Positions 1 through 64,000 of a DNA stretch of 64,000 nt are shown piece after piece. This DNA is from an uncultured Pseudomonadales bacterium (GTDB taxonomy: Bacteria; Pseudomonadota; Gammaproteobacteria; Pseudomonadales; Azotimanducaceae), in NCBI GenBank assembly GCA_958296405.1, contig OY282519.1:496001-560000 (forward strand), written 5' to 3'. The notes beneath the pieces are model-generated. The model did not search any database, was not told where the DNA came from, and was given only the letters and a program-made list of their open reading frames with translations. A program made the position numbers and the translations under genes. Numbering within the stretch: the first letter of the stretch is position 1; each line of letters opens with the position of its first letter.

Positions 1-383
1 TGCTCAGTGACGGCCACGGCCACCACCGCATCGCCGGCCGCCATGCGGGGCAGCCAAGCCTCCCGCTGCGCTTCGCTGCCGGCGGCCAACAATGCCGCCG
101 GCGCCATCACCGCGGTGGCGGTGAACGGCACCGGCGCCGCGGCGGCGCCCAAGCACTCGGCGATGATCGCGGCGTCCAACAGCGACAATCCCACGCCGCC
201 GTATGCCTCGGGGATCAGCGCGCCGTGGATGCCGAGGTCTCGAAGGCCGTCCCAGATGTCGCTTGGGCGGGTGTCGCCGGCATCGGCGGCGGCGCGCACC
301 CGGTCCAACGGGCAGGCCGCGGCCAGGAAGCCGGCGAGGCTCTGTTGCAGCAGCCGCTGCTCTTCGGTGAGGCCGAACTCCAT
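1..383 (-). CDS. Acyl-CoA dehydrogenase, C-terminus cut by window edge
   Basis: Only the first ~127 residues lie in the window; the rest is beyond base 1. The N-terminus begins MEFGLTEEQRLLQQSL and runs through the helical N-terminal domain, including the family-typical stretch GIPEAYGG-like 'ALIPEAYGGVGLSLLDA'. It would oxidise an acyl-CoA thioester to the 2-enoyl-CoA using FAD. The ATG overlaps the stop codon of the preceding acyl-CoA dehydrogenase by one base (TAATG), so the two are translationally coupled and may form a heteromeric enzyme, as in steroid or unusual-acyl degradation (inference). Substrate cannot be told from sequence. Confidence 0.85.
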   Translation of the reverse strand, partial: MEFGLTEEQRLLQQSLAGFLAAACPLDRVRAAADAGDTRPSDIWDGLRDLGIHGALIPEAYGGVGLSLLDAAIIAECLGAAAAPVPFTATAVMAPAALLAAGSEAQREAWLPRMAAGDAVVAVAVTE

Positions 384-1618
384 TACGCGGCGCCTTCTTG
401 GCGTTGCGCTGCCTTCGGCTCCTTGGGCAGGCCGAGGGCGCGCTCGCCGATCATGTTCTTCTGAATCTGGGCGGTGCCGCCGCCGATGATGAGCCCCAAA
501 TCCAACATGTAGCGTTGCTGCCAAGCGCCGGCATCGCGCAGGTGCGGGTTGGCATCCGTCGGGTCTGGCGCGACGCCGGCGGCGGGATACAAGGTGCCCA
601 ACTCGCCCAGCAAGTCGATGGCGAGGGCGTCCATCTGATGATTGAGCTCGCAGCCGTTCAGCTTGACGATCCAACGTGGCAGCCCGGCCTCCTCGCCCTT
701 GATGGCGTGGCTCAACACCCGCATGCCGTTGAACTTCATCGCCAGCATTTGCCCCTGCAGCTTGAGGAGCCGGTCTCGATACGCCGGATGCTCCATCAGC
801 GGCCGCCCGTCGAGCGTCTCGTTCGTCATCATGGCGACGATGCGCCGAAAGCGGTTCTCGGCAACGTTCGGGTCTCCCAGGCCGCCGCGCTCGTGCTTCA
901 AGGTGGCGTTGGCGACGAACCAGCCTTCACCGCGCTTGCCGACGATCTGGCTCGTTGGCACGCGCACGTCCGTGAAGAACACCTCGTTGAAGGTGGCCTC
1001 GCCCGTCATCGTCACCAACGGGCGCACCTCGATGCCGGGGGTGTCCATGGGAAACAGCAGGTAGCTGATGCCCTGATGCTTCGGCGCATCCGGTTCGGTG
1101 CGCACGAGGCAGAACATCATGTCGGCGTAATGAGCGCCGGAGGTCCAGATCTTTTGGCCGTTGATGACGAACTCGTCGCCATCCACATGCGCCTTCGTTG
1201 CCAGCGACGCCAGGTCTGACCCGGAGCCCGGCTCCGAATAGCCTTGGCACCAGAGCATGTCGCCACGCACCGTCGGCGCGATGTAGGCGCGCTTCTGCTC
1301 TTCCGTGCCCAACTCCAACAAGGTGGGCACCAGCCGGTTGTCGCCGTCGTGGCCGCCTAGGATGTCGGCGTTGCCGAACTCCTCCGCAATGATGTGAGAC
1401 TTGAGGATGTCCGGCTCAGCCCCGTAGCCGCCGTATTCCTTGGGAATGGACCGCGCCGCGTAGCCGTGTTCGATCAGCAGCCGTTGCCATTGGCGGGCGC
1501 GTTCGTCCGGTGGGCCGCGGCGCCCGAACGCCGGCGGCGCTTGGTGGCCGTGCGCTTCGATGAACTCCCGCACTTCGGCGCGGAACGCTTCGTGCTCTGG
1601 GCTATGGGATAGCAGCAA
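383..1618 (-). CDS. Acyl-CoA dehydrogenase
   Basis: 411 residues, full length for the family. It shows the N-terminal helical domain (SIPKEYGGYGAEPDILK), the middle beta domain with the FAD/substrate signature 'WCQGYSEPGSGSDLAS' and 'INGQKIWTSGAHYADMMF', and a C-terminal helical domain ending in 'GGGTAQIQKNMIGERALGLP'. The start is TTG, preceded by GGAGGGGGAACC, which is a strong ribosome site. It overlaps the next acyl-CoA dehydrogenase (TAATG), suggesting a two-subunit enzyme in fatty-acid or sterol side-chain oxidation. A separate assignment of substrate is not possible here. Confidence 0.93.
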   Translation of the reverse strand: MLLSHSPEHEAFRAEVREFIEAHGHQAPPAFGRRGPPDERARQWQRLLIEHGYAARSIPKEYGGYGAEPDILKSHIIAEEFGNADILGGHDGDNRLVPTLLELGTEEQKRAYIAPTVRGDMLWCQGYSEPGSGSDLASLATKAHVDGDEFVINGQKIWTSGAHYADMMFCLVRTEPDAPKHQGISYLLFPMDTPGIEVRPLVTMTGEATFNEVFFTDVRVPTSQIVGKRGEGWFVANATLKHERGGLGDPNVAENRFRRIVAMMTNETLDGRPLMEHPAYRDRLLKLQGQMLAMKFNGMRVLSHAIKGEEAGLPRWIVKLNGCELNHQMDALAIDLLGELGTLYPAAGVAPDPTDANPHLRDAGAWQQRYMLDLGLIIGGGTAQIQKNMIGERALGLPKEPKAAQRQEGAA

Positions 1619-1630
1619 GGTTCCCCCTCC

Positions 1631-1801
1631 TCACTCGTCGATGGCATCGCGCTGCGTGTTGCTTGGCGGCGGGGCGCCGGCAGCGCCGCTCGGCGGCGAG
1701 TGATCTTCCGCCGGCAGCGCGCGCACGAAGCGCCATGCAAGGTAAAGCCCACCGAGCCCGACCAAAACGCCGAAGCTCGTGATGATGATGGCGCCGATGA
1801 T
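1631..1801 (-). CDS. Possible small single-pass membrane protein, start unclear
   Basis: An open frame in the gap between the Eis-like gene and the acyl-CoA dehydrogenases. It reads DIIGAIIITSFGVLVGLG then LYLAWRFVRALPAED and a Ser/Pro/Ala-rich tail of about 25 residues, ending 13 bases before the dehydrogenase TTG. The hydrophobic stretch followed by basic residues looks like a real single-pass membrane segment. No ATG or GTG lies in frame; a TTG at 1765 would give 44 residues, and a GGGAGG motif lies just upstream of two ATC codons at 1796-1801. It may be a small protein with a rare start or a decayed gene. Function unknown. Confidence 0.35.
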   Translation of the reverse strand: MIGAIIITSFGVLVGLGGLYLAWRFVRALPAEDHSPPSGAAGAPPPSNTQRDAIDE

Positions 1802-1940
1802 GTCCTCCCGCTCGCCAACATGCGCGGCGCCGCTTCACGACGCTTGCGCTGGCCCCAATTCTCGCCCATTTGGCGCGCGAACGGGCCTTTCGCGTGGCCG
1901 CCGGGTTCCGCCGGGTGCCGCGTTGGTGGCAGCCAGCGCC

Positions 1941-3164
1941 CTAGAAGTGGTCTGGGCAATGTGGCGCATGTTGCGTCGCAAACAGCGCATCGAGCGCTTG
2001 CACCGCCTGCGGCTCGGCTTCGAGCAAGCCCCATGCGCGCAGTTCCCGCGCCGAGCGGCGGCCAGCGTAGAGGGCGGCCAGCGCCTTGATGGAAAGCGTT
2101 GCATCGGCGCTTGCGCTGTTTGGCGCGCGCGTCACGGCCGCTTTGCCGTTTGCCGCCTCGATGTGAAACGTGCCGTCGTTCCACGGCGTCAGGCGGTCTG
2201 GCGCGATGGCGAGGGTGGCGACGCCAGCCGCGCTCCAACCGCGCTCGGCCAGCGCCGCAGCCACATCCATGAGGCGCAGCCAAACGCCTTCGCCATCCCT
2301 GGCGTGGAGCAGACGCGGCTCCAGCATCAGCTCCGGCGCTGGGTCATCCAACGGCGCGCCGTCCCAACGCACTCTGCCCACCAAGTCGTGCCGCTTGAAG
2401 AATGTCCACAGCGAGCGATAGGCGTCTTGGGAAAGCCACGCCAAATCTCTGATGACGATCTCTTGGCCGCGGCTCGAATGGTTCACCCGGTCTGTGCGCA
2501 GGGTGTAGACGGCATAGCCGTCTGGCTCACCGGCAGCGTCCCGAGAGAGGGCGATGTGGATGGGGCCGTCCGCGGCGCGTTCCTCCAAGGCGTTGTTCAG
2601 CCACAGCGCCCGCGCCCGGTGCAGGTAGCACATGCGGCCTTCGATGAAGCGGATGTAAACCTGTTTGCAGTGATCGTAGCCGGCCGCCACGTCCACGCGC
2701 TCCACCCGGCCGGCGCCCTCATCGCCATCGTGGAAGCCGATGTCCACGGTATCGATGGTGTAGCTGCGCAGGACGCTGGCCATCGCGTACCCGTAGCGCT
2801 GGTAGATGGCCGCTTGCGAGGCCCACAGCGCGGAAACCGGCTGGCCGCGTTCGCGCATGTCTTGGAACGCTTGCGTCAGGATGCGGCGCACCAAGCCGCG
2901 GCGGCGATACTCCGGTAGCGTGCCAACGGTGGAGACGCCGGCCAGCGACGTCGCGGCGCCGTTCGCCCGCATGGTGAACGGGAAGGCGCTGTAGCTCGAC
3001 ACCAGCTTCGGCCCGTCGAACGCGCACAAAGTCCACTCGGCGCGCAGGCTCTGGGCGATGGTGTTGTCTGCGCCATCGCCGAACGCGCCGCCATAGACGT
3101 AGCCGCCGAGCGCGGCGAGGTCGCCAATCTCGCTTTCCGTGGCGGGTCGCAACTCGATGCCCAT
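1941..3164 (-). CDS. Eis-like GNAT N-acetyltransferase with SCP2-like C-terminal domain
   Basis: 407 residues from an ATG preceded by TTGGAGGCAAAC. The N-terminal GNAT fold carries the acetyl-CoA loop 'VGTLPEYRRRGLVRRIL'. A second GNAT-like half follows ('YAVYTLRTD'), then a C-terminal sterol-carrier-like domain ('DATLSIKALAALYAGRRS'). The chain ends in Phe, as in mycobacterial Eis, where the C-terminal carboxylate takes part in catalysis (family knowledge). Eis proteins acetylate primary amines such as aminoglycosides or lysine side chains; the true substrate here is unknown. It stands alone on the minus strand, divergent from the esterase gene. Confidence 0.85.
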   Translation of the reverse strand: MGIELRPATESEIGDLAALGGYVYGGAFGDGADNTIAQSLRAEWTLCAFDGPKLVSSYSAFPFTMRANGAATSLAGVSTVGTLPEYRRRGLVRRILTQAFQDMRERGQPVSALWASQAAIYQRYGYAMASVLRSYTIDTVDIGFHDGDEGAGRVERVDVAAGYDHCKQVYIRFIEGRMCYLHRARALWLNNALEERAADGPIHIALSRDAAGEPDGYAVYTLRTDRVNHSSRGQEIVIRDLAWLSQDAYRSLWTFFKRHDLVGRVRWDGAPLDDPAPELMLEPRLLHARDGEGVWLRLMDVAAALAERGWSAAGVATLAIAPDRLTPWNDGTFHIEAANGKAAVTRAPNSASADATLSIKALAALYAGRRSARELRAWGLLEAEPQAVQALDALFATQHAPHCPDHF

Positions 3165-3464
3165 GTTTGCCTCCAAGCTCCTTTGCGCAGACGCCCGCTG
3201 CGTGGCGCTGCTGCCTCCATTGTGGCGGGAGCGTTGGCCGCGGCGCACATGACGCATGGCAGCGACGCGGACCGCGCAAGACAGGGTTCCCGCAGATAAG
3301 GAGACAGTGTGCCACAGTGGTTATTGGCGGTGGCCCCGCGTCGAGCGCTCTGGGCGTGGGGCGGAGGCTGCTCCAGGCCCTGCGCCCGCCCGTATCATCT
3401 GCCACGCAAACATTGCGTCAAACACCGTGTCGCCAGCGCGGTGGCGAGCCATCTGGAGGGGAAC

Positions 3465-4652
3465 ATGCCGCGCGGATTGTCGGAACAACGCTTGGAAAAC
3501 ACCTACGCACTGATGCGCCGCTATGTGGACGCGGGGGCGTTGCCGGGCTGCCTGTGCCTCGTCGCGCGCGGCCACGACACTTGGTTCCGGGCCTACGGCC
3601 ACATGGACGTGGAGCGGCGGCAAGCGATCTGGCGCGACGTGGTGTTCCGCATCTATTCGATGACCAAGCCGGTGGTGAGCGTGGCGCTGATGACGCTCTA
3701 CGAGGAGGGCCGCTTTCAACTGGACGATCCGGTGGCGAAGTTCATTCCGTCCTGGTCGAAGCTCGCAGTGTTCCACGACGGCGATGCGGACAGCTACTCG
3801 GCCGTGCCGCCAGAGCGCCCGATGACGGTGAAAGACCTGCTCACGCACACATCGGGGCTGACCTATGGCTTCATGGAGAGCCACCCGGTGGATGCGCTCT
3901 ACCGCCGGCACAAGGTTGGCGAAGGCGACCTCGAGGGCCTCATCGAGGGGCTTGCCGAACTGCCGCTGCTGTTTTCGCCCGGCACGCGCTGGAACTACGG
4001 CTACTCCACGGATGTGTGCGGCTATCTGGTGCAGGTGCTCGCAGACATGCCCTTGGACGACTTTGTGCGGGAACGCATCACGGCGCCGCTCGGCATGGTG
4101 GACTCGGGCTTCAGCGTGCCGGCGGCGTCGGCGAGCCGCTTCGCCGCCTGCTACGAACACGCCGGCAACAACGCCTATCGCCTGCAGGACGCCCCCGGCG
4201 ACAGCCGCTACCTGCAAGCGCCGAAGCTGCTCTCCGGCGGCGGTGGCATGGTCTCCACCGTGGACGACTACCACCGCTTCTGCCGCATGCTGCTCGGCAA
4301 GGGCGAACTCGACGGCGCGCGCATCTTGGGGCGCAAGACGGTGGAACACATGACCTGCAACCACATGCCCGGCGGCTGCGACCTCGCCGCCATGGGCCAG
4401 CCGGTGTTCAGCGAAACGCCCTACGAAGGCATCGGCTTCGGCTTGGGTTTCTCGGTGGTGCTGGACCCGGCCGCCGCCAACGTGCTGGATTCCCCCGGCG
4501 AGTTCGCTTGGGGTGGCGCCGCGAGCACTTACTTCTGGGTGGATCCGGCGGAGGAACTCATCGTCATCTTCATGACGCAGCTCCTGCCATCGTCTTCCTA
4601 TCCCATCCGGCGCGAGCTCAAGGCGACCATCTATCCGGCGCTGGTGGAGTGA
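3465..4652 (+). CDS. Serine hydrolase, beta-lactamase class C / family VIII esterase fold
   Basis: 395 residues from an ATG behind CTGGAGGGGAAC; an in-frame ATG further upstream lacks such a site. The nucleophile motif is S65-M-T-K68 ('IYSMTKPVVS'), the second motif is Y180-S181 in 'NYGYSTDVCGYL', and 'LLTHTSGLTYGF' and 'WGGAASTYFWVDP' are typical of the family. No signal peptide is visible, so it is probably cytoplasmic. Related enzymes hydrolyse short-chain esters or modify acyl groups in biosynthesis rather than destroying beta-lactams; which applies here is unknown. It is divergent from the Eis-like gene, and 134 bp separate it from the quinohemoprotein gene. Confidence 0.9.
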   Translation: MPRGLSEQRLENTYALMRRYVDAGALPGCLCLVARGHDTWFRAYGHMDVERRQAIWRDVVFRIYSMTKPVVSVALMTLYEEGRFQLDDPVAKFIPSWSKLAVFHDGDADSYSAVPPERPMTVKDLLTHTSGLTYGFMESHPVDALYRRHKVGEGDLEGLIEGLAELPLLFSPGTRWNYGYSTDVCGYLVQVLADMPLDDFVRERITAPLGMVDSGFSVPAASASRFAACYEHAGNNAYRLQDAPGDSRYLQAPKLLSGGGGMVSTVDDYHRFCRMLLGKGELDGARILGRKTVEHMTCNHMPGGCDLAAMGQPVFSETPYEGIGFGLGFSVVLDPAAANVLDSPGEFAWGGAASTYFWVDPAEELIVIFMTQLLPSSSYPIRRELKATIYPALVE

Positions 4653-4786
4653 GGCTGAACAGCTGCTCGCGGCCCAGCCGCCGAACGCCGGCGGGACGAC
4701 GCCCCGCTCGACAGCGAGGCTGACTGAACCGCAGCCACGAATCCCGTATTATCCGGCGGGCGCAGGGGAACGAAGGGAGCAGTGCG

Positions 4787-7012
4787 ATGCGCGCATTGGC
4801 ATGGAGCATCATCGTCGTCATCGTCGCGGCCATCGCCTATTGGGTGGGCTGGCGCGAGGAACCGATGCCGGCGCCCACAGCGGCGCCGGAATCCGCGCAG
4901 CAGGCCCCGGCCGTGCCGGCGCCAACGCTCGGCCTCATCGACGATGCCCGCATCATCAACGCGGATTCGGAACCCGGCAACTGGCTCGCGCATGGCCGCA
5001 CCTACGCGGAGCGCCGCTTCTCGCCGCTCACGAGCGTCAATCGCGGCAACGTCGGCGAACTGGGCCTGCAGTGGTACCGCGACATGGGCACGAACCGCGC
5101 CCTCGAAGCCACGCCCATCGTCGTGGACGGCATCATGTTCCTCACCAGCGCTTGGAGCCGGGTTCACGCCATCGATGCCCTCACCGGGGAGGAGCACTGG
5201 TCTTACGATCCAGAAGTGCCGCCGGAGTGGGGCCGCCGCGCCTGTTGCGATGTCGTGAACCGCGGCGTCGCCGTGTACAGGGGGCGCGTCTACGTCGGCA
5301 CCTTGGATGGCCGGCTGGTGGCGCTGGACGCCGCCACTGGCCAAAAGGTGTGGGAGGTGGACACCATCACCGACCGCGACCGCTACTACACCATCACCGG
5401 CGCCCCGCGCGCCGCCGCCGGCAAGGTCTTCATCGGCAACGGCGGCGCCGAGTACGGCGTGCGCGGCTACGTGACGGCATACGACGCTGAGACGGGTGAG
5501 CAGGCGTGGCGTTTCTTCACCGTGCCCGGCAACCCATCCCTGCCGTTTGAACATCCGGAAATGGAGCTCGCCGCGGACACCTGGAAGGGCGGTGAATGGT
5601 GGGAAATCGGCGGTGGCGGCACCGTGTGGAACTCCATCGTGTACGACCCGGATTTCGATCAGGTTTACATCGGCGTCGGCAACGGTTCGCCGTGGACGCG
5701 GGCCATCCGTTCGCCGGGCGGCGGCGACAACCTGTTCTTGTCATCCATCGTCGCCTTGGACGTGGAAACCGGCAGCATGAACTGGCATTACCAGACCACG
5801 CCGGGCGACAACTGGGATTACACCGCGGTGCAGGACATGGCGCTGGCGGACATGATGGTGGACGGCGTGTTGACGAAGGTGCTGCTGCAAGCGCCAAAAA
5901 ACGGCTTCTTCTATGTGATCGACCGCGCGGACGGGCGCCTGCTGCGCGCCCACCCCTTCGCCGCCGTCACTTGGGCCACGCATGTGGACTTGGAGACAGG
6001 ACGCCCGGTGGAGAACCCAGAGATGGACTACACGGAGAGCGAGAAGTGGGTGCTGCCGGGGCCGCTCGGCGCCCACAACTGGCAGGCGATGTCCGTGGAC
6101 GTGGAGGCGGGCCTCGTGTACCTGCCGGCGCAGGACAACCCGCTCATCTACGGCATGGCGGAAGAGTGGCAGGAAACCGGCCTCTACAAGCGCAACCCCG
6201 GCAGCATGAACTTGGGTTTGGAGTTTGGGCGCATCGCGCAGTTGCTCGTCAACAACCTAGAGACGCAGCCCACGCCGAAGGGCTATCTGAAAGCGTTCGA
6301 CCCGCTGACTGGCGAATCGCCTTGGACGGTGGAGATTCCCCACTATTGGAACGGCGGCGTGCTCGGCACTGCCGGCGGGCTGGTCTTCCACGGCGACGCG
6401 CTCGGCCACTTCAATGCTTACGACAAGGCCACCGGCGAACTGCTGTGGCGCTTCAACACCTACACGTCCATGCTGGCGCCGCCGATCACCTTCGAGATCG
6501 ACGGCACCCAATACGTTTCCATCCTCACCGGCACCGGCGGGGGAGACCTGTTCTCCGGCGAAGCGCTGCCGCCGCTCGAGAAGACCGCGTCCTTCACCTA
6601 TGGGAACAGCGGGCGGCTGCTCACCTTCACCCTCGGCGGCACGGCATCCTTGCCGGCGCCGACGGCGGTGGACCGCACCATTCCAGAGCAGGAGCTCGCG
6701 GGCTTGGACGACGCCGAACTCGCGCAGGGCGAACGCCTATACAATACCTACTGCGCGACGTGCCACGGCTTGTTGGTGCGTTCGGGCGGCTCCATCGCGG
6801 ATTTGCGGCTGATGACGCCCGAAGTCCATGCCGCCTTCCGGCAAGTTGTGCTCGATGGCATTTACGCCGGGCAAGGCATGGCGAGTTTCGGGGATGTGGT
6901 GACGGAGGAAGAATCTGCCCGCATCCATGCCTATGTGCGCGCCCGCGCCCATGAGGACCGGGAAGTCGCCTTGGGCAACAAGGACATTCCGCGCATGACG
7001 TGGTTGCAGTAG
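4787..7012 (+). CDS. Membrane-anchored quinohemoprotein (PQQ and haem c) alcohol dehydrogenase
   Basis: 741 residues. An N-terminal hydrophobic anchor (about residues 5-22) would tether it to the inner membrane, facing the periplasm. An eight-bladed propeller follows, with tryptophan-docking repeats such as 'ALDAATGQKVW' and 'AYDKATGELLWRF'. The adjacent cysteines C153-C154 form the vicinal disulfide next to PQQ in this family. The C-terminal domain carries one haem c site, C656-A-T-C-H660, with M698 in 'GQGMASFG' as the likely axial ligand. It should oxidise an alcohol and pass electrons to a cytochrome or quinone. PQQ synthesis genes are not in the window. A small membrane peptide gene follows directly. 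Confidence 0.93.
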   Translation: MRALAWSIIVVIVAAIAYWVGWREEPMPAPTAAPESAQQAPAVPAPTLGLIDDARIINADSEPGNWLAHGRTYAERRFSPLTSVNRGNVGELGLQWYRDMGTNRALEATPIVVDGIMFLTSAWSRVHAIDALTGEEHWSYDPEVPPEWGRRACCDVVNRGVAVYRGRVYVGTLDGRLVALDAATGQKVWEVDTITDRDRYYTITGAPRAAAGKVFIGNGGAEYGVRGYVTAYDAETGEQAWRFFTVPGNPSLPFEHPEMELAADTWKGGEWWEIGGGGTVWNSIVYDPDFDQVYIGVGNGSPWTRAIRSPGGGDNLFLSSIVALDVETGSMNWHYQTTPGDNWDYTAVQDMALADMMVDGVLTKVLLQAPKNGFFYVIDRADGRLLRAHPFAAVTWATHVDLETGRPVENPEMDYTESEKWVLPGPLGAHNWQAMSVDVEAGLVYLPAQDNPLIYGMAEEWQETGLYKRNPGSMNLGLEFGRIAQLLVNNLETQPTPKGYLKAFDPLTGESPWTVEIPHYWNGGVLGTAGGLVFHGDALGHFNAYDKATGELLWRFNTYTSMLAPPITFEIDGTQYVSILTGTGGGDLFSGEALPPLEKTASFTYGNSGRLLTFTLGGTASLPAPTAVDRTIPEQELAGLDDAELAQGERLYNTYCATCHGLLVRSGGSIADLRLMTPEVHAAFRQVVLDGIYAGQGMASFGDVVTEEESARIHAYVRARAHEDREVALGNKDIPRMTWLQ

Positions 7013-7054
7013 TTCGCGTGAGCGAGTGTTTGCGGTAGTAAAGGATTTGCAGTG

Positions 7055-7183
7055 ATGAAGCGCCTCTTCACTTCTCTGCCGATGATTCTGGCCATGGCAA
7101 CGGTGGCCGCGCTGGCGTTCATGTTCATCATCGTGGACGACCCAGCCGACAAACCGAATCCGGCGGAAACGGTCGAGCACTGA
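7055..7183 (+). CDS. 42-residue single-pass membrane peptide next to quinohemoprotein dehydrogenase
   Basis: Reads MKRLFTSLPMILAMATVAAL then AFMFIIVDDPADKPNPAETVEH. A basic N-terminus precedes one hydrophobic helix and a short acidic periplasmic tail. The ATG is preceded by AAAGGATTTGCAGTG and lies 42 bp after the quinohemoprotein stop, in the same direction. It could be a small subunit, an anchor or a docking peptide for the dehydrogenase. That role is inferred only from position and topology, and the family is not recognised. Confidence 0.6.
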   Translation: MKRLFTSLPMILAMATVAALAFMFIIVDDPADKPNPAETVEH

Positions 7184-7219
7184 GGGCCGGCGGCGCCAGC
7201 AGGCGTTGCCGAGGAGCGC

Positions 7220-7783
7220 TTAAGCGCCCGCAAGCGGCTTCGGCGGCAACGCGGGCGGTGGCGCGCGCCGAAACTCGAAGCGCGGCCCGTCGACATTCGT
7301 GGCAGAACCATCGGGCTGGTCGGCGCGCGCCGTCGGCTCCAACTCGCCAGCTTCAGGCGCGACGGCCTGCCGCGTGAACGTGCCATTCAGCGGCTTGCCC
7401 TCTTCCAACTGCGCGAGAGCTTCCTGCATCGTCGCCGCGGTGTCTTCGTCCCACGGCAGCCGGTGCGCCCGCGGCGGGCCGCTTGGCAAGCCGGCGTCGT
7501 CCAGCTCGCGCACCCACAGGTAGATGGCGCCGGGGCCATCGGCGGCCTTGTCCGGTTCGTCCACCGTCACCCAATGCAGCCGGAACGTCGCCGGCGCCGG
7601 CGCCGGCGTTGCCCAACCCAGCAGGCCCTTCTGCGCCTGCCACGCGGTGAAGTAAAGCCCGGTGACCAGGACGACGGCACCGGCCTTCACCGCGAAGGGG
7701 CGCGCGGTGGAGAGGTTCAGGTTCAGCAACAGCGCCGCCGTCGCCACATAGGCGAGCGTCAGCGCTAGGGCCGCCCCCATCAT
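7220..7783 (-). CDS. Hypothetical membrane protein, third gene of MotA/ExbD-like cluster
   Basis: 187 residues. Two hydrophobic segments near the N-terminus ('ALALTLAYVATAALLLNLNL' and 'AVKAGAVVLVTGLYFTAW') are followed by a soluble, proline- and acid-rich domain of about 130 residues containing 'IYLWVRELDDAGLPSGPPR'. The ATG overlaps the stop of the ExbD-like gene by four bases (ATGA), so it belongs to the same operon. I do not recognise the family. Topology suggests a periplasmic domain that works with the ion-channel pair upstream. Confidence 0.7.
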   Translation of the reverse strand: MMGAALALTLAYVATAALLLNLNLSTARPFAVKAGAVVLVTGLYFTAWQAQKGLLGWATPAPAPATFRLHWVTVDEPDKAADGPGAIYLWVRELDDAGLPSGPPRAHRLPWDEDTAATMQEALAQLEEGKPLNGTFTRQAVAPEAGELEPTARADQPDGSATNVDGPRFEFRRAPPPALPPKPLAGA

Positions 7784-8397
7784 GCCTTGCCGCTCACCGC
7801 CTTCGTCAGCAGCGGCTTCGGCAGCTCGTTGACGCCGGCCACGGCGCCGCTCGCGCTCACGGTGAAGCGCACCGCGGTCTGCTCGTCGCCGGCGCCCTGC
7901 AGCGCGCGCTTGCCGTAGTACACGAGTTCAACCTCTGGGTTCAGCTTCTCCACCTTGATGGACACCGGCAACGGCTCGGCATAGTTCGCTTGGTAGTGCA
8001 GCACGTTGACGACGTATTCGCCGGGCGTGAGGGCGCGCAGCGTCACCGTTTCCTGGTTCAGCGGGTTGGAGATTTCCTCGCCGTTCAGCACGATGCGGTC
8101 TTGAAAGAGGCCGCGGTCGTCCCGGTCTAGATGCATCAGGCCGGCGTCGCGGTTGTGGTACCAAACGAGGTTGCCTTTTGGGTCTTCCACCAAGGTGTCC
8201 ACGTCGTCTGGGTGGCGGTCTTCCCAACGCACGGTGACGAGAATCTCCGCCTTGGATTCGACGTTCCCGCCCTCGGTGGGTTCCGCCATCAATGCAAACG
8301 CGATGACGAACATGAACGCGAAGCCGAGCAGCGCGTTGAACAGCAAGTCCGTGAAGGCGTCTTGAGATTCAGCAGCTTGGTAGATGCTATGGCGCAT
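7780..8397 (-). CDS. ExbD/TolR-like membrane protein with periplasmic beta domain
   Basis: 205 residues. One transmembrane helix lies near the N-terminus ('FTDLLFNALLGFAFMFVIAF'), with an acidic residue just before it (D17 region of 'SQDAFTDLL'), the arrangement used by ExbD, TolR and MotB to form a proton path. The rest is a periplasmic domain with regular beta strands ('LRALTPGEYVVNVLHYQAN'). It is longer than classical ExbD and lacks a recognisable peptidoglycan-binding motif. It overlaps its channel partner by 11 bases. It is likely the stator/energy-transfer half of a MotA/ExbB-type motor; the target is unknown. Confidence 0.7.
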   Translation of the reverse strand: MRHSIYQAAESQDAFTDLLFNALLGFAFMFVIAFALMAEPTEGGNVESKAEILVTVRWEDRHPDDVDTLVEDPKGNLVWYHNRDAGLMHLDRDDRGLFQDRIVLNGEEISNPLNQETVTLRALTPGEYVVNVLHYQANYAEPLPVSIKVEKLNPEVELVYYGKRALQGAGDEQTAVRFTVSASGAVAGVNELPKPLLTKAVSGKA

Positions 8398-9115
8398 CGG
8401 CGGCGGGCTCGGCGGCGCGGGAATTGAGGGCGGTGGACGGCTGCGTCAGATAGACATCTGCCAGCACTGAAAGGCGTGTCGCCAGTTGGGCGGCGGAGGC
8501 GTCCAGGATGTGGTACTGCAGCTTCAAGAGCGTGCTCGTCACCAAGCCGGCCAGCGTGGTGTAAAGCGCCACCGCCATGCCGGCGCTCATGGCCGCCAGC
8601 AGTTGGCGCATCAAGCCCGGATCAAACTCCTCGACGTCTCCCACCGGCATCAGCATCAGAATGAAACCGACGATGGTGCCCAACAGGCCGAGCTTCAAGA
8701 GCGCGTCGCTTGCGAAGTGGCCGAAGGCGTGGCGATTGGCCAGCGCATCGCCGAACGCGGCAAGCAGCGTGGCCGCGTCGCCGCCGTCGCGCTTAGCGCG
8801 CCAGCCAACGAGGAACTGGCCGATGAGGCCGTCGCCAAGCGGCATGTCCTCCGCGGCGTTGGCCTGCAGCGCCTGTTCCAGCGTCGCGCAGCGCTTGCGC
8901 TCACCGGCCAGCGCATGGACGAGCCACAGCCAGTGTCCGCTGGCGACGACGTAGAGGCCGAGGATGACGTAGGAGAGGTAGCTCTTGTCGGCGCTCAAGG
9001 CGGGTGCGACCAAGCCGCGCTCCGCGGCCAGCCAGAAGCCGAACGCGATCAAGCCGAGGAGGATGAGCGCCCGCAGTGCGAGGTTCGTGTCGAGCGGGCG
9101 GATCATCGAGGCCAT
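8387..9115 (-). CDS. MotA/TolQ/ExbB-family proton channel protein
   Basis: 242 residues from ATG at 9115; a longer frame upstream is possible but rich in Arg and Gly, unlike a membrane protein start. Hydrophobic segments occur at about residues 12-30 and 45-65 and again at 'LLKLGLLGTIVGFILMLMPVG' and 'LLAAMSAGMAVALYTTLAGLV'. The last two are the TolQ/ExbB core helices with the conserved 'LGLLGTVxG' and 'GMxxALxTTxxGL' signatures. It should form the proton-conducting pentamer. Partners follow with 11-bp and 4-bp overlaps, making a compact three-gene motor module. Confidence 0.85.
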   Translation of the reverse strand: MASMIRPLDTNLALRALILLGLIAFGFWLAAERGLVAPALSADKSYLSYVILGLYVVASGHWLWLVHALAGERKRCATLEQALQANAAEDMPLGDGLIGQFLVGWRAKRDGGDAATLLAAFGDALANRHAFGHFASDALLKLGLLGTIVGFILMLMPVGDVEEFDPGLMRQLLAAMSAGMAVALYTTLAGLVTSTLLKLQYHILDASAAQLATRLSVLADVYLTQPSTALNSRAAEPAADAP

Positions 9116-9314
9116 GCGTCGGCCTCGCTCGGCAGTGCGCCGCAGCGCGCCCGGCACTTCGCCTTCAGCCAGCTCTCCTGCGTCGGCAGTCTTCCCGCCC
9201 AAGCCGTGCCCCCGTCGATGCACCGCGCGCCAACGCTCGGCCAGCCTCCGGGTGCGCTCCGCTTCCGCCTACCGTGGCGAGGCGCGCATTGCCGCGCCGC
9301 CGGTGCTGCGCCCG

Positions 9315-10172
9315 CTATCGGTACTCCTCCAGCCAAGCGTTGAAATCGGGCTTGCGCTTCTCGCGGAACGACAGGCCACCCTCCCGGGCGTCCGGGTGGT
9401 GGTCTGTCACGGCGGTCTTGGCGGCGATCTCGTCCAAGGATTGCTCGAATGTCATGTCCGCCGCGTTGTAGACCGAGCGCTTCAACATGCGGATGGCGAC
9501 TTGCGGCCCTTGCGCGATTTCCGTTGCGAGGCTCATCGTGCGGGCTTCCAACTCTGCATCGGGAACCACCTCATGCACCAACCCAAGCGCGTGCGCTTCG
9601 TTGGCATCAACGATGCGCCGCTTGATGAAGAACTCCATCGCCTTGGCCACGCCCATGAGCTGGACGCACAGGTACTGGCCGCCTTCGTCCGGCAGCAGGC
9701 CGAAGCGCAGCGTCGCGCTGCCAAGCCGGGCGCTTTCGGCAGCGATGCGGAAGTCGCATGCCAAGGCCAACGTCATGCCGGTTTGGATGGCAAGCCCGTT
9801 GATGGCCGCAATGGCGATTTTGTCGCAGTTGCGCAGCGCGAGGTTCACCGTCTGCGACAGGTGGCGCAAGCCTTCATAGGTGCCGATGGGGTTGTCATGG
9901 CCATGCGGGATGGGCGCCGTCAGCGCCTCGCCGCCAATCTGCTTGGCCTGCCCGGAGATGTCGTCCCCCGCGCAGAACGCGCGGCCTTCGCCGGTGATGA
10001 CGAGCACGCGCACGCGGTGGTCCATCTGCGCTTGCAGCACGGTTTCCACCAAGTCGCGCTTGATGTCTTGGCGAAAGCCGTTCAGCCGCTCGGGGGTGTT
10101 GAAGCGGATCCATGCAATGCCAAGGTCTCTGATTTCAACGTCAAAGCCTGTGAAGCCGCCGGTTCGCATCAT
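9315..10172 (-). CDS. Enoyl-CoA hydratase/isomerase
   Basis: 285 residues from the first of two adjacent ATGs, behind GGAGGGACACGCA. The crotonase fold is clear: 'VLVITGEGRAFCAGDDIS' forms the first oxyanion-hole loop and 'INGLAIQTGMTLALACDFRIA' the second, with 'LRFGLLPDEGGQYLCVQLMG' after it, where Asp/Glu would act. It would hydrate or isomerise an enoyl-CoA, consistent with the acyl-CoA dehydrogenases in the window. It is monocistronic on the minus strand and divergent from the MFS transporter. Substrate chain length is not evident. Confidence 0.92.
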   Translation of the reverse strand: MMRTGGFTGFDVEIRDLGIAWIRFNTPERLNGFRQDIKRDLVETVLQAQMDHRVRVLVITGEGRAFCAGDDISGQAKQIGGEALTAPIPHGHDNPIGTYEGLRHLSQTVNLALRNCDKIAIAAINGLAIQTGMTLALACDFRIAAESARLGSATLRFGLLPDEGGQYLCVQLMGVAKAMEFFIKRRIVDANEAHALGLVHEVVPDAELEARTMSLATEIAQGPQVAIRMLKRSVYNAADMTFEQSLDEIAAKTAVTDHHPDAREGGLSFREKRKPDFNAWLEEYR

Positions 10173-10350
10173 TGCGTGTCCCTCCATTCGCTTGCGGCCA
10201 TGATAGCGCCGAGCGCGTTGGGTTAGCATTCGTGGTTTCGCCTTGGAGCGCTCGGTGTCGCCCGCGCCCTTAAGCCCCACCGTGGGCAACACCCGTGCTG
10301 CCGCGCCGCCCGCTCGCCCAAGCGACGTGCCGCGCGGCACCGACAGATCC

Positions 10351-11583
10351 ATGTTCGCGTCGCTCAAGGTGCGGGATTACTTCCTGCTCTGGATCGGCAT
10401 GGTCGGCTCGGCGTTCGCCATGAACATGCAGCTAGTGGCGCAGGGCTGGCTCGTCTATGAGATGACGGTCTCCGCGCTGAACCTCGCTTGGGTGACGCTC
10501 TCCTTCACGCTGCCACAGATATTCTTCTCGCTGGTCGGCGGCGTGCTCGCCGATCGCTTGCGCAAGCGCCAGATCATCCTCTATGGGCAGGCGTTGAACG
10601 GCGTTGCCACGTTGTTCATGGCCATCATCATCATCACCGGCAACGTCACCTTTTGGGACTTCATTTGGGTGGGCTTCGTCAACGGCACCATGTTGGCGCT
10701 CTCAATGCCGGCGCGCACCGCGTTCATCCCAGAAATCGTCGGCGAGCGGCTGATGTTCAACGCCATGGCGTTCAATACCGCCGCTTGGAACCTTTCCCGC
10801 ATTCTCGGGCCGGCGTTGGCGGGCCTCATGATTGCGCTGTTCGCCGGCGGCGACACGGCTTCGCACTTCGGCGTCGGCTTGGTGTACTTCGTGTTGTCGG
10901 GCCTCTACATCGTCTCCTCGGTGACGGTGTTGTTCATGAGCACCACCGGCAAGCCGCCGGCCGGCCGCGGCAAGAGCCCGCTCGCCGATGTGCGCGAAGG
11001 CTTGAACTACGCCATCGGCTCGCCCGTCGTCGGCGGCCTGATTCTGCTGTCGATCTTGCCATTCCTGTTCGGGCTCACCATCAACACGTTGATGCCGGCG
11101 TTCAACATAGACGTGCTGCAGGGCGGGCCAGAGTCGTTGGGCCTGTTGATGACGGCGATGGGGGTGGGCGCCATCGGCGGCTCGCTGGCGCTCGCCAAGC
11201 TCGGCGAAATGCGGCACAAAGGCTTTTGGCTGTTCTTGACCTGCCTGCTGTGGGGCGTCTGCGTGACCGGCTTCGCGTTCACGGAGACGCGCTTTGCGGC
11301 CATGGCGATGGTGGCCGCGGTAGGTTTCATCTCCGCTGTGAACATGTCCATGAACCGCACCATCGTCACCTTACAGGTGACGCCGGAGATGCGTGGCCGC
11401 ATCATGTCCATCGACATGATGTCCCATGGCCTGATGCCGCTCGGCATTCTGCCGGTGAGCTTGCTCGCGGAGCGTGTGAGTGTGCCGGTGGGCATCGGCG
11501 CCAGTGGCGTTGCGCTGGTGGTTGGCACGTTGGCGCTGTGGTGGGCGCTGAAGGAAGTGCGGCGCATCGACAAGGGGTTTTGA
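10351..11583 (+). CDS. Major facilitator superfamily transporter (drug/siderophore exporter type)
   Basis: About 410 residues from ATG at 10351 (MFASLKVRDYFLLWIG), the usual start for this subfamily; the frame is open further upstream to a TTG at 10243, but that stretch is Pro/Ala-rich. Ten to twelve hydrophobic helices are visible. The loop 'GGVLADRLRKRQIIL' is the MFS motif A between helices 2 and 3. The sequence most resembles the EntS/MFS_3 exporters that expel siderophores or lipophilic compounds. The cargo is unknown. The gene is followed by a short cluster of direct repeats. Confidence 0.88.
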   Translation: MFASLKVRDYFLLWIGMVGSAFAMNMQLVAQGWLVYEMTVSALNLAWVTLSFTLPQIFFSLVGGVLADRLRKRQIILYGQALNGVATLFMAIIIITGNVTFWDFIWVGFVNGTMLALSMPARTAFIPEIVGERLMFNAMAFNTAAWNLSRILGPALAGLMIALFAGGDTASHFGVGLVYFVLSGLYIVSSVTVLFMSTTGKPPAGRGKSPLADVREGLNYAIGSPVVGGLILLSILPFLFGLTINTLMPAFNIDVLQGGPESLGLLMTAMGVGAIGGSLALAKLGEMRHKGFWLFLTCLLWGVCVTGFAFTETRFAAMAMVAAVGFISAVNMSMNRTIVTLQVTPEMRGRIMSIDMMSHGLMPLGILPVSLLAERVSVPVGIGASGVALVVGTLALWWALKEVRRIDKGF

Positions 11584-11596
11584 TGGCACCGCCTAG

Positions 11597-11661
11597 CCAA
11601 TCAACGCGCTCCGCGCGGGGCCAATCAACGCGCTCCGCTTACACCAATCAACGCGCTCCGC
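11597..11661. repeat. Three direct copies of an 18-bp unit downstream of the MFS gene
   Basis: The unit CCAATCAACGCGCTCCGC occurs at 11597-11614, 11621-11638 and 11644-11661, spaced 23-24 bp apart, with a degenerate fourth start (CCAATAAAC) near 11669. Two copies are followed by GCGGGG. It lies just after the MFS stop codon. The count and spacing are too small and too short for a CRISPR array, and no cas gene is present. Confidence 0.8.
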
Positions 11662-11821
11662 GCGGGGGCCAATAAACACATGGCGAGCCGGAAGGAAGAG
11701 CAACTCGAAAGCAGTGTGAGAGTAAAGCCAATGGACCTGCTGGAAGGCATGATGAGTTCGGCGCGCACCGAGCGGCGCCGGAGTCGCTTGGTTAATCAGG
11801 CGGCAATGTTGCGACCAGAGC

Positions 11822-12358
11822 CTAGCGCCCGAGCCGGGCGCGCAGTCGATTCCACATTGACCCCGCGGTGGTGGCGGCGAGCAGCCAGCCAAGCCCCAAC
11901 ACCAAGGCATCCACGGGCCACGCGAGGCCCAGCCCATCGCGCACCACCGGGATGCCGGCCAGCGCGTAGTAGGCGATGCCGTTGTAGCGTCCAAGGCGGC
12001 TGGCCCGCAACGGCCGCCCGGTCAACGCGCGGCTGTCCGCGGCGTATTGCAGAAACGCTGCGGCGATGAGGATGGGCAGGATGGTTGGCGCGATGCTCTT
12101 GGCCGCCAACGCAGCGACGACCGTGGTGCAGAACAGCGCATCGACGCCGTGGTCGATGAGGCCGCCCAAGGCTGATGCCTCGCCGCGCCGCCGCGCCACC
12201 GGGCCATCTGCCATGTCTGTGACGACGGCAAGGACAAATGCCCCTGCTGCAAGCTCCACCTCCCCGGCCAAGACGGCCCACGCGCAGGCTGGTGCACATG
12301 CGAGGCGCACGGCGCTCAAGGCGTTTGCCAACGTGAAGAAGTCTTTTCCGGCGTTCAT
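11822..12358 (-). CDS. CDP-alcohol phosphatidyltransferase family protein
   Basis: 178 residues. The full catalytic signature is present: D48-x2-D51-G52-x2-A55-R56-x8-G65-x3-D69-x3-D73. The rest is hydrophobic, consistent with a six-helix inner-membrane enzyme. It transfers a phospho-alcohol from a CDP-linked donor, as in phosphatidylglycerophosphate synthase, but the protein is short and not next to uvrC or other pgsA neighbours, so the exact product is uncertain. It runs opposite to the flanking genes. Confidence 0.88.
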   Translation of the reverse strand: MNAGKDFFTLANALSAVRLACAPACAWAVLAGEVELAAGAFVLAVVTDMADGPVARRRGEASALGGLIDHGVDALFCTTVVAALAAKSIAPTILPILIAAAFLQYAADSRALTGRPLRASRLGRYNGIAYYALAGIPVVRDGLGLAWPVDALVLGLGWLLAATTAGSMWNRLRARLGR

Positions 12359-12495
12359 ATCGCTATCGTATCCGAACGACTCCGCGTCACATCGGGAGCG
12401 CCCATCCAAGGGGACGGCGCACCGCAGGGGCACGGTGGCGTGGCGTTGTAGGCGTTGGGGAGCAACAACCAATCGCAAAAGTCCACAAATTCTTA

Positions 12496-12756
12496 GTGCG
12501 ACTTCCCATGAAACTGCGCGATCAGCTCGCCGAGGCGGCCCTAGGTCGCCGCCGGAGCTTGAACTCGGAGATCGTCGCGCGGCTTGAAGAGTCGGTGCGC
12601 ATGTCGCAAAGGGGCCAATTGGAGGGGTTGGGCGTCGGGCAGATGGAGATGCAGTTCAATCAAGAACTGTCCTATGACGAGGACAGTTTGGTGCGGCGGT
12701 TCCGGCTGTTGCAGGAGCGCCAGCAACGGGCGTTGCTCGTCCTGTTGGCGAGATAA
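12496..12756 (+). CDS. Arc-like ribbon-helix-helix DNA-binding protein
   Basis: 86 residues from GTG at 12496. The N-terminus 'RLPMKLRDQLAEAALGRRRS' followed by LNSEIVARLEES is the Arc/MetJ fold: a short beta strand, then two helices with the RSLNxEI turn. The frame stays open upstream, and the residues before the GTG (KVHKFLV) would complete the DNA-contacting strand, so translation may start earlier. An ATC at 12472 lies nine bases after GGGGAG. The C-terminal half is charged and coiled ('FRLLQERQQRALLVLLAR'). No toxin partner is adjacent; it may be an orphan antitoxin or an autoregulator. Confidence 0.75.
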   Translation: MRLPMKLRDQLAEAALGRRRSLNSEIVARLEESVRMSQRGQLEGLGVGQMEMQFNQELSYDEDSLVRRFRLLQERQQRALLVLLAR

Positions 12757-12815
12757 CGGGGCGCACCGCGGCTTCGCGCTGGAAGCGCAAGCCGGCCCGC
12801 CGCGGGTTTGTTCGG

Positions 12816-12851
12816 GCACGTTGGCGCGGCGATGCGGCCGCACCAACGTGC
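12816..12851. promoter_or_regulatory. Inverted repeat between RHH gene and molybdenum hydroxylase operon
   Basis: Arms GCACGTTGG (12816-12824) and CCAACGTGC (12843-12851) are a perfect 9-bp inverted repeat around an 18-nt GC-rich spacer. It lies 60 bp after the ribbon-helix-helix stop and 125 bp before the molybdenum hydroxylase start. It may be a terminator stem without U-tract or an operator; sequence alone does not decide. Confidence 0.45.
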
Positions 12852-12881
12852 TCGCTGCCGGCTCGTGGTTCAATAGGCGCA

Positions 12882-12900
12882 ATCGCTGCTGTGCAGCGAT
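12882..12900. promoter_or_regulatory. Tight hairpin upstream of molybdenum hydroxylase operon
   Basis: ATCGCTGC (12882-12889), loop TGT, GCAGCGAT (12893-12900): a perfect 8-bp inverted repeat ending 75 bp before the small-subunit ATG. It is a candidate operator or 5' leader hairpin. A binding factor cannot be named. Confidence 0.4.
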
Positions 12901-12975
12901 GGTGGCGGGGCGTCGCCATCGAACGCCACCCTACGCCCGCCCAGAGACGGCCTCGCTTGGAGGTTGGGAGAAACG

Positions 12976-13440
12976 ATGATCGATCTCGAAGTGAACGGCG
13001 CCGCGCATCGCGTAGACGCCGAACCAGACATGCCGCTCCTGTGGGTGCTGCGCGAGCGGCTCGGGTTGACCGGCACCAAGTTCGGCTGTGGCATCGCGCA
13101 GTGCGGCGCTTGCACCGTGCATTTGGATGGCGTTGCCGTGCGCTCCTGCGTCACCCCCATCACGGCTGCCGCAGGCCGCTCGGTGACGACCATCGAAGGC
13201 TTGGCCGAGGACGACGGGCGCCACCCCGTCCAGCAGGCTTGGATCGATTGCCAGGTGCCGCAATGCGGCTATTGCCAGTCTGGGCAGATCATGTCCGCGG
13301 CGGCGCTGCTCGCCAGCAACGCGGCGCCGACGGACGCGGACATCGACACGGCGATGCGCGGCAACATCTGTCGCTGCGGCGCCTACTCGCGCATTCGACG
13401 CGCCATCAAGCAAGCCGGGGAGGCGCGGAACAGTGTCTGA
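12976..13440 (+). CDS. [2Fe-2S] small subunit of a molybdenum hydroxylase (IorA-like)
   Basis: 154 residues from ATG behind GGGAGAAACG. Two [2Fe-2S] sites are visible: the plant-ferredoxin type '[16 protein letters not shown]' with a distal Cys in 'VRSCVTP', and the four-helix type '[11 protein letters not shown]' with '[16 protein letters not shown]'. This subunit passes electrons from the molybdenum cofactor to an external acceptor. The protein resembles the small subunits of isoquinoline 1-oxidoreductase and aldehyde oxidases. The next gene starts eight bases inside its 3' end, so the two are translated together. Confidence 0.93.
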
Positions 13441-15706
13441 AACAGCGGCATCTGAAGCGAAGGCCTCTGAACAGGTGGCAAAGAAACGCCTCGGCAAGTG
13501 GAGCCGTCGCGGGTTGATCACCGCCGGCCTCTTGGCCGGGGGCGCATTGGTGGTGGGCGTGGGCATCCGCCCCGGCCATCGGGCGCCGCGCTTGCGCTCC
13601 TTGGTGGCTGAGGGCGAAGAGGCACTCCTCAATGTGTGGTTGAAGATTGCGCCGGACAACCGCGTCACGGCCATCGTGCCCCATGCCGAGATGGGCCAAG
13701 GCGTTCACTCGACGCTCGCGCAAATGCTGGCGGACGAACTCGACGCGGACTGGAACTTGGTGGATGTGCAAGAGGCCCCAGCCCACGAGGAATACGCCAA
13801 CTATGCGCTGGGCAAGGGTTTCTTGCTTGGCGACGTGGACATCCCGCGGGCGTTGGTGGGCACCGTGGACGGCGCGTTCCTGAAGTTGAGCCAAGCGATG
13901 AGCCTGCAGATCACCGGCGGCAGCACCAGCGTTCGCACCAGCGGCCGCTTTGCGATGCGTGTGGCCGGCGCCGCGGGTCGCGAGATGCTGGCCAGCGCCG
14001 CGGCGGCCGCGTGGCAGGTGCCGAGCGCCGAGCTGGTGCTGCAAGACAGCCACATCGCCCATCCGCCCAGCAAACGCCGCGCTACTTATGCGGAGTTCGC
14101 CGCGGCGGCGGCAGAGTTTGCGCCGCCGGCCAAGCCGCGCTTGAAGACGCCGGACGAGTTTCGGCTGATGGGCACGTCGGCGCCGCGCTTGGACATTCCC
14201 GCGAAAGTGGACGGCAGCGCCGTGTTCGGCATTGATGCGAGCGTGGATGGCTTGAAGGTGGCCACCACGCGCCGCTGCCCGGTGTTCGGCGGCACGGTGG
14301 CCAGCGTGGACGATGAACGCGCCCTGCAGGTGCCGGGCGTGCTGAAGGTGGTGAACCTAGAGGACGCCGTGGCCGTGATCGCAGACGGCTACTGGCAGGC
14401 CCGCAAGGGCTTGGACGCGCTCACTGTCGAATGGGCGATGAACGGTTTGGAAGAAATCGATCAAGCGCGCATCTTCGGCCAGTTTTCGGCCGCCTTGGAT
14501 TTGGCAGATGCCGAGGGCGATGGCAACACTGAAGCGGAAGCGGGGGACGTGGAGGCTGCGCTCGCCGGCGCGGCGCGACGGCTCGATGCGGAATATCGGG
14601 TGCCCTATCTCGCCCATGCTTCGATGGAGCCGATGAATTGCACGGTTTGGCTGCGTGACGGCGCTTGCGACGTTTGGACGGGCACGCAGAACCCCTTGGG
14701 TGTGCGGGCAGGAGTCGCCGACATCGTCGCGCTCGATGCAGAGTTGGTGAATGTCCACAACCTGTACTTGGGCGGCGCGTTCGGACGCCGTTTCGTGGAC
14801 GACTACGCGATGCAGGCCGCGCGGGTGGCCAAGGCCATGCCCGGCGTCCCCATCAAGGTGATTTGGTCACGCGAGGAGGACACCCGGCAAGACCACTACC
14901 GCCCCGCCGTCACCAGCCGCTTCCGCGGCGGGTTGGATGCCGAGGGCAATCCGGTGGCGTGGCGCAATGTCTATGTGGATAAGCACGAGCCGGCGGAAGC
15001 CCCGCTCATCCCCTACGCCATTCCCAATCGCCTGGTGCGGCATGTCTCCAGCCCGACCCATGTGCCATTCGGCGTTTGGCGCAGCGTGGACCACTCCCAA
15101 CACGCCTTCTTCACCGAATCCTTCATCGACGAACTGGCCATCGCTGCGGCGCAAGATCCGTACCAATACCGCCGCCGCCTGTTGGCGGACTCGCCACGGC
15201 ATCGCAAGGTGCTCGACGCCGCCGCGCAAGCCGCAGACTGGGGTGCGCCGAAGCCCGCCGGAACGGGACGCGGCATCGCCTTGCACGAATCCTTCGGCTC
15301 GGTGGTGGCGCAGGTGGTGGACGCGCGGGTGCAGGCGGGCAAGGTGCGTGTCGAGCGCGTCTGCTGCGCGGTGGACGTGGGCTTCGCCATCAATCCAGAC
15401 GGCGTGGTGGCGCAGATGGAGAGCGGCATCGTCTACGGGCTGAGCGCCGCCCTGTACGGCGAGATCGGCATCGAACGCGGGCGCGTGAAGCAAAGCAACT
15501 TCCACGACTACCCGATGCTGCGCATCGACGAGATGCCCGTGGTGGACACGGTGATCGTCAACAGCGGCGCCCCCCTCGGTGGCGCCGGCGAGCCCGGCAC
15601 ACCCCCCTTAGCGCCCGCCCTCGCCAACGCGCTCTACGACGCCACCGGCGAGCGCATTCGAGTGTTGCCGGTGAGCAGGCACGAGTGGGGAGGTGTTGAG
15701 GCGTGA
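13433..15706 (+). CDS. Molybdopterin-binding large subunit of a molybdenum hydroxylase (IorB-like)
   Basis: 757 residues from a GTG that overlaps the small-subunit stop. The N-terminus carries a twin-arginine-type signal (S24-R25-R26-G-L-I followed by a hydrophobic run), so the folded complex may be exported by Tat, as in the periplasmic membrane-bound aldehyde dehydrogenases. Cofactor motifs include '[18 protein letters not shown]', '[13 protein letters not shown]' and the C-terminal '[18 protein letters not shown]', where the Glu is the likely catalytic base. No FAD subunit or cytochrome c subunit is adjacent, so the electron acceptor is unclear. It probably oxidises an aldehyde or N-heterocycle. 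Confidence 0.93.
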
Positions 15707-15759
15707 AGCGGGGTCCGGCGTGCTTCGCCAGAGAGCAAGTTAGGGATTAGGATGCGCAT

Positions 15760-15999
15760 ATGGCACACGCTTCCGCAGCTATGTTTCGAGCCCGGCCCGG
15801 CTACGCCAGCGGCGCTTTGTGCTTTGCCGGAACGAAGGTTCGCGTGGAAACGCTGTTCAATTACCTATGCGACGGCGGCACCGTCGACGAGTTTCTCGAC
15901 GAATTCGAGGGCGCAGTCAGTCGCGAGCAGGCCATGTGCGCCATCGAAACGGCGGCGAGCGAGTTCGTTCAGGGGCGCGAGAGCCCACGGTCCCGTTGA
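15760..15999 (+). CDS. DUF433 antitoxin-like protein
   Basis: 79 residues. The helix-rich sequence 'GTKVRVETLFNYLCDGGTVD' followed by EFLDEF is the DUF433 fold, related to winged-helix antitoxins of VapB type. Its stop codon overlaps a TTG start of the PIN-like gene (TTGA), the usual coupling in DUF433/DUF5615 toxin-antitoxin pairs. It would neutralise the partner and repress the operon. It begins 53 bp after the molybdenum hydroxylase stop and opens the defence-like island. Confidence 0.85.
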   Translation: MAHASAAMFRARPGYASGALCFAGTKVRVETLFNYLCDGGTVDEFLDEFEGAVSREQAMCAIETAASEFVQGRESPRSR

Positions 16000-16391
16000 G
16001 GATTCTTCTCGACGAGTGCGTTTCGCCAAGAGTCGAACCGGTGTTGGTCGCCTTGCTGCTGTCGGGTTCGTCCTGCGATCATGTTCGCCGAGTTGGCTTG
16101 GCCGGGACATCCAATGGGGAACTTCACACCAAGGCAGCGGATGCTGGCTACGACGCAATGGTCACCACGGACATGCGGATGGAGTTCCAAACTCCGGCTC
16201 GGTTGCCCGTGATCGTCGTGCCAGCGGACAGCGGCCTCAAGCGAATCGCACCCTACCTCGACAGAGTCGTTGAACTGCTGTCCGCGCCTCTAGACATCGC
16301 CTATCACGCCATCGCGCCTCATGTGGGCACCCCAGAGTGGAAACGCATGCAAGCCCGATTGCGTCGCAAGCGCACGGGGCCGTCACGCTAG
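15996..16391 (+). CDS. DUF5615 PIN-like toxin
   Basis: 131 residues from TTG at 15996, which overlaps the antitoxin stop by four bases; homologues begin with the same 'RILLDE' strand. Acidic residues of a PIN-like metal site are visible in 'LLDECVSP', 'DAGYDAMVTTDMRME' and 'VPADSG'. It is likely a ribonuclease toxin held in check by the DUF433 protein. The C-terminal 'RMQARLRRKRTGPSR' is strongly basic. Target RNA is unknown. Confidence 0.82.
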   Translation: MRILLDECVSPRVEPVLVALLLSGSSCDHVRRVGLAGTSNGELHTKAADAGYDAMVTTDMRMEFQTPARLPVIVVPADSGLKRIAPYLDRVVELLSAPLDIAYHAIAPHVGTPEWKRMQARLRRKRTGPSR

Positions 16392-16525
16392 GGGCATAGA
16401 AGACTCGCTGCGATGGCGTGCTGTTACTCCCATAGGACGCCCAAGCCGCTCATCGTAGCGCCGCCCTTAACCGGTGCAACTGGTGCGGCGCAGACATCAT
16501 TGCTCACCAACTTCGAGGCAAAGCC

Positions 16526-16735
16526 ATGCGCACCTACACGGCGATCATCGAACGCTGCCCAGACACCCGCTTGTATGTTGGATACGTTCCTGGGTTCGCT
16601 GGAGCACACAGCCAAGGGGAGACGTTGGACGAACTGAACGCTAACCTCAGGGAAGTCGTCGAACTGCTGCTCGAGGACGGCGAGCCGGTCTTGGATAGCG
16701 AGTACATGGGAACCCAGACCGTCTTGGTGGCCTGA
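16526..16735 (+). CDS. HicB-like antitoxin, no HicA seen
   Basis: 69 residues: 'YTAIIERCPDTRLYVGYVPG' and 'HSQGETLDELNANLREVVEL' match the degenerate RNase-H-like HicB fold. No DNA-binding tail follows, so it is of the short HicB type. No frame with the HicA dsRNA-binding pattern (RxxGSH) was found in the 130 bp upstream or the 470 bp downstream. A weak echo of a HicA start (ALQRVG) downstream is broken by a stop. The pair may have decayed, or this HicB acts on a toxin elsewhere. Confidence 0.75.
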   Translation: MRTYTAIIERCPDTRLYVGYVPGFAGAHSQGETLDELNANLREVVELLLEDGEPVLDSEYMGTQTVLVA

Positions 16736-17209
16736 CTTCAGTGGCGCCGGCGGCGTGGAAGGAGCGCTGCAAAGGGTGGGGATCCCCGCCGTGCTTAGGA
16801 ATTCGTGAGACTTGGCAGCCCGTGTGATCAGCGGAGGCAGGCGGCGACTTTGTCGTGGATGACGTCCTGATCGAAGCATGCGCGGGCGGGGGCGACGAGT
16901 CTCTTCCGATGTCGCGTTGCAGGCACGAGATCTTGCCCAGCGCACAGCAGGTTGCGGACGCAAGCATCATCTCTTGAAGCCGACAGATTGCCGACAAGGT
17001 CAACGCGGATGCGGGCCATGGCAGTTTCCGTTACGATGGACGATGACGGAGGAGGTAGGTGGGGTAATCTGTCGCCTTTTCTCCCCATAGATGGAGGGCC
17101 CGATTCGGGCCGTCGTACCGCATCGAGGTTGGCGTCCCGTCCTCCTCCGGCGTCAGTCCACAGTCCGCTGTGAACTCGTTGCCAAAGCGATGGGGTTTTG
17201 AGGTGACCA
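16736..17209. other. 474-bp stretch without a supported gene
   Basis: Between the HicB-like gene and the PHP-ATPase. A minus-strand frame at 17031-17219 (62 residues, 'GNEFTADCGLTPEEDGTP...') has normal amino-acid composition but no recognisable family, and another minus-strand frame ends at 16828. Either could be remnants of island genes. GAGGTGACCA just before 17210 is the likely ribosome site of the ATPase gene. Nothing else is recognisable. Confidence 0.4.
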
Positions 17210-19936
17210 ATGCCACCACCCATGGAGACCAGCACCATGTCAGAACCGCCGCCCGGAACTATACAGTCACACAATACATCGTCTGGCGCACAGTTTTACA
17301 AGTGTGCCTTTCAGATCAACCCTCATCACTATGCCCGCACATACCGCGGGCAAGCCAATGTGGGAGATGCAGCCGGTTACGCTCAGGCTCTAGTTGCCAA
17401 GGCCGATGAGCTTGGCATCAAGGTACTGGCAGTTACGGATCACAATCACGTTGGCGGATTGCCTACAATCCGCGCCGCCGCTGCGGAGCGCGGCATCGCT
17501 GTCTTCCCCGGGTTCGAGCTCTCCTCCTCCAACGAAGGGATACATGTGCTCTGCCTCTACCCGCTCGATACCCCAGAGGACAAGCTGAAGCTCTTCCTTG
17601 GCGCCTTTGGGATTGAGACGACTGAGCCTTCGAATGCCCCTTGCAGGAAGTCGTTTTCGGAGATCCTTGCGCTCGTGCGAGAACACGGCGGCATATCAAT
17701 CGCTGCTCATGTTTCCAACCACAAGGGCTTGTTCGAGGCGCTTAAGGGACAGGCGTGCATTCAAGCCTGGCGGGACGAAAATCTGCACGCCATTCAGATT
17801 CCCGGTTCGATAGAAGGCCTCCCAGAGCGCATTCGGAAGATTGTGCAGAACAAAAATACTGACTACGCTCGAGAGCAAGCACCGGAAACGAACCTAGCAA
17901 TCGCTGTCTTGAACGCCAAGGATGTTGCACAACCCGAAGACCTTGCGCATGAAGGATCCACTTGCTGGGTGAAGATGTCTAAAGTGAGCATCGAGGGGCT
18001 TCGCCAAGCGTTCCTCGACCCTGGATCGCGTATCAGGCTAGAAGACCCGCCACCGGACAGACATGCCGAGATTGTAGAGATAAGTTGGCAGGGCGGCTTT
18101 CTGGATGGCGTCGAATGCCAATTGAACTCGAACCTCAATGTGCTCGTTGGCGGGCGTGGCGCTGGCAAATCCACCATCATCGAGAGCCTACGCTATGTGC
18201 TGGCGTTGGATCCTTTGGGCAAGGAGGCACGCTCCAACCACGATGGCATCGTGCGACATGCGCTTGGGAACGCTACCAAGGTATCCCTCATCGTCCGCAG
18301 CCACCGTCCTGCGGTGCAGCGCTACCGTATCGAGCGCACTGTTCCAAACCCGCCGGTGGTCCGTGACGCCGAAACGGGCAGCGTATTGAACGTTGAGGTA
18401 GGCGATATCTTCCCTAGCGTTGAAGTCTACGGTCAGCACGAGGTTTCGGAACTTGCCCGAAGCCCGCAGAAACTAACCCGTCTGCTCGGGCGATTCATGC
18501 CACAGGACGTATCCTCCTCTCCCCGAAAGCGTGAGTTGGCCATTGAGTTGAGGCGCTCGCGCGAGAACATCCTTCGGACACGGGAAGAACTGGAGGAACT
18601 CGAAGATGAGCTAGCGGCCCTGCCGGGGCTAGAAGAGATCCATGAGCGGTATCGAGAGGCTGGCATCGAGGAGGACCTAAAGGAACAAGGCATGCTGGTG
18701 CGTGAGGAAAAGCTGCTCGATACGGTGGATGAGCGGCTGGCACCATTACACGAAGGCCAAAACGAACTCAAGCAAGCGCTTCCAATCGACAGACGTTTTC
18801 TCTCGTCCGAAGCGCTGGCAGAGCTGCCAAACAAGGACATGCTAGCCGAGGCGGATCGTGTGCTAAAGGAGGTAAGTGCAGACTTGCACAAGGTGGCGGT
18901 AGCGTTCGAGACGGCGCTTGATGATGCCGAAGAAAAAATGGGGCATATTCGGGAACGGTTTTCAAAACGCCGTGTGCCCATGCAGGCTGCCTACGAACGA
19001 AAGCTGCGCGATCTCCAACAGTCTGGGATCGACGGCACGGAGTTTATTCGCTTGCGCCGCAGAATCGAAACACTGCGTCCGCGCACGGAACGGCGGCACC
19101 ATCTCGAACGCCACGCGTCGGAGCTTCACAATCGTCGTTTAAATCTGCTCGCTGAATGGGAAGAGTTGAACGCCGCCGAGTTTCGTTCGCTCGACAAGGC
19201 CAGCAAGCGGGTAACGCGAGAACTCGCCGAACGAGCGCGCGTACGGGTGGAGTTCGGCGGCGACCGAGGACCGTTGTTCACGCTTCTGCGGGATCGGATC
19301 GGCGGCCGCCTCTCGGAATCGATCGATAAACTGCGCGACATAGCCAGGCTGTCGCCCATCGGACTAGCGCGCGCCTGCCAGCAAGGCGCGGAAAGTGTGG
19401 AGACAGAGTTCGGGATCAGTGGTGTGCAGGCGGAGCGACTAGCCAATGCCTCCCCCGAGACGCTCATGCTCATTGAGGAACTGGCGCTTCCTACCACGAC
19501 GGACATCGAGCTCAACGTGGCGCCGCAGGGAGAAACAGCGAACTGGCAAGCGCTTGATCGGTTGTCCACTGGCCAGAAGGCAACCGCTGTCTTGCTTCTG
19601 TTGTTACTCGACGCCGATGCGCCGTTGGTGGTGGATCAGCCAGAGGACGATTTGGACAACCGTTTCATCACAGAGGGCATCGTGCCGCGCATGCGAGACG
19701 GCAAACAACGTCGCCAATTCGTATTCTCGACGCACAACGCCAACATTCCGGTGCTTGGCGACGCCGAGCTGATTCTTGGCTTGACGCCATCGGGCGAAGC
19801 GGAGGGAGGAAGAGCCAAAATCAAACTTGAACACCGCGGCTCCATAGATGTCGGCCCCGTCAGGGCGCTCGTGGAAGAACTGCTGGAAGGCGGCGAGGAG
19901 GCATTCGAGCGGCGACGGAGAAAATACGGCTTCTAG
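17210..19936 (+). CDS. PHP-domain protein fused to SMC/RecN-like ATPase (TrlF/Ppl type)
   Basis: 908 residues from ATG at 17210 behind TTGAGGTGACCA. An N-terminal PHP metallo-hydrolase domain shows PHH (about residue 38), D77-H-N-H80 and 'AAHVSNHKG'. The second half is an SMC-like ATPase: Walker A G314-GRGAGKST-322, a long charged coiled coil (about 430-700), signature L785-STGQ, Walker B ending 'VVDQPEDDLDN' at D809, and 'FSTHNAN'. The architecture matches TrlF-type proteins and, from memory, the single-gene phage-defence family called Ppl. It may sense or process nucleic-acid ends and hydrolyse a nucleotide or phosphoester. Composition is visibly less GC-rich than the neighbours, suggesting transfer. 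An AlbA_2 protein gene follows after 8 bp. Confidence 0.88.
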   Translation: MPPPMETSTMSEPPPGTIQSHNTSSGAQFYKCAFQINPHHYARTYRGQANVGDAAGYAQALVAKADELGIKVLAVTDHNHVGGLPTIRAAAAERGIAVFPGFELSSSNEGIHVLCLYPLDTPEDKLKLFLGAFGIETTEPSNAPCRKSFSEILALVREHGGISIAAHVSNHKGLFEALKGQACIQAWRDENLHAIQIPGSIEGLPERIRKIVQNKNTDYAREQAPETNLAIAVLNAKDVAQPEDLAHEGSTCWVKMSKVSIEGLRQAFLDPGSRIRLEDPPPDRHAEIVEISWQGGFLDGVECQLNSNLNVLVGGRGAGKSTIIESLRYVLALDPLGKEARSNHDGIVRHALGNATKVSLIVRSHRPAVQRYRIERTVPNPPVVRDAETGSVLNVEVGDIFPSVEVYGQHEVSELARSPQKLTRLLGRFMPQDVSSSPRKRELAIELRRSRENILRTREELEELEDELAALPGLEEIHERYREAGIEEDLKEQGMLVREEKLLDTVDERLAPLHEGQNELKQALPIDRRFLSSEALAELPNKDMLAEADRVLKEVSADLHKVAVAFETALDDAEEKMGHIRERFSKRRVPMQAAYERKLRDLQQSGIDGTEFIRLRRRIETLRPRTERRHHLERHASELHNRRLNLLAEWEELNAAEFRSLDKASKRVTRELAERARVRVEFGGDRGPLFTLLRDRIGGRLSESIDKLRDIARLSPIGLARACQQGAESVETEFGISGVQAERLANASPETLMLIEELALPTTTDIELNVAPQGETANWQALDRLSTGQKATAVLLLLLLDADAPLVVDQPEDDLDNRFITEGIVPRMRDGKQRRQFVFSTHNANIPVLGDAELILGLTPSGEAEGGRAKIKLEHRGSIDVGPVRALVEELLEGGEEAFERRRRKYGF

Positions 19937-19944
19937 GAAGTGTA

Positions 19945-21291
19945 GTGACGAAGACGGAACTGTATGAGCTGATCGCGCAAGGGGAAAGCTCTGGCGTGGA
20001 GTTCAAGAGCGATCGCATCGACAACCGAGCATTGGCAAAGGAGATCGTCGCGCTGGCCAATCTGCGCGGCGGTCACGTCCTTCTTGGCGTGGAAGACGAT
20101 GGCAGCGTCAGCGGCTTGGTGCCACGAGGCCAAGAGCAAGCCGGGTCACGCGGCTATCGTGAGCACGAGGAGTGGGTGGTCTCAGCTTGCCGAGACAAAA
20201 TACGCCCTGAACTCATGCCCCACTTCTCGATTGTGCGTGACGTGGAACCGGGCCGAGACGTTGGGGTGGTGCAGATCAGTCCAGGCTGGACGGTGCATCA
20301 CCAATGGCACGCCCAACATCGCACTTACTACATTCGCGTCGGCAGCACGAGCCGTGAAGCAAGCCGCGAGGAACTAGAGCGCCTGTTCCAGCAACGGGGT
20401 GCCTTTCGCATGGAGCTTCGCCCCGTGTCCGGCACGTCGTTCGCGGACATTGATCGCCGCCGGCTTGTGGACTACTTCTCGCGTGTGCGAGGACAGGAGG
20501 TTCCGCTCGACAAGCCATCGGCGGAGTGGCTTGAGAGTACCGAAGCACAGGCCCGGGCCGAGGATGATGCACACTGGCGAGCGCTTGCGGAGTCCCGCGA
20601 GCGGGAGTGGCGAGATGCCCAAGAAGCCGCTTGGGAGTTGCTGCTCCTGAACACTGAGATGCTCCATGAGGACGAGCCACACTCCGCAACAGTCGCGGCG
20701 CTGACGTTGTTCGGCAAGAACCCCAACAGGTTCCTGCCGCATGCGAAGATCGACGCCGCGGCGTACTTCAGCACAGAGAAGGACTACGACACCAAGGAAC
20801 GACGCACGTTGCGTGGACCGATTCTGCCGCTCCAGGGTGTCGACAAATCCTTGTTGGAGCCCGGCCTCGTGGAACAGGCGGTGGATTTCGTTAGGCGGAA
20901 CATCGAGGCCGTGAGGCTGGCGGACGGTATCCGACGTGAGGAGCGTTGGGACTATCCGCCCGACGTAGTGCGCGAGGCAATCGTTAACGCGATTGTCCAT
21001 CGCGATTACTCGCTCTCCGGCACGGACATCGAACTCAGCATCTATGCGGATCGCTTGGAGATCGTCAGCCCCGGCCGTCTCGCCAATGGCATCACGCCCG
21101 CGCGCATGAGGGCGGGTTGCCGGAGCGCCCGCAACGAGCTTCTCAAAGACGTGATGCGGGACTATGGTTACTTAGAGCACATGGGCATGGGCGTACCCCG
21201 CAAAATCGTGCGCGGCATGATGGAACACAACGGCACCGACCCGGACTTGGAGGAACAAGACGAACGGTTCACCGTGCGTCTGTGGAAGTAG
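19945..21291 (+). CDS. AlbA_2 (Schlafen-like) and HATPase_c_4 protein
   Basis: 448 residues from GTG at 19945, eight bases after the PHP-ATPase stop, with AGGAAG upstream. Residues ~10-125 are an AlbA_2 domain ('SSGVEFKSDRIDNRALAKEI' then VALANLRGGHVLLGVED), the nucleic-acid-binding or Schlafen-type fold. Residues ~325-440 are a GHKL-type ATP-binding domain ('VVREAIVNAIVHRDYSLSG', 'DRLEIVSPGRLANGIT'). Proteins of this architecture are usually called transcriptional regulators or RecG-related, but several partner defence ATPases. Coupling to the PHP-ATPase implies one functional unit, either regulator or effector (inference). Confidence 0.87.
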   Translation: MTKTELYELIAQGESSGVEFKSDRIDNRALAKEIVALANLRGGHVLLGVEDDGSVSGLVPRGQEQAGSRGYREHEEWVVSACRDKIRPELMPHFSIVRDVEPGRDVGVVQISPGWTVHHQWHAQHRTYYIRVGSTSREASREELERLFQQRGAFRMELRPVSGTSFADIDRRRLVDYFSRVRGQEVPLDKPSAEWLESTEAQARAEDDAHWRALAESREREWRDAQEAAWELLLLNTEMLHEDEPHSATVAALTLFGKNPNRFLPHAKIDAAAYFSTEKDYDTKERRTLRGPILPLQGVDKSLLEPGLVEQAVDFVRRNIEAVRLADGIRREERWDYPPDVVREAIVNAIVHRDYSLSGTDIELSIYADRLEIVSPGRLANGITPARMRAGCRSARNELLKDVMRDYGYLEHMGMGVPRKIVRGMMEHNGTDPDLEEQDERFTVRLWK

Positions 21292-21376
21292 CCATCTGTC
21301 TCACGGTCCACGCATGGCGCGAACACACCGATGCAACGCCACTCCTCCCACCACCGTCCGCTGGATGCCAGTCCCT

Positions 21377-21400
21377 AGCCGCCGGTCTCATCCGGCGGCT
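21377..21400 (+). terminator. Terminator-like hairpin after the PHP-ATPase/AlbA_2 operon
   Basis: AGCCGCCGG (21377-21385), loop TCTCAT, CCGGCGGCT (21392-21400): a perfect 9-bp GC-rich stem 86 bp after the AlbA_2 stop, followed by CCCTTT rather than a clear T-run. Likely ends the defence transcript; a regulatory hairpin is the alternative. Confidence 0.5.
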
Positions 21401-21692
21401 CCCTTTGGGGCACCCTCCAAAAGGCGCCGAAGCCTGCACGCGCCCTTGCCCTCAACACCGTCAATCGGTAATCTTTCGCGCCACTCGAAAGCGGCCCGCG
21501 TAACCGTCGTGCTTGGCGCGAACCGTGCGGTTGAAGAGGTCGCCGTCAGTTGCAGATTCCGGAGGGGCGGGTGCCCGAAACGCAGCGGCGACAGCCGCCT
21601 CTCGCCGATTGGCGCGGCCCGTGCGTGGACATGGGAAGCGCCAGCGCGAGCATGATCCCCGCAGCGCCGCGGCAAGGCTTGGCCGCAAGGCT

Positions 21693-21707
21693 CCCGCATA
21701 TTGCGGG
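21693..21707 (+). promoter_or_regulatory. Small hairpin in the nuoG leader
   Basis: CCCGCA (21693-21698), loop TAT, TGCGGG (21702-21707), ending 15 bases before the nuoG ATG. It could affect nuoG translation; no ribosome site better than GCAGGGCG is visible between hairpin and start. Confidence 0.3.
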
Positions 21708-21722
21708 CAGGGCGTTCTAGAC

Positions 21723-24431
21723 ATGGCGCGCGTCCACATCGACGGTCAGGAGCACGACCTGCCGGCGGGGCAGAACCTGCTCCATGCGGTGCTCTCGGAA
21801 CGGGTTGACCTGCCTTATTTCTGCTGGCATCCGGCCATGGGGTCCGTCGGCTCCTGCCGCTTGTGCGCCGTCATCCAATATGCGGACGAGGACGATCAGC
21901 GCGGGCGGCTGCAGATGGCCTGCATGATGTCCGTGCAGGATGGGATGCGCGTTTCCGTCGCCAACAGCTTCGCTGCGGATTTCCGCAAGCAGGTGATCGA
22001 ATGGCTGATGGAGAACCACCCGCACGATTGCCCGGTGTGCGAGGAGGGCGGCGAGTGCCACCTGCAGGACATGACCGTGATGACGGGCCATGCCATGCGC
22101 CGCTACGGGGGCGCGAAGCGCACTTGGCACAACCAGTACCTAGGGCCCTTGATCGGCCACGAGATGAACCGCTGCATCACCTGCTATCGATGCGTGCGCT
22201 ACTACCGAGACTACGCCGGCGGCACAGACCTTGACGCCTTCGGCTCGCGCGGGCGGATGTACTTCGGGCGCGCCGAAGACGGCGTGCTGGAGAGCGAGTT
22301 CGCCGGCAACTTGGTGGAGGTTTGCCCCACCGGCGTGTTCACGGACAAGCCCTTCGCCAAACACTACACCCGCAAGTGGGATCTGCAGTCCGCCCCGTCC
22401 ATCTGCCCGAATTGCGCGGTCGGCTGCAACACCTTCCCAGCCGAGCGCTACGGCCTGCTGAAGCGCGTGCATAACCGCTACCACGGCGCGGTGAACGGCT
22501 ACTTCCTGTGCGACCGGGGGCGTTATGGCTCGCACTTCGTCAATCATGCCAAGCGTCTGCGCCACGCCGGCGCGCGCGCCGAGGACGGCGTGTTCGAGGC
22601 GGCCGGGAGGGATGCAGCCCTCGATGCCGCGGCGCGGCTGCTCAGTGCCGGGGAATCACTCATCGGCATCGGCTCGCCGCGCGCGTCGGTGGAGGCGAAC
22701 CATGCGCTGAAGCGGCTGGTCGGGGCAGATCGCTTCTGCGCCGGCTTCGCCGACGACGAGGCGGACGCCATGAACGCGGCGGTGCAGGCATATCGTGCCG
22801 GCGGCTTCCACATTCCGTCGCTCACGGACATCGAAAGCGCAGACGCCGTGCTCATCCTCGGCGAGGACATCTCGAACACCGCGCCGCGCTTGGCCCTCGC
22901 AGTGCGTCAAACCGTGCGCGGCGTCGCGTTTGACATGGCCAAGGATGCCGGCATTCCAGATTGGCAAGACGCCGGCGTGCGCGGCCACGGACAGGGCGCG
23001 AAAAGCCCGTTGTTCATCGCCTCCGTGGCCACGACCCGGCTCGACGCCTTGGCGACGGCCACGCACCGGGACGCGCCGGGGCAACTCGCGGGCATCGGCA
23101 TTGCCATCGCCGACGCGCTGCCAGCGCCAAGCGCGGATGAAGACTTCACCGCCGCCGCGGCACGCGCCTTGGGGCAAGCCAAACGCCCGCTCGTCATCGC
23201 CGGCGTGGAAGCGCGCAACGCGGAGCTGCCAAGCGTCGCCGCACACCTCGCCCAAGCGCTCAAGCGCGCCGGCCGGGACGCCATGCTCGCCCTGATCGCC
23301 CCAGAGGTGAACAGCTTTGGAGCAGCGCTGCTGGGCGGCGAGCTAGGGCTTGCCGACGCCCTCACGCGCATGCGCGAAGGCGCGCCGGCCATCGTGTTGG
23401 AGAACGACCTGCATCGCCGCGCGCCGGCGGCGGCCATCGAGCTCGGCAACGCCATTGTGCTGGATGCGCTGGAAACCTCCACGGCGGACGCCGCAGCCGT
23501 GGTGCTGCCCGCCGCCGCTTACGCGGAGCAGACTGGCGCCTTCGTGAACTACGAGACGCGCGCCCAACGCTTCTACCAAGTGTTCGAACCCACGGACGAC
23601 ATCGCACCCGCTTGGCGCTGGCTGACGGCCTTGGCCGCGCGCATGGGGCGCAAAGACATGGGCTGGCCAGACATCGATTCCTTGAGCGCCGCTTGCGCGA
23701 CCGGGGAGTTCGAGGCATTGGCGCGCATCGGCCCGAAAGCGGGTTTCCGCGCGCGCGCCCACACCCGGATTCCACGCCAACCGCACCGCTACAGCGGGCG
23801 CACGGCGATGCGCGCCGACGTGAGCGTGCATGAGCCGAAGGCCACCGTGGACGACGAAACGCCGCTCTCCTATTCGATGGAGGGGCAGAACGTGGGCGAT
23901 CAGCCCGGCGCCGTGGTGCCCTACGTTTGGTCGCCGGGTTGGAACTCGAACCAATCCGTGTTCAAGTTCCAACAAGAAGTGGGCGGGCCATTGGCTGGTG
24001 GAGACCCTGGCATCCGGCTGCTCAACGCCGAAGCAGAGCTGCCCGAAGCCACGCCACCGCGCACGACCACCGCCGCGAGCGAACCCGCGGCGGGCCAATT
24101 CCAACTGGTGCGCGTCAGCGATGTGTTCGGCAGCGACGAACTTGCCGCGGCCTCCGCGCCCATCGCCGAACGCATGGCCGCGCCGTATGTGCTGCTGCGG
24201 CCAGCGGACGCGCAAGCCCTCGGCATCGCCGCCGGCGGTGGCGTCAGAGTGGAAGGCGTTCCGATGAGCTTCCAAGCGCGTCTGGACGCCGGCATCGCCG
24301 CCGGCTGCGTCGGCGTCACCCAAGGGTTCCCGGGCGTGCCGACGATTGCCGCCACCGCGGTGAAGCTCGCGGCGGATCCAGACTTTGCGCCCCGCGCCGC
24401 CGCGGCGGCAGATGTCATCGCCAAGGGCTGA
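21723..24431 (+). CDS. nuoG: NADH-quinone oxidoreductase subunit G
   Basis: 902 residues, normal for NuoG. The N-terminal ferredoxin-like domain carries 'SVGSCRLCAV', then the N5-type 'HDCPVCEEGGECHLQ', the 'NRCITCYRCVRYYRD' pair and 'SICPNCAVGCNTF', giving the chain of Fe-S clusters in the peripheral arm of complex I. The remainder is a degenerate molybdopterin-oxidoreductase domain. It carries electrons from the NADH-oxidising NuoEF module to NuoI. Unusually, it is the first nuo gene here; nuoA-F are not in the window. The stop is three bases from the nuoH ATG. Confidence 0.96.
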   Translation: MARVHIDGQEHDLPAGQNLLHAVLSERVDLPYFCWHPAMGSVGSCRLCAVIQYADEDDQRGRLQMACMMSVQDGMRVSVANSFAADFRKQVIEWLMENHPHDCPVCEEGGECHLQDMTVMTGHAMRRYGGAKRTWHNQYLGPLIGHEMNRCITCYRCVRYYRDYAGGTDLDAFGSRGRMYFGRAEDGVLESEFAGNLVEVCPTGVFTDKPFAKHYTRKWDLQSAPSICPNCAVGCNTFPAERYGLLKRVHNRYHGAVNGYFLCDRGRYGSHFVNHAKRLRHAGARAEDGVFEAAGRDAALDAAARLLSAGESLIGIGSPRASVEANHALKRLVGADRFCAGFADDEADAMNAAVQAYRAGGFHIPSLTDIESADAVLILGEDISNTAPRLALAVRQTVRGVAFDMAKDAGIPDWQDAGVRGHGQGAKSPLFIASVATTRLDALATATHRDAPGQLAGIGIAIADALPAPSADEDFTAAAARALGQAKRPLVIAGVEARNAELPSVAAHLAQALKRAGRDAMLALIAPEVNSFGAALLGGELGLADALTRMREGAPAIVLENDLHRRAPAAAIELGNAIVLDALETSTADAAAVVLPAAAYAEQTGAFVNYETRAQRFYQVFEPTDDIAPAWRWLTALAARMGRKDMGWPDIDSLSAACATGEFEALARIGPKAGFRARAHTRIPRQPHRYSGRTAMRADVSVHEPKATVDDETPLSYSMEGQNVGDQPGAVVPYVWSPGWNSNQSVFKFQQEVGGPLAGGDPGIRLLNAEAELPEATPPRTTTAASEPAAGQFQLVRVSDVFGSDELAAASAPIAERMAAPYVLLRPADAQALGIAAGGGVRVEGVPMSFQARLDAGIAAGCVGVTQGFPGVPTIAATAVKLAADPDFAPRAAAAADVIAKG

Positions 24432-24434
24432 GTG

Positions 24435-25391
24435 ATGGAACTCAATTGGAGTTACCTCCTCATCGTGCCCCTCGCCGTTGGCGCGCTGGTGCTGGCGCTG
24501 TTCATCGTCTGGTGGGAGCGGCGCCTCCTCGGTTGGTGGCAAGACCGGCTGGGCCCCAACCGCGTCGGCCCGTTCGGCGTCCTCCAAGCGCTGGCGGACA
24601 TGGTGAAGCTGCTCACCAAGGATGATTGGCTGCCGCCCTTCGGCGACCGGGTGTTCTTCATCATGGCGCCGGCCATCGTCGTCGGTTCCATGCTGATGGC
24701 CTTTGTGATCGTGCCCTTCGGGCCAGGCCTCCACGTCACAGATTCCAACATTGCCATCCTCTTCTTCTTGGCGATGAGTTCCCTCGCCGTCTATGGGGTG
24801 CTGCTGGGCGGGCTGTCCAGCAACAACAAGTACGCCATGCTCGGCGGCCTGCGGGCAGGCGCCCAGATGCTCACCTATGAAGTGTTCATGGGCTTGTCGC
24901 TGATGGGCGTCGTCATCCACGCCGGTTCGTTCAGCTTGGTGGACATCGTGGAGTCGCAGCGCGGCATGTGGTACGTGCTGCCGCAGTGCGTGGGCTTCTT
25001 CATCTTCCTCATTGCGGGGCTCGCCGAATCACACCGGCTGCCTTTCGACCTGCCGGAAGCGGAGCACGAGCTCACCGCCGGCTTCCACACCGAATACTCC
25101 GGCATGAAGTTCGGCCTCATCATGGCCGGCGAATACTTGGCCATGATGCTCACCTCCGCGCTGGTGGTGACGCTCTTCTTTGGTGGCTGGCTGGGGCCGA
25201 GCTTCTTGCCGCCGGTGGTGTGGTTCGCGCTGAAGACGGCGTTGGTCATCAACTTCTTCATCCTGCTGCGCGCCGCGATTCCACGGCCTCGCTACGACCA
25301 GCTGATGTCCCTCGGTTGGAAGGTGCTGTTGCCGCTCTCGCTGGTGAACCTGTTGGTCACCGGCGCCATTGCGCTGGCCGCGGCGGATTGA
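24435..25391 (+). CDS. nuoH: NADH-quinone oxidoreductase subunit H
   Basis: 318 residues from ATG at 24435, immediately preceded in frame by a GTG. Eight hydrophobic helices are visible. Signature loops are '[19 protein letters not shown]' near the N-terminus and '[19 protein letters not shown]' followed by '[10 protein letters not shown]', which line the quinone chamber and the E-channel. NuoH joins the membrane arm to the peripheral arm and binds ubiquinone. It follows nuoG and precedes nuoI in the usual order. Confidence 0.96.
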
Positions 25392-25422
25392 ACGCTTAGG
25401 GCGGGGAGCAGGGCGCGAAATC

Positions 25423-25941
25423 ATGTGGAGCCAGCTACGAACGATCTGGACGGTGCTGCAGCACACCTTCATGCGCAACGAGACCGTCCAGTACCCGGAG
25501 GAGATGCCGTACGCGGCGCCGCGCTACCGTGGCCGCATCGTGTTGACGCGAGACCCAGACGGCGAAGAGCGCTGCGTCGCCTGCAACCTGTGCGCCGTGG
25601 CCTGCCCGGTGGACTGCATTGCGCTGCAGAAGACCGAGCGCGAGGAGGACGGGCGCTGGTATCCGGAGTTTTTCCGCATCAACTTTTCGCGCTGCATCAT
25701 GTGCGGCATGTGCGAGGAGGCTTGCCCCACCTACGCCATTCAGCTCACCCCGGATTTCGAGCTGTGCGAGTTCGATCGCTCGAACATGGTGTACGAAAAG
25801 GAACACCTGCTCATCAGCGGCCCCGGCAAGTATCCGGATTACAGCTTCTGGAACGTGGCGGGCAAGACCATCGCCGGCAAAGACAAGGGCGCCGCGCAAA
25901 ACGAACGGCCACCCGAAGACACACGGAGCCTCATGCCGTGA
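25423..25941 (+). CDS. nuoI: NADH-quinone oxidoreductase subunit I
   Basis: 172 residues. Two tetranuclear cluster motifs, '[15 protein letters not shown]' and '[15 protein letters not shown]', bind clusters N6a and N6b, which feed the terminal N2 cluster. The short N-terminal amphipathic part ([16 protein letters not shown]) anchors it at the membrane. '[17 protein letters not shown]' is family-typical. The start is ATG at 25423, 31 bp after nuoH. All eight cluster cysteines are present. Confidence 0.96.
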
Positions 25942-25957
25942 CGCAGGGCGATTCGCC

Positions 25958-26473
25958 GTGGAGTTGACGCTCTTCTACATCGCCGCCGCCGTTGCCATCG
26001 CCGCCGCGGCCTTGGTGGTGACGCGCCTGAACGCGGCCCACGCCTTGGTGTGGTTGGTGGTGGCGCTGCTGGCCATCGCCGTCATCTTCTTCCTGCTCGG
26101 CGCACCGTTCGCGGCGGCCTTGGAGATCGTCATCTATGCCGGCGCCATCGTCGTGCTGTTCTTGTTCGTGGTGATGATGCTCAATTTGGGGCGGCGTTCC
26201 ATCACCCGCGAGCGGCTGTGGCTGGAGCCCGGCATGTGGATCGGCCCGGCCATCCTCACAGCCATCCTGTTCGGCGAAATGATCTTCCTCATCGCCAGTT
26301 CAGACACCGGCGACGCCGGCTCGCCGATCGGCCCGAAGGCCGTGGGCGAGGCGCTGTTCGGCCAATATCTGCTCGCCGTGGAACTGGCGGCGATGCTGTT
26401 GCTCGCCGCTTTGGTGGGCGCCTACCACTTGGGGCGCCGCTATCTGCGCGATCGGCGCGAGGAAGCGTCGTGA
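25958..26473 (+). CDS. nuoJ: NADH-quinone oxidoreductase subunit J
   Basis: 171 residues from GTG at 25958 ([14 protein letters not shown]); no ATG fits. Five hydrophobic helices, with the conserved third-helix region '[20 protein letters not shown]', whose Tyr and pi-bulge take part in proton-path gating. The stop overlaps the nuoK GTG (GTGA). It is part of the membrane arm between NuoA/H and NuoK. Confidence 0.95.
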
Positions 26474-26784
26474 CCAGCTTGGCCGTGCCCATGGAGCATG
26501 TGTTGCTGATCGCAGCGGTGTTGTTCCTGATCGGCTTCGCCGGCGTCCTCGTGCGTCGCAACGTCATTTTCTTGCTCATGTCGCTCGAAATCATGATGAA
26601 CGCTTGCGGGCTGGCGTTCGTTGCCGCCGGCGCCAAGTGGGGCCAGCCGGACGGCCAGATCATGTTCATGCTCATTCTCGCCATCGCGGCCGCGGAAGTG
26701 GCGGTGGCGTTGGGGCTCGTGCTGCAACTCGAACGCCGCTTCGACACGCTCGACGTGGATGCGGCGAGCGAGTTGAACGGCTGA
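26470..26784 (+). CDS. nuoK: NADH-quinone oxidoreductase subunit K
   Basis: 104 residues from GTG at 26470, overlapping nuoJ by four bases; [12 protein letters not shown] may be an alternative ATG start eight residues in. Three helices are present, with the two conserved membrane glutamates in '[11 protein letters not shown]' and '[13 protein letters not shown]', which are central to proton pumping. It is a MrpC-like membrane-arm subunit. Confidence 0.95.
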
Positions 26785-26802
26785 CGGCCGGGGCGGGGCG
26801 GC

Positions 26803-28662
26803 ATGGATCTCCTTTGGCTGGTGCCGACGCTGCCGTTGTTGGGCTTCTTCGCCCTGTTCGTGGCCGGCCTCTTCGTTTCCGAAGCGCGGCCCCTGAAATG
26901 GTTCTCCGGCATCGTCGGCGCTGGGTCGGTGGGGCTCGCCGCGCTGGTGGCGCTCGTGGTGGGCATGGATTTCTACGCCCAAGACGCCGAGCCGCAGTGG
27001 TACTTGCTGTGGACCTGGATGGACGTGGACGGTTTCACGCCGAGCATTCGCCTGTACTTGGATGGGCTGTCGCTGGTGATGATGGGCGTCATCACCGGCG
27101 TCGGGTTCCTCATTCACCTCTACGCCACTGGCTACATGTGGGACGAAGGCGGCTACAGCCGCTTCTTCGCGTACATGAACCTGTTCGTCTTCGCCATGCT
27201 GATGTTGGTGCTTGGCGACAACCTGCTGGTGCTGTTCTTGGGTTGGGAAGGCGTGGGCCTCTGCAGCTATCTGCTCATCGGCTTTTTCCATGCACAGCCA
27301 GAGAACGGCTACGCCGCGCGCAAGGCATTTGTCGTCACCCGCGTCGGCGACACCGCCATGCTGCTCGGCCTTTTCCTCTTGTTCCGGGAAGTGGGCAGCA
27401 TCGAGGTGCAGGCGTCGATGGCGGGCGCCCGCGAGCTGTGGCCGGAAGGCTCCACCATGGCAACCCTCATCGCCCTCCTGCTGCTCGGCGGCGCGGTGGG
27501 CAAATCCGCCCAGCTGCCTTTGCAGACGTGGCTGCCAGACGCCATGGCCGGCCCAACGCCGGTGTCCGCGCTCATCCACGCGGCGACGATGGTGACGGCC
27601 GGCGTCTATCTCATCGCACGCACCCATGAGCTGTTCCTGCTGTCGCCGACGGCGCAATTGGCGGTGGCCAGCGTCGGCCTCGCAACGCTCTTCATCGCGT
27701 CCTTCACGGCATTGACGCAACGGGACATCAAGCGGGTGCTGGCCTATTCGACAATGAGCCAGATCGGCTACATGTTCCTGGCGTTGGGCGTCGGCGCATG
27801 GTCGGCGGCCATCTTCCACTTGATGACCCATGCCTTCTTCAAGGCGTTGCTGTTCTTGGCGTCTGGCTCGGTGATTCTGGCGCTGCACCACGAGCAGGAC
27901 ATGTTCAAGATGGGCGGCCTGTGGCGCAAACTGCCCATTCCATTCGCCAGCATGTTGATCGGCTCCATCGCGCTGGCCGCGCTGCCCTTCACCTCTGGGT
28001 TCTACAGCAAGGACGCCATCGTGCTTGCGAGCTTCGATTTCGAGCCCGCCGGCTGGCTGTTCTGGGGCGGCGCCGCGTTCGCTGCGTTTCTGACGGCCCT
28101 CTACACGACGCGCATGATGGTCATCACGTTCTTCGGCAAAACGCGCATCGAGCCGCATGACCACTCGCGCATCAACATGTGGGGGACGCTGGCGCTGCTC
28201 TGCCTGCTTGCCATCGGTGGCGGTTGGTTCGGGCTGGCGCCGGTGGCAGCGGTGCTGCCGGACGGCGGGCTTGGCGAAGCCGACCACACCAGCGCCGTCG
28301 CCCTCGCCACGATGGCCGCGCCGTTCCTCGGCATCGCCTTGGGCTGGCTGCTGTTCCACAACCGCCGCATCAACGTGGATGGCTTGGTGGCGTCGCCGTT
28401 CGGCGATGCGATGCGCAGGTTCTGGTTCAGCGGCTGGGGCTTCGACTGGGTGTACGACCGGGTGTTCGTCAAGCCCTTCATCATCGTCGCGCGTCTCAAC
28501 AAGGCCGATGTGGTGGACTTCGCCTATCGCATCATCGCCGCGGTCACGCGCGGCCTGCACTATGTGATCGCGCTCACCCAAAGCGGGCGCCTGCGTTGGT
28601 ACGCGGCGAACATGGCCATCGGCCTGCTGGTCGCCTTCCTGATCGTGCTCGACGCGCTGTGA
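26803..28662 (+). CDS. nuoL: NADH-quinone oxidoreductase subunit L
   Basis: 619 residues with about 16 membrane helices, the distal proton-pumping subunit. Conserved antiporter-like motifs include 'FLGWEGVGLCSYLLIGF', 'VGKSAQLPLQTWLPDAM', 'GPTPVSALIHAATMVTAGVY' and 'FKALLFLASGSVI'. The long lateral helix region with 'YDRVFVKPF' lies near the C-terminus. The stop overlaps the GTG start of nuoM. Confidence 0.96.
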   Translation: MDLLWLVPTLPLLGFFALFVAGLFVSEARPLKWFSGIVGAGSVGLAALVALVVGMDFYAQDAEPQWYLLWTWMDVDGFTPSIRLYLDGLSLVMMGVITGVGFLIHLYATGYMWDEGGYSRFFAYMNLFVFAMLMLVLGDNLLVLFLGWEGVGLCSYLLIGFFHAQPENGYAARKAFVVTRVGDTAMLLGLFLLFREVGSIEVQASMAGARELWPEGSTMATLIALLLLGGAVGKSAQLPLQTWLPDAMAGPTPVSALIHAATMVTAGVYLIARTHELFLLSPTAQLAVASVGLATLFIASFTALTQRDIKRVLAYSTMSQIGYMFLALGVGAWSAAIFHLMTHAFFKALLFLASGSVILALHHEQDMFKMGGLWRKLPIPFASMLIGSIALAALPFTSGFYSKDAIVLASFDFEPAGWLFWGGAAFAAFLTALYTTRMMVITFFGKTRIEPHDHSRINMWGTLALLCLLAIGGGWFGLAPVAAVLPDGGLGEADHTSAVALATMAAPFLGIALGWLLFHNRRINVDGLVASPFGDAMRRFWFSGWGFDWVYDRVFVKPFIIVARLNKADVVDFAYRIIAAVTRGLHYVIALTQSGRLRWYAANMAIGLLVAFLIVLDAL

Positions 28663-30134
28663 ACATCCTCGGCCTCATCCTGTTCCTGCTCATCGCCGGC
28701 GGCGTCGCTTGGGCTGCGGAGCGCGTCAACCCCAACGCGCCGCGGTGGGTGGGGCTCATCGCCTTCATCGCCGCCGGCGCCTATGTGGCGAACGCTTGGG
28801 CGGGGGGCTACGCCTACGCGAACCAATACATCGAGTGGATTCCGCGCTTCGGCATCCACGTCATCCTGAGCATGGATGGGCTGTCGCTCATGCTCACGGC
28901 GCTGACGCTGTTCCTCGGCGCGGTGGCCGTCGTCTCCTCATGGACGGAGACCAAGCGGCGCACCGGCTTCTTTCAGTTCAATGTCCTGTGGGTGATGGCC
29001 GGCGTCGTCGGCGTGTTCACCGCCCTGGACTTGTTCCTGTTCTTCTTCTTCTGGGAAGTGATGCTCATTCCCATGTACTTCCTCATCGCCATCTGGGGGC
29101 ACGAGAACAAGGCCTTCGCCGCGATGAAGTTCTTTTTGTTCACGCAAATCAGCGGCCTGTTGATGCTGTTCGCGATCTTGGCGCTCGTCTACTTCAATTA
29201 CGCGAACACCGGCAGCATCACCTTCAATTACAACGACCTGTTGGGCGCGGAGCTCGCGCCAGACGTGGCCTTCTACCTGATGCTCGGCTTCTTCGTGGCC
29301 TTTGTGGTGAAACTGCCCGGCGTGCCGTTCCACACTTGGCTGCCAGACGCCCACACCCAAGCGCCCACCGCCGGCAGCGTCATCCTCGCCGGCATCCTGC
29401 TGAAGACGGGCGCCTACGGCCTCATCCGCTTCGTCATCCCGCTGTTTCCCGACGCCTCGGCGCAGTTCGCCAATTGGGCGATGTTCCTCGGCGCGTTGAG
29501 CATCCTCTACGGCGGCTACATGGCGTACAGCCAATCAGACTTCAAGCGCCTGGTGGCCTATAGCTCCGTCGCCCACATGGGTTTCGTGCTGCTCGGCGCC
29601 TTCGCGTTCGTGGACGCCGGCGGCGCAGCCGGGATGAACCCCCTTGGCATGCAAGGCGCCGTCGTCACCATGATCGCGCATGGTTTTTCCACCGCGGCCC
29701 TGTTCATGATGGCGGGCGCTTTGCAGGAACGGCTGCATACCCGGGAGATGTCCAACATGGGCGGCCTCTGGATGCGGGCGCCGCGCATGGGCGTGATGAC
29801 GATGTTCTTTGTCGTCGCCTCGGTGGGGATGCCGGGCCTCGGCAACTTCATCGGTGAATTCTTGGTGCTGCTCGGCGCCTTCCAAGCCAATGTGCCGCTC
29901 ACGGTGGCTGCCGCCTTGGGTGTGGTGGTGGCGGCGGTGTATGGCCTCGTGCTGCTGCAGCGCGCCTTCCAAGGCGAGCCGAATCCGGACGTGCCTGCCA
30001 TGCGCGACTTTGGGTTGCGCGAAATGACGGTGATGACGCTGATGATGGCAGCGCTGATCTGGATTGGCGTCTACCCGCAGCCGCTGTTGGACTTGTCGGC
30101 GCCCGTCATCGAAACACTGTGGATCGCGCCATGA
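28659..30134 (+). CDS. nuoM: NADH-quinone oxidoreductase subunit M
   Basis: 491 residues from GTG at 28659, overlapping nuoL by four bases. It has 14 predicted helices with the antiporter-like core: 'FFFFFWEVMLIPMYFLI' carries the key Glu, 'VKLPGVPFHTWLPDAHTQAP' the key Lys, and 'DFKRLVAYSSVAHMGFVLLG' follows. It is the middle proton pump of complex I. Length and motifs are normal. Confidence 0.96.
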   Translation: MNILGLILFLLIAGGVAWAAERVNPNAPRWVGLIAFIAAGAYVANAWAGGYAYANQYIEWIPRFGIHVILSMDGLSLMLTALTLFLGAVAVVSSWTETKRRTGFFQFNVLWVMAGVVGVFTALDLFLFFFFWEVMLIPMYFLIAIWGHENKAFAAMKFFLFTQISGLLMLFAILALVYFNYANTGSITFNYNDLLGAELAPDVAFYLMLGFFVAFVVKLPGVPFHTWLPDAHTQAPTAGSVILAGILLKTGAYGLIRFVIPLFPDASAQFANWAMFLGALSILYGGYMAYSQSDFKRLVAYSSVAHMGFVLLGAFAFVDAGGAAGMNPLGMQGAVVTMIAHGFSTAALFMMAGALQERLHTREMSNMGGLWMRAPRMGVMTMFFVVASVGMPGLGNFIGEFLVLLGAFQANVPLTVAAALGVVVAAVYGLVLLQRAFQGEPNPDVPAMRDFGLREMTVMTLMMAALIWIGVYPQPLLDLSAPVIETLWIAP

Positions 30135-30189
30135 CGATGGGCATGGAGCAAGCGCAGGCCGGCGCGGGCCGGCTAACGGGGCGCAACGC

Positions 30190-31662
30190 ATGACCGGCGC
30201 AGACCTGCAGGCCCTCGCACCGCACTTGGTGCTCATCGGCGGCACATTGGCTTTGCTGCTCGCAATCTCCTTCGTGCGCAGCCATGTGCTGGCGCTGGCG
30301 GTGACGCTCGCCACCCTCGTCGCGACGCTGTTCGCGCTGCCGGCCTCCAATGCCGCCGGCGCTCGGGTGATCGACGGCTTTCTCGCCATCGATGCCTACG
30401 CCAATTTCTTCAACGCGCTCTTTGTCATCGCCGCCATCGCTTCCGCGTTGCTCGGCTATCGCTACTTGGAACGCCGCATCACGTTGGCGCACCGGGAGGA
30501 GTTCTACGTTCTGCTGCTGACCGCGACGTTGGGCGCCATGGCGATGGCGAGCGCCACCCACTTCGCCGCCTTCGTGTTGGGGCTGGAGGTGTTGTCCATC
30601 TCGCTGTACGCGATGATCGCCTATCCAGAGGAAGGCCAAGCGCCCCTAGAGGCCGCGCTCAAGTACCTCGTGCTGTCCGGCGTCGCGTCCACCACACAGC
30701 TATTCGGCATGGCCTTGGCCTACGCCGCCACCGGGTCGATGGCCTTCGAAGCGGCGTTCTCGGCCAGCAGCCTGCTGGCTGTGGCTGGCCAAGCGATGAT
30801 TCTCGCCGGCGTCGCCTTCAAGCTTTCCTTAGTGCCGTTCCACATGTGGACGCCGGACGTCTACCAAGGCGCGCCGGCGCCGGTGACGGGCTTCGTGGCC
30901 ACCGTTTCCAAGGGTGCCGTGGTGGCGCTGCTGCTGCGCTATGTGGTGGAAACGGGCGCTTTGGGCGCGGCGCCGTTAGTGCTCGGCGTCGTCATCATTG
31001 CCGTCGTCTCGATGGTGGTCGGCAATTTGCTCGCCTTGCTGCAAGACAACTTGAAGCGCATTTTGGCGTATTCCTCCATCGCCCACATCGGCTACCTGCT
31101 CATCGCCGTGGTGCTCGCCGCATCCATCTCCGGTGCGCCGATGGCGCTGGAAACGGGGATGGTGTATCTCGCCGGCTACTTCCTGATGACGCTCGCCGCC
31201 TTCGGCGTGATGACCGTGCTGTCGAGCGAAGCCGGCGGCGAGGACGCGGAACGCTTGGAAGCCTATGAAGGGCTGTTCTGGCAACGCCCCTTGCTCGCCG
31301 CGACGCTCTCGGCAGCCGCCTTGTCGCTGGCCGGCATCCCGCTCACCATCGGCTTCATCGCCAAGTTCTACTTGTTCGCCGCCGGCGCCGAAGGCGAACT
31401 CTGGACACTGGTGTGGGCGCTGGTCATCGGCAGCGCCATCGGCGTCTACTACTACCTGCGCATCATCTTCACCATGACGAAGACGCCGGCCGCGGAGGAT
31501 GAGGGAGAAGCGCGTGAAGCCGCGCCGGCCGCCGAGCGGGCGGGCGCCTGGGAAGCCGCGGCAGTGGTCGTCGCCTTGGGCGCCGGCATCGTGGTCTTCG
31601 GCATCTATCCCACGCCCATCATCGACATCGCCCGCGCCGCAGCACAGGCGTTCGGTGGATAA
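30190..31662 (+). CDS. nuoN: NADH-quinone oxidoreductase subunit N
   Basis: 490 residues from ATG at 30190. Antiporter-like helices with 'GLEVLSISLYAMIAY' (Glu), 'FKLSLVPFHMWTPDVYQGAP' (Lys) and 'NLKRILAYSSIAHIGYLLI' match NuoN. An acidic loop 'PAAEDEGEAREAAPAAERAG' lies before the last helix. It closes the nuo run; 46 bp later an unrelated SDR gene begins. Confidence 0.96.
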   Translation: MTGADLQALAPHLVLIGGTLALLLAISFVRSHVLALAVTLATLVATLFALPASNAAGARVIDGFLAIDAYANFFNALFVIAAIASALLGYRYLERRITLAHREEFYVLLLTATLGAMAMASATHFAAFVLGLEVLSISLYAMIAYPEEGQAPLEAALKYLVLSGVASTTQLFGMALAYAATGSMAFEAAFSASSLLAVAGQAMILAGVAFKLSLVPFHMWTPDVYQGAPAPVTGFVATVSKGAVVALLLRYVVETGALGAAPLVLGVVIIAVVSMVVGNLLALLQDNLKRILAYSSIAHIGYLLIAVVLAASISGAPMALETGMVYLAGYFLMTLAAFGVMTVLSSEAGGEDAERLEAYEGLFWQRPLLAATLSAAALSLAGIPLTIGFIAKFYLFAAGAEGELWTLVWALVIGSAIGVYYYLRIIFTMTKTPAAEDEGEAREAAPAAERAGAWEAAAVVVALGAGIVVFGIYPTPIIDIARAAAQAFGG

Positions 31663-31708
31663 ACTGCCCTGAGGCGGCCAGCAGCCGCGGCACAGGGGAG
31701 AGAAGCAC

Positions 31709-32572
31709 ATGGCAAGGCTCAACGGCAAAGTGGCCGTCATCACCGGCGGCGCGAGCGGCATGGGCGCCGCCACCGCGCGGCGCTTCGCGGCGGAAGGCGC
31801 CACGGTCGTCATTGGCGACCTGCAAGTTGAAAAGGGTGAGGCCATCGCCCAAGAACTCGGCGCGGCGGCGACGTTCATCCGCACGGATGTCGGCGTCGAG
31901 GCAGACGTGAAGGCGATGATCGACTTCGCCGTCGACGCGCACGGGCGCTTGGACTGCATCTTCAACAACGCCGGTTTTGGCGGCGTGGCTGGTCCCATCG
32001 ACCAAACGGACATGGGCGCACCCTACGCGAGCACCGTGGCATGCCTGCTTACCGGGCCGATCCTTGGCATGAAGCACGCCGCGCCGATCATGAAGGAGCA
32101 AGGCGGGGGCAGCATCGTGTCCACGGCCAGCATTGCCGGCCTGCGCGGCAGCTCCGGAGCGCCGGTTTACAGCGCCTTGAAGGCCGGCGTAATGGGGCTC
32201 ACCCGCGCGGTGGCCGTTGAATTGGCACCGCACCACATCCGCGTGAACGCCATTTGCCCCGGCGCCATCGTGACGCCGATCTTTCTGTTCGGGCAGCAGC
32301 CCAAGGCCGGCTCGAACGTCTCGGTGGAAGAGGCCCTGCGGCCCACGTTCCGCAACTTGCAGCCCATTCCGCGCGCTGGGGAAGGCTTCGACATCGCCAA
32401 CATGGCGCTCTTTCTGGCAAGCGACGAATCCGCCTTTGTGACCGGCCAAGCCTTTGTGGTGGATGGCGGCCTCACCACCACCATGTCGGCATTGGGAGAT
32501 GCGGCTGGCAGCCCCCTCGCAGCCGCCATCGCGAACCTGGTGGAGCCGCCGCCGTGGATGCGGACTGAGTGA
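31709..32572 (+). CDS. Short-chain dehydrogenase/reductase
   Basis: 287 residues. NAD(P) loop 'VITGGASGMGAATARRFA' (TGxxxGxG), 'FNNAGFGG', catalytic Ser in 'VSTASIAGLRG' and Y-S-A-L-K, then the C-terminal 'FVVDGGLTTTM' typical of classical SDRs. An Asp after the second strand ('IGDLQ') favours NAD over NADP. Start ATG after CAGGGGAGAGAAGCAC. Substrate unknown; cytoplasmic oxidoreductase of an alcohol or ketone. Confidence 0.92.
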   Translation: MARLNGKVAVITGGASGMGAATARRFAAEGATVVIGDLQVEKGEAIAQELGAAATFIRTDVGVEADVKAMIDFAVDAHGRLDCIFNNAGFGGVAGPIDQTDMGAPYASTVACLLTGPILGMKHAAPIMKEQGGGSIVSTASIAGLRGSSGAPVYSALKAGVMGLTRAVAVELAPHHIRVNAICPGAIVTPIFLFGQQPKAGSNVSVEEALRPTFRNLQPIPRAGEGFDIANMALFLASDESAFVTGQAFVVDGGLTTTMSALGDAAGSPLAAAIANLVEPPPWMRTE

Positions 32573-32634
32573 AAGGCGGCGCTTAAGCGGCAGGGCGATG
32601 CCGCGGTGACAGAGCGCCGCGCTGAAGCCTCGCC

Positions 32635-33339
32635 CTACTGCCCCGCGTCGCGACAGAGCCGCTCGCACGGCATCCCGTCGCCGTCGCCATCCAAGGTCTT
32701 GACGCCACACTGCGTTTGGTGAAATCGCGCTTCGTCACACGACGCCATTTCGCGGCAGAAGCGCTTCGCCCCGCAGGTGAACGCGCCCCGCACCATCGGC
32801 GTCGCAGCCACCCGGCGCGCCTTCGGTTTCGGGCTGCGGGCGCCACGCCGCCACTCCCAAGGCGGCACGCGCTGCGCTGCCGGCAGCGACCACAGGCCCA
32901 TCCGGCGTTCTTGGGCCGCCCCCTCATCCTGCAGCAGCCAAATGTCCGAGGAGTATTGTCGATACACCCAAGCGTGGCCTTCGCGCACCATCTCTCGATT
33001 GATGTCCCGCCCGCCGAGGTAAACGCGCCCTAGCAAGCGGCCGTAGCGGTCCTCACCGCGGGAGACGACTTGCACCTGGCGGCGAAACACCTTGTTCGCG
33101 AGCGCTTGGCGAGCGCGGGTGCCCCAAGGCTGGGCACGTTCCGGCGTGTCGATGTCGGTGAGGCGCACACGTTGTTGGCGCTGCGCGCCGGCATCCTGCA
33201 CCAACAGCGTCACGGTGTCGCCGTCGGCGATGCTCACCACCGTGCCCGCGATGCAATGCGCGTCCGCGCAAGGATTCGCGCTGGCGCTGGCCGCGGCGAG
33301 GAAGAGCAACCCAATGGCGGCGAGGGGCCACTTGCCCAC
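32635..33339 (-). CDS. Secreted thermonuclease-like (SNase) protein with excalibur domain
   Basis: 234 residues. A signal peptide (MGKWPLAAIGLLFLAAASAS-AN) precedes an SNase-fold OB domain with the catalytic pattern 'VSIADGDTVTLLV', 'RLTDIDTPERAQPWG' and 'RGEDRYGRLLGRVYLGGRDI'. The C-terminal ~45 residues form an excalibur domain with conserved Cys and a calcium loop 'DGDGDGMPCERLC'. It likely degrades extracellular or periplasmic nucleic acid in a calcium-dependent manner. It stands alone on the minus strand. Confidence 0.9.
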   Translation of the reverse strand: MGKWPLAAIGLLFLAAASASANPCADAHCIAGTVVSIADGDTVTLLVQDAGAQRQQRVRLTDIDTPERAQPWGTRARQALANKVFRRQVQVVSRGEDRYGRLLGRVYLGGRDINREMVREGHAWVYRQYSSDIWLLQDEGAAQERRMGLWSLPAAQRVPPWEWRRGARSPKPKARRVAATPMVRGAFTCGAKRFCREMASCDEARFHQTQCGVKTLDGDGDGMPCERLCRDAGQ

Positions 33340-33474
33340 TGCAGCGTTCTCGCACAGAGAAAATGGCCATCATCCTACAACGAGGCGGGGTGTTCGCGCA
33401 CACGCGGGCCGGCCCGCTGCAGTGGCGAGCGAGGACGGGGACGGGTGTGGGAGAGACGCGAAGGGGCGGGAGAC

Positions 33475-33499
33475 GGGGGGGGGGGGGGGGGGGGGGGGG
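33475..33499. repeat. 25-base G homopolymer
   Basis: An uninterrupted run of 25 G within a purine-rich, low-complexity stretch (33421-33530: GGGACGGG, GGGAGAGACG, GATAGAGAAAGAATGAGAGAGAG) that is unlike the rest of the window. It lies between the SNase start and the radA stop and touches no gene. It could be real or a sequencing/assembly artefact. Confidence 0.9.
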
Positions 33500-33534
33500 A
33501 TGGGAGATAGAGAAAGAATGAGAGAGAGCCGGCG

Positions 33535-34899
33535 TTAGCCCAAGCCGCTCAGCGCCTCCAAGGTTTGGCTCAAGGTTGTGACGCCATGCACCTCAATGCC
33601 GCCAATGGGCCGGCGCGGCAAGTTCGCACGTGGCGCGATGGCCAGCGTGAAACCGTGCTTCTGCGCCTCGCGCAGCCGCTCTTGGCCATTCGGCACCGGC
33701 CGCACCTCGCCGGTGAGGCCAATTTCGCCAAAGCACACCAAATCTCGCGGCAGCGGCCGATTGCGGAAGCTCGACAGCACCGCGGCCACTAACGCCATGT
33801 CCGCGCCAGTTTCCATGATGCGAACGCCACCGACCACGTTGGCAAAGACATCCTGATCCGCCAGCGACAGCCCACAGTGTCGATGCAGCGCGGCGAGGTG
33901 CATGCCGAGGCGCTGCGGGTCCAAACCGACGGCCAACCGTTTGCCGTAGCCGCCCTGGGCGTCGTCCACCAAAGCCTGCAGCTCCACCAACAGCGGCCGG
34001 GTGCCTTCCCAAGTGACCGTCACGACGCTGCCCGGCGACATTTCTTCCGGGCGCTGCAAGAAGATGGCTGAGGGATTGGCAACTTCCTTGACGCCGCCCT
34101 CGGTCATGGCGAAGACGCCCAGTTCGTTCACTGGGCCGAAGCGGTTCTTGTGGCCACGCAACGTTCGGAAGCGAGTGCCGGCGGGGCTGTCCAGCATGAC
34201 AAAGCAGTCGATCATGTGCTCAAGCACCTTGGGGCCGGCGAGGCCGCCTTCCTTGGTGACGTGGCCAACGAGGACCACCGCGGTCTGCGTTTGCTTGGCA
34301 ATGCGCGTGAGCGCCGCCGCGGACTCGCGCACCTGGGTCACGCTGCCCGGCGCGCTGCTCGATGATTCAACCTGCATCACCTGTATGGAATCGACGATGA
34401 CGACGCGCGGCCGGTGCTCGGCGATGAGCGCAGCCACTGCCTCGACGCGCGTCTCAGCAGCGGCCAAGAGGTCTTCCAACGGCAGCTGGAGGCGCCGCGC
34501 GCGCTCCGCGATCTGCTCCAAGGATTCCTCGCCAGTCACATACAGCACCGTCACCCGGCCGGACAGCGCCGCCGCCACCTGCAACAGCAAGGTGCTCTTG
34601 CCGGCGCCGGGGTCTCCGCCCATCAACACCACGGCGCCGGGCGCCAAGCCGCCGCCGAGAACCCGGTCCAGCTCCGCCATGCCAGTTGGCAGCCACTCGC
34701 GCGCAGCCGCTTCCACTTCCCGCAACCGGGTGACCTGCGGCGCGGCGCCGGCATAGCCGCCGGATCGCCGCGCGGGATCGATGGTCACCTCCCGCATTGC
34801 GTCCCACCGCCCACAAGCCGCGCACTGCCCCTGCCATTTGGCGTGTTCGACGCCACACTCCGCGCAGACGTAAGCAGCCTTCGGTTTGGTGGCCGCCAT
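33535..34899 (-). CDS. radA: DNA repair protein RadA
   Basis: 454 residues. Zinc finger C12-x2-C15 / C26-x2-C29, Walker A G95-DPGAGKST-103, the RadA-specific 'HKNRFG' motif, and a C-terminal Lon-like domain ('LVCFGEIGLTGEVRPVPNGQ'). RadA is a RecA-like branch-migration helicase used in recombination intermediates. The ATG overlaps the dnaB stop by one base (TGATG), so the two are translated from one mRNA. Confidence 0.97.
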   Translation of the reverse strand: MAATKPKAAYVCAECGVEHAKWQGQCAACGRWDAMREVTIDPARRSGGYAGAAPQVTRLREVEAAAREWLPTGMAELDRVLGGGLAPGAVVLMGGDPGAGKSTLLLQVAAALSGRVTVLYVTGEESLEQIAERARRLQLPLEDLLAAAETRVEAVAALIAEHRPRVVIVDSIQVMQVESSSSAPGSVTQVRESAAALTRIAKQTQTAVVLVGHVTKEGGLAGPKVLEHMIDCFVMLDSPAGTRFRTLRGHKNRFGPVNELGVFAMTEGGVKEVANPSAIFLQRPEEMSPGSVVTVTWEGTRPLLVELQALVDDAQGGYGKRLAVGLDPQRLGMHLAALHRHCGLSLADQDVFANVVGGVRIMETGADMALVAAVLSSFRNRPLPRDLVCFGEIGLTGEVRPVPNGQERLREAQKHGFTLAIAPRANLPRRPIGGIEVHGVTTLSQTLEALSGLG

Positions 34900-36320
34900 C
34901 AGCTTTCTGGATAGTCCGGATAGCGGTCTGGAATGTACGGCTCGAACTTGGTGAGGTGGCCCCGAAACGTGAGTTTCACCATGCCGGTGGGGCCGTTGCG
35001 CTGCTTGGCGATGTTGAGCTCGGCAAACTTGTCTTCGGTGTTTTCGTCGTACACCTCGTCGCGGTAGATGAACAGAATGAGGTCCGCATCCTGCTCAATG
35101 GCCCCGGATTCGCGCAGGTCCGACATGCGCGGGCGTTTGTTGTCGCGGTTTTCGGGGGCGCGGTTCAGCTGCGACAGCGCCACCAACGGACACCCCATCT
35201 CCTTGGCGATGGCCTTCAAGCGGCCGGAAATCTCAGAGAGTTCGCGGGCGCGGGATTCGGCCTTTTCGGTCGGGCGCATAAGCTGCATGTAGTCCACCAC
35301 GATGAGCTTCAGGCGCCGGGTTGGGGTTTCACGCCGCACCCGTCGCGCCCGCACCAGAATGTCGAGGGCAGTGACCGCCGGCGTGTCGTCGATGTAGAGC
35401 GGTTTGTCGCGCAGCAGGTTTAGCGCACTGTCGAAGCGGGGCCAATCGTCGTCATGCATTTGGCCGTTGCGCATGCGTCCTTGGTCGATGCCGCCCACCG
35501 CGGAAAGCAGCCGCATGGCGAGCTGCTCTGCCGATTGCTCAAGGGAGAACACCAGCACTGCGCCGCCATCGCCTTGGTTTTCCAACACTGCGTGCTCCGC
35601 GATGTTCACCGCCAGCGCCGTCTTGCCCATGGATGGTCGCCCCGCGATGACGATGAGGTCTGAGTTCTGGAACCCTGCGGTCTTCTCGTCCAGGTCGCTA
35701 AACCCCGTGGACACGCCGGGGGTGGGGTTGCCGTCGCGCTGCAGCGCCTCAATGTGCGCCTTCGCCCCTGTCAACAGCGGCGTCACGGGCTGCGGGCCAG
35801 CACCCTGCAGGCGCTCGTCCGAGATGCGGAACACCGACTGTTCCGCAAGGGACAGCAAATCTCCGCTGGGGCGACCGTCCGGGGCGTAAGCGGATTCGGC
35901 GATGTCGTTGGCGGCGACGATGAGCTGGCGCAGAATCGAGCGTTCCCGCACGATGTCCGCATAGGCGGCGACATTGATGGCCGCCGGGGTGGCCTCCACC
36001 AACTCCGCAAGGTAAGGCAGCCCGCCGCTTTGCTCCACCAAGCCATGTGCCAGCAACGCCTCCCCCAAGGTGACTGCATCCAACGGCTGCGCATCGTTGG
36101 CGAGTTCTCCGATCACGCGGAACAGCACGCGGTGGTTGGCGCGGTAGAAATCGTTTTCGCTCACTCGGTCCGCAATGGCGTCCCACTTGCCGTTGTCGAG
36201 CATGAGGCCACCGAGCACGGCCTGCTCCGCCTCGATGGAGTGGGGCGGCACCTTGAGGCGGGCAGGCGGAGAGGCTTGGGTATCTGCTTGGGGCACGGAC
36301 GATCTCAGCCGAGCGTTCAA
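34899..36320 (-). CDS. dnaB: Replicative DNA helicase DnaB
   Basis: 473 residues, as in E. coli (471). N-terminal domain 'VPPHSIEAEQAVLGGLMLDN', Walker A 'AGRPSMGKTA' at about residue 225, and the RecA-like motifs 'VVDYMQLM', 'LVALSQLNRAPENRDNKRP' and 'DADLILFIYRDEVY'. It unwinds DNA ahead of the replication fork. The start used is TTG at 36320; a GTG eight codons in (VPQADTQ) is an alternative. A hairpin sits directly before the start. In many gammaproteobacteria alr follows dnaB; here radA does. Confidence 0.97.
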   Translation of the reverse strand: MNARLRSSVPQADTQASPPARLKVPPHSIEAEQAVLGGLMLDNGKWDAIADRVSENDFYRANHRVLFRVIGELANDAQPLDAVTLGEALLAHGLVEQSGGLPYLAELVEATPAAINVAAYADIVRERSILRQLIVAANDIAESAYAPDGRPSGDLLSLAEQSVFRISDERLQGAGPQPVTPLLTGAKAHIEALQRDGNPTPGVSTGFSDLDEKTAGFQNSDLIVIAGRPSMGKTALAVNIAEHAVLENQGDGGAVLVFSLEQSAEQLAMRLLSAVGGIDQGRMRNGQMHDDDWPRFDSALNLLRDKPLYIDDTPAVTALDILVRARRVRRETPTRRLKLIVVDYMQLMRPTEKAESRARELSEISGRLKAIAKEMGCPLVALSQLNRAPENRDNKRPRMSDLRESGAIEQDADLILFIYRDEVYDENTEDKFAELNIAKQRNGPTGMVKLTFRGHLTKFEPYIPDRYPDYPES

Positions 36321-36321
36321 A

Positions 36322-36340
36322 GCACATCTTAAGGATGTGC
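36322..36340 (-). promoter_or_regulatory. Hairpin abutting the dnaB start codon
   Basis: GCACATC (36322-36328), TTAAG spacer, GATGTGC (36334-36340): a 7-bp inverted repeat ending one base before the TTG used for dnaB. It would overlap the ribosome-binding region on the mRNA. It could be a translation control element or a remnant terminator between rplI and dnaB. Confidence 0.35.
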
Positions 36341-36482
36341 GTGACGCTGTGGGATTGCTGGGGATGCAACGGCGCCCATGCTTGGCGGCACCTTGCGAGA
36401 GTAGCGGGACAGCGGCGCGGACGCGCCGGCGCGAAGCAAGGGGAGGTGGGAGAGCCCCTCGAAATGAGGAGCTTGGGCGCGG

Positions 36483-36929
36483 CTACTCTCCCACCACATG
36501 CACCGCCACGGCGCGGGTGACATCCGCGTGCAGTTGGATCTCCACTTCGTAATCGCCAACCGAGCGGATGACGCCTTCGGGCATCCGCACTTCTGCCTTG
36601 GACACTTCTACGCCCCGCTCCGTGAGAGCGCGGGCGATTTGCACGGTGCCGACAGAGCCGTAGAGCTTGCCCTCTTCGCTGGCGCGCGCCATCAAGGTGA
36701 CGGCAAAGTCCGCCAGCCGATCGCCCCGCGCCTCGGCGGCGTCACGCCTGGCGTCGGCCGCGGCCTGCAAGTCTGCCCGTTGGTCCTCGAAAGCGACGCG
36801 GTTGTCCTTCGTGGCGCGCACGGCGCGGCCTTGCGGAATGAGGTAGTTGCGCGCGTAGCCGCCCCGCACGGCCACTTCGTCGCCAAGGTTGCCGAGGTTG
36901 GCGATGCGCTCGAGCAATATGATTTTCAA
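36483..36929 (-). CDS. rplI: 50S ribosomal protein L9
   Basis: 148 residues. The N-terminal rRNA-binding domain reads 'MKIILLERIANLGNLGDEV' then VRGGYARNYLIPQGRA; a long connecting helix and the C-terminal domain ('LYGSVGTVQIARALTERG') follow. L9 bridges the L1 stalk base and reaches toward neighbouring ribosomes. It is the last gene of the rpsF-rpsR-rplI ribosomal group. Confidence 0.97.
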   Translation of the reverse strand: MKIILLERIANLGNLGDEVAVRGGYARNYLIPQGRAVRATKDNRVAFEDQRADLQAAADARRDAAEARGDRLADFAVTLMARASEEGKLYGSVGTVQIARALTERGVEVSKAEVRMPEGVIRSVGDYEVEIQLHADVTRAVAVHVVGE

Positions 36930-36947
36930 GAGCCTGCGTCCCTCAGC

Positions 36948-37175
36948 TTACTTGTGCTGGTCTGTGTACGGCAGCAGCGCCAGATAACGGGCGCGTTTGA
37001 CCGCCGTGGCCAACTGCCGCTGGTAACGGGCGCTGGTGCCGGTGATGCGGCTCGGCACGATCTTCCCAGTTTCGGTGATGTAGGGTTTCAGGAGATCGAG
37101 ATCTTTGTAGTCGATCTCCTTGATGCCTTCCGCAGTGAAGCGGCAGTAGCGCTTGCGCCGAAAACCTCTCGCCAT
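36948..37175 (-). CDS. rpsR: 30S ribosomal protein S18
   Basis: 75 residues: '[20 protein letters not shown]', then '[19 protein letters not shown]' and '[19 protein letters not shown]', all typical. S18 pairs with S6 on the small-subunit platform. It lies 12 bp after rpsF and 18 bp before rplI. No priB homologue is found between rpsF and rpsR, unlike in E. coli. Confidence 0.97.
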
Positions 37176-37187
37176 GATCGTCCTCCG

Positions 37188-37751
37188 TCAATCCGCGCCA
37201 TCGGCAGTGGTGGCTTCGGCCTCCACGGCGCCTTCCGCCTGCGGCTCGGCCGCGACATTCGCCTCCGGCTGCGCCGGTGGCTCCTCCGGCTGCGCCGGTG
37301 GCTCCTCTGGCTTGGGCGCCGGCGTTTCCTCGGCGTCGTCGCGCTCCGCGGCGGCCTCCCGGCGCGCGGCGCGCAGGGCAGCTTCCTCTTCGCGGCGCCG
37401 TTCGCGCTCCCGGTCCTTCTCTTGCTCGCGCAGTTCCTGCTCGTAGATTTTCGAGACGCCAGTGGCGGCTTCCTGACGCTTGATGATCAGATTGCGCAAC
37501 ACGGCATCGTTGAAGCGGAAGGCGCTGGTGAGTTCATCCAAGGTGTCGTTGGCCACCTCGATGTTCATCAACACATAGTGCGCTTTGTGAATCTTGGAGA
37601 TGGGGTAGGCAAGCTGGCGCCGCCCCCAATCTTCCATGCGATGCACAACGCCCTGATTGCGCTCGATGAGCGCACGATAGCGCTCCATCATGCCCGGCAC
37701 CTGCTCGGATTGGTCCGGATGCACGAGGAACACCACTTCGTAGTGACGCAT
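37188..37751 (-). CDS. rpsF: 30S ribosomal protein S6 with long acidic C-terminal tail
   Basis: 187 residues against about 100-135 in most bacteria. The S6 fold occupies residues 1-~100 ('[20 protein letters not shown]', '[20 protein letters not shown]', '[14 protein letters not shown]'). A charged helical stretch ([20 protein letters not shown]) and then a Pro/Glu/Ala tail follow, with a perfect tandem duplication of 21 bp (37264-37284, 37285-37305) repeating EEPPAQP. E. coli S6 carries a post-translational polyglutamate tail; a long encoded acidic tail may play a similar part (inference). Confidence 0.96.
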
Positions 37752-37825
37752 TGAGGCTCCCCTTGGGTTCGCCGCCGCCGGCGTGGCCGAGGTGCGGCAA
37801 GGAGTGGTTGAACGGACGGGCGATT

Positions 37826-38707
37826 CTAACGCCGCTGCCGCGCCGCTTCAAACAGCAAGATGCCGGCCGCCACCGCCACGTTGAGGCTGGCCACGGCGCC
37901 GGCCATGGGGATGCGCACCAACACGTCGCAACGCGCGCGGGTGAGACGGCGCAAGCCTTTGCCTTCGCCGCCCAACACCAACGCGGTGGGAGACGGCAAA
38001 TCGCACTCGAAGAGCGATTGTTCCGCCCTCTCGTCGCCGCCGACGATCCATACGCCACGCGCCTTCAACCACTCGATGCGCCGGGCAACGTTGGTGACGG
38101 AGACGATCATCAAGCGTTCGATGGCGCCGCTCGCCGCCTTGGCTGCGACGCCGCTCAAGCCGGCGGCGTTGCGCCGATGCAGCAGCACGGCATCGACGCC
38201 GGCTGCGTCCGCGGTGCGCAGGCAAGCGCCGAGATTGCGCGGATCCTGCACACCCTCCAGAACGAGCAGGAATGGTCGGCGAAACTCGCTGAAGCGGCGC
38301 TCAAGCGCTTGTTCCGTGGCTGGCGCAAAGGCGTGACATTGCGCGGCCACGCCCTGATGGACGCCAGGGGCGACGCGATCAAGCGCGGCGCGGCGCACCC
38401 ATTCCACCGGCACTTGGGCCGCGCTCGCGGCGCTCAGCAAAGCGGCAAGGGCCGGCGCGGCGCGGCGCGCGTCGAGCGCCCACAACCGCCGCACCCGCCC
38501 AGGCGTCGCTTCAAGGAGGTGGCGGACCGTGTGAATGCCGTAGATCCAATCCTCATCCGCAGCATCCACAACATCCGCAGATGGCGGCGCATCGGCGTCT
38601 GCGCCGGCGTTGCCACGCCTGCCCGCCTTCACCGCGGCGGTCTGCCGCTGTGCCGCCGCTTCACGCCCGCCCGCGCGGCGACGCGCGGCGCACCACGGCA
38701 AGGCCAA
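37826..38707 (-). CDS. rlmB: 23S rRNA (guanosine-2'-O)-methyltransferase RlmB
   Basis: 293 residues. A basic N-terminal extension precedes the substrate-binding domain ('[15 protein letters not shown]'). The SpoU knot domain has motifs '[20 protein letters not shown]', '[16 protein letters not shown]' and '[18 protein letters not shown]'. It methylates G2251 of 23S rRNA (family knowledge). The annotated start lies 47 bases inside the 3' end of rnr; a later start is possible because the first ~50 residues are low-complexity. Confidence 0.94.
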
Positions 38708-40793
38708 CGCGGCGCGCTTCCACAGACACCTCCTCCAACGCGACGATCAAGGCATCGCCCAGCGAGTAACGGTGCCCAGACCGCTCCCCGACCAAGCTCA
38801 TGCTTGCCGGCGCGAACTGGTAGTAGTCCGCGCCGAGGCGGGACACATGCACCAACCCTTGCACGCCGACCCCGTCAAGCTCGACGAACAGGCCAAACTC
38901 CGTGACGCCCGCGACGATGCCGGCAAAGCGCTCTCCCACCCGATGCGCGATGAAATCGCACTTCAGCCAGTCTGCCACGGCGCGGGTCACGTCATCTGCA
39001 CGCCGCTCCGTCATGGAGATGTGGGTGGCAGCGTCCGCCAGCCAATCCTGCGGCGCGGCGACGCCGCTCTTGATGATGCGATGCACCATCAGGTCCGCAT
39101 AGCGGCGAATGGGCGAGGTGAAGTGGACGTACTTCGGCAACGCCAAGCCGAAGTGGCCGAGATTGCGCGGGTCGTACCGCGCCTGCGGCAGGGAGCGCAA
39201 CAGCAGCGCCGCGAGCAGCCAATCCGGCAGCGCAGACCGCCCCCGCGCTGCCTCCAACGCCGCCTGCAAGGACTTCGGCGACAACGGGGCAGCCCCCAAC
39301 GACACGCCGCCCAACGCCAACGCGGACGCAAGCTGCGCGCGCTTTTCGCCCGCCGGCGCCTCATGGACGCGGTACACGGCGCCGAGGCGTTCGAGATGCC
39401 GCGCCGCGCAGACATTCGCTGCGATCATGGCTTCCTCGATGAGCCGATGGGCGTCGTTGCGAATGGTCGGCGAAACCGCTGCCACGCGGCCTTCGCGCAG
39501 CGTGAGCACAGTCTCTCGGGCATCGAGGTCGAGGGCGCCGCGGGCGGCCCGTTGGCTGCGCAGCGCTTGGTACGCGTCAAACAGCGCCGCAAGCGACGCC
39601 GCCTCATCCGCGGCGGACTCGCCGCGTTGGCCAGCGCCGCGTTCGAGACGCGCCGCGACATCCTCGTAAATGAGCCGCGCGCGCGACTGAATCACTGCTT
39701 CGGCAAAGGTGTAGCCGCTGATGCGCCCCGTTGCCGACACCTGCATGTCGCACACCAGCGCCAAGCGTCTCTCGTGGGGGCGCAGCGAGCAGATGCCGTT
39801 GGACAGCGCTTCCGGCAGCATCGGAATGACGCGGTCCGGCAGATACACGGAGTTGCCGCGGCGACGCGCCTCCAAGTCCAGCGCCGAGCCCGGCGCGACA
39901 TAGTGCGCCACATCCGCAATGGCGACGACCAGCCGCCAGCCCCCGCGCGGCCGCGGCGCGGCGAAGACGGCATCGTCAAAATCTCGGGCGTCGGCGCCAT
40001 CGATGGTGACGAACGGCAGATGCGTGAGATCCAAACGCCCAGCCGCATCGGCTTCGGTGACCGCCGGCGGCGCGGCTTGCGGCACTTCCGGTGGCCACGC
40101 GACGGGCACGCCGCGGCTTGTCAACATCGCCGTGGCGGCGCGGTCCGCCTCGTTGCGCGTTGCCAGCACACGCACGATGCGTCCGGCAAAGCGCCGCCGC
40201 GCCGCGCCCCGGCCATGACGCCGCTCGCTGGCCCAAAGCAGCCTGATCTCAACGATGTCACCATTTTGCGCCGTGTCGTCATCGTCTTCGACATCGACGT
40301 GGCCCTTCACCGCAGGATCGAGGGATTCGACGAATCGCTCGCCGCGCCAGCCTTCCACCAAGCAGCCGACAACGGGCGCCGGCGAAGGTTCCACGATCCG
40401 CCGCACCTCGGGACCGAGCGGCCCGCGGCGCACTTCCACTCGGTCGCCGGCGCGCGCGCCGGCCGCAGCCGGCAACGCTTGGCCGTTGTCGCGCAGCTTG
40501 AGAACGCCGTCCACCTCGACCACTTCATCCAACATGACGGCCGCATCGGCGTTGAGTGAGTAGGCGCTGCCTTCCCCGCGGCAAACTTCGCCTGAGTGTT
40601 CAAGCCCGCGCAGCAGACGCCGCAGTCGATGGGCGCCGGCACCCTTGCGCACCTTGAGATGCTGCGCCAAATCATGCCAAGTGGGTGCCCCAAGGGTTTG
40701 CAGCGCGGCGCGGACAGCCCCGGCGTTGAGAGTTGCGGGACGCTGCGGTCGCTTCTCGAAGCCGCCGCGCGCGCGTCCTTTGGGGGAGCTCAA
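38661..40793 (-). CDS. rnr: Ribonuclease R
   Basis: 710 residues. An N-terminal helix-turn-helix-like domain and cold-shock domains lead to the RNB catalytic domain, with the acidic active site in 'IDGADARDFDDAVFA'. 'YTFAEAVIQSRARLIYEDV' and 'HFTSPIRRYADLMVHRII' are family motifs. A C-terminal S1 domain ('FAGIVAGVTEFGLFVELDG') and short basic tail end the protein. RNase R is a processive 3'-5' exonuclease that can read through structured RNA. It overlaps rlmB; the tRNA-Leu gene lies upstream on the other strand. Confidence 0.96.
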   Translation of the reverse strand: MSSPKGRARGGFEKRPQRPATLNAGAVRAALQTLGAPTWHDLAQHLKVRKGAGAHRLRRLLRGLEHSGEVCRGEGSAYSLNADAAVMLDEVVEVDGVLKLRDNGQALPAAAGARAGDRVEVRRGPLGPEVRRIVEPSPAPVVGCLVEGWRGERFVESLDPAVKGHVDVEDDDDTAQNGDIVEIRLLWASERRHGRGAARRRFAGRIVRVLATRNEADRAATAMLTSRGVPVAWPPEVPQAAPPAVTEADAAGRLDLTHLPFVTIDGADARDFDDAVFAAPRPRGGWRLVVAIADVAHYVAPGSALDLEARRRGNSVYLPDRVIPMLPEALSNGICSLRPHERRLALVCDMQVSATGRISGYTFAEAVIQSRARLIYEDVAARLERGAGQRGESAADEAASLAALFDAYQALRSQRAARGALDLDARETVLTLREGRVAAVSPTIRNDAHRLIEEAMIAANVCAARHLERLGAVYRVHEAPAGEKRAQLASALALGGVSLGAAPLSPKSLQAALEAARGRSALPDWLLAALLLRSLPQARYDPRNLGHFGLALPKYVHFTSPIRRYADLMVHRIIKSGVAAPQDWLADAATHISMTERRADDVTRAVADWLKCDFIAHRVGERFAGIVAGVTEFGLFVELDGVGVQGLVHVSRLGADYYQFAPASMSLVGERSGHRYSLGDALIVALEEVSVEARRVGLAVVRRASPRGRA

Positions 40794-40870
40794 ATTGACA
40801 ACCCTCTGGTGGGAAAGTAGATTGCGCGTCCGGCCCGGAGCGCTTGGCGTTGCGGGCTCTGCCGCTTCAC

Positions 40871-40957
40871 GCCGAGGTGGTGAAATTGGTAGACACGCTA
40901 GCTTCAGGTGCTAGTGGGGGTAACCCCGTGGAGGTTCAAGTCCTCTCCTCGGCACCA
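40871..40957 (+). tRNA. tRNA-Leu (CAG)
   Basis: 87 nt including an encoded CCA. The acceptor stem GCCGAGG (40871-40877) pairs with CCTCGGC (40947-40953); the D arm, the anticodon stem CTAGC/GCTAG with loop TTCAGGT (anticodon CAG at 40905-40907), a class II variable arm (GGGGGTAACCCC region) and the T arm GAGGTTCAAGTCCTC are all present. It reads CUG. It lies head-to-head with rnr. Confidence 0.97.
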
Positions 40958-41033
40958 CGGCGTTCCTCCGCGCCGGCTTCGGCCCTCACCGCCAAGCAAC
41001 ATCCGCCCAAAACCCCGCGGCGTCCATCGGCGA

Positions 41034-41999
41034 CTAAGGAATTGGCCGGTAACCGTCTTGCATGCCCCTGGTGAACACTGCCACGGCGTTGTGGGCGTGG
41101 AGGCTTTCGTGATGCTCCACGCGCACCCAGAAATCGACTAGCCGCGGGTCTGCGCCTAACGCGGCTTTCACGCGGCGGCCGGCATCCTCGCAGAACATGA
41201 GGTTGGCGGCGTTCAAGCGAGCGAACTCCTGCTCGTCTTCGCGTTTCACCGCTGTCTGCACCGGCGTTTGCAGCGCTGCCTCCACGCAGTCGATCAGGTC
41301 GGTGAACGGAAAGTCTTCCTGCGTGTGGCGCAGTTTCACCAACAACTTGGCGATGCTGCGCTGGCTGTGCGGCGTGCCGGCCAAGCCATCGTCCGTGCCG
41401 AGCCAAGCCTTCACGTCCTCCACCCGGGCCGTGCCGCCGGCGCCAAAGTCTTGCTCGAAGCGCTGCTGCGCCAACTGCTGGGCCAAGGCTGCGGAACAGG
41501 GGCAGGTGCTGGAATAGAAGATGCCGAGGGACAGCTCCACCTGCGTCTCGCCGGCCACCTGCGTTCCCTTGATGGAGGCCGGGTAGGCGTTCCAACCAGA
41601 GTTGTCGCTGACGAGGGCCTTGCGGCGGAGGTGGTAATCGAAATCGAACTGCACGAAGGCGCGGCCAGAGAGGTCTCGATGGGATTCCAGCAACGAGGCG
41701 AGCAACAGCTTGAGGCCCGGCACCGAAAGCGGGCGCGTGTCCGCGTGTTCGTCCAGAATGAGGTAGAGGCGTGACATGTGGATGCCGCGCGCGTCGGCAT
41801 CGTCCAGGTCCACATAGAGCTGCACCTGCGCCTGCACATCATGCACGGCTTGGCCGTCGCGGATCTTGAGCGGGCGGCGAATGCTGCTCATGCCCACCCA
41901 ATCCAGCGTGGCGGCGGCATCGAGCACGCCGTGGCGGGCGATGTCCGGCATCTCGGTGGCCGGCGCGATGTGCGAGCCATTCAAGGCGGCGCGATTCAC
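41034..41999 (-). CDS. folE2: GTP cyclohydrolase FolE2
   Basis: About 321 residues from GTG at 41999 behind GAGAGGG; an ATG at 41951 (MPDIARHG) is the alternative and gives 305. Family motifs 'LDWVGMSSIRRPL', 'RGIHMSRLY' and the catalytic-Cys segment 'FYSSTCPCSAALAQQLAQQR' identify the type IB enzyme, which makes dihydroneopterin triphosphate for folate (and queuosine) and can use metals other than zinc. 'MFCEDAGRRVK' and 'VRVEHHESLHAHNAVA' lie near the end. It replaces the genes usually found between purA and rnr. Confidence 0.93.
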   Translation of the reverse strand: MNRAALNGSHIAPATEMPDIARHGVLDAAATLDWVGMSSIRRPLKIRDGQAVHDVQAQVQLYVDLDDADARGIHMSRLYLILDEHADTRPLSVPGLKLLLASLLESHRDLSGRAFVQFDFDYHLRRKALVSDNSGWNAYPASIKGTQVAGETQVELSLGIFYSSTCPCSAALAQQLAQQRFEQDFGAGGTARVEDVKAWLGTDDGLAGTPHSQRSIAKLLVKLRHTQEDFPFTDLIDCVEAALQTPVQTAVKREDEQEFARLNAANLMFCEDAGRRVKAALGADPRLVDFWVRVEHHESLHAHNAVAVFTRGMQDGYRPIP

Positions 42000-42194
42000 T
42001 GTGCTCAACCCTCTCGGCACCGCGTCCAACACTCCTCCACGAAGAGCGCCGACGCGGCAGCGTGCTGAAAGTTCCCTCTGACCAAGCAGTTTAGCGGAAA
42101 GCGAACCACCCCACCAAAGCGCGTGAGCCGCACATTCTCGCGTCGGCAGTGGAGGAAACCACCGTGCGTCATGGGCGGACATGGCCGCCACGCC

Positions 42195-42386
42195 TCACTC
42201 CAACGTTCGCAGTTCTTCCAAGCTCAACTGCCGCGCTTCCTGCTCCAGCATCACCGGCACGGCGTCGCGCACCGGATAGGCTAAACCGCTTTGGCGGCAC
42301 CACAATTCGTCGCGCTCGGCGCGGTACACCAGCGGCCCCTTGCTCACGGGGCAAACAAGCAAGTCCAACAGCTTCGCGTCCAGCAT
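42195..42386 (-). CDS. Trm112/YcaR family protein
   Basis: 63 residues: '[17 protein letters not shown]', a second strand '[20 protein letters not shown]' and 'MLEQEARQ'. This is the Trm112-like fold, reduced to two cysteines (C12 and C31 region), so it may not bind zinc. Eukaryotic Trm112 activates methyltransferases; bacterial YcaR-type proteins are poorly understood. It follows purA by three bases on the minus strand. Confidence 0.88.
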
Positions 42387-42389
42387 CGC

Positions 42390-43730
<1,341 letters not shown>

Positions 43731-43752
43731 CTAGGCGGCGGCGGCCCGCCGC

Positions 43753-44628
43753 TCAACCCCTGCCGGCCCCGTTCTTGAGGTATTTGAAGAAGTCGCTGTT
43801 GGGATCCAAGATGAGCATGTCGCCCTTCTCCCGGAACACTTGCGCGTACGCATTGATGCTGCGATAGAACTCGTAGAACTCCGGATCCTCGCCGTACGCC
43901 CCCGCATAGATCGACGCCGCTCTGGCATCGCCATCGCCGCGCAGTTGCTCGGCCTCCCGGTAGGCTTCGGCTTCAATGACCACCACTTGGCGCTGGGCGT
44001 CCGCCCGGATGCCCAACTCCTGTTCCCGGCCGGTGGCGCGATGCTGCTGCGCCTCGATCTCGCGCTCGGAGTTCATCCGCTCATACACGGCGCTCGACAC
44101 CTCCGGGGGCAAATCGATCTTCTTCACCCGCACGTCGATCACCGCGACGCCCATCTCGCGCCGCATCTCTTCGTTGAGTTGGTGCGTCAGTTCGGCCATG
44201 AGTTCGTCGCGCTGCCCAGAGATGACCTCATGCATGTCGCGGCGGCTGATTTGGTTGCGCAAGCCCTCATTGACGCGCTGCGCCAGCAAGTTCCTGGCGC
44301 GGGTCACGTCTCCCGAGCTGGCCGTGTAGAACCGCTGCACGTCACCGACGCGCCATTTCGCAAACGAATCCACGATGAGCGGCTTCTTTTCCAAGGTGAA
44401 GTAGCGCTCCGGGCGCGAATCCAAGGTGAGGATGCGGCCATCGAACTTCTTGGCTTCCTCTGCGATGGGCAGTTTCAGATGCAGCCCCGGTTCCAAATCC
44501 GCCCGCGTCACGGCGCCAAAGCGCAAAACGATGGCGCGTTCCCGCTGATCCACGGTGAAGACGCCATCGGCAATCAGCAGCACGATCAATGCCACGATGA
44601 CGCCAATCAGAATGTTGCGGACACTCAT
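43753..44628 (-). CDS. hflC: FtsH protease modulator HflC
   Basis: 291 residues. One N-terminal transmembrane helix ('ILIGVIVALIVLLIADGVF'), then the SPFH/band-7 domain ('VDQRERAIVLRFGAVTRAD', 'DVRVKKIDLPPEVSSAVYER') and a coiled-coil region. With HflK it forms the periplasmic cage around FtsH. It lies 35 bp after hflK. Confidence 0.95.
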   Translation of the reverse strand: MSVRNILIGVIVALIVLLIADGVFTVDQRERAIVLRFGAVTRADLEPGLHLKLPIAEEAKKFDGRILTLDSRPERYFTLEKKPLIVDSFAKWRVGDVQRFYTASSGDVTRARNLLAQRVNEGLRNQISRRDMHEVISGQRDELMAELTHQLNEEMRREMGVAVIDVRVKKIDLPPEVSSAVYERMNSEREIEAQQHRATGREQELGIRADAQRQVVVIEAEAYREAEQLRGDGDARAASIYAGAYGEDPEFYEFYRSINAYAQVFREKGDMLILDPNSDFFKYLKNGAGRG

Positions 44629-44663
44629 CTTGCTTTCCTCAATTCCACGCGGGCCGCGGGCGC

Positions 44664-45791
44664 CTAGCGGGCGTCGCGGCGCTGGTCGCCACCTAGCCGC
44701 TCACCCAAGGCTTCGTCCACCAAGCGACGCAACTCATCCGGATCCGCGGTGGCGTTGCCGCGGTTCGCCAAGCGATCGAGGGGCAGATACAGCATGTTGT
44801 TGCCGCCCTCGACGTCCACCATCACCTTCGTGCTCTGGCTCAGCACGGATTCCATCGCGTCAATGTAGAGCCGATCGCGCGTGACGTCCTCGGCGAGGTG
44901 GTACTCCTCAAGCAGCTTGGTGAAGCGCCTCGCCTCGCCTTCGGAGCGCGCGATCACCTGGTCTCGATAGGCGTTCGCTTCTTCAATTTGCCGTTGCGCA
45001 TCGCCACGCGCCTTCGGCACAACCTCTTCCAAGTAGGCGTTGGCCTCGTTGATGTAGCGCTGTTCGTCTTCCTTGGCCTTCTGCACATCATCGAACGCTT
45101 CCTGCACCTGCTGCGGCGGGCCGCTTTGGTCGATGTTCACGGTGACGACCTGAATGCCCGTCTCGTAGCGATTGAGGTAGGTCTGCAAGCGTTCCTGCAC
45201 CTCGGAACCCAAGGCGGCGCGGCCCTCGGTGATGACGAGGTCCATCGTGGAACTGCCGGCAACATGCCGCAAGGCGCTCTCCGTGGCGTGGTCTAGGCTG
45301 ATCTCTGGATCACGCACCTTGACGAGATAATTCACGGGATTGTCGATGATGTACTGCACCGTCATCCCGATGTCGACGATGTTCTCGTCCTCCGTGAGCA
45401 TCAACGCTTGGTGTTCATGGTCATTCACGCGGGTGACATTCACCTTCTCCACCCGATCCACGATCGGCGGGTTCCAATGCAAGCCGGGCAGGACGACGTT
45501 TTCTTGGGCTTCGCCGAACCGGAACACCACGCCCCGTTCTTGCTGATCCACCTGATACAGGCCCCACATGCCGTAGCCCAAGGCGAGCGCGACCACGGCG
45601 ATGCCGAGCACCGACATGCTGACGCCACGCCCACCGCCACCGCTGCCGCTCTTGGCCTTGCCGCGGCCGAAGATGCCGGCAAGTTGCCGCTGCAGGTTGC
45701 GGAATGCCTCGTCAAGGTCCGGCGGGCCCTTGTCGCCGCCGCGATTGCCCCAAGGATCCTTGCCGCCGCCGGAATCGTCGTTCCACGCCAT
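44664..45791 (-). CDS. hflK: FtsH protease modulator HflK
   Basis: 375 residues. A Gly-rich cytoplasmic head ('DDSGGGKDPWGNRGGDKGPP'), one transmembrane helix ('VLGIAVVALALGYGMWGLY'), then the SPFH domain starting 'VDQQERGVVFRFGEAQ' and a coiled coil. It is the HflC partner controlling FtsH access. Order hfq-hflX-hflK-hflC is conserved. Confidence 0.95.
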   Translation of the reverse strand: MAWNDDSGGGKDPWGNRGGDKGPPDLDEAFRNLQRQLAGIFGRGKAKSGSGGGGRGVSMSVLGIAVVALALGYGMWGLYQVDQQERGVVFRFGEAQENVVLPGLHWNPPIVDRVEKVNVTRVNDHEHQALMLTEDENIVDIGMTVQYIIDNPVNYLVKVRDPEISLDHATESALRHVAGSSTMDLVITEGRAALGSEVQERLQTYLNRYETGIQVVTVNIDQSGPPQQVQEAFDDVQKAKEDEQRYINEANAYLEEVVPKARGDAQRQIEEANAYRDQVIARSEGEARRFTKLLEEYHLAEDVTRDRLYIDAMESVLSQSTKVMVDVEGGNNMLYLPLDRLANRGNATADPDELRRLVDEALGERLGGDQRRDAR

Positions 45792-45847
45792 TCGTTATGA
45801 ATCTCCAGTCTGGAACTCAGACAGTTCGTTCGATTGTAGGAGTCGGC

Positions 45848-47176
45848 TCAACTCGCTGCAACAAGGCCCGCCGAGCGCAGCCGCCGCGCTTCGGCGGCAT
45901 CCACGCGCACCGCCAAGGCCAGCCGCCCATCTTGGCCGACGGCTTCCGAGCGCACGGCGCCCAAGGCGTAGAGGCGCGCGCGCACCTTCCCGGCGCCGGG
46001 CTCCAACAGCACCGTCAGCGGTTCGGACGCCACACCCAACGCAGCGCCGACGGCGCCGCGCAAAGCATCTAGGCCCACGCCGCCAGTCGCGCTCACCGGC
46101 ACCCGTTGCGGAGCGCCGCCATCCGCCCGCAGCGCGCTGTCGGTCGCCAGCGCCTCGTCGGCAACATCGCCGGGCAACAAGTCCACCTTGTTCCACACCT
46201 CGATGGTCGGCACGTCGGCGGCGCCGATTTCCGTCAGCACGCCGAGCACATGGCCGCGCAATGCCGCTGCGTCTTCCGCCGCCGCGTCAATGACGTGCAA
46301 CAAGAGATCCGCTTCGGCCACCTGCTCCAACGTCGCCTTGAAAGCTTCCGCGAAACCCGGCGGCAAATCGCGGATGAAGCCCACCGTGTCTGCCAGCACA
46401 ACCTCTCCCGCACCTTCAACCTGCACCCGCCGCATGAGCGGATCCAACGTGGCGAAGAGTTGATCGGCCACATAGGCGCCGCCGGCGCCGGCGGGCTGCG
46501 TCAAGGCATTGAACAAGGTCGATTTGCCGGCGTTGGTGTAGCCGACCAAGGCGACGGTTGGCACGCCGGTGCGGCGACGGTGCCGGCGGCTGCCTTGGCG
46601 TTGGCCATGCACCCGTTCCAACCGCTCGCGCACCACGCGGATGCGTGAACGCAGCATGCGGGCGTCCAGCTCGATCTGCTTTTCCCCAGCGCCGCGCAAG
46701 CCCACACCGCCACGCTGCCGATCCAAATGCGCCCAACCTCGCGCCATGCGCGTGCGCGCATGGTTGAGTTGGGCGAGTTCGATCTGCAGCTGGCCTTCCC
46801 GGGTGCGGGCGCGGTCTGCGAAGATGTGCAGGATGAGCTCTGCGCGCGTCATCACGCGGCACTCCAAGCGCTGCTCCAAGTTGCGCTCTTGCGCCGGCGT
46901 CAGATCGTGATTGGCGATGAGCAGATCCGCTTCGCCGGCGCCGAGCGCGGCGGCAATCTCATCGAGCTTGCCAAGCCCCACGAACCAACGCGGATGCGGT
47001 TTCTCGCGCGCGCCTTCAACGCAACCGACGGGCCGCATGGCGGCAGACTGGACGAGTTGCGTGAGTTCACCGCGCGCCGCGGTGAGCATCGCTGCCCGGT
47101 TGCCGGCGGGCCCGGCGCCAAGGCTCACGTTCAGCAGCACGGCGCGACGGCCGGCTTCGGGACGTTCAAAAAACAT
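45848..47176 (-). CDS. hflX: GTPase HflX
   Basis: 442 residues. An N-terminal HflX domain ('RFVGLGKLDEIAAALGAGEA'-like segment and 'LLIANHDLTPAQERNLEQRL') is followed by an arginine-rich helical region and the G domain: G1 'GYTNAGKSTLFNALTQP', G3 'LADTVGFIRDLPPGF', G4 'NKVD'. HflX rescues stalled ribosomes by splitting them under stress (family knowledge). A C-terminal HflX-specific extension of ~70 residues is present. Confidence 0.96.
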   Translation of the reverse strand: MFFERPEAGRRAVLLNVSLGAGPAGNRAAMLTAARGELTQLVQSAAMRPVGCVEGAREKPHPRWFVGLGKLDEIAAALGAGEADLLIANHDLTPAQERNLEQRLECRVMTRAELILHIFADRARTREGQLQIELAQLNHARTRMARGWAHLDRQRGGVGLRGAGEKQIELDARMLRSRIRVVRERLERVHGQRQGSRRHRRRTGVPTVALVGYTNAGKSTLFNALTQPAGAGGAYVADQLFATLDPLMRRVQVEGAGEVVLADTVGFIRDLPPGFAEAFKATLEQVAEADLLLHVIDAAAEDAAALRGHVLGVLTEIGAADVPTIEVWNKVDLLPGDVADEALATDSALRADGGAPQRVPVSATGGVGLDALRGAVGAALGVASEPLTVLLEPGAGKVRARLYALGAVRSEAVGQDGRLALAVRVDAAEARRLRSAGLVAAS

Positions 47177-47223
47177 GGCTTGGGTTCCTTGCGCGGCCAG
47201 TGGCCGCGCCGTGGCCGCTGCCG

Positions 47224-47511
47224 TTAAGCCGCGGCATCACCCTTCTTCAGGCTCGCCGCCGGCGCATCAGCGCGCAAGCCCTCCGCCGGCATCGGCGCGG
47301 GCAACTGCACGTTGCGCTCAGGCACCACCGTCGAAATGGCGTGTTTGTACACCATCTGGCTAACCGAGTTGCCCAGCAACACGACGAACTGATCGAAGGA
47401 TTCGATCTTCCCTTGCAGCTTGATGCCGTTGACCAAGTAGACGGAAACGGGGATTCCTTCCTTCCGCAAGGCGTTGAGATAAGGGTCTTGCAGCGAATGC
47501 CCTTTTGACAT
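47224..47511 (-). CDS. hfq: RNA chaperone Hfq
   Basis: 95 residues. [20 protein letters not shown] opens the Sm fold; Sm1 '[19 protein letters not shown]' and Sm2 '[12 protein letters not shown]' are intact. The flexible C-terminal tail is about 25 residues, Ala/Pro-rich. Hfq pairs small RNAs with mRNAs. About 160 bp separate it from miaA upstream, so it may have its own promoter. Confidence 0.97.
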
Positions 47512-47671
47512 CGTGGATCTCCTAGGGGGGCGGGCGCCGCGGCAGCAGGCGCCCGAACGGGCAGCCAAGCGGCGCATGGTGGCCTGCCGGCCACGGGATT
47601 TCAAGCACGGGTGCAGGATCTTGGCGCTGGGCGATGCGGTGCCGCTCACACGCGCGTGGCGACGCAGGCGC

Positions 47672-48652
47672 CTAGCCGGCGGCGCGGCTTTCCACCAAGC
47701 CGAGCGCGCGTTCGGCCATCGCTGCGGTGGAGCCCTCCAATGCCACTAGCCCCGCCCAGCTGTTGAGCCAAGTGCGTTGCCGCCTAGCGAGTTGCCGGGT
47801 CGCGCTGATGGCCGCGGCGCGCGCGGCCGGCAACTCCCACTCGCCGGCGAGGTGCCGCCATAGCTGCCGATAGCCCACCGCGCGCATCGATGGCTGCGCC
47901 GCATGCACGCCGGGCAGCCCGCGCAAGCGGCGCACTTCGTCCGCAAAACCGCGCTCAAGCATCGCGTCGAAGCGCTCTTCAATGCGCTGCGCCAAGTGCT
48001 CGCGCGGCACGTCAATGGCTGCTTCAACCAGGTCCAGCCCCAAACGTGTGCGCGCCGGCACCCCGGCTTGCCGTTGCCATTCGGAGAGCGGGCGGCCTGT
48101 GGTCTCAAACACTTCGAGCGCCCGTTGGATGCGCTGCGGGTCATTGGGATGGATGCGCTGCGCGGCGGTGGCATCCACCTTCACTAGCTCGCCGTGCAGC
48201 GCCGGCCAGCCCACCAACGCGGCGCGTTCGGCCAGCGTCGCGCGCGTCTTGGCGGACGCCGAGGGCAGCGCCGACAGCCCATCGCGAAACGCTTTGAAGT
48301 AGAGCATCGTGCCGCCAACAAGCACGGGCAGTTGGCCGCGCTCGATAGCGGCCTTGACGGCGGCGTCGGCGCCGGCCACGAAATCTGCCGCAGAGAACGG
48401 CTCGGCGGGATGGCGCACGTCGATCAGCGCGTGGGGATGGCGCGCCAGCGTCGCCGCGTCTGGTTTCGCGGTGCCGATGTCCATGCCGCGATAGACCATG
48501 GCGGAATCCACGCTGATGAGCGCGACATCGGCGCGGGCGGCCAAGGCGAGGGCGACATCGGTTTTGCCGGCCGCGGTGGGCCCCATGATGCAAACTGCAA
48601 CTGCCCGCCGCCCCGCGACGGCACGCGGCCGTGGCGGCGGCGGCTCGCTCAC
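47672..48652 (-). CDS. miaA: tRNA dimethylallyltransferase
   Basis: 326 residues. P-loop '[15 protein letters not shown]', '[18 protein letters not shown]', '[19 protein letters not shown]' and '[20 protein letters not shown]' identify MiaA. It adds a dimethylallyl group to A37 of tRNAs reading U-starting codons. The start lies seven bases after the mutL stop. Confidence 0.96.
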
Positions 48653-48659
48653 GCTCGCG

Positions 48660-50390
48660 TCACTGCCCGCGCAGGAACAAGCGATCGAACTCGACGAGGC
48701 TTTGCGTCAGGTACGTCGGGCGGCCATGGTTGCATTGGCCGGCGTTCGGGGTGGTTTCCATCTCACGCAAGAGGGCGTTCATCTCTGGCACCGTGAGCGC
48801 TCGGTTGGCGCGCAGCGAACGGTGGCAAGCCATGCTGGCAAGCACTTCCTGGGAGCGGGCGCGGATGGCGTCGCTGGCGCCGAACTCCGCGATTTCCGCC
48901 AACAAGTCCCGCGCCAGCGCCTCAATGTCCGAATCTGCCAAGAGGTGGGGCGTTTGGCGCACCACCAGGCTCTGCGGCCCAGACCGCTCCACGACCAAGC
49001 CGAACGCCGCCAGCGCCGCCGCGTGGGCTTCCGCCAACTCGGCCTCGCGGGGGGTGACATCGAACGCCACCGGCACCAGCAAGCGTTGACCGATCAACGC
49101 GCCGGCCTCGTAATCTGCCTTGAGCTTCTCGTAGGTGATCCGCTCGTGGGCGGCGTGCATGTCCACCACCACCAGCCCCTCGCGATTCTGGCTCAGCACA
49201 TACACGCCGTGGAGCTGCGCCAGCGCGTAGCCGAGCGGCGCATCGCCGTCTGCCGCCAGCGCCGTCTCGCGCACCGCCGGCTGGCGCCCTTCGAACTCCG
49301 AGACGAGCCGCGCCAAGCTCATGGCGTTCTGGCGGCCGCCACGCGGCGCATCCACGAGCAGCGGGCGGCGCGGCGGGGGCGCAGGTGCGGGCGCATCGCC
49401 TGGGCGGGCGTCACCGAGCAAGCGATGCAAAGAAGCGAAGATGAAGTCGTGTACGCTCCGGGAATCGCGGAAGCGCACTTCGTGCTTGGTGGGATGGACG
49501 TTGACGTCGATGCCGGCCGGGTCCAGTTCCAGATACAGCGCGAACACCGGATGGCGGCCGTGGAACAGCACATCCCGATAGGCTTGGCGCACCGCATGGC
49601 CGACGAGCTTGTCCCGCACGGAGCGGCCATTGACGAAAAAGAACTGTTCCGTCGCCTGCGCCCGCGAGTACGTCGGCAGCCCAACCCAGCCAAAGAGCCG
49701 CATGTCGCCGGCGGCGGCCTCCACCCGCGCCGCTTGCTCCAGGAACTGCTCCGGCAGCACGTCCGCCACGCGGCCAGCGAGCTCGCGGGCGGCACCGAGC
49801 CGCTCTGTCACCCGCGCGCCGTGGCGCAACTCGAAACTCACCTTGGGCTTTGCCAGCGCCAAGCGCCGCAGCACATCGCTCACATGCCCGGCCTCGGTGC
49901 GCTGCGCCTTCAGGAACTTGCGGCGCGCCGGCGTGTTGTAGAACAGGTCTGACACTTCCACCGTGGTGCCTTGCGGATGCGGCGCCGGGCCGCTGCCTTG
50001 ATCCTCGCCGCCAGCGATGGCGAGCCGGGCGCCGCCGCCGGGGGCCATCGCCGAGGTAATGGACAACCTGGCGACGGAGGCAATGCTCGCCAGCGCTTCG
50101 CCGCGGAAGCCCAAGGTGCCGACGCGCTCAAGGTCTTGCGCGTTTTCGATTTTGCTGGTGGCGAAACGGCTCACGGCGAGCCGCAGGTCGTCCGCTGCCA
50201 TGCCGCAGCCATCGTCACGCACGACGATGCGCTTCACGCCCCCCTGCTCGATGGCCACCTTGACGGCGACAGCGCCGGCGTCGAGGCTGTTCTCCAACAA
50301 TTCCTTGACGATGGACGCAGGGCGTTCCACCACCTCGCCGGCGGCGATCTGATTCGCTACGAACTCTGGCAACTTGCGAATGCGCGGCAC
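48660..50390 (-). CDS. mutL: DNA mismatch repair protein MutL with endonuclease motif
   Basis: 576 residues. GHKL ATPase motifs 'ELLENSLDAGAVAVKV', 'VVRDDGCGMAADDL', 'TLGFRGEALASIASVA' and 'QGTTVEVSDLFYNTPAR'. The C-terminal domain keeps 'VVDMHAAHERITYEKL', which matches the metal-binding endonuclease motif DQHA-x2-E-x4-E with Gln replaced by Met. This suggests a nicking MutL and methyl-independent repair, without need of MutH (inference). Ends 'HGRPTYLTQSLVEFDRLF'. Confidence 0.96.
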   Translation of the reverse strand: MPRIRKLPEFVANQIAAGEVVERPASIVKELLENSLDAGAVAVKVAIEQGGVKRIVVRDDGCGMAADDLRLAVSRFATSKIENAQDLERVGTLGFRGEALASIASVARLSITSAMAPGGGARLAIAGGEDQGSGPAPHPQGTTVEVSDLFYNTPARRKFLKAQRTEAGHVSDVLRRLALAKPKVSFELRHGARVTERLGAARELAGRVADVLPEQFLEQAARVEAAAGDMRLFGWVGLPTYSRAQATEQFFFVNGRSVRDKLVGHAVRQAYRDVLFHGRHPVFALYLELDPAGIDVNVHPTKHEVRFRDSRSVHDFIFASLHRLLGDARPGDAPAPAPPPRRPLLVDAPRGGRQNAMSLARLVSEFEGRQPAVRETALAADGDAPLGYALAQLHGVYVLSQNREGLVVVDMHAAHERITYEKLKADYEAGALIGQRLLVPVAFDVTPREAELAEAHAAALAAFGLVVERSGPQSLVVRQTPHLLADSDIEALARDLLAEIAEFGASDAIRARSQEVLASMACHRSLRANRALTVPEMNALLREMETTPNAGQCNHGRPTYLTQSLVEFDRLFLRGQ

Positions 50391-50402
50391 GGTATGGGCT
50401 GC

Positions 50403-51770
50403 TCAGGAGCCAGCGGGAATCACCAGCACTTGGCCCACCCGGATGGTGTCTCCGCTGAGGCCATTGGCGGCGCGCAGAATGTCGGCCGGCACGCGGTAAC
50501 GCGCCGCGATAGTAGAAATGGTGTCGCCGCGGCCGATGGTGTGGCGCAGGCGGCGACCGGCGGCGGCGATGGCGGTGTCGGGCGGCGGGTTGCGCAGCAT
50601 GTAGCCGCGAATGCCATCGGCGATGGCACTGGCGACTTTGCGTTGATGGGCGGCGGTGGCCAGCAGCCGCGCCTCCTGCGGATTGGACAGGAAGCCAGTT
50701 TCCACCAAGATCGACGGCACGTCCGGCGATTTCAACACCGCGAACGCCGCCGTTTCAACGCGGCGCTTGTGCATTTTCGCCACCCCTGAAAGCGAACCGA
50801 CCACGGCTTCGCCCACGTCCAAGCTGGCGCGCAGCGTACCGTCCATCGACAAATCCAACAGCACGGACGCGAGGTCATCATCCTTGTCGCGCAGCGACAC
50901 CGGGCCCACGCCGCCGATCAGGTCTGACCGGTTCTCTCGGTCCGCGAGCCGACGCGCCATCTCCGAAGACGCCCCTTTCTCCGACAAGGCGTACACCGAC
51001 GCGCCGCGCACACTCGCTTGGCCAAAGGCGTCCGCGTGGATGGAGACGAACAAATCCGCCCGACGTTGGCGTGCGATCTCGGTGCGCCGACGCAGCGGAA
51101 TGTAGTAGTCACCGGACCGCACCAGCACTGCGTCAAAGCCTTCCATCGCGCGCAGATCCTGCTGCAGCCGCTCGGCGATGGACAGCACGATGTCCTTCTC
51201 GTAAGCGCCGGTGGCAGCGATCGCGCCTGGGTCTTCGCCGCCGTGCCCTGGGTCCACGGCGATGAGCACATTCCGCTCCGTGGCCGGCGTTGGCAGGAAG
51301 CGCGGCGCGCGCTCGGCCTCCGGGGCGTAGAGGTCCACCACCAAGCGATGGCCGTAGGGTTCAATCGGCCGCAGCGTGAAGTGCTTCGGGCGCACCGGCT
51401 GCGCCATGTCCAACACCACGCGATGGACGCCCCCCGGCTGCCGCCCCAAGCGGATGCGGCGAATGGCGTCTCCCTTCGACATGGGCACTTGGAAGCCCCG
51501 CTTGGGGCGCGTTTGCTTGAGATCGACCACCACCCGAAAGGGGTTGTCCAAGGAGAACACCGTGTAACGCACCGCTTCGCTAGTGTCGAAGACGACGCGG
51601 GTGTGATCCGGCGCTTGGTGAGTGCGGATGCCTTCGAGATCTGCCGCCTGCGCCGGGGGGAAGCAAGCGAGCGCCACAGCGAGCGTGACGCCGAACGCGC
51701 ACGCGCGACGGTGGCGAGATCGACAGCTGCCGCGGTTACGGCGCCGCCGAGCGATGGTCCACCACTTCAA
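50403..51770 (-). CDS. N-acetylmuramoyl-L-alanine amidase with AMIN and LysM domains
   Basis: About 455 residues from TTG at 51770 behind GACGAGGGCAGATTGC; the start lies 35 bases inside tsaE. A basic signal peptide ends 'LAVALACFPPAQA-ADL'. An AMIN domain ('DHTRVVFDTSEAVRYTVFSL') is followed by the amidase_3 zinc domain ('AVDPGHGGEDPGAI', 'YEKDIVLSIAERL', 'FVSIHADAF', 'ILVETGFLSNP') and a C-terminal LysM ('HTIGRGDTISTIAARYRVP'). It cleaves septal peptidoglycan in the periplasm, corresponding to AmiB/AmiC. Confidence 0.94.
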   Translation of the reverse strand: MKWWTIARRRRNRGSCRSRHRRACAFGVTLAVALACFPPAQAADLEGIRTHQAPDHTRVVFDTSEAVRYTVFSLDNPFRVVVDLKQTRPKRGFQVPMSKGDAIRRIRLGRQPGGVHRVVLDMAQPVRPKHFTLRPIEPYGHRLVVDLYAPEAERAPRFLPTPATERNVLIAVDPGHGGEDPGAIAATGAYEKDIVLSIAERLQQDLRAMEGFDAVLVRSGDYYIPLRRRTEIARQRRADLFVSIHADAFGQASVRGASVYALSEKGASSEMARRLADRENRSDLIGGVGPVSLRDKDDDLASVLLDLSMDGTLRASLDVGEAVVGSLSGVAKMHKRRVETAAFAVLKSPDVPSILVETGFLSNPQEARLLATAAHQRKVASAIADGIRGYMLRNPPPDTAIAAAGRRLRHTIGRGDTISTIAARYRVPADILRAANGLSGDTIRVGQVLVIPAGS

Positions 51771-52161
51771 GCAATCTGCCCTCGTCCCCCAGCGCCAGCA
51801 CGATGTCCACGTCCGGCTTCGGCAAACGGTCGCCGCCACGCTCTGGCCACTCCACCAACTTAAGCGCTGCGTCCGCCAACAGTTCGTCGATGCCGATGAA
51901 GGACAACTCTGCCGGATCTTCAATGCGGTAGAAGTCGAAATGATAAACCCTTCGCCCCCGAAACTCATACGGCTCCAACAGTGTGTAGGTGGGGCTTTTC
52001 ACGACGCCGACATGCCCAAAGCCGCGCAGCAGGCCGCGGGCCAAGGTGGTCTTGCCAGCACCGAGTTGGCCGCGCAGGAACACGAGTTCCGTGGTGAGGC
52101 CGGCGGCAAACTCGGCGCCCCAGCGCAAGGTGTCGGCCTCGGATGGCAAGTGGACGTTCAT
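51736..52161 (-). CDS. tsaE: tRNA threonylcarbamoyladenosine synthesis ATPase TsaE
   Basis: 141 residues from ATG at 52161; a GTG at 52182 gives seven more. P-loop 'LRGQLGAGKTTLARGLLRG', 'VKSPTYTLLEPYEF' and 'VYHFDFYRIEDPAEL' are typical. It helps TsaD-TsaB add t6A to ANN-decoding tRNAs. It overlaps the amidase and lies beside nnr, as in E. coli. Confidence 0.95.
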   Translation of the reverse strand: MNVHLPSEADTLRWGAEFAAGLTTELVFLRGQLGAGKTTLARGLLRGFGHVGVVKSPTYTLLEPYEFRGRRVYHFDFYRIEDPAELSFIGIDELLADAALKLVEWPERGGDRLPKPDVDIVLALGDEGRLLEVVDHRSAAP

Positions 52162-52174
52162 CGGGCCGCGGCGG

Positions 52175-53620
52175 TTAGCCACGCCGCCAAAGGTGGTCGA
52201 TGATGTCTGCCGCCACCAACGGCTGAGGTTCTAGCCGCGCCGCGGCGGCATCCCCGGCCAATGCATGCAAGCAGACGCCTTCCGCCGCGGCCGCGGCGAT
52301 GTCGCGCTTTTGTGCCAACAACCCCGCCACGACACCGGTGAGCACATCGCCGGCGCCGGCCGTCGCAAGCCCCGGATTGCCGAAAGCGCACAGACCCCGC
52401 AGCGCGCCGGCTTTGGCGACCAACGTGCCAGCGCCCTTCAGCGCCACGACATTGCCGTAACGCTGCGAAATGTCTCGAGCCGCAGCCGGCCGATCCACCA
52501 CTTTGGCAATGCCAAGGAGCCGCGCCGCCTCCCCCGGGTGCGGCGTCATCACACTGTCTGGCGGCACCGCGGGGCCGCCGTTCGCGATCAAGTTCAAGCC
52601 GTCCGCATCAATGACCAGCGGCTTGCCGGCAGCCAGCGCTTGCGTCAGCAGCCCGACGCCCCAGCGATCGCGGCCCAGCCCGGGGCCCACCGCCACCACT
52701 GTGCTGGCCGCCAGCGCGTCGCCGATCGCATCACCCTCCGCCACGCCACGCACCATCAACTCTGGTCGCCGCGCGAGGAAGGCTGAACAGTGCTCTGGGC
52801 GGGTGGCGACGCTGACCAACCCGGCGCCGGCGCGCAACGCGGCCTCGGCGGCGAGCAACGCGGCGCCGCCCATGCCGTGATCGCCACCGACGACAAGCAC
52901 ATGCCCGAACGTGTGCTTGTGCGCCGAACGCGGGCGCGTGATGGGCGGTGGAGCGTTCAAGATGGCCAAGCCAGGCACGGCGGCGTAGATGTGCTCCGGC
53001 ACGCCGAGGGACGCGAACACTAACTCGCCGGCGCAATCGACGCCGGCACCGGTGTACAAGCCAAGTTTCTCGCCGATGAAGGTGACGGTCACATCGGCCG
53101 TCACGGCAACGCCCAAACGCTCGCCGGTGTCCGCAGCGATGCCGCTCGGCAAGTCCACCGCGATGACGGGAGCGGCGCTCGCGTTGATGGCTTGGATGGC
53201 GGCGGCGTAGGCGGGCCGCGCGGGGCCGGCGGCGCCCGTGCCAAGCAGCGCATCCACCACCACATCCCCGGCGATGGCCGCGCCGGCGCTGAAGGGCTGG
53301 GAACAGACGCCGACGGAGAGCGCCCAATCGCGGGCAGTGGCGGCGTCGCCCTGGAACTTGGCGGCATCGCCCACCTGAAAGAGCTGCACGGACACACCCG
53401 CCTCTTCGGCGAGGCCGGCGACGACATAGCCATCGCCGGCATTGTTGCCGGCGCCGCAGAAGACGGTGATTCCGCCAGTCCCTGGCCAACGTCGCCGCAC
53501 CTCGTCGAAGACGGCGCGACCGGCGCGTTTCATGAGGACGATGCCGGCCACGCCAGCCGCGATGGCGCTGCGCTCCAGCTCGCGGGATTGCGCCGCCGTG
53601 TAGACCATGCTGGGGGGCAT
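52175..53620 (-). CDS. nnr: Bifunctional NAD(P)H-hydrate epimerase / ADP-dependent dehydratase
   Basis: 481 residues. The N-terminal epimerase (YjeF_N) shows 'VFCGAGNNAGDGYVVAGLA' and 'VDALLGTGAAGPARPAYA'; the C-terminal kinase-like dehydratase shows 'GHVLVVGGDHGMGGAALLAA', 'VVAVGPGLGRDRWG' and 'GNPGLATAGAGDVLTGVVAG'. The protein repairs hydrated NAD(P)H. It opens the tsaE-amidase-mutL operon on the minus strand. Confidence 0.96.
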   Translation of the reverse strand: MPPSMVYTAAQSRELERSAIAAGVAGIVLMKRAGRAVFDEVRRRWPGTGGITVFCGAGNNAGDGYVVAGLAEEAGVSVQLFQVGDAAKFQGDAATARDWALSVGVCSQPFSAGAAIAGDVVVDALLGTGAAGPARPAYAAAIQAINASAAPVIAVDLPSGIAADTGERLGVAVTADVTVTFIGEKLGLYTGAGVDCAGELVFASLGVPEHIYAAVPGLAILNAPPPITRPRSAHKHTFGHVLVVGGDHGMGGAALLAAEAALRAGAGLVSVATRPEHCSAFLARRPELMVRGVAEGDAIGDALAASTVVAVGPGLGRDRWGVGLLTQALAAGKPLVIDADGLNLIANGGPAVPPDSVMTPHPGEAARLLGIAKVVDRPAAARDISQRYGNVVALKGAGTLVAKAGALRGLCAFGNPGLATAGAGDVLTGVVAGLLAQKRDIAAAAAEGVCLHALAGDAAAARLEPQPLVAADIIDHLWRRG

Positions 53621-53704
53621 GGCGGCAGGATAGCACCACGCCGGCGGCGCCCCGCTCAGGCGTGGACGCGCGCGCCGTTTTAGGATTCGACGAAGCCCCG
53701 CTGC

Positions 53705-54124
53705 TTAGCGCTCAGCCGCGGCCGCCCGCCATCGATCCAACTTGTAGGTCACCACCGCGGTGGCTACTTCTTGGCCGGCCGCGTTCACCACGCACACCTC
53801 GCCCACCGAAATCGTGCCGCCGCGGCGGCGCACGGTGGCCGTGGCGGTGAGGTCCGTGGCCACGGCCAAGTGCAAGTAACTGATGGTGAAGCCCACGGTG
53901 GCGCCGCGCGCCTGCGGCGACAGGTCCGGGCGCGACCAAAAAGCCGCCGTCGCCGCGGTGTCCACCAGCGCGCTGATGGCGCCGCCGTGGATGCGGCCGA
54001 TGCCCAGCGCAGGGCGATAGGGCATGCGCACCACCACCCGGTCCGCCTCGCTCTCGACCAGCTCGATGCCGAGCAGCGCCGCGAAGTTCTCTTCGGCGAT
54101 GGCCCGCACGCGGTGCTGAGACAT
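53705..54124 (-). CDS. Hotdog-fold thioesterase (PaaI-like)
   Basis: 139 residues from ATG at 54124 (MSQHRVRAIAEENF); upstream frame is open but unconvincing. 'IGRIHGGAISALVDTAATAA' is the central helix with the catalytic-side Gly-Gly and Asp, and 'TVGFTISYLHLAVATDLTA' the following strand. It should hydrolyse an acyl- or aryl-CoA thioester. It is five bases after the NTF2-like gene, in the same direction, so co-transcribed. Confidence 0.88.
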   Translation of the reverse strand: MSQHRVRAIAEENFAALLGIELVESEADRVVVRMPYRPALGIGRIHGGAISALVDTAATAAFWSRPDLSPQARGATVGFTISYLHLAVATDLTATATVRRRGGTISVGEVCVVNAAGQEVATAVVTYKLDRWRAAAAER

Positions 54125-54129
54125 GGGCG

Positions 54130-54507
54130 CTAGCGCAGAAAGCTGGAGCGGAATTGAATGCCCCAGCGCCCGGCCACGCAGGTGGCGATCCACAGCGTGT
54201 CGAACCGGTTGTACACCGTGCCATCGGCATGGCAGCGGCCCACGGTCATGGCGAGGTGTGCCTTGTCCTTGCCGACGTGAACCGCCTCCACCGCCTCCAC
54301 CACGCTGTGATGCCAGCCCTCCTCCCGCAGCCGTTCAGCGCCGGCGCGGCTGCGTGCCACGAACGCTTCCCGGTTGGCGATGGTCGTGAACGCGCCGTTG
54401 GCGAGGCGCACATGTGGGTAGTTGAGGGTGTCCGCCAGCGCCTCGTGCCGCTGCGCGTTGAAGGCGTCGATGAAACGCGCGGCGGCGGCCAACGCCTCGT
54501 CTTCCAT
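54130..54507 (-). CDS. NTF2-like (SnoaL-type) protein
   Basis: 125 residues: 'AAARFIDAFNAQRHEALADT' forms the first helices and 'GWHHSVVEAVEAVHVGKDKA', 'VYNRFDTLWIATCVAGRWGI' the curved sheet of the NTF2 cone. Such proteins bind small hydrophobic ligands or catalyse isomerisation or hydration; no catalytic residues can be assigned. Divergent from the FAD oxidase gene. Confidence 0.75.
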   Translation of the reverse strand: MEDEALAAAARFIDAFNAQRHEALADTLNYPHVRLANGAFTTIANREAFVARSRAGAERLREEGWHHSVVEAVEAVHVGKDKAHLAMTVGRCHADGTVYNRFDTLWIATCVAGRWGIQFRSSFLR

Positions 54508-54630
54508 GAGTCCCCCACATCAAGGCCGGCGGCAACCAACTCCGCCTTCACCTTCTGCGCACCGGCGCGGACGGCTCGGCGCGGACGGCATGTTAGCTTA
54601 ATCCTCATTCATCGCATTCGAGAGGGCGCC

Positions 54631-56235
54631 GTGGCCGCGAGGACAGAACGCCGCAGCTTTTGGACTTGGGGCTATGTGTCGGATGAGCCGACGGAGGCAG
54701 AGCGCACCGCCGCCGCCAAACAGGTGTCGGCGCGGTTTGGGCGCGCCGTGACGCCGCCACCCATCCCCCGCATCGAAGACATCGACTTGCCGCCAAGCCG
54801 GGTGTCGATCCCCTCTCGCTTAGGGGACTTCGTGAGCGCCGACCATGTCGAGCGGGTGACGCACACCTACGGCGGCCACAACTTGGAACTGCTGGCCGCG
54901 GCGCGGGGCGTGTTCCGCAACCCCCCGGACGCCGTGGCGCATCCGCGCACGGAAGATGAACTCGAAGCGGCGCTGGCGTGGTGCGACAGCCAAGGGTTCA
55001 CCGCCATGCCTTATGGCGGCGGCACCTCCGTGGTTTGGGGCGTCAACGCTCCAGAGGGGGCGCAGGGCGCCGTCACCATCGACTTGGACAATCTGAACGC
55101 GGTGCTCGAATTGGACACGGTGTCCCGCGCCGGGCGCTTCCAAGCCGGCCTCTTGGGGCCAGACTTGGAGGCCGCGCTGCGCCCGCAGGGCCTCACGCTG
55201 CGGCACTTCCCGCAGAGTTTCCCGTGGTCCACGGTCGGCGGCTGGGTGGCAACCCGCTCCGGCGGCCACTACGCCACCAACCACACCCACATCGACGACT
55301 TTGTGGAGTCCACGCGCATGTTGTCCCCGGCCGGCTGGATGGAGACGCGCCGCTTGCCGGGCAGTGGCGCCGGGCCAAGCCCAGATCGGCTGGTGATCGG
55401 CTCCGAGGGCATCTTGGGCATCATCAGCGAATGCTGGCTGCGGCTGCAGAAACGGCCTCGCTTCCGCGCCACCGCCGGCGTCACCTTCGATGGTTGGCAA
55501 GCCGGCTGCGAGGCGGTGCGCGGCGTCGTCCAAGCGAAGCTCTGGCCGGCGAACCTGCGCATTCTCGACCCGACGGAGGCCGGCGCCAGCGCCGGTCTCG
55601 ACGGCCGCCACGCGCTGCTCATCATCGGCTTCGAATCCGCCGACGTGCCCCAAGGCGGCAACATCCGGGAAGCGGTGGCCATCGCGCGCGACCTCGGCGG
55701 GCACATCGACGACGCTGATGTCCGCATCGACGACGGCGACGGCAAAGCCACCGGGCGCGAGGGCGCGGTGGGCGCTTGGCGCAACGCCTTCATCGGCGTG
55801 AACGCCGGCGTGCGTCACGGCTTGGGCTTGCTGAACGACACCTTCGAGACAGCCATCACTTGGGAGCGCTGGCCCGACTTTGACGCCACGGTGCGCCAGC
55901 GCGTCGGCGCCGTGCTCAAAGAGACGCTCGGCGCCGGCGCCACGCTCTCATGCCGGTTCACCCATGTGTATCCGGATGGCCCAGCGCCTTATTACACATG
56001 GAGCGGCCCCGCCGCCATCGGCGGCGAGGCGGAGCAGTGGCAGGCCATCAAGGACGCCGCCAACGCCGCGGTGGTGGAGGCCGGCGGCACCGTGACGCAC
56101 CATCACGCCGTGGGACGCATGCATCGCCCCGGCTGGGATCAGCAGCGACCGGAACTCTTCGCCGAGGCGTTGCGCGCGGTGAAGGCGCGCCTCGACCCGA
56201 ACGGCATCTTGAACCCCGGCGTGCTGATCGACTGA
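54631..56235 (+). CDS. FAD-binding oxidase of alkyldihydroxyacetonephosphate synthase type
   Basis: 534 residues from GTG at 54631 behind CGAGAGGGCGCC. The PCMH-type FAD domain has 'MPYGGGTSVVWGVNAPEG' and 'STVGGWVATRSGGHYATNHT'; the C-terminal FAD-oxidase domain has 'SCRFTHVYPDGPAPYYTW' and the histidine-rich 'VTHHHAVGRMHRPGW', the HHH-type active site of AGPS-like enzymes. The human enzyme swaps an acyl for an alkyl chain in ether-lipid synthesis; bacterial members also oxidise hydroxy acids, so the substrate is open. Convergent with the epoxide-hydrolase-like gene. Confidence 0.88.
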   Translation: MAARTERRSFWTWGYVSDEPTEAERTAAAKQVSARFGRAVTPPPIPRIEDIDLPPSRVSIPSRLGDFVSADHVERVTHTYGGHNLELLAAARGVFRNPPDAVAHPRTEDELEAALAWCDSQGFTAMPYGGGTSVVWGVNAPEGAQGAVTIDLDNLNAVLELDTVSRAGRFQAGLLGPDLEAALRPQGLTLRHFPQSFPWSTVGGWVATRSGGHYATNHTHIDDFVESTRMLSPAGWMETRRLPGSGAGPSPDRLVIGSEGILGIISECWLRLQKRPRFRATAGVTFDGWQAGCEAVRGVVQAKLWPANLRILDPTEAGASAGLDGRHALLIIGFESADVPQGGNIREAVAIARDLGGHIDDADVRIDDGDGKATGREGAVGAWRNAFIGVNAGVRHGLGLLNDTFETAITWERWPDFDATVRQRVGAVLKETLGAGATLSCRFTHVYPDGPAPYYTWSGPAAIGGEAEQWQAIKDAANAAVVEAGGTVTHHHAVGRMHRPGWDQQRPELFAEALRAVKARLDPNGILNPGVLID

Positions 56236-56289
56236 AGGATCAGCCGCCACGCCCATCGCCGGCACGCGCCGGCGAAGCGGAGCGTCCCG

Positions 56290-57246
56290 CTAATCCGCGC
56301 TTGCGGCTGACGCTTGGCGGCGCAGCCAATCCTGCATCGTCGCCGAGACGTGCTCGCTCGCGTCCTGCTGCACGAAGTGGCCGGCGCCCGGAATGGTCAT
56401 CAGCGTCAGGTCCTTCTCCAGCCAGTTCCAAGTGCCGTTCAACGCCCCCGGCAACAGCGCTTGGTCGTCCAGCCCGTGGAACATCAGCACGGAGCATTGC
56501 ACCTTCGGCAAATCCGGCGGGGCGAAGCCCCCCGCTTGGGGCGCGGCACCCGCCGGCGACTCTTCCGTGCGCGGATAGTTCGCCTTGTAGTAGTTCAGCA
56601 TCGCCTCGAAGTTCGAGCGGCCGAAGGCTTCCAGATAGTGCGGGCGCGCGGCCTCGTCCGTCACCCAGCCCGTCAACGCCTCGGCGGTGAGCATCTCGTG
56701 GGCATTGGGTTGCTGGAAGTTCCTTGCGTACTGGCTGTTGCGGCGCTGGTCCGCATTGGTCGCCAGTTCACGCGCCAGCCCCGCGGGGTGTGGCAGGTTC
56801 AAGATGATGAGCGCATTCACCAGTTCCGGGCGCGTCATCGCCACATTCCAAGCAATGGCGCCGCCCCAGTCGTGCCCGACGACGATGGCCGAATCTTCGC
56901 CCTCAGCGGAAATCACCGCGGCGACGTCCGCCACCAACTCCGGCATGGCGTAGCGTTCCACGCCAACGGGCTTGTCACTCAGGTTGTAACCCCGCAGGTC
57001 TAACGCGGCGACGCGATATTCGCTCTCCAGCGCGGCCATCTGATCGCGCCACGAATACCAGAAGTCCGGGAAGCCGTGCAGCATCACCACCAGCGGCCCT
57101 TGCCCAGTCATGGCGTAGTGGATGCGCACCCCGTCGTTGTCCGCATACTTGTGTTCAACTCGTTCCATCAGGCTCCCCGAGGCGGCTGCCGCCGCCAGCA
57201 TGGCGACGCTTGCCGCCCACATCCGCGCCGCTTGCATGGCGTCCAT
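56290..57246 (-). CDS. Alpha/beta hydrolase, epoxide-hydrolase-like, possibly exported
   Basis: 318 residues. An N-terminal hydrophobic segment ('[20 protein letters not shown]') looks like a signal peptide or anchor. The oxyanion motif is '[11 protein letters not shown]', the nucleophile is Asp in '[15 protein letters not shown]', and the His is in '[14 protein letters not shown]'. Asp rather than Ser as nucleophile points to epoxide hydrolase or haloalkane dehalogenase chemistry. Substrate unknown. Confidence 0.87.
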
Positions 57247-57334
57247 CCATCTGTGACCCGTTCGTGGGCGATGTTATGTTGCGCGACAGCCTTTCGGATA
57301 GGCCAATCGTGTCGCCACGTTCCGACAACCCGAC

Positions 57335-58318
57335 ATGAGCCACGGTCGGCTGCGCGTCGACCTCGACGCGGTGGCGGACAACTACGCCACGCTCAAGCAC
57401 CGCGCTGCCGGGGATGTCGCGGCGGTGGTGAAGGCCAATGCATACGGTTTGGGGGCGGTGCCGGTGGCGCGGCGGCTGGTGGCGGCAGGCTGCCGGCAAT
57501 TCTTCGTGGCGACCGAGAGCGAGGGCGTGGCGCTGCGCCCGGCGCTGCCGGAGGACGCAGAGATCTTCGTCTTCTCCGGAGAGGCGACAGCACCCGGCTT
57601 GATTGCCGTGGCCAACTTCCCGGAGCAGATCGGCCAGCAGCCGGTGGCGCTGCATGTCGATACGGGCATGCAACGCTTGGGCTTTCCATGGCACACGGTG
57701 CCCAAGGTGGCGAAGGTGAAGCTCCTGATTTCACACTTGGCCTGCGCCGACACCCCCGAGCACCCGCTCAATGCCGAGCAGGTGCGGCGCTTCGAGGCCG
57801 TGGCGGCACACTTTCCCGGCGTTCCCACGAGCCTCGCCAACTCGGCCGGCATCTTGAACGGCGTACCCGGCTTGGGCCGCGCCGGCATTGGCCTCTACGG
57901 CGGCAATCCGTGGTCTCACCGCCCAAATCCGATGCGCCCCGCGGCGACGTTCGAAGGACAGGTGCTCCAAGTGCGCGCGGTGCGCGCCGGCGAGGCGGTG
58001 GGCTATGGCGCTGGGCGCCGCATGGAACGCGACGCGCAAGTGGCGGTGGTGGGCGTCGGCTATGCCGATGGCGTGCAACGCATGTTGTCGAATCGCGGCG
58101 CCGCCGCCTTCAATGGCAAACGGCTGCCCGTCATCGGCCGCGTCTCGATGGACCTCACTCACTTGGACGCCACCGGCAGCGGCTTGGCCAGGGGCGATTG
58201 GGTGGAGTTCTGCGGGGCGCACATCGGCGTGGACGAAATGGCCGCGTGCGCCTTCACCATCGCCTACGAAATCCTTGTCGGCATCGGCAACCGCGTGGAG
58301 CGGCGGTACTTGCCCTAG
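57335..58318 (+). CDS. alr: Alanine racemase
   Basis: 327 residues, slightly short for the family. The PLP lysine is in 'VAAVVKANAYGLGA'; 'DTGMQRLGFPW', 'ANSAGIL', 'RAGIGLYGGNPW', 'AVGYGAGRRM' (catalytic Tyr) and 'IGRVSMDLTHLDATGSG' follow. It makes D-alanine for peptidoglycan. It is complete, but its last ~43 codons are repeated at 60142-60273 downstream. An Lrp-type regulator and alanine dehydrogenase lie 3 kb away, so alanine metabolism genes cluster here. Confidence 0.95.
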   Translation: MSHGRLRVDLDAVADNYATLKHRAAGDVAAVVKANAYGLGAVPVARRLVAAGCRQFFVATESEGVALRPALPEDAEIFVFSGEATAPGLIAVANFPEQIGQQPVALHVDTGMQRLGFPWHTVPKVAKVKLLISHLACADTPEHPLNAEQVRRFEAVAAHFPGVPTSLANSAGILNGVPGLGRAGIGLYGGNPWSHRPNPMRPAATFEGQVLQVRAVRAGEAVGYGAGRRMERDAQVAVVGVGYADGVQRMLSNRGAAAFNGKRLPVIGRVSMDLTHLDATGSGLARGDWVEFCGAHIGVDEMAACAFTIAYEILVGIGNRVERRYLP

Positions 58319-58573
58319 GCCGCTGGCGCGGCTGCCTTCGCCGCCCCGGGACGGCGGCGGCGGCGCACGGCGGCAAGACGCCGTTGCGCTATCATCGATG
58401 GTTCAACGCAACGGCTTGCGTGACACGCATGACAAAGGGGGGGTGGGCAATGGCCGCAGTGAATCGGGATGGCGCGCTGAAGGGGCAGGTGGCGGTGGTC
58501 ACCGGCGCCAGCCGAGGCATTGGCGAGGCGATCGACAAGCGGTTGGCGATGGAAGGCGCCAGCGTCGTGGTCT
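58187..58573. repeat. Left copy of ~385-bp direct repeat (alr 3' end to SDR 5' end)
   Basis: 387 bp, near-identical to 60142-60524 (383 bp). By eye about eight substitutions, one 3-bp and one 1-bp length difference. It covers the last 43 codons of alr, the intergenic region and the first ~41 codons of an SDR. Homology starts sharply at GCCAGGGGCG and stops after CGTGGTCT. Flanks a lower-GC foreign segment. Confidence 0.95.
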
Positions 58574-58605
58574 GGCCTCAACGCAGCCAGGATTTTGAAG
58601 TTTGA
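58450..58605 (+). pseudogene. Truncated SDR N-terminus fused to foreign sequence
   Basis: The frame from ATG 58450 matches the intact SDR at 60401 for 41 codons, through the NAD(P) loop 'VVTGASRGIGEAI', then switches after ASVVV to WPQRSQDFEV and stops. One substitution (IDKRL here, IAKRL in the intact copy) falls in a position that is usually Ala/Lys-flanked in SDRs, consistent with relaxed selection. It lacks the catalytic half and cannot be an active oxidoreductase. Confidence 0.9.
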
Positions 58606-58675
58606 TATTCCTGAGCGATATCTCAATCACGATGACGCACAAGCGGTAGCGGAACAAGTTAGGAGCGAGAAGTAA
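58571..58675 (+). pseudogene. C-terminal tail of a donor amidohydrolase-like gene
   Basis: Read in another frame across the left junction, the sequence codes SGLNAARILKFDIPERYLN followed by a charged end and TAA. 'GxNAARIxxxD' near the C-terminus is typical of the amidohydrolase_2 family. The stop codon overlaps the ATG of the next SDR (TAATG), so in the donor this was the upstream gene of the same operon and the junction cut it inside the coding region. Family call is tentative because only ~34 residues remain. Confidence 0.6.
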
Positions 58676-59514
58676 TGTCTAAAACTGTACTGATCACAGG
58701 ATGTTCGACTGGAATGGGCCGCTTGGCGGGGTTTACGTTTCAGGAAAAAGGCTGGAACGTGGTTGCAACCATGCGACGACCAGAAAACGAAACAGAATTG
58801 AATGCCCTAGAGAATACGTTGGTGCTGGTGTTGGATGTGACTGATCAGTCGAGCATAAACGACGCGATAAGTCAGGCGATCGACAACTTCGGAACGATTG
58901 ATGTACTTGTGAATAACGCAGGCTACGGTGGCCATGCGGCGCTGGAACAATCAAGCGACGAGTCGGTTCGCGCCATGTTTGATACCAACGTTTTTGGCGT
59001 GTTTAACACCACCCGCGCTGTAATGCCCATCCTGAGAAAGCAGGGCGCTGGCGTAGTTATTAATGTGACTTCCATGGCTGGGATGATCGGCATCCCTCTC
59101 GAGACATCTTATTGCGCTTCAAAGTGGGCCGTCGAAGGCTTCACAGAGGCTTTAGCTATGGAGTGTCGTGATCTTGGTATCAAGGTGTGTTCAGTGCTTC
59201 CCGGTGCCTACGCGACTGCGTTCAACGGGAACGTACAGGACAATCTGGAAACGGGTGATACCCAAGTGGTAGAACACGCGCAGAAAATTCGAGCTCACTT
59301 CCGCGCTATCGTCGAGGATCACCACGGGAGCGAACAGACTGCAGACGCCCAAGAGGTAGCTGACCTAATCTATCAGTGCGCGATAGAAGATATGCCGGTG
59401 CATAACCCGTGCGGTAGTGATGCCCAAATGCTGGTTGGACTGTCCCAGTCTCCTGGGCGGCAGGTGTTTTACAACAACTTGACGGGATTACTGCTTCCCG
59501 CACCACCAGCATAA
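58675..59514 (+). CDS. Short-chain dehydrogenase/reductase in foreign segment
   Basis: 279 residues from ATG overlapping the preceding stop. 'VLITGCSTGMGRLAGFTFQE' is the cofactor loop, 'VLVNNAGYGGHAALEQ' and 'VINVTSMAGMIGIPLETSYC' with Y-C-A-S-K the catalytic motifs. It is a classical SDR with a long C-terminus. Codon use and GC (about half, by eye) differ sharply from neighbours, indicating recent transfer. Not related closely to the SDR duplicated around it. Confidence 0.93.
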   Translation: MSKTVLITGCSTGMGRLAGFTFQEKGWNVVATMRRPENETELNALENTLVLVLDVTDQSSINDAISQAIDNFGTIDVLVNNAGYGGHAALEQSSDESVRAMFDTNVFGVFNTTRAVMPILRKQGAGVVINVTSMAGMIGIPLETSYCASKWAVEGFTEALAMECRDLGIKVCSVLPGAYATAFNGNVQDNLETGDTQVVEHAQKIRAHFRAIVEDHHGSEQTADAQEVADLIYQCAIEDMPVHNPCGSDAQMLVGLSQSPGRQVFYNNLTGLLLPAPPA

Positions 59515-59526
59515 GCTCGTCCAAGC

Positions 59527-59628
59527 ATGACGTTTTGGATACCTCATCGGCTAGATGCCGACCGGTTTCGACTTTCAGCCTGGCTCAACGCGAACCTGAT
59601 CGTGATTGATTTGGAGGAAGGTATCTAA
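59527..59628 (+). CDS. 33-codon frame between donor SDR and SRPBCC gene
   Basis: MTFWIPHRLDADRFRLSAWL followed by NANLIVIDLEEGI and TAA. It is in the same frame as the SDR, four codons after its stop, and its own stop overlaps the next ATG (TAATG). It could be a small coupled peptide or the remnant of a longer protein. The GGAGG of the SRPBCC ribosome site lies inside its 3' end. No family recognised. Confidence 0.35.
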   Translation: MTFWIPHRLDADRFRLSAWLNANLIVIDLEEGI

Positions 59629-60107
59629 TGATCAAGTGGATTATTGGAGTCCTGGTCCTCCTGGCGGTAGTGGTAGTTGTTGGCTTGGTCACGCGTAAAT
59701 CAGTGCGTGCTGAGATTCTGATTGAGGCGACGCCTGATGAGGTTTGGGCGGTGATCACTGATCCCTCCTCTTACCCCGACTGGAATCCGATTTTCGTTTC
59801 CTATGAAGGTGTGTTTGCTGAAGGCAGCCAAGTCGCGTTGCAGATGAAAATGGGCGAAGGCGATCCCACACGAGTACAAGTTGAGGTAAAGGACTTCGTA
59901 CCCAGGGAATGGATGCATCAAGGTGGCGGATATCCCCTCATCCTGATCTATGACCACAACTGGTATTTGGAGGCAGTGCCCGAAGGCACGAAAGTAACTC
60001 AGTATGAGTACTACACCGGGGTTTATGTGCTCTTCTGGGATCCCACGGCTGCGCGACTGGCCTACGAACAGGGAAACAAAAACCTCAAGGCGAGATTAGA
60101 AGGCTAG
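59628..60107 (+). CDS. SRPBCC (polyketide cyclase/START-like) protein with N-terminal membrane anchor
   Basis: 159 residues from ATG behind TTGGAGGAAGGTATCTA. A hydrophobic N-terminus ('IIGVLVLLAVVVVVGLVT') anchors a START-like domain: 'RAEILIEATPDEVWAVITDP' then SSYPDWNPIF, the hallmark of SRPBCC proteins, and a C-terminal helix. It likely binds a hydrophobic ligand at the membrane. It belongs to the lower-GC donor segment together with the SDR. Confidence 0.88.
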   Translation: MIKWIIGVLVLLAVVVVVGLVTRKSVRAEILIEATPDEVWAVITDPSSYPDWNPIFVSYEGVFAEGSQVALQMKMGEGDPTRVQVEVKDFVPREWMHQGGGYPLILIYDHNWYLEAVPEGTKVTQYEYYTGVYVLFWDPTAARLAYEQGNKNLKARLEG

Positions 60108-60129
60108 GGTTTTGAAGACGGAGAGAAAG

Positions 60130-60273
60130 ATGGATTACCGAGCCAGGGGCGATTGGGTGGAGCTCTCCGGGGCGCACATCGGCGTGGACGAAATGGCCGC
60201 ATGCGCCTTCACCATCGCCTACGAAATCCTTGTCGGCATCGGCAACCGCGTGGAGCGGCGGTACTTGCCATAG
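60130..60273 (+). pseudogene. Alanine racemase C-terminal fragment with a donor start codon
   Basis: ATG 60130 codes MDYR and then runs in frame into the duplicated alr end (ARGDWVELSGAHIGVDEMAA ... RRYLP) to a TAG, 47 codons in all. GGAGAGAAAG before the ATG is a good ribosome site and probably belonged to the next gene of the donor operon. Compared with the intact alr it has Phe-Cys changed to Leu-Ser. It lacks the PLP lysine and is not a racemase. Confidence 0.85.
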
Positions 60274-60524
60274 GCCGCTGGCACGGCTGCCTTCGCGGCC
60301 CCGGGACGGCGGCGGCGCACGGCGGCAAGACGCCGTTGCGCTATCATCGATGGTTCAACGCAACGGCTTGCGTGACACGCATGACAAAGGGGGGTGGGCA
60401 ATGGCCGCAGTGAATCGGGATGGCGCGCTGAAGGGGCAGGTGGCGGTGGTCACCGGCGCCAGCCGAGGCATTGGCGAGGCGATCGCCAAGCGGTTGGCGA
60501 TGGAAGGCGCCAGCGTCGTGGTCT
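60142..60524. repeat. Right copy of ~385-bp direct repeat
   Basis: 383 bp in direct orientation to 58187-58573. It begins immediately after donor sequence GATTACCGA and ends where the intact SDR continues with CAGCGCGCACC. Differences from the left copy include CCCTAG/CCATAG at the alr stop and a shorter GGC run in the spacer. Both copies keep TATCAT (60342-60347 here), a possible -10 element for the SDR. Confidence 0.95.
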
Positions 60525-61213
60525 CAGCGCGCACCGTGGAAGCGAGCGACCATTTCCTGCCCGGCACCATCAAGCAGTGCGTGGCCGACATCGAGGCAGC
60601 CGGCGGCAGTGCCCTGCCGGTGCGCTGCAATCTGGCGGATCCGGGCGACCGCGAGCGGCTCATCGACGAGACGGAGCGCGCCTTCGGCCCCGTGGACATC
60701 CTAGTCAACAATGCCGCCGTCACTTGGTTCCTGCCAGTTTCGAACTTCACGGAAAAGCGCTATCGCATGATGATGGACGTGCAGGTGTATGCGCCCTTCG
60801 AGCTCACGCAGCGCGTGCTGCCGGGGATGGTGGAACGCGGCCGCGGTTGGATTCTGAACATCTCCTCCCACGCGGCCATCCACCCCGAGGCCAACGCGCC
60901 GGGCGGCCACGGCGGCACCGTGTACGGCATGTGCAAGGCTGCCTTGGAGCGCTTCACCACCGGCTTGGCGCAGGAACTCCACGGCACCGGCGTGGCGGCC
61001 AACGTCATCTCGCCGGGGCTCGTCGCCACGCCTGGCGTGGTGCATCACAAGCTCATCAACGACACGAACAAAGATCGTGTGACGCCGGTGGAACACATGG
61101 CCGAAGCGTGCCTGCGCCTCTGCCACGGCGACCCAGCGCAGATCACCGGCCGCATCGATTATGCGGACCAAGTGATGGCGGAGTTCAAGCTGACGGCTGC
61201 GGAGCTCGTCTAG
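60401..61213 (+). CDS. Short-chain dehydrogenase/reductase (native, intact copy)
   Basis: 270 residues. 'VAVVTGASRGIGEAIAKRLA' cofactor loop, 'VDILVNNAAVTWFLPVSNFT', Ser in 'ILNISSHAAIHPEANAPG' and Y-G-M-C-K. High GC, like the genome. Its first 41 codons are duplicated at 58450. The longer loop before the catalytic Tyr (HPEANAPGGHGG) is unusual for a classical SDR. Substrate unknown. Confidence 0.92.
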   Translation: MAAVNRDGALKGQVAVVTGASRGIGEAIAKRLAMEGASVVVSARTVEASDHFLPGTIKQCVADIEAAGGSALPVRCNLADPGDRERLIDETERAFGPVDILVNNAAVTWFLPVSNFTEKRYRMMMDVQVYAPFELTQRVLPGMVERGRGWILNISSHAAIHPEANAPGGHGGTVYGMCKAALERFTTGLAQELHGTGVAANVISPGLVATPGVVHHKLINDTNKDRVTPVEHMAEACLRLCHGDPAQITGRIDYADQVMAEFKLTAAELV

Positions 61214-61247
61214 CCAGCCGACTCCCTGCCCCAACCCAGCCCGGCGA

Positions 61248-61730
61248 TCACGGTTCGCGCACCGGCACTTCCGTGCGCTTGACGACGGTGCGCAGCGCGA
61301 AGTTGGAGTGAACCCGGTCCACCCCCGGCAGGCGGGTGAGGTGGCGCCGGTGGATGCGTTCGTAATCCGCGGCGCCGCGCGCCACCACGCGCAGCATGAA
61401 GTCTGCCTCGCCCGTCATCGTGTAGCACTCCATCACTTCCGGCAGATCGCGCACGGCCACCTCAAAGGCCTCTAGGTCTGCGCGCTGCTGCGAGGCGAGG
61501 GTGATCTGCACGAACACGTTGTCCGGATAGCCCGCCTGCGCCTGGTCAACCAAGCCCACATAGCCGCGGATGAGGCCGCTCTGCTCCAAGTTCTGGGTGC
61601 GCCGCAGGCAGGTGGACTCCGACAGGTTCAAGCGCTTGGCAAGCTCGGAGTTGGGCAACCGGCCATTCGTCTGCAATTCGTGAAGGATACGCCGGTCAAA
61701 CCGATCTAAACTGGCAAAATCTTTCTTCAT
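61248..61730 (-). CDS. Lrp/AsnC-family transcriptional regulator
   Basis: 160 residues from ATG at 61730. The N-terminal helix-turn-helix reads 'LDRFDRRILHELQTNGRLPN' then SELAKRLNLSESTCLRRTQNL; the RAM ligand-binding domain follows ('DLPEVMECYTMTGEADFMLRV'). It is divergent from alanine dehydrogenase with 185 bp between the starts. In other bacteria such a pair is an alanine- or leucine-responsive activator of ald, so that role is likely here (inference). Confidence 0.93.
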   Translation of the reverse strand: MKKDFASLDRFDRRILHELQTNGRLPNSELAKRLNLSESTCLRRTQNLEQSGLIRGYVGLVDQAQAGYPDNVFVQITLASQQRADLEAFEVAVRDLPEVMECYTMTGEADFMLRVVARGAADYERIHRRHLTRLPGVDRVHSNFALRTVVKRTEVPVREP

Positions 61731-61864
61731 GGGAACGCCCAGCGACAGGTTCTTGCGAATTGAATCATCGCGGCGCCGAAAAAAGCAAGCACCTTCCAAC
61801 CACCCTCATCTATGTTTTCACGCAAGCGCCACAGGGTGGCCCTGCCGGGCAACACATAGTAGAG

Positions 61865-61908
61865 GCAACGGCAGTTGCGGGAAGAAAAGCAGCGGCAGTT
61901 GCAGGGAA
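61865..61908. promoter_or_regulatory. Repeated motif in the Lrp-ald intergenic region
   Basis: The motif CGGCAGTTGC(G/A)GG occurs twice, starting at 61869 and 61893, 24 bp apart. The first copy overlaps an inverted repeat GCAAC-GGCA-GTTGC (61865-61878). It lies 8-50 bp before the ald ATG. Spacing of about two helical turns suits a multimeric Lrp-type protein, but binding is unproven; the second copy overlaps the ald ribosome-site region (AGGGAAGG). Confidence 0.4.
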
Positions 61909-61915
61909 GGTTGAG

Positions 61916-63064
61916 ATGAAGACGCGCATTGGCGTTCCGAAGGAAATCAAGAACCATGAATGCCGCGTCGCGCTGCCGCCCCACGCGGTGCGCCAGCTAG
62001 TTGCCGCCGGGCATGAAGTCGTTGTCGAGGCGGGGGCCGGGGCCGGCATCGGCATAGACGATGCGGCCTATCGCGCATCCGGCGCCCGGCTCGGCGACGC
62101 CATGGCTGCCTACCAAGCAGAGCTCATCGTGAAAGTGAAGGAGCCACTGCCGAATGAGTGCGCGCGGCTTCAACCCGAGCAAGTCATCTTCAGCTACTTG
62201 CACCTCGCCGCCAACCCGACGCTCGCCCACACCCTCGCCGCCCGAGGCGTCACTGCGCTCGCATACGAAACAGTGACGGCGCCGGACGGCAGCCTGCCGT
62301 TGTTGACGCCCATGAGCGAAATCGCCGGGCGGCTTTCGATTCAGGTCGGCGCCATGGCGCTGCAACAGGCAAGCGGAGGCCGGGGAGTGCTGCTTTCCGG
62401 CGCCACTGGCGTGGCTGCGGGCAAGGTGGCCGTCATTGGCGGCGGCACCGCCGGCGCCAACGCGGCGCGGCTGGCCTCGCAACTCGGCGCGGACGTGACC
62501 ATCCTCGACAAGTCGCCGTCACGGCTCAGTGCGCTGCGCAAGCAATTCGGCGCGGCCGTGCAGGTATTGTCGGCAAGCCCGGATGCCGTGGAACGCGCCG
62601 CGCTCGATGCAGACCTCGTCATCGGCGCCGTGCTGGTGCCGGGCGCGCGGGCGCCACGCGTAATCTCGCGGGATGTCCTGCGCAACATGCAGGACGGCTC
62701 GGCCATCGTTGACGTCTCCATCGACCAAGGCGGCTGCTTCGAAACCAGCCGCCCGACCACGCACGATGCCCCCACCTACATGGAGGAAGGCGTCGTGCAT
62801 TACTGTGTCGCGAACATGCCTGGGGCGGTGGCGCGAACTGCCACGTTTGCCCTTTCCAGTGTCGTTCTCCCCTTCGTACAAGCGTTGGCGGACAAAGGCT
62901 GGCGCCAAGCGCTGGCCGATGATTCGCACCTCGCCCCAGGCATGAACGTTCACGCCGGCCGCGTTCAACATCCGGCCGTTATCCGCTCGCTGGCTTCGGC
63001 TGGAGCGCTCGACAGCGCAATGCCGGGCGGCGGGGATAAGGTTTCATCCCGCCGTGCGGCGTGA
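61916..63064 (+). CDS. ald: Alanine dehydrogenase
   Basis: 382 residues from ATG behind AGGGAAGGTTGAG. 'IGVPKEIKNHECRVALPPHA' opens the family; the catalytic Lys in 'IVKVKEPLPNE' and His in 'FSYLHLAANPTLA' are present, and the NAD site is 'VAVIGGGTAGANAARLASQ'. 'SIDQGGCFETSRPTTHDAPT' is conserved. It interconverts L-alanine and pyruvate plus ammonia. Divergent Lrp-type regulator; strong hairpin downstream. The C-terminus is ~10 residues longer than usual. Confidence 0.95.
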   Translation: MKTRIGVPKEIKNHECRVALPPHAVRQLVAAGHEVVVEAGAGAGIGIDDAAYRASGARLGDAMAAYQAELIVKVKEPLPNECARLQPEQVIFSYLHLAANPTLAHTLAARGVTALAYETVTAPDGSLPLLTPMSEIAGRLSIQVGAMALQQASGGRGVLLSGATGVAAGKVAVIGGGTAGANAARLASQLGADVTILDKSPSRLSALRKQFGAAVQVLSASPDAVERAALDADLVIGAVLVPGARAPRVISRDVLRNMQDGSAIVDVSIDQGGCFETSRPTTHDAPTYMEEGVVHYCVANMPGAVARTATFALSSVVLPFVQALADKGWRQALADDSHLAPGMNVHAGRVQHPAVIRSLASAGALDSAMPGGGDKVSSRRAA

Positions 63065-63125
63065 CGTTCAAACAAGGAAATGGCGGCATCCCCTCCCCCC
63101 ACCCCAAGCCGCCGGCATGGAAGCA

Positions 63126-63152
63126 GAAGCCGGGGCGCAATGCCCCGGCTTC
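63126..63152 (+). terminator. Strong hairpin downstream of ald
   Basis: GAAGCCGGGGC (63126-63136), loop GCAAT, GCCCCGGCTTC (63142-63152): a perfect 11-bp GC-rich stem 61 bp after the ald stop. No T-run follows, but it is the most stable simple hairpin in the window and probably ends the ald transcript. Confidence 0.65.
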
Positions 63153-63263
63153 ACCCACTCCGCCCTGCGCGAAGCGCCAATGGCTCGCTGACGGCACCAT
63201 CCGCCACGACATTCGGGTAATCTTGCCCTTTTAGCCACGCATGCGCCGCTAGGCGCGCCAGCG

Positions 63264-64000
63264 ATGTCCCACCCCTTGCACAACGAGTTTCCGCCGGATT
63301 CGCTGGAGGCGAAAGACCTCAAGCATCTCCTGCACCCGACGACGCACCTGCGCCGGCACCAGAACGAAGGCCCCGCCGTGCATGCGCGCGCCAAAGGCGT
63401 GTACCTGTGGGACAACCACGGCAAACAGTACTTGGAAGGCATGGCCGGCCTTTGGTGTACCGCGCTCGGCTATGGTGAAGAGGAGCTGGCGCGCGTGGCC
63501 GCGGAGCAGATTCGCCGCTTGGCTTACTCGCAGCTTTTCGCCGGCAAGACGAACGAGCCGAGCATCCTGCTTGCCGAGAAGCTGATCGGGATGCTGCCCT
63601 TTGACGTCAGCAGGGTATTCTTCGGGCTGTCTGGCTCCGACGCCAACGATACCCAAGTGAAGCTCATGTGGTACTACCACAACTTGATTGGGAAGCCGGA
63701 GAAGAAGAAGATCATCTCGCGCCGCGGGGGCTACCACGGCATCACCGTCGCCAGCGGCAGCCTGACTGGCCTAGCGCCCTTCCACAAGCAGTTCGACCTG
63801 CCGATTTCCGGCATCCTGCACACCGGCAATCCACACTTCTACCGGCACGGACTCGAAGGCGAAACGGAGGAAGCCTTCACCACGCGCCTTGCCACCGAAC
63901 TCGAAGCGCTCATCGTAGCCGAAGGGCCGGAGACCGTCGCCGCCTTCATCGCGGAGCCCATACTCGGCGCCGGCGGCGTCATCGTGCCACCAGATGGCTA
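63264..64000 (+). CDS. Class III (omega) aminotransferase, C-terminus cut by window edge
   Basis: About 245 residues are visible. 'GVYLWDNHGKQYLEGMAGLW' and 'VFFGLSGSDANDTQVKLMWY' then 'RRGGYHGITVASGSLTGL' are typical of the beta-alanine/pyruvate and putrescine aminotransferase group, and 'IAEPILGAGGVIVPPDG' precedes the PLP lysine, which lies beyond base 64000. It transfers an amino group from an omega-amine to pyruvate or another keto acid. Alanine made here could feed Ald (inference). Confidence 0.93.
   Translation, partial: MSHPLHNEFPPDSLEAKDLKHLLHPTTHLRRHQNEGPAVHARAKGVYLWDNHGKQYLEGMAGLWCTALGYGEEELARVAAEQIRRLAYSQLFAGKTNEPSILLAEKLIGMLPFDVSRVFFGLSGSDANDTQVKLMWYYHNLIGKPEKKKIISRRGGYHGITVASGSLTGLAPFHKQFDLPISGILHTGNPHFYRHGLEGETEEAFTTRLATELEALIVAEGPETVAAFIAEPILGAGGVIVPPDG

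Follow-up and report, generated by a model that had tools for sequence, protein, structure and literature searches.

A foreign operon fragment between two copies of its target

How can foreign genes enter a gene-dense stretch of a bacterial chromosome beside alr and leave the genes on either side unbroken? Recombinases, or double crossovers within homologous flanks, are the usual explanation for gene gain in bacteria. Here we describe a naturally occurring gain with no transposon in evidence, in a window of 64,000 nucleotides (contig OY282519.1, positions 496,001 to 560,000) from an uncultured Pseudomonadales bacterium of the Azotimanducaceae. Its genome is termed G000, G008 is that of a sister species sharing the inserted segment, and other G and L codes denote compared relatives.

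The insert (58574–60141, 1568 bp, with one joint base assignable to either side; all features given here lie on the forward strand) has a GC content of 51.7%, compared to 68.9% and 65.2% in its 5-kb flanks; across 254 kb, only 0.3% of windows of 1568 bp have so low a value. It is single copy in G000 and is flanked by direct repeats at 58187–58573 (387 bp) and 60142–60524 (383 bp) that are 97.2% identical. This bears out the preliminary description of a low-GC segment with an SDR and an SRPBCC gene between direct copies of the alr–SDR junction; the 'about ten differences' between copies mentioned there are seven substitutions and two indels, of 3 bp and 1 bp. In a scan of 254 kb at E 1e-8 for other direct repeats of at least 40 bp, at least 82% identity and 300 bp to 20 kb spacing, only a single 130-bp, 83% identical pair was found; chance matching therefore does not account for the layout.

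The duplicated target is host chromosomal sequence. Its left copy, single in the compared stretch of G008, comprises the alr 3′ end, an intergenic stretch and codons 1–41 of the native SDR. The alanine racemase gene alr (57335–58318) is intact and ends inside this copy (TIGR00492, 199 bits with a cut-off of 168; Pfam Ala_racemase_N and Ala_racemase_C), and the native SDR frame that begins in it (58450–58605) is truncated, its 41 native codons running into a short out-of-frame tail in the insert. The right copy, delimited by repeat comparison, holds a redundant alr 3′ remnant (60142–60273; 43 codons and stop, with three substitutions found in this copy only) and leads into the intact native SDR (60401–61213; PF00106; dN 0.0016 relative to G008).

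Between the copies lies an eroded operon piece, whose left end falls within an amidohydrolase gene and whose right end follows the fourth codon of a cytochrome P450 gene. The amidohydrolase tail (58574–58675; 33 codons and a stop that overlaps the SDR start) lacks a Pfam match on its own, and its frame is homologous to the tail of a PF04909 gene in L030. It is followed by an intact foreign SDR (58675–59514; 279 aa; PF00106, 174 bits), a deletion scar (59581–59588) where ~590 bp including the operon's middle gene have been lost, an intact SRPBCC (Polyketide_cyc2) gene (59628–60107; 159 aa; PF10604, 57.5 bits) and the four P450 codons (60130–60141) ended by the right junction. The middle gene is intact in G008 (146 aa) and has no match anywhere in G000 at E 0.001; the P450 gene is complete in G218 (407 aa, PF00067) and internally deleted in G008. 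The source operon would thus have had the order amidohydrolase – SDR – small protein – SRPBCC – P450.

The foreign composition and flanking repeats of several hundred bp, which could pass for element ends, might bring to mind a transposon, IS, integron cassette, ICE or phage. We consider such an origin very improbable and reject it, since the repeats are host alr–SDR sequence that is single in relatives and there is no recombinase: the only complete frames are the SDR and SRPBCC genes, and the other bases match operon genes of other genomes. The lack of transposase and integrase noted earlier hence stands; as to IS ends, none of 11 inverted-repeat pairs (at least 20 nt) has arms at both insert ends. 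Moreover, the insert ends are not the same in G000 and G008.

Empty sites in relatives and a second insertion in a sister species

We compared the alr–SDR locus in the eight genus genomes other than G000. Six were informative (G008, G002, G003, G004, G005 and G007), and all six have alr and SDR adjoining at a single junction free of the insert; for G001 and G006, which were uninformative, all matches were short and scattered. The gain of foreign genes at a locus where relatives have no insert, as first proposed, is therefore supported. G008, despite its empty alr–SDR site, holds the same segment ~6.5 kb away, with 98.9% and 98.4% identity to the insert, compared to 93–95% for the chromosome near it; in 500-base windows around both sites the two genomes are 86–97% identical, and no stretch matches the similarity of the insert. 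The G008 segment too sits within a direct duplication of the local chromosome, partly deleted, whose pieces match 66235–66360 and parts of 66548–68639 (extended-window numbering), with ADH intact at its left and NUP intact at its right.

Across ~254 kb there are 17 indels of 300 bp or more (aligned blocks below 85% identity or 150 bases being dropped), and only these two insert sites have a duplicated single-copy target. Two other indels end in 113–135 bp repeats that are 80–83% identical and were rejected as duplicated single-copy targets, one being a member of a dispersed family and the other a pair that is unmatched across the compared 260 kb of G008; three further rows, in which the compared stretches trivially overlapped themselves, were left out.

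The preliminary description had allowed for an assembly chimera. G008 is indeed a metagenome assembly, but an assembly or strain-mixture artefact would have to place the same segment at different sites of two separate single-contig genomes, each time in a duplication, and to generate copies diverged by substitutions and indels. It would also have to keep both frames intact and SDR and SRPBCC enriched in synonymous change (8 of the 17 coding changes in the insert are nonsynonymous, compared to 77% expected; p 0.008). These data contradict that caveat and make it the least probable explanation.

Relatedness of the target copies and age of the insert

Within each genome the two target copies are closer to each other than to those of the other species. 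In G000, 12 site patterns group copy with copy, compared to 5 and 2 for the alternatives (370 sites), the 12 being differences from G008 shared by both copies; in G008 the corresponding values are 69, compared to 9 and 12 (633 sites). Between the two genomes, dS is 0.02–0.05 for the insert and 0.09–0.20 for six neighbouring genes, and the insert is therefore younger than the species split.

Both results bear on an alternative in which the operon sat at the joint of an ancestral tandem duplication spanning 10 kb or more, which arose before the split and from which each species then deleted a different part. This would account for the nearby sites, the direct duplication in both genomes and the differing deletion ends. 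However, with copies that group within genomes and an insert of lower dS than its neighbours, it would need long gene conversion and a later interspecies exchange of the insert. One ancestral 10-kb duplication is thus disfavoured, and we regard it as improbable.

Route of gain

In both G000 and G008 the insert lies between direct copies of the homologous target, the layout of a single-crossover (Campbell-type) integration. The best explanation, to which we would give an even chance, is that a circular or circularised molecule integrated by a single crossover and brought in the insert, which then decayed by deletion. The operon piece would have arrived on a molecule that was circular, or made so by ligation of its ends, and that also bore a local chromosomal stretch; a RecA-type single crossover at this stretch would have left a direct copy of the target on each side of the operon. 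Because such a crossover duplicates the target, the left-hand alr and the right-hand native SDR would both stay intact, which would explain how the DNA landed in a gene-dense stretch beside alr with neither neighbour broken. The sister species would have acquired the same operon ~6.5 kb away through the same kind of event. The circle, its entry by a single crossover and the agent that delivered the DNA are all inferred. No free operon copy, circle or plasmid backbone was found, and among the 5000 plasmid records listed nothing exceeded 60% identity, with a best plasmid protein match of 53%. An experimental parallel is the E. coli conjugation described in PMC3240628, where a PCR product indicative of duplication was obtained from 56 of 60 clones and 14 sequenced clones had duplications of 109–950 bp, which the authors attribute to recircularisation followed by a single crossover.

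Integration of a circle carrying a slightly divergent alr–SDR segment was also one of two readings offered earlier, and our analyses retain the single crossover as the best fit. The site patterns lend no support to a target copy from G008 or its near kin, given the 12 shared differences from G008 against 5 and 2; the incoming alr–SDR segment may have come from a closer, unsampled strain. As the copy pairs look native to their own genomes, no mosaic can be seen from one foreign homologous segment on a carrier common to both. This counts against circle integration, as do the lack, around both sites, of any stretch as similar between G000 and G008 as the insert, and G218, with a third operon fragment that has no flanking duplication. 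The right junction in G000 shares ~1 bp, which also fits end joining; the left would be scorable only with the insert's own upstream base.

End joining is central to a different route, in which a linear foreign fragment is captured by non-homologous repair, independently in each species. Ku and LigD could join the fragment between two sister chromosomes broken at unequal positions, or template switching at a replication fork could lead into the fragment and then back upstream; either way, the copy–insert–copy order would arise in one step. The machinery is at hand, with Ku (143 bits) in both G000 and G008 and matches in only one of 14 control genomes, and with LigD phosphoesterase and ligase domains adjoining Ku in G000 (LigD_N, 143 bits). 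NHEJ repair with DNA insertion has been reported from Streptomyces (PMC5869714), and target copies native to each genome would be consistent with this route, as would the 0–4 bp homology at joints scorable by eye. The latter is nevertheless weak evidence, because the joints now seen may stem from later deletions. Moreover, one operon would have to be captured twice, independently and ~6.5 kb apart, a proximity expected by chance in ~0.35% of cases in ~3.8 Mb genomes, and both times with a duplication, when none of the 15 other large indels has a duplicated single-copy target. Linear capture is hence possible but, in our judgement, doubtful.

Slightly more tentative still is a reading in which the operon piece would be a mobile cassette, recombinase-free and guided by homology, that moves between related bacteria on circles with alr-to-NUP DNA. 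It would always re-enter the same 10-kb region because the circles include the alr-to-NUP piece, duplicate its target, thereby sparing genes such as alr, and shed all but SDR and SRPBCC.

The distribution of the operon extends beyond the two sister species. At E 1e-30 the insert DNA is matched in nine of 206 family genomes, namely G000 and G008 (98–99%), G218 (91% over 320 bases) and six genomes with 70–76% identity. Among the best 80 of 116 relatives in a contig scan, the foreign SDR is 99% identical to that of G008 and then 85–86% to others over its full length, with 90% over a partial stretch in L035, and no near-identical donor emerged.

Comparison with known systems

The pattern matches the published 'insertion with long target duplication' of Helicobacter pylori (Nobusato, Uchiyama, Ohashi and Kobayashi, 2000, as cited in PMC1643837, PMC3031569, PMC3154945 and PMC4978471). 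As there, comparison of two related genomes reveals an insert with long direct target repeats at its ends, and here too the orthologous site is empty, the long repeats are single at the empty site and there is no transposase. According to the citing papers, the H. pylori type is frequently, though not necessarily, tied to restriction-modification genes; these are absent from our insert, a catabolic-type operon piece with only the amidohydrolase tail, SDR, SRPBCC and P450 start. Also unlike that type as so described, the present case is from Pseudomonadales and has the same insert at two nearby sites in sister species. With the G000/G008 pair one can ask two things: for genes other than restriction-modification genes, how often long target duplication is the route of gain that survives; and which of Ku/LigD and single crossover accounts for it.

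The E. coli integrations of recircularised DNA likewise show, as described in PMC3240628, partial target duplication next to the inserted DNA, but in a laboratory cross with a marked plasmid, whereas for our locus the molecule and its circularity are deduced. Homology-facilitated illegitimate recombination, as outlined in the same report, also gains foreign DNA via one homologous anchor, but predicts insertion with deletion, in contrast to the target duplication seen here. In Arabidopsis, many transposed genes described in PMC2869330 lie between direct repeats with homology to the target site of a sister species, and circle insertion was proposed; that transposition is eukaryotic and intragenomic, whereas ours is a horizontal gain in bacteria.

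Decay of the redundant DNA

The later trimming of the insert can be read base by base. The redundant DNA, comprising the copy ends, amidohydrolase, middle gene and P450, would have decayed via deletions with little homology at their joints, while selection would have retained SDR and SRPBCC. No sigma-70-like promoter was found in 58150–60700, and hence we do not claim promoter capture. The preliminary description had pointed to an Asp in the truncated native SDR where the intact one has Ala. The difference is real, base 58535 being A in the left copy and C in the intact SDR. Comparison with G008, G002, G003 and G005, the genomes in the alignment used for polarity once the G004 and G007 rows were left out, shows Asp to be derived.

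Insertion between direct copies of the alr–SDR junction

The junction between the alanine racemase gene (alr) and the native SDR gene occurs twice in direct orientation in this genome (G000), at 58187-58573 and 60142-60524 of the window, and the two copies are separated by 1568 bases (the insert, 58574-60141). The copies are 97.2% identical and the insert has a GC content of 51.7%, compared to 68.9% and 65.2% in the 5-kb flanks, in agreement with the lower-GC segment between direct copies that the preliminary description had reported; the "about ten differences" it had counted between them by eye come, when measured, to seven substitutions, one 3-bp indel and one 1-bp indel. Intact alr lies at the left and the intact native SDR gene at the right; their partial counterparts comprise 41 native codons (SDR, left) and 43 codons plus the stop (alr, right). 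The insert is single-copy in the G000 genome. Comparison with eight other genus members (G001–G008), as also proposed earlier, revealed an empty, single junction in all six informative genomes: in the sister species G008 it is continuous, with 58573 and 60141 mapping to overlapping positions, and in G002, G003, G004, G005 and G007 the alr and SDR matches are ~12-88 bases apart without the insert. G001 (71% complete) and G006 (64% complete) yielded only short scattered matches and are outside this count.

At its left end the insert has the 3'-terminal 33 codons of an amidohydrolase gene, followed by an intact SDR gene, an intact Polyketide_cyc2 (SRPBCC) gene and the first four codons of a P450 gene. 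This order is supported by that in other genomes: amidohydrolase, SDR (85% identical) and SRPBCC in succession at locus L030; SDR followed by a homologue of the small middle gene between SDR and SRPBCC at locus L031; and the 3' part of SRPBCC followed by a complete P450 gene in G218, from a different genus of the family (90-91% identical over the common part). No flanking duplication was found for the operon fragment in G218, where the operon is broken another way (G218:C2:3722660-3724268): a short peptide, by eye resembling the C-terminus of the dehydrogenase that L030 and L031 have upstream of their amidohydrolase, precedes a truncated SRPBCC gene and the complete P450 gene. Among the matches listed, the titles of the seven nearest records are of metagenome-assembled Pseudomonadales or Gammaproteobacteria, several of them probably sponge-derived, judging by the isolate names.

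A second insertion in the sister species

G008, assembled as a single contig of 3,746,347 bases, holds the same segment at 1743723-1741626, in unchanged orientation and ~6.5 kb beyond its own empty alr–SDR junction. Two aligned stretches of the inserts, 949 and 562 bases long, are 98.9% and 98.4% identical, respectively, compared to 93-95% for the chromosome near the insert (also computed in 500-base windows). The G008 copy retains an intact middle gene (146 aa, no Pfam match) and ~125 further bases of P450, which is internally deleted, and is missing the first 66 bases of the G000 insert; a search of G000 at E 0.001 gave no match to the middle gene or the extra P450 bases.

The G008 segment is also inside a direct duplication of the local chromosome. 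In extended-window coordinates, which continue the numbering past the window, its right side carries the equivalents of 66235-66360 and, after that, of 66576 onward, and its left side, after a normal ADH–NUP region, pieces equal to 66548-66700, 66893-67032, 67206-67328, 67725-67777 and 68599-68639. Together, the left pieces make up an internally deleted copy of the duplicated stretch, which spans at least 2.4 kb; six matching pairs within G008 are 95-100% identical. ADH at the left and NUP (350 aa) at the right are intact, the same outcome as for alr and SDR in G000.

Age, decay and selection

Among 370 comparable sites in G000, 12 unite the two copies against G008, five unite copy 1 (left) with G008 and two unite copy 2 (right) with G008; among 633 sites in G008, 69 unite the copies against G000, with nine and 12 in the other groupings and three three-way. 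Because the copies within each genome group together, both duplications look younger than the species split, although on small counts and unless gene conversion homogenised the copies. Since dS between species is lower in the insert (0.021 for SDR, 0.047 for SRPBCC) than in six neighbouring genes (0.090-0.196), the insert, too, is younger than the split, again on small counts. Five substitutions in G000 are exclusive to copy 2 (three within the alr remnant, two just past it) and four events to copy 1 (two intergenic, one within the truncated SDR and one a synonymous change close to the alr stop), a pattern slightly in favour of each copy having decayed in its own redundant half, the events being few and the intergenic bases assignable either way.

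SDR and SRPBCC are intact in both G000 and G008, while the amidohydrolase, P450 and, in G000, middle genes were lost by deletion. The two retained genes show nine changes at 307 synonymous sites and eight at 1007 nonsynonymous sites, with a neutral probability of 0.008 for eight or fewer nonsynonymous changes; because the two genes and the two lineages are pooled in this test, it is silent on where or when selection acted.

Possible origin of the insertions

Two sites 6.5 kb apart have a chance of ~0.35% under random placement (twice 6.5 kb over 3746 kb), and this proximity, with duplication at both, calls for a common cause. The carrier could be a circular or circularised molecule bearing the operon together with local DNA, which would enter the chromosome by one crossover; a plasmid, transforming DNA and a conjugating fragment are all candidates for it. 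PMC3240628 describes the same outcome in E. coli given linear DNA homologous at one end: the duplication-diagnostic PCR product was obtained from 56 of 60 clones, 109-950 bp were duplicated in 14 sequenced clones, and its authors inferred recircularisation and a single crossover. The main rival, capture of the operon fragment by non-homologous joining, has in its favour the presence of Ku in both genomes (G000:C1:1913901-1914437, L150; G008:C1:290887-291423) against only one of 14 control genomes, the LigD phosphoesterase-ligase gene adjoining Ku on the opposite strand in G000, and the NHEJ repair with DNA insertion reported for Streptomyces (PMC5869714). Joint homology, scored by eye, is 0-4 bp where scorable, with one G008 break ambiguous, a right G008 joint that could be longer and a left G000 joint without a known parent for the insert side; since these joints may be the products of later deletions, they favour neither explanation over the other. 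A single crossover by a putative circular carrier is the simplest common cause of both insertions.

The architecture is that of the H. pylori "insertion with long target duplication" (Nobusato et al. 2000, as described in PMC1643837, PMC3031569, PMC3154945 and PMC4978471), a type tied there to restriction-modification genes. Transposed genes of Arabidopsis, for which a circle model is proposed, have a similar layout (PMC2869330). The G000 locus belongs to a published kind; the parallel case in a sister species is unusual.

Other indels in the compared chromosome

In ~254 kb of aligned G000–G008 chromosome, 17 indels are 300 bp or longer, and only the two insert sites have a target duplicated in one genome yet single in the other. 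Two further indels, with end repeats of 113-135 bp (80-83% identical), do not count as duplicated single-copy targets. One is a ~3.8-kb G000-only segment outside the window (extended window 73210-76983; G000 569210-572983), with a 130-bp direct repeat pair (83%) near its ends, and neither repeat matched the G008 sequence used for comparison (260 kb). The other is ~11 kb extra in G008 (window 42138-42172 versus G008 ~1777676-1766612), with copies of a dispersed repeat (113-118 bp, 80%) at its ends; this repeat recurs at a further G000–G008 indel (G000 743099-743272). Within this stretch, G008 ~1771997-1768527 is a ~3.5-kb array of ~348-bp direct repeats, 83-87% identical.
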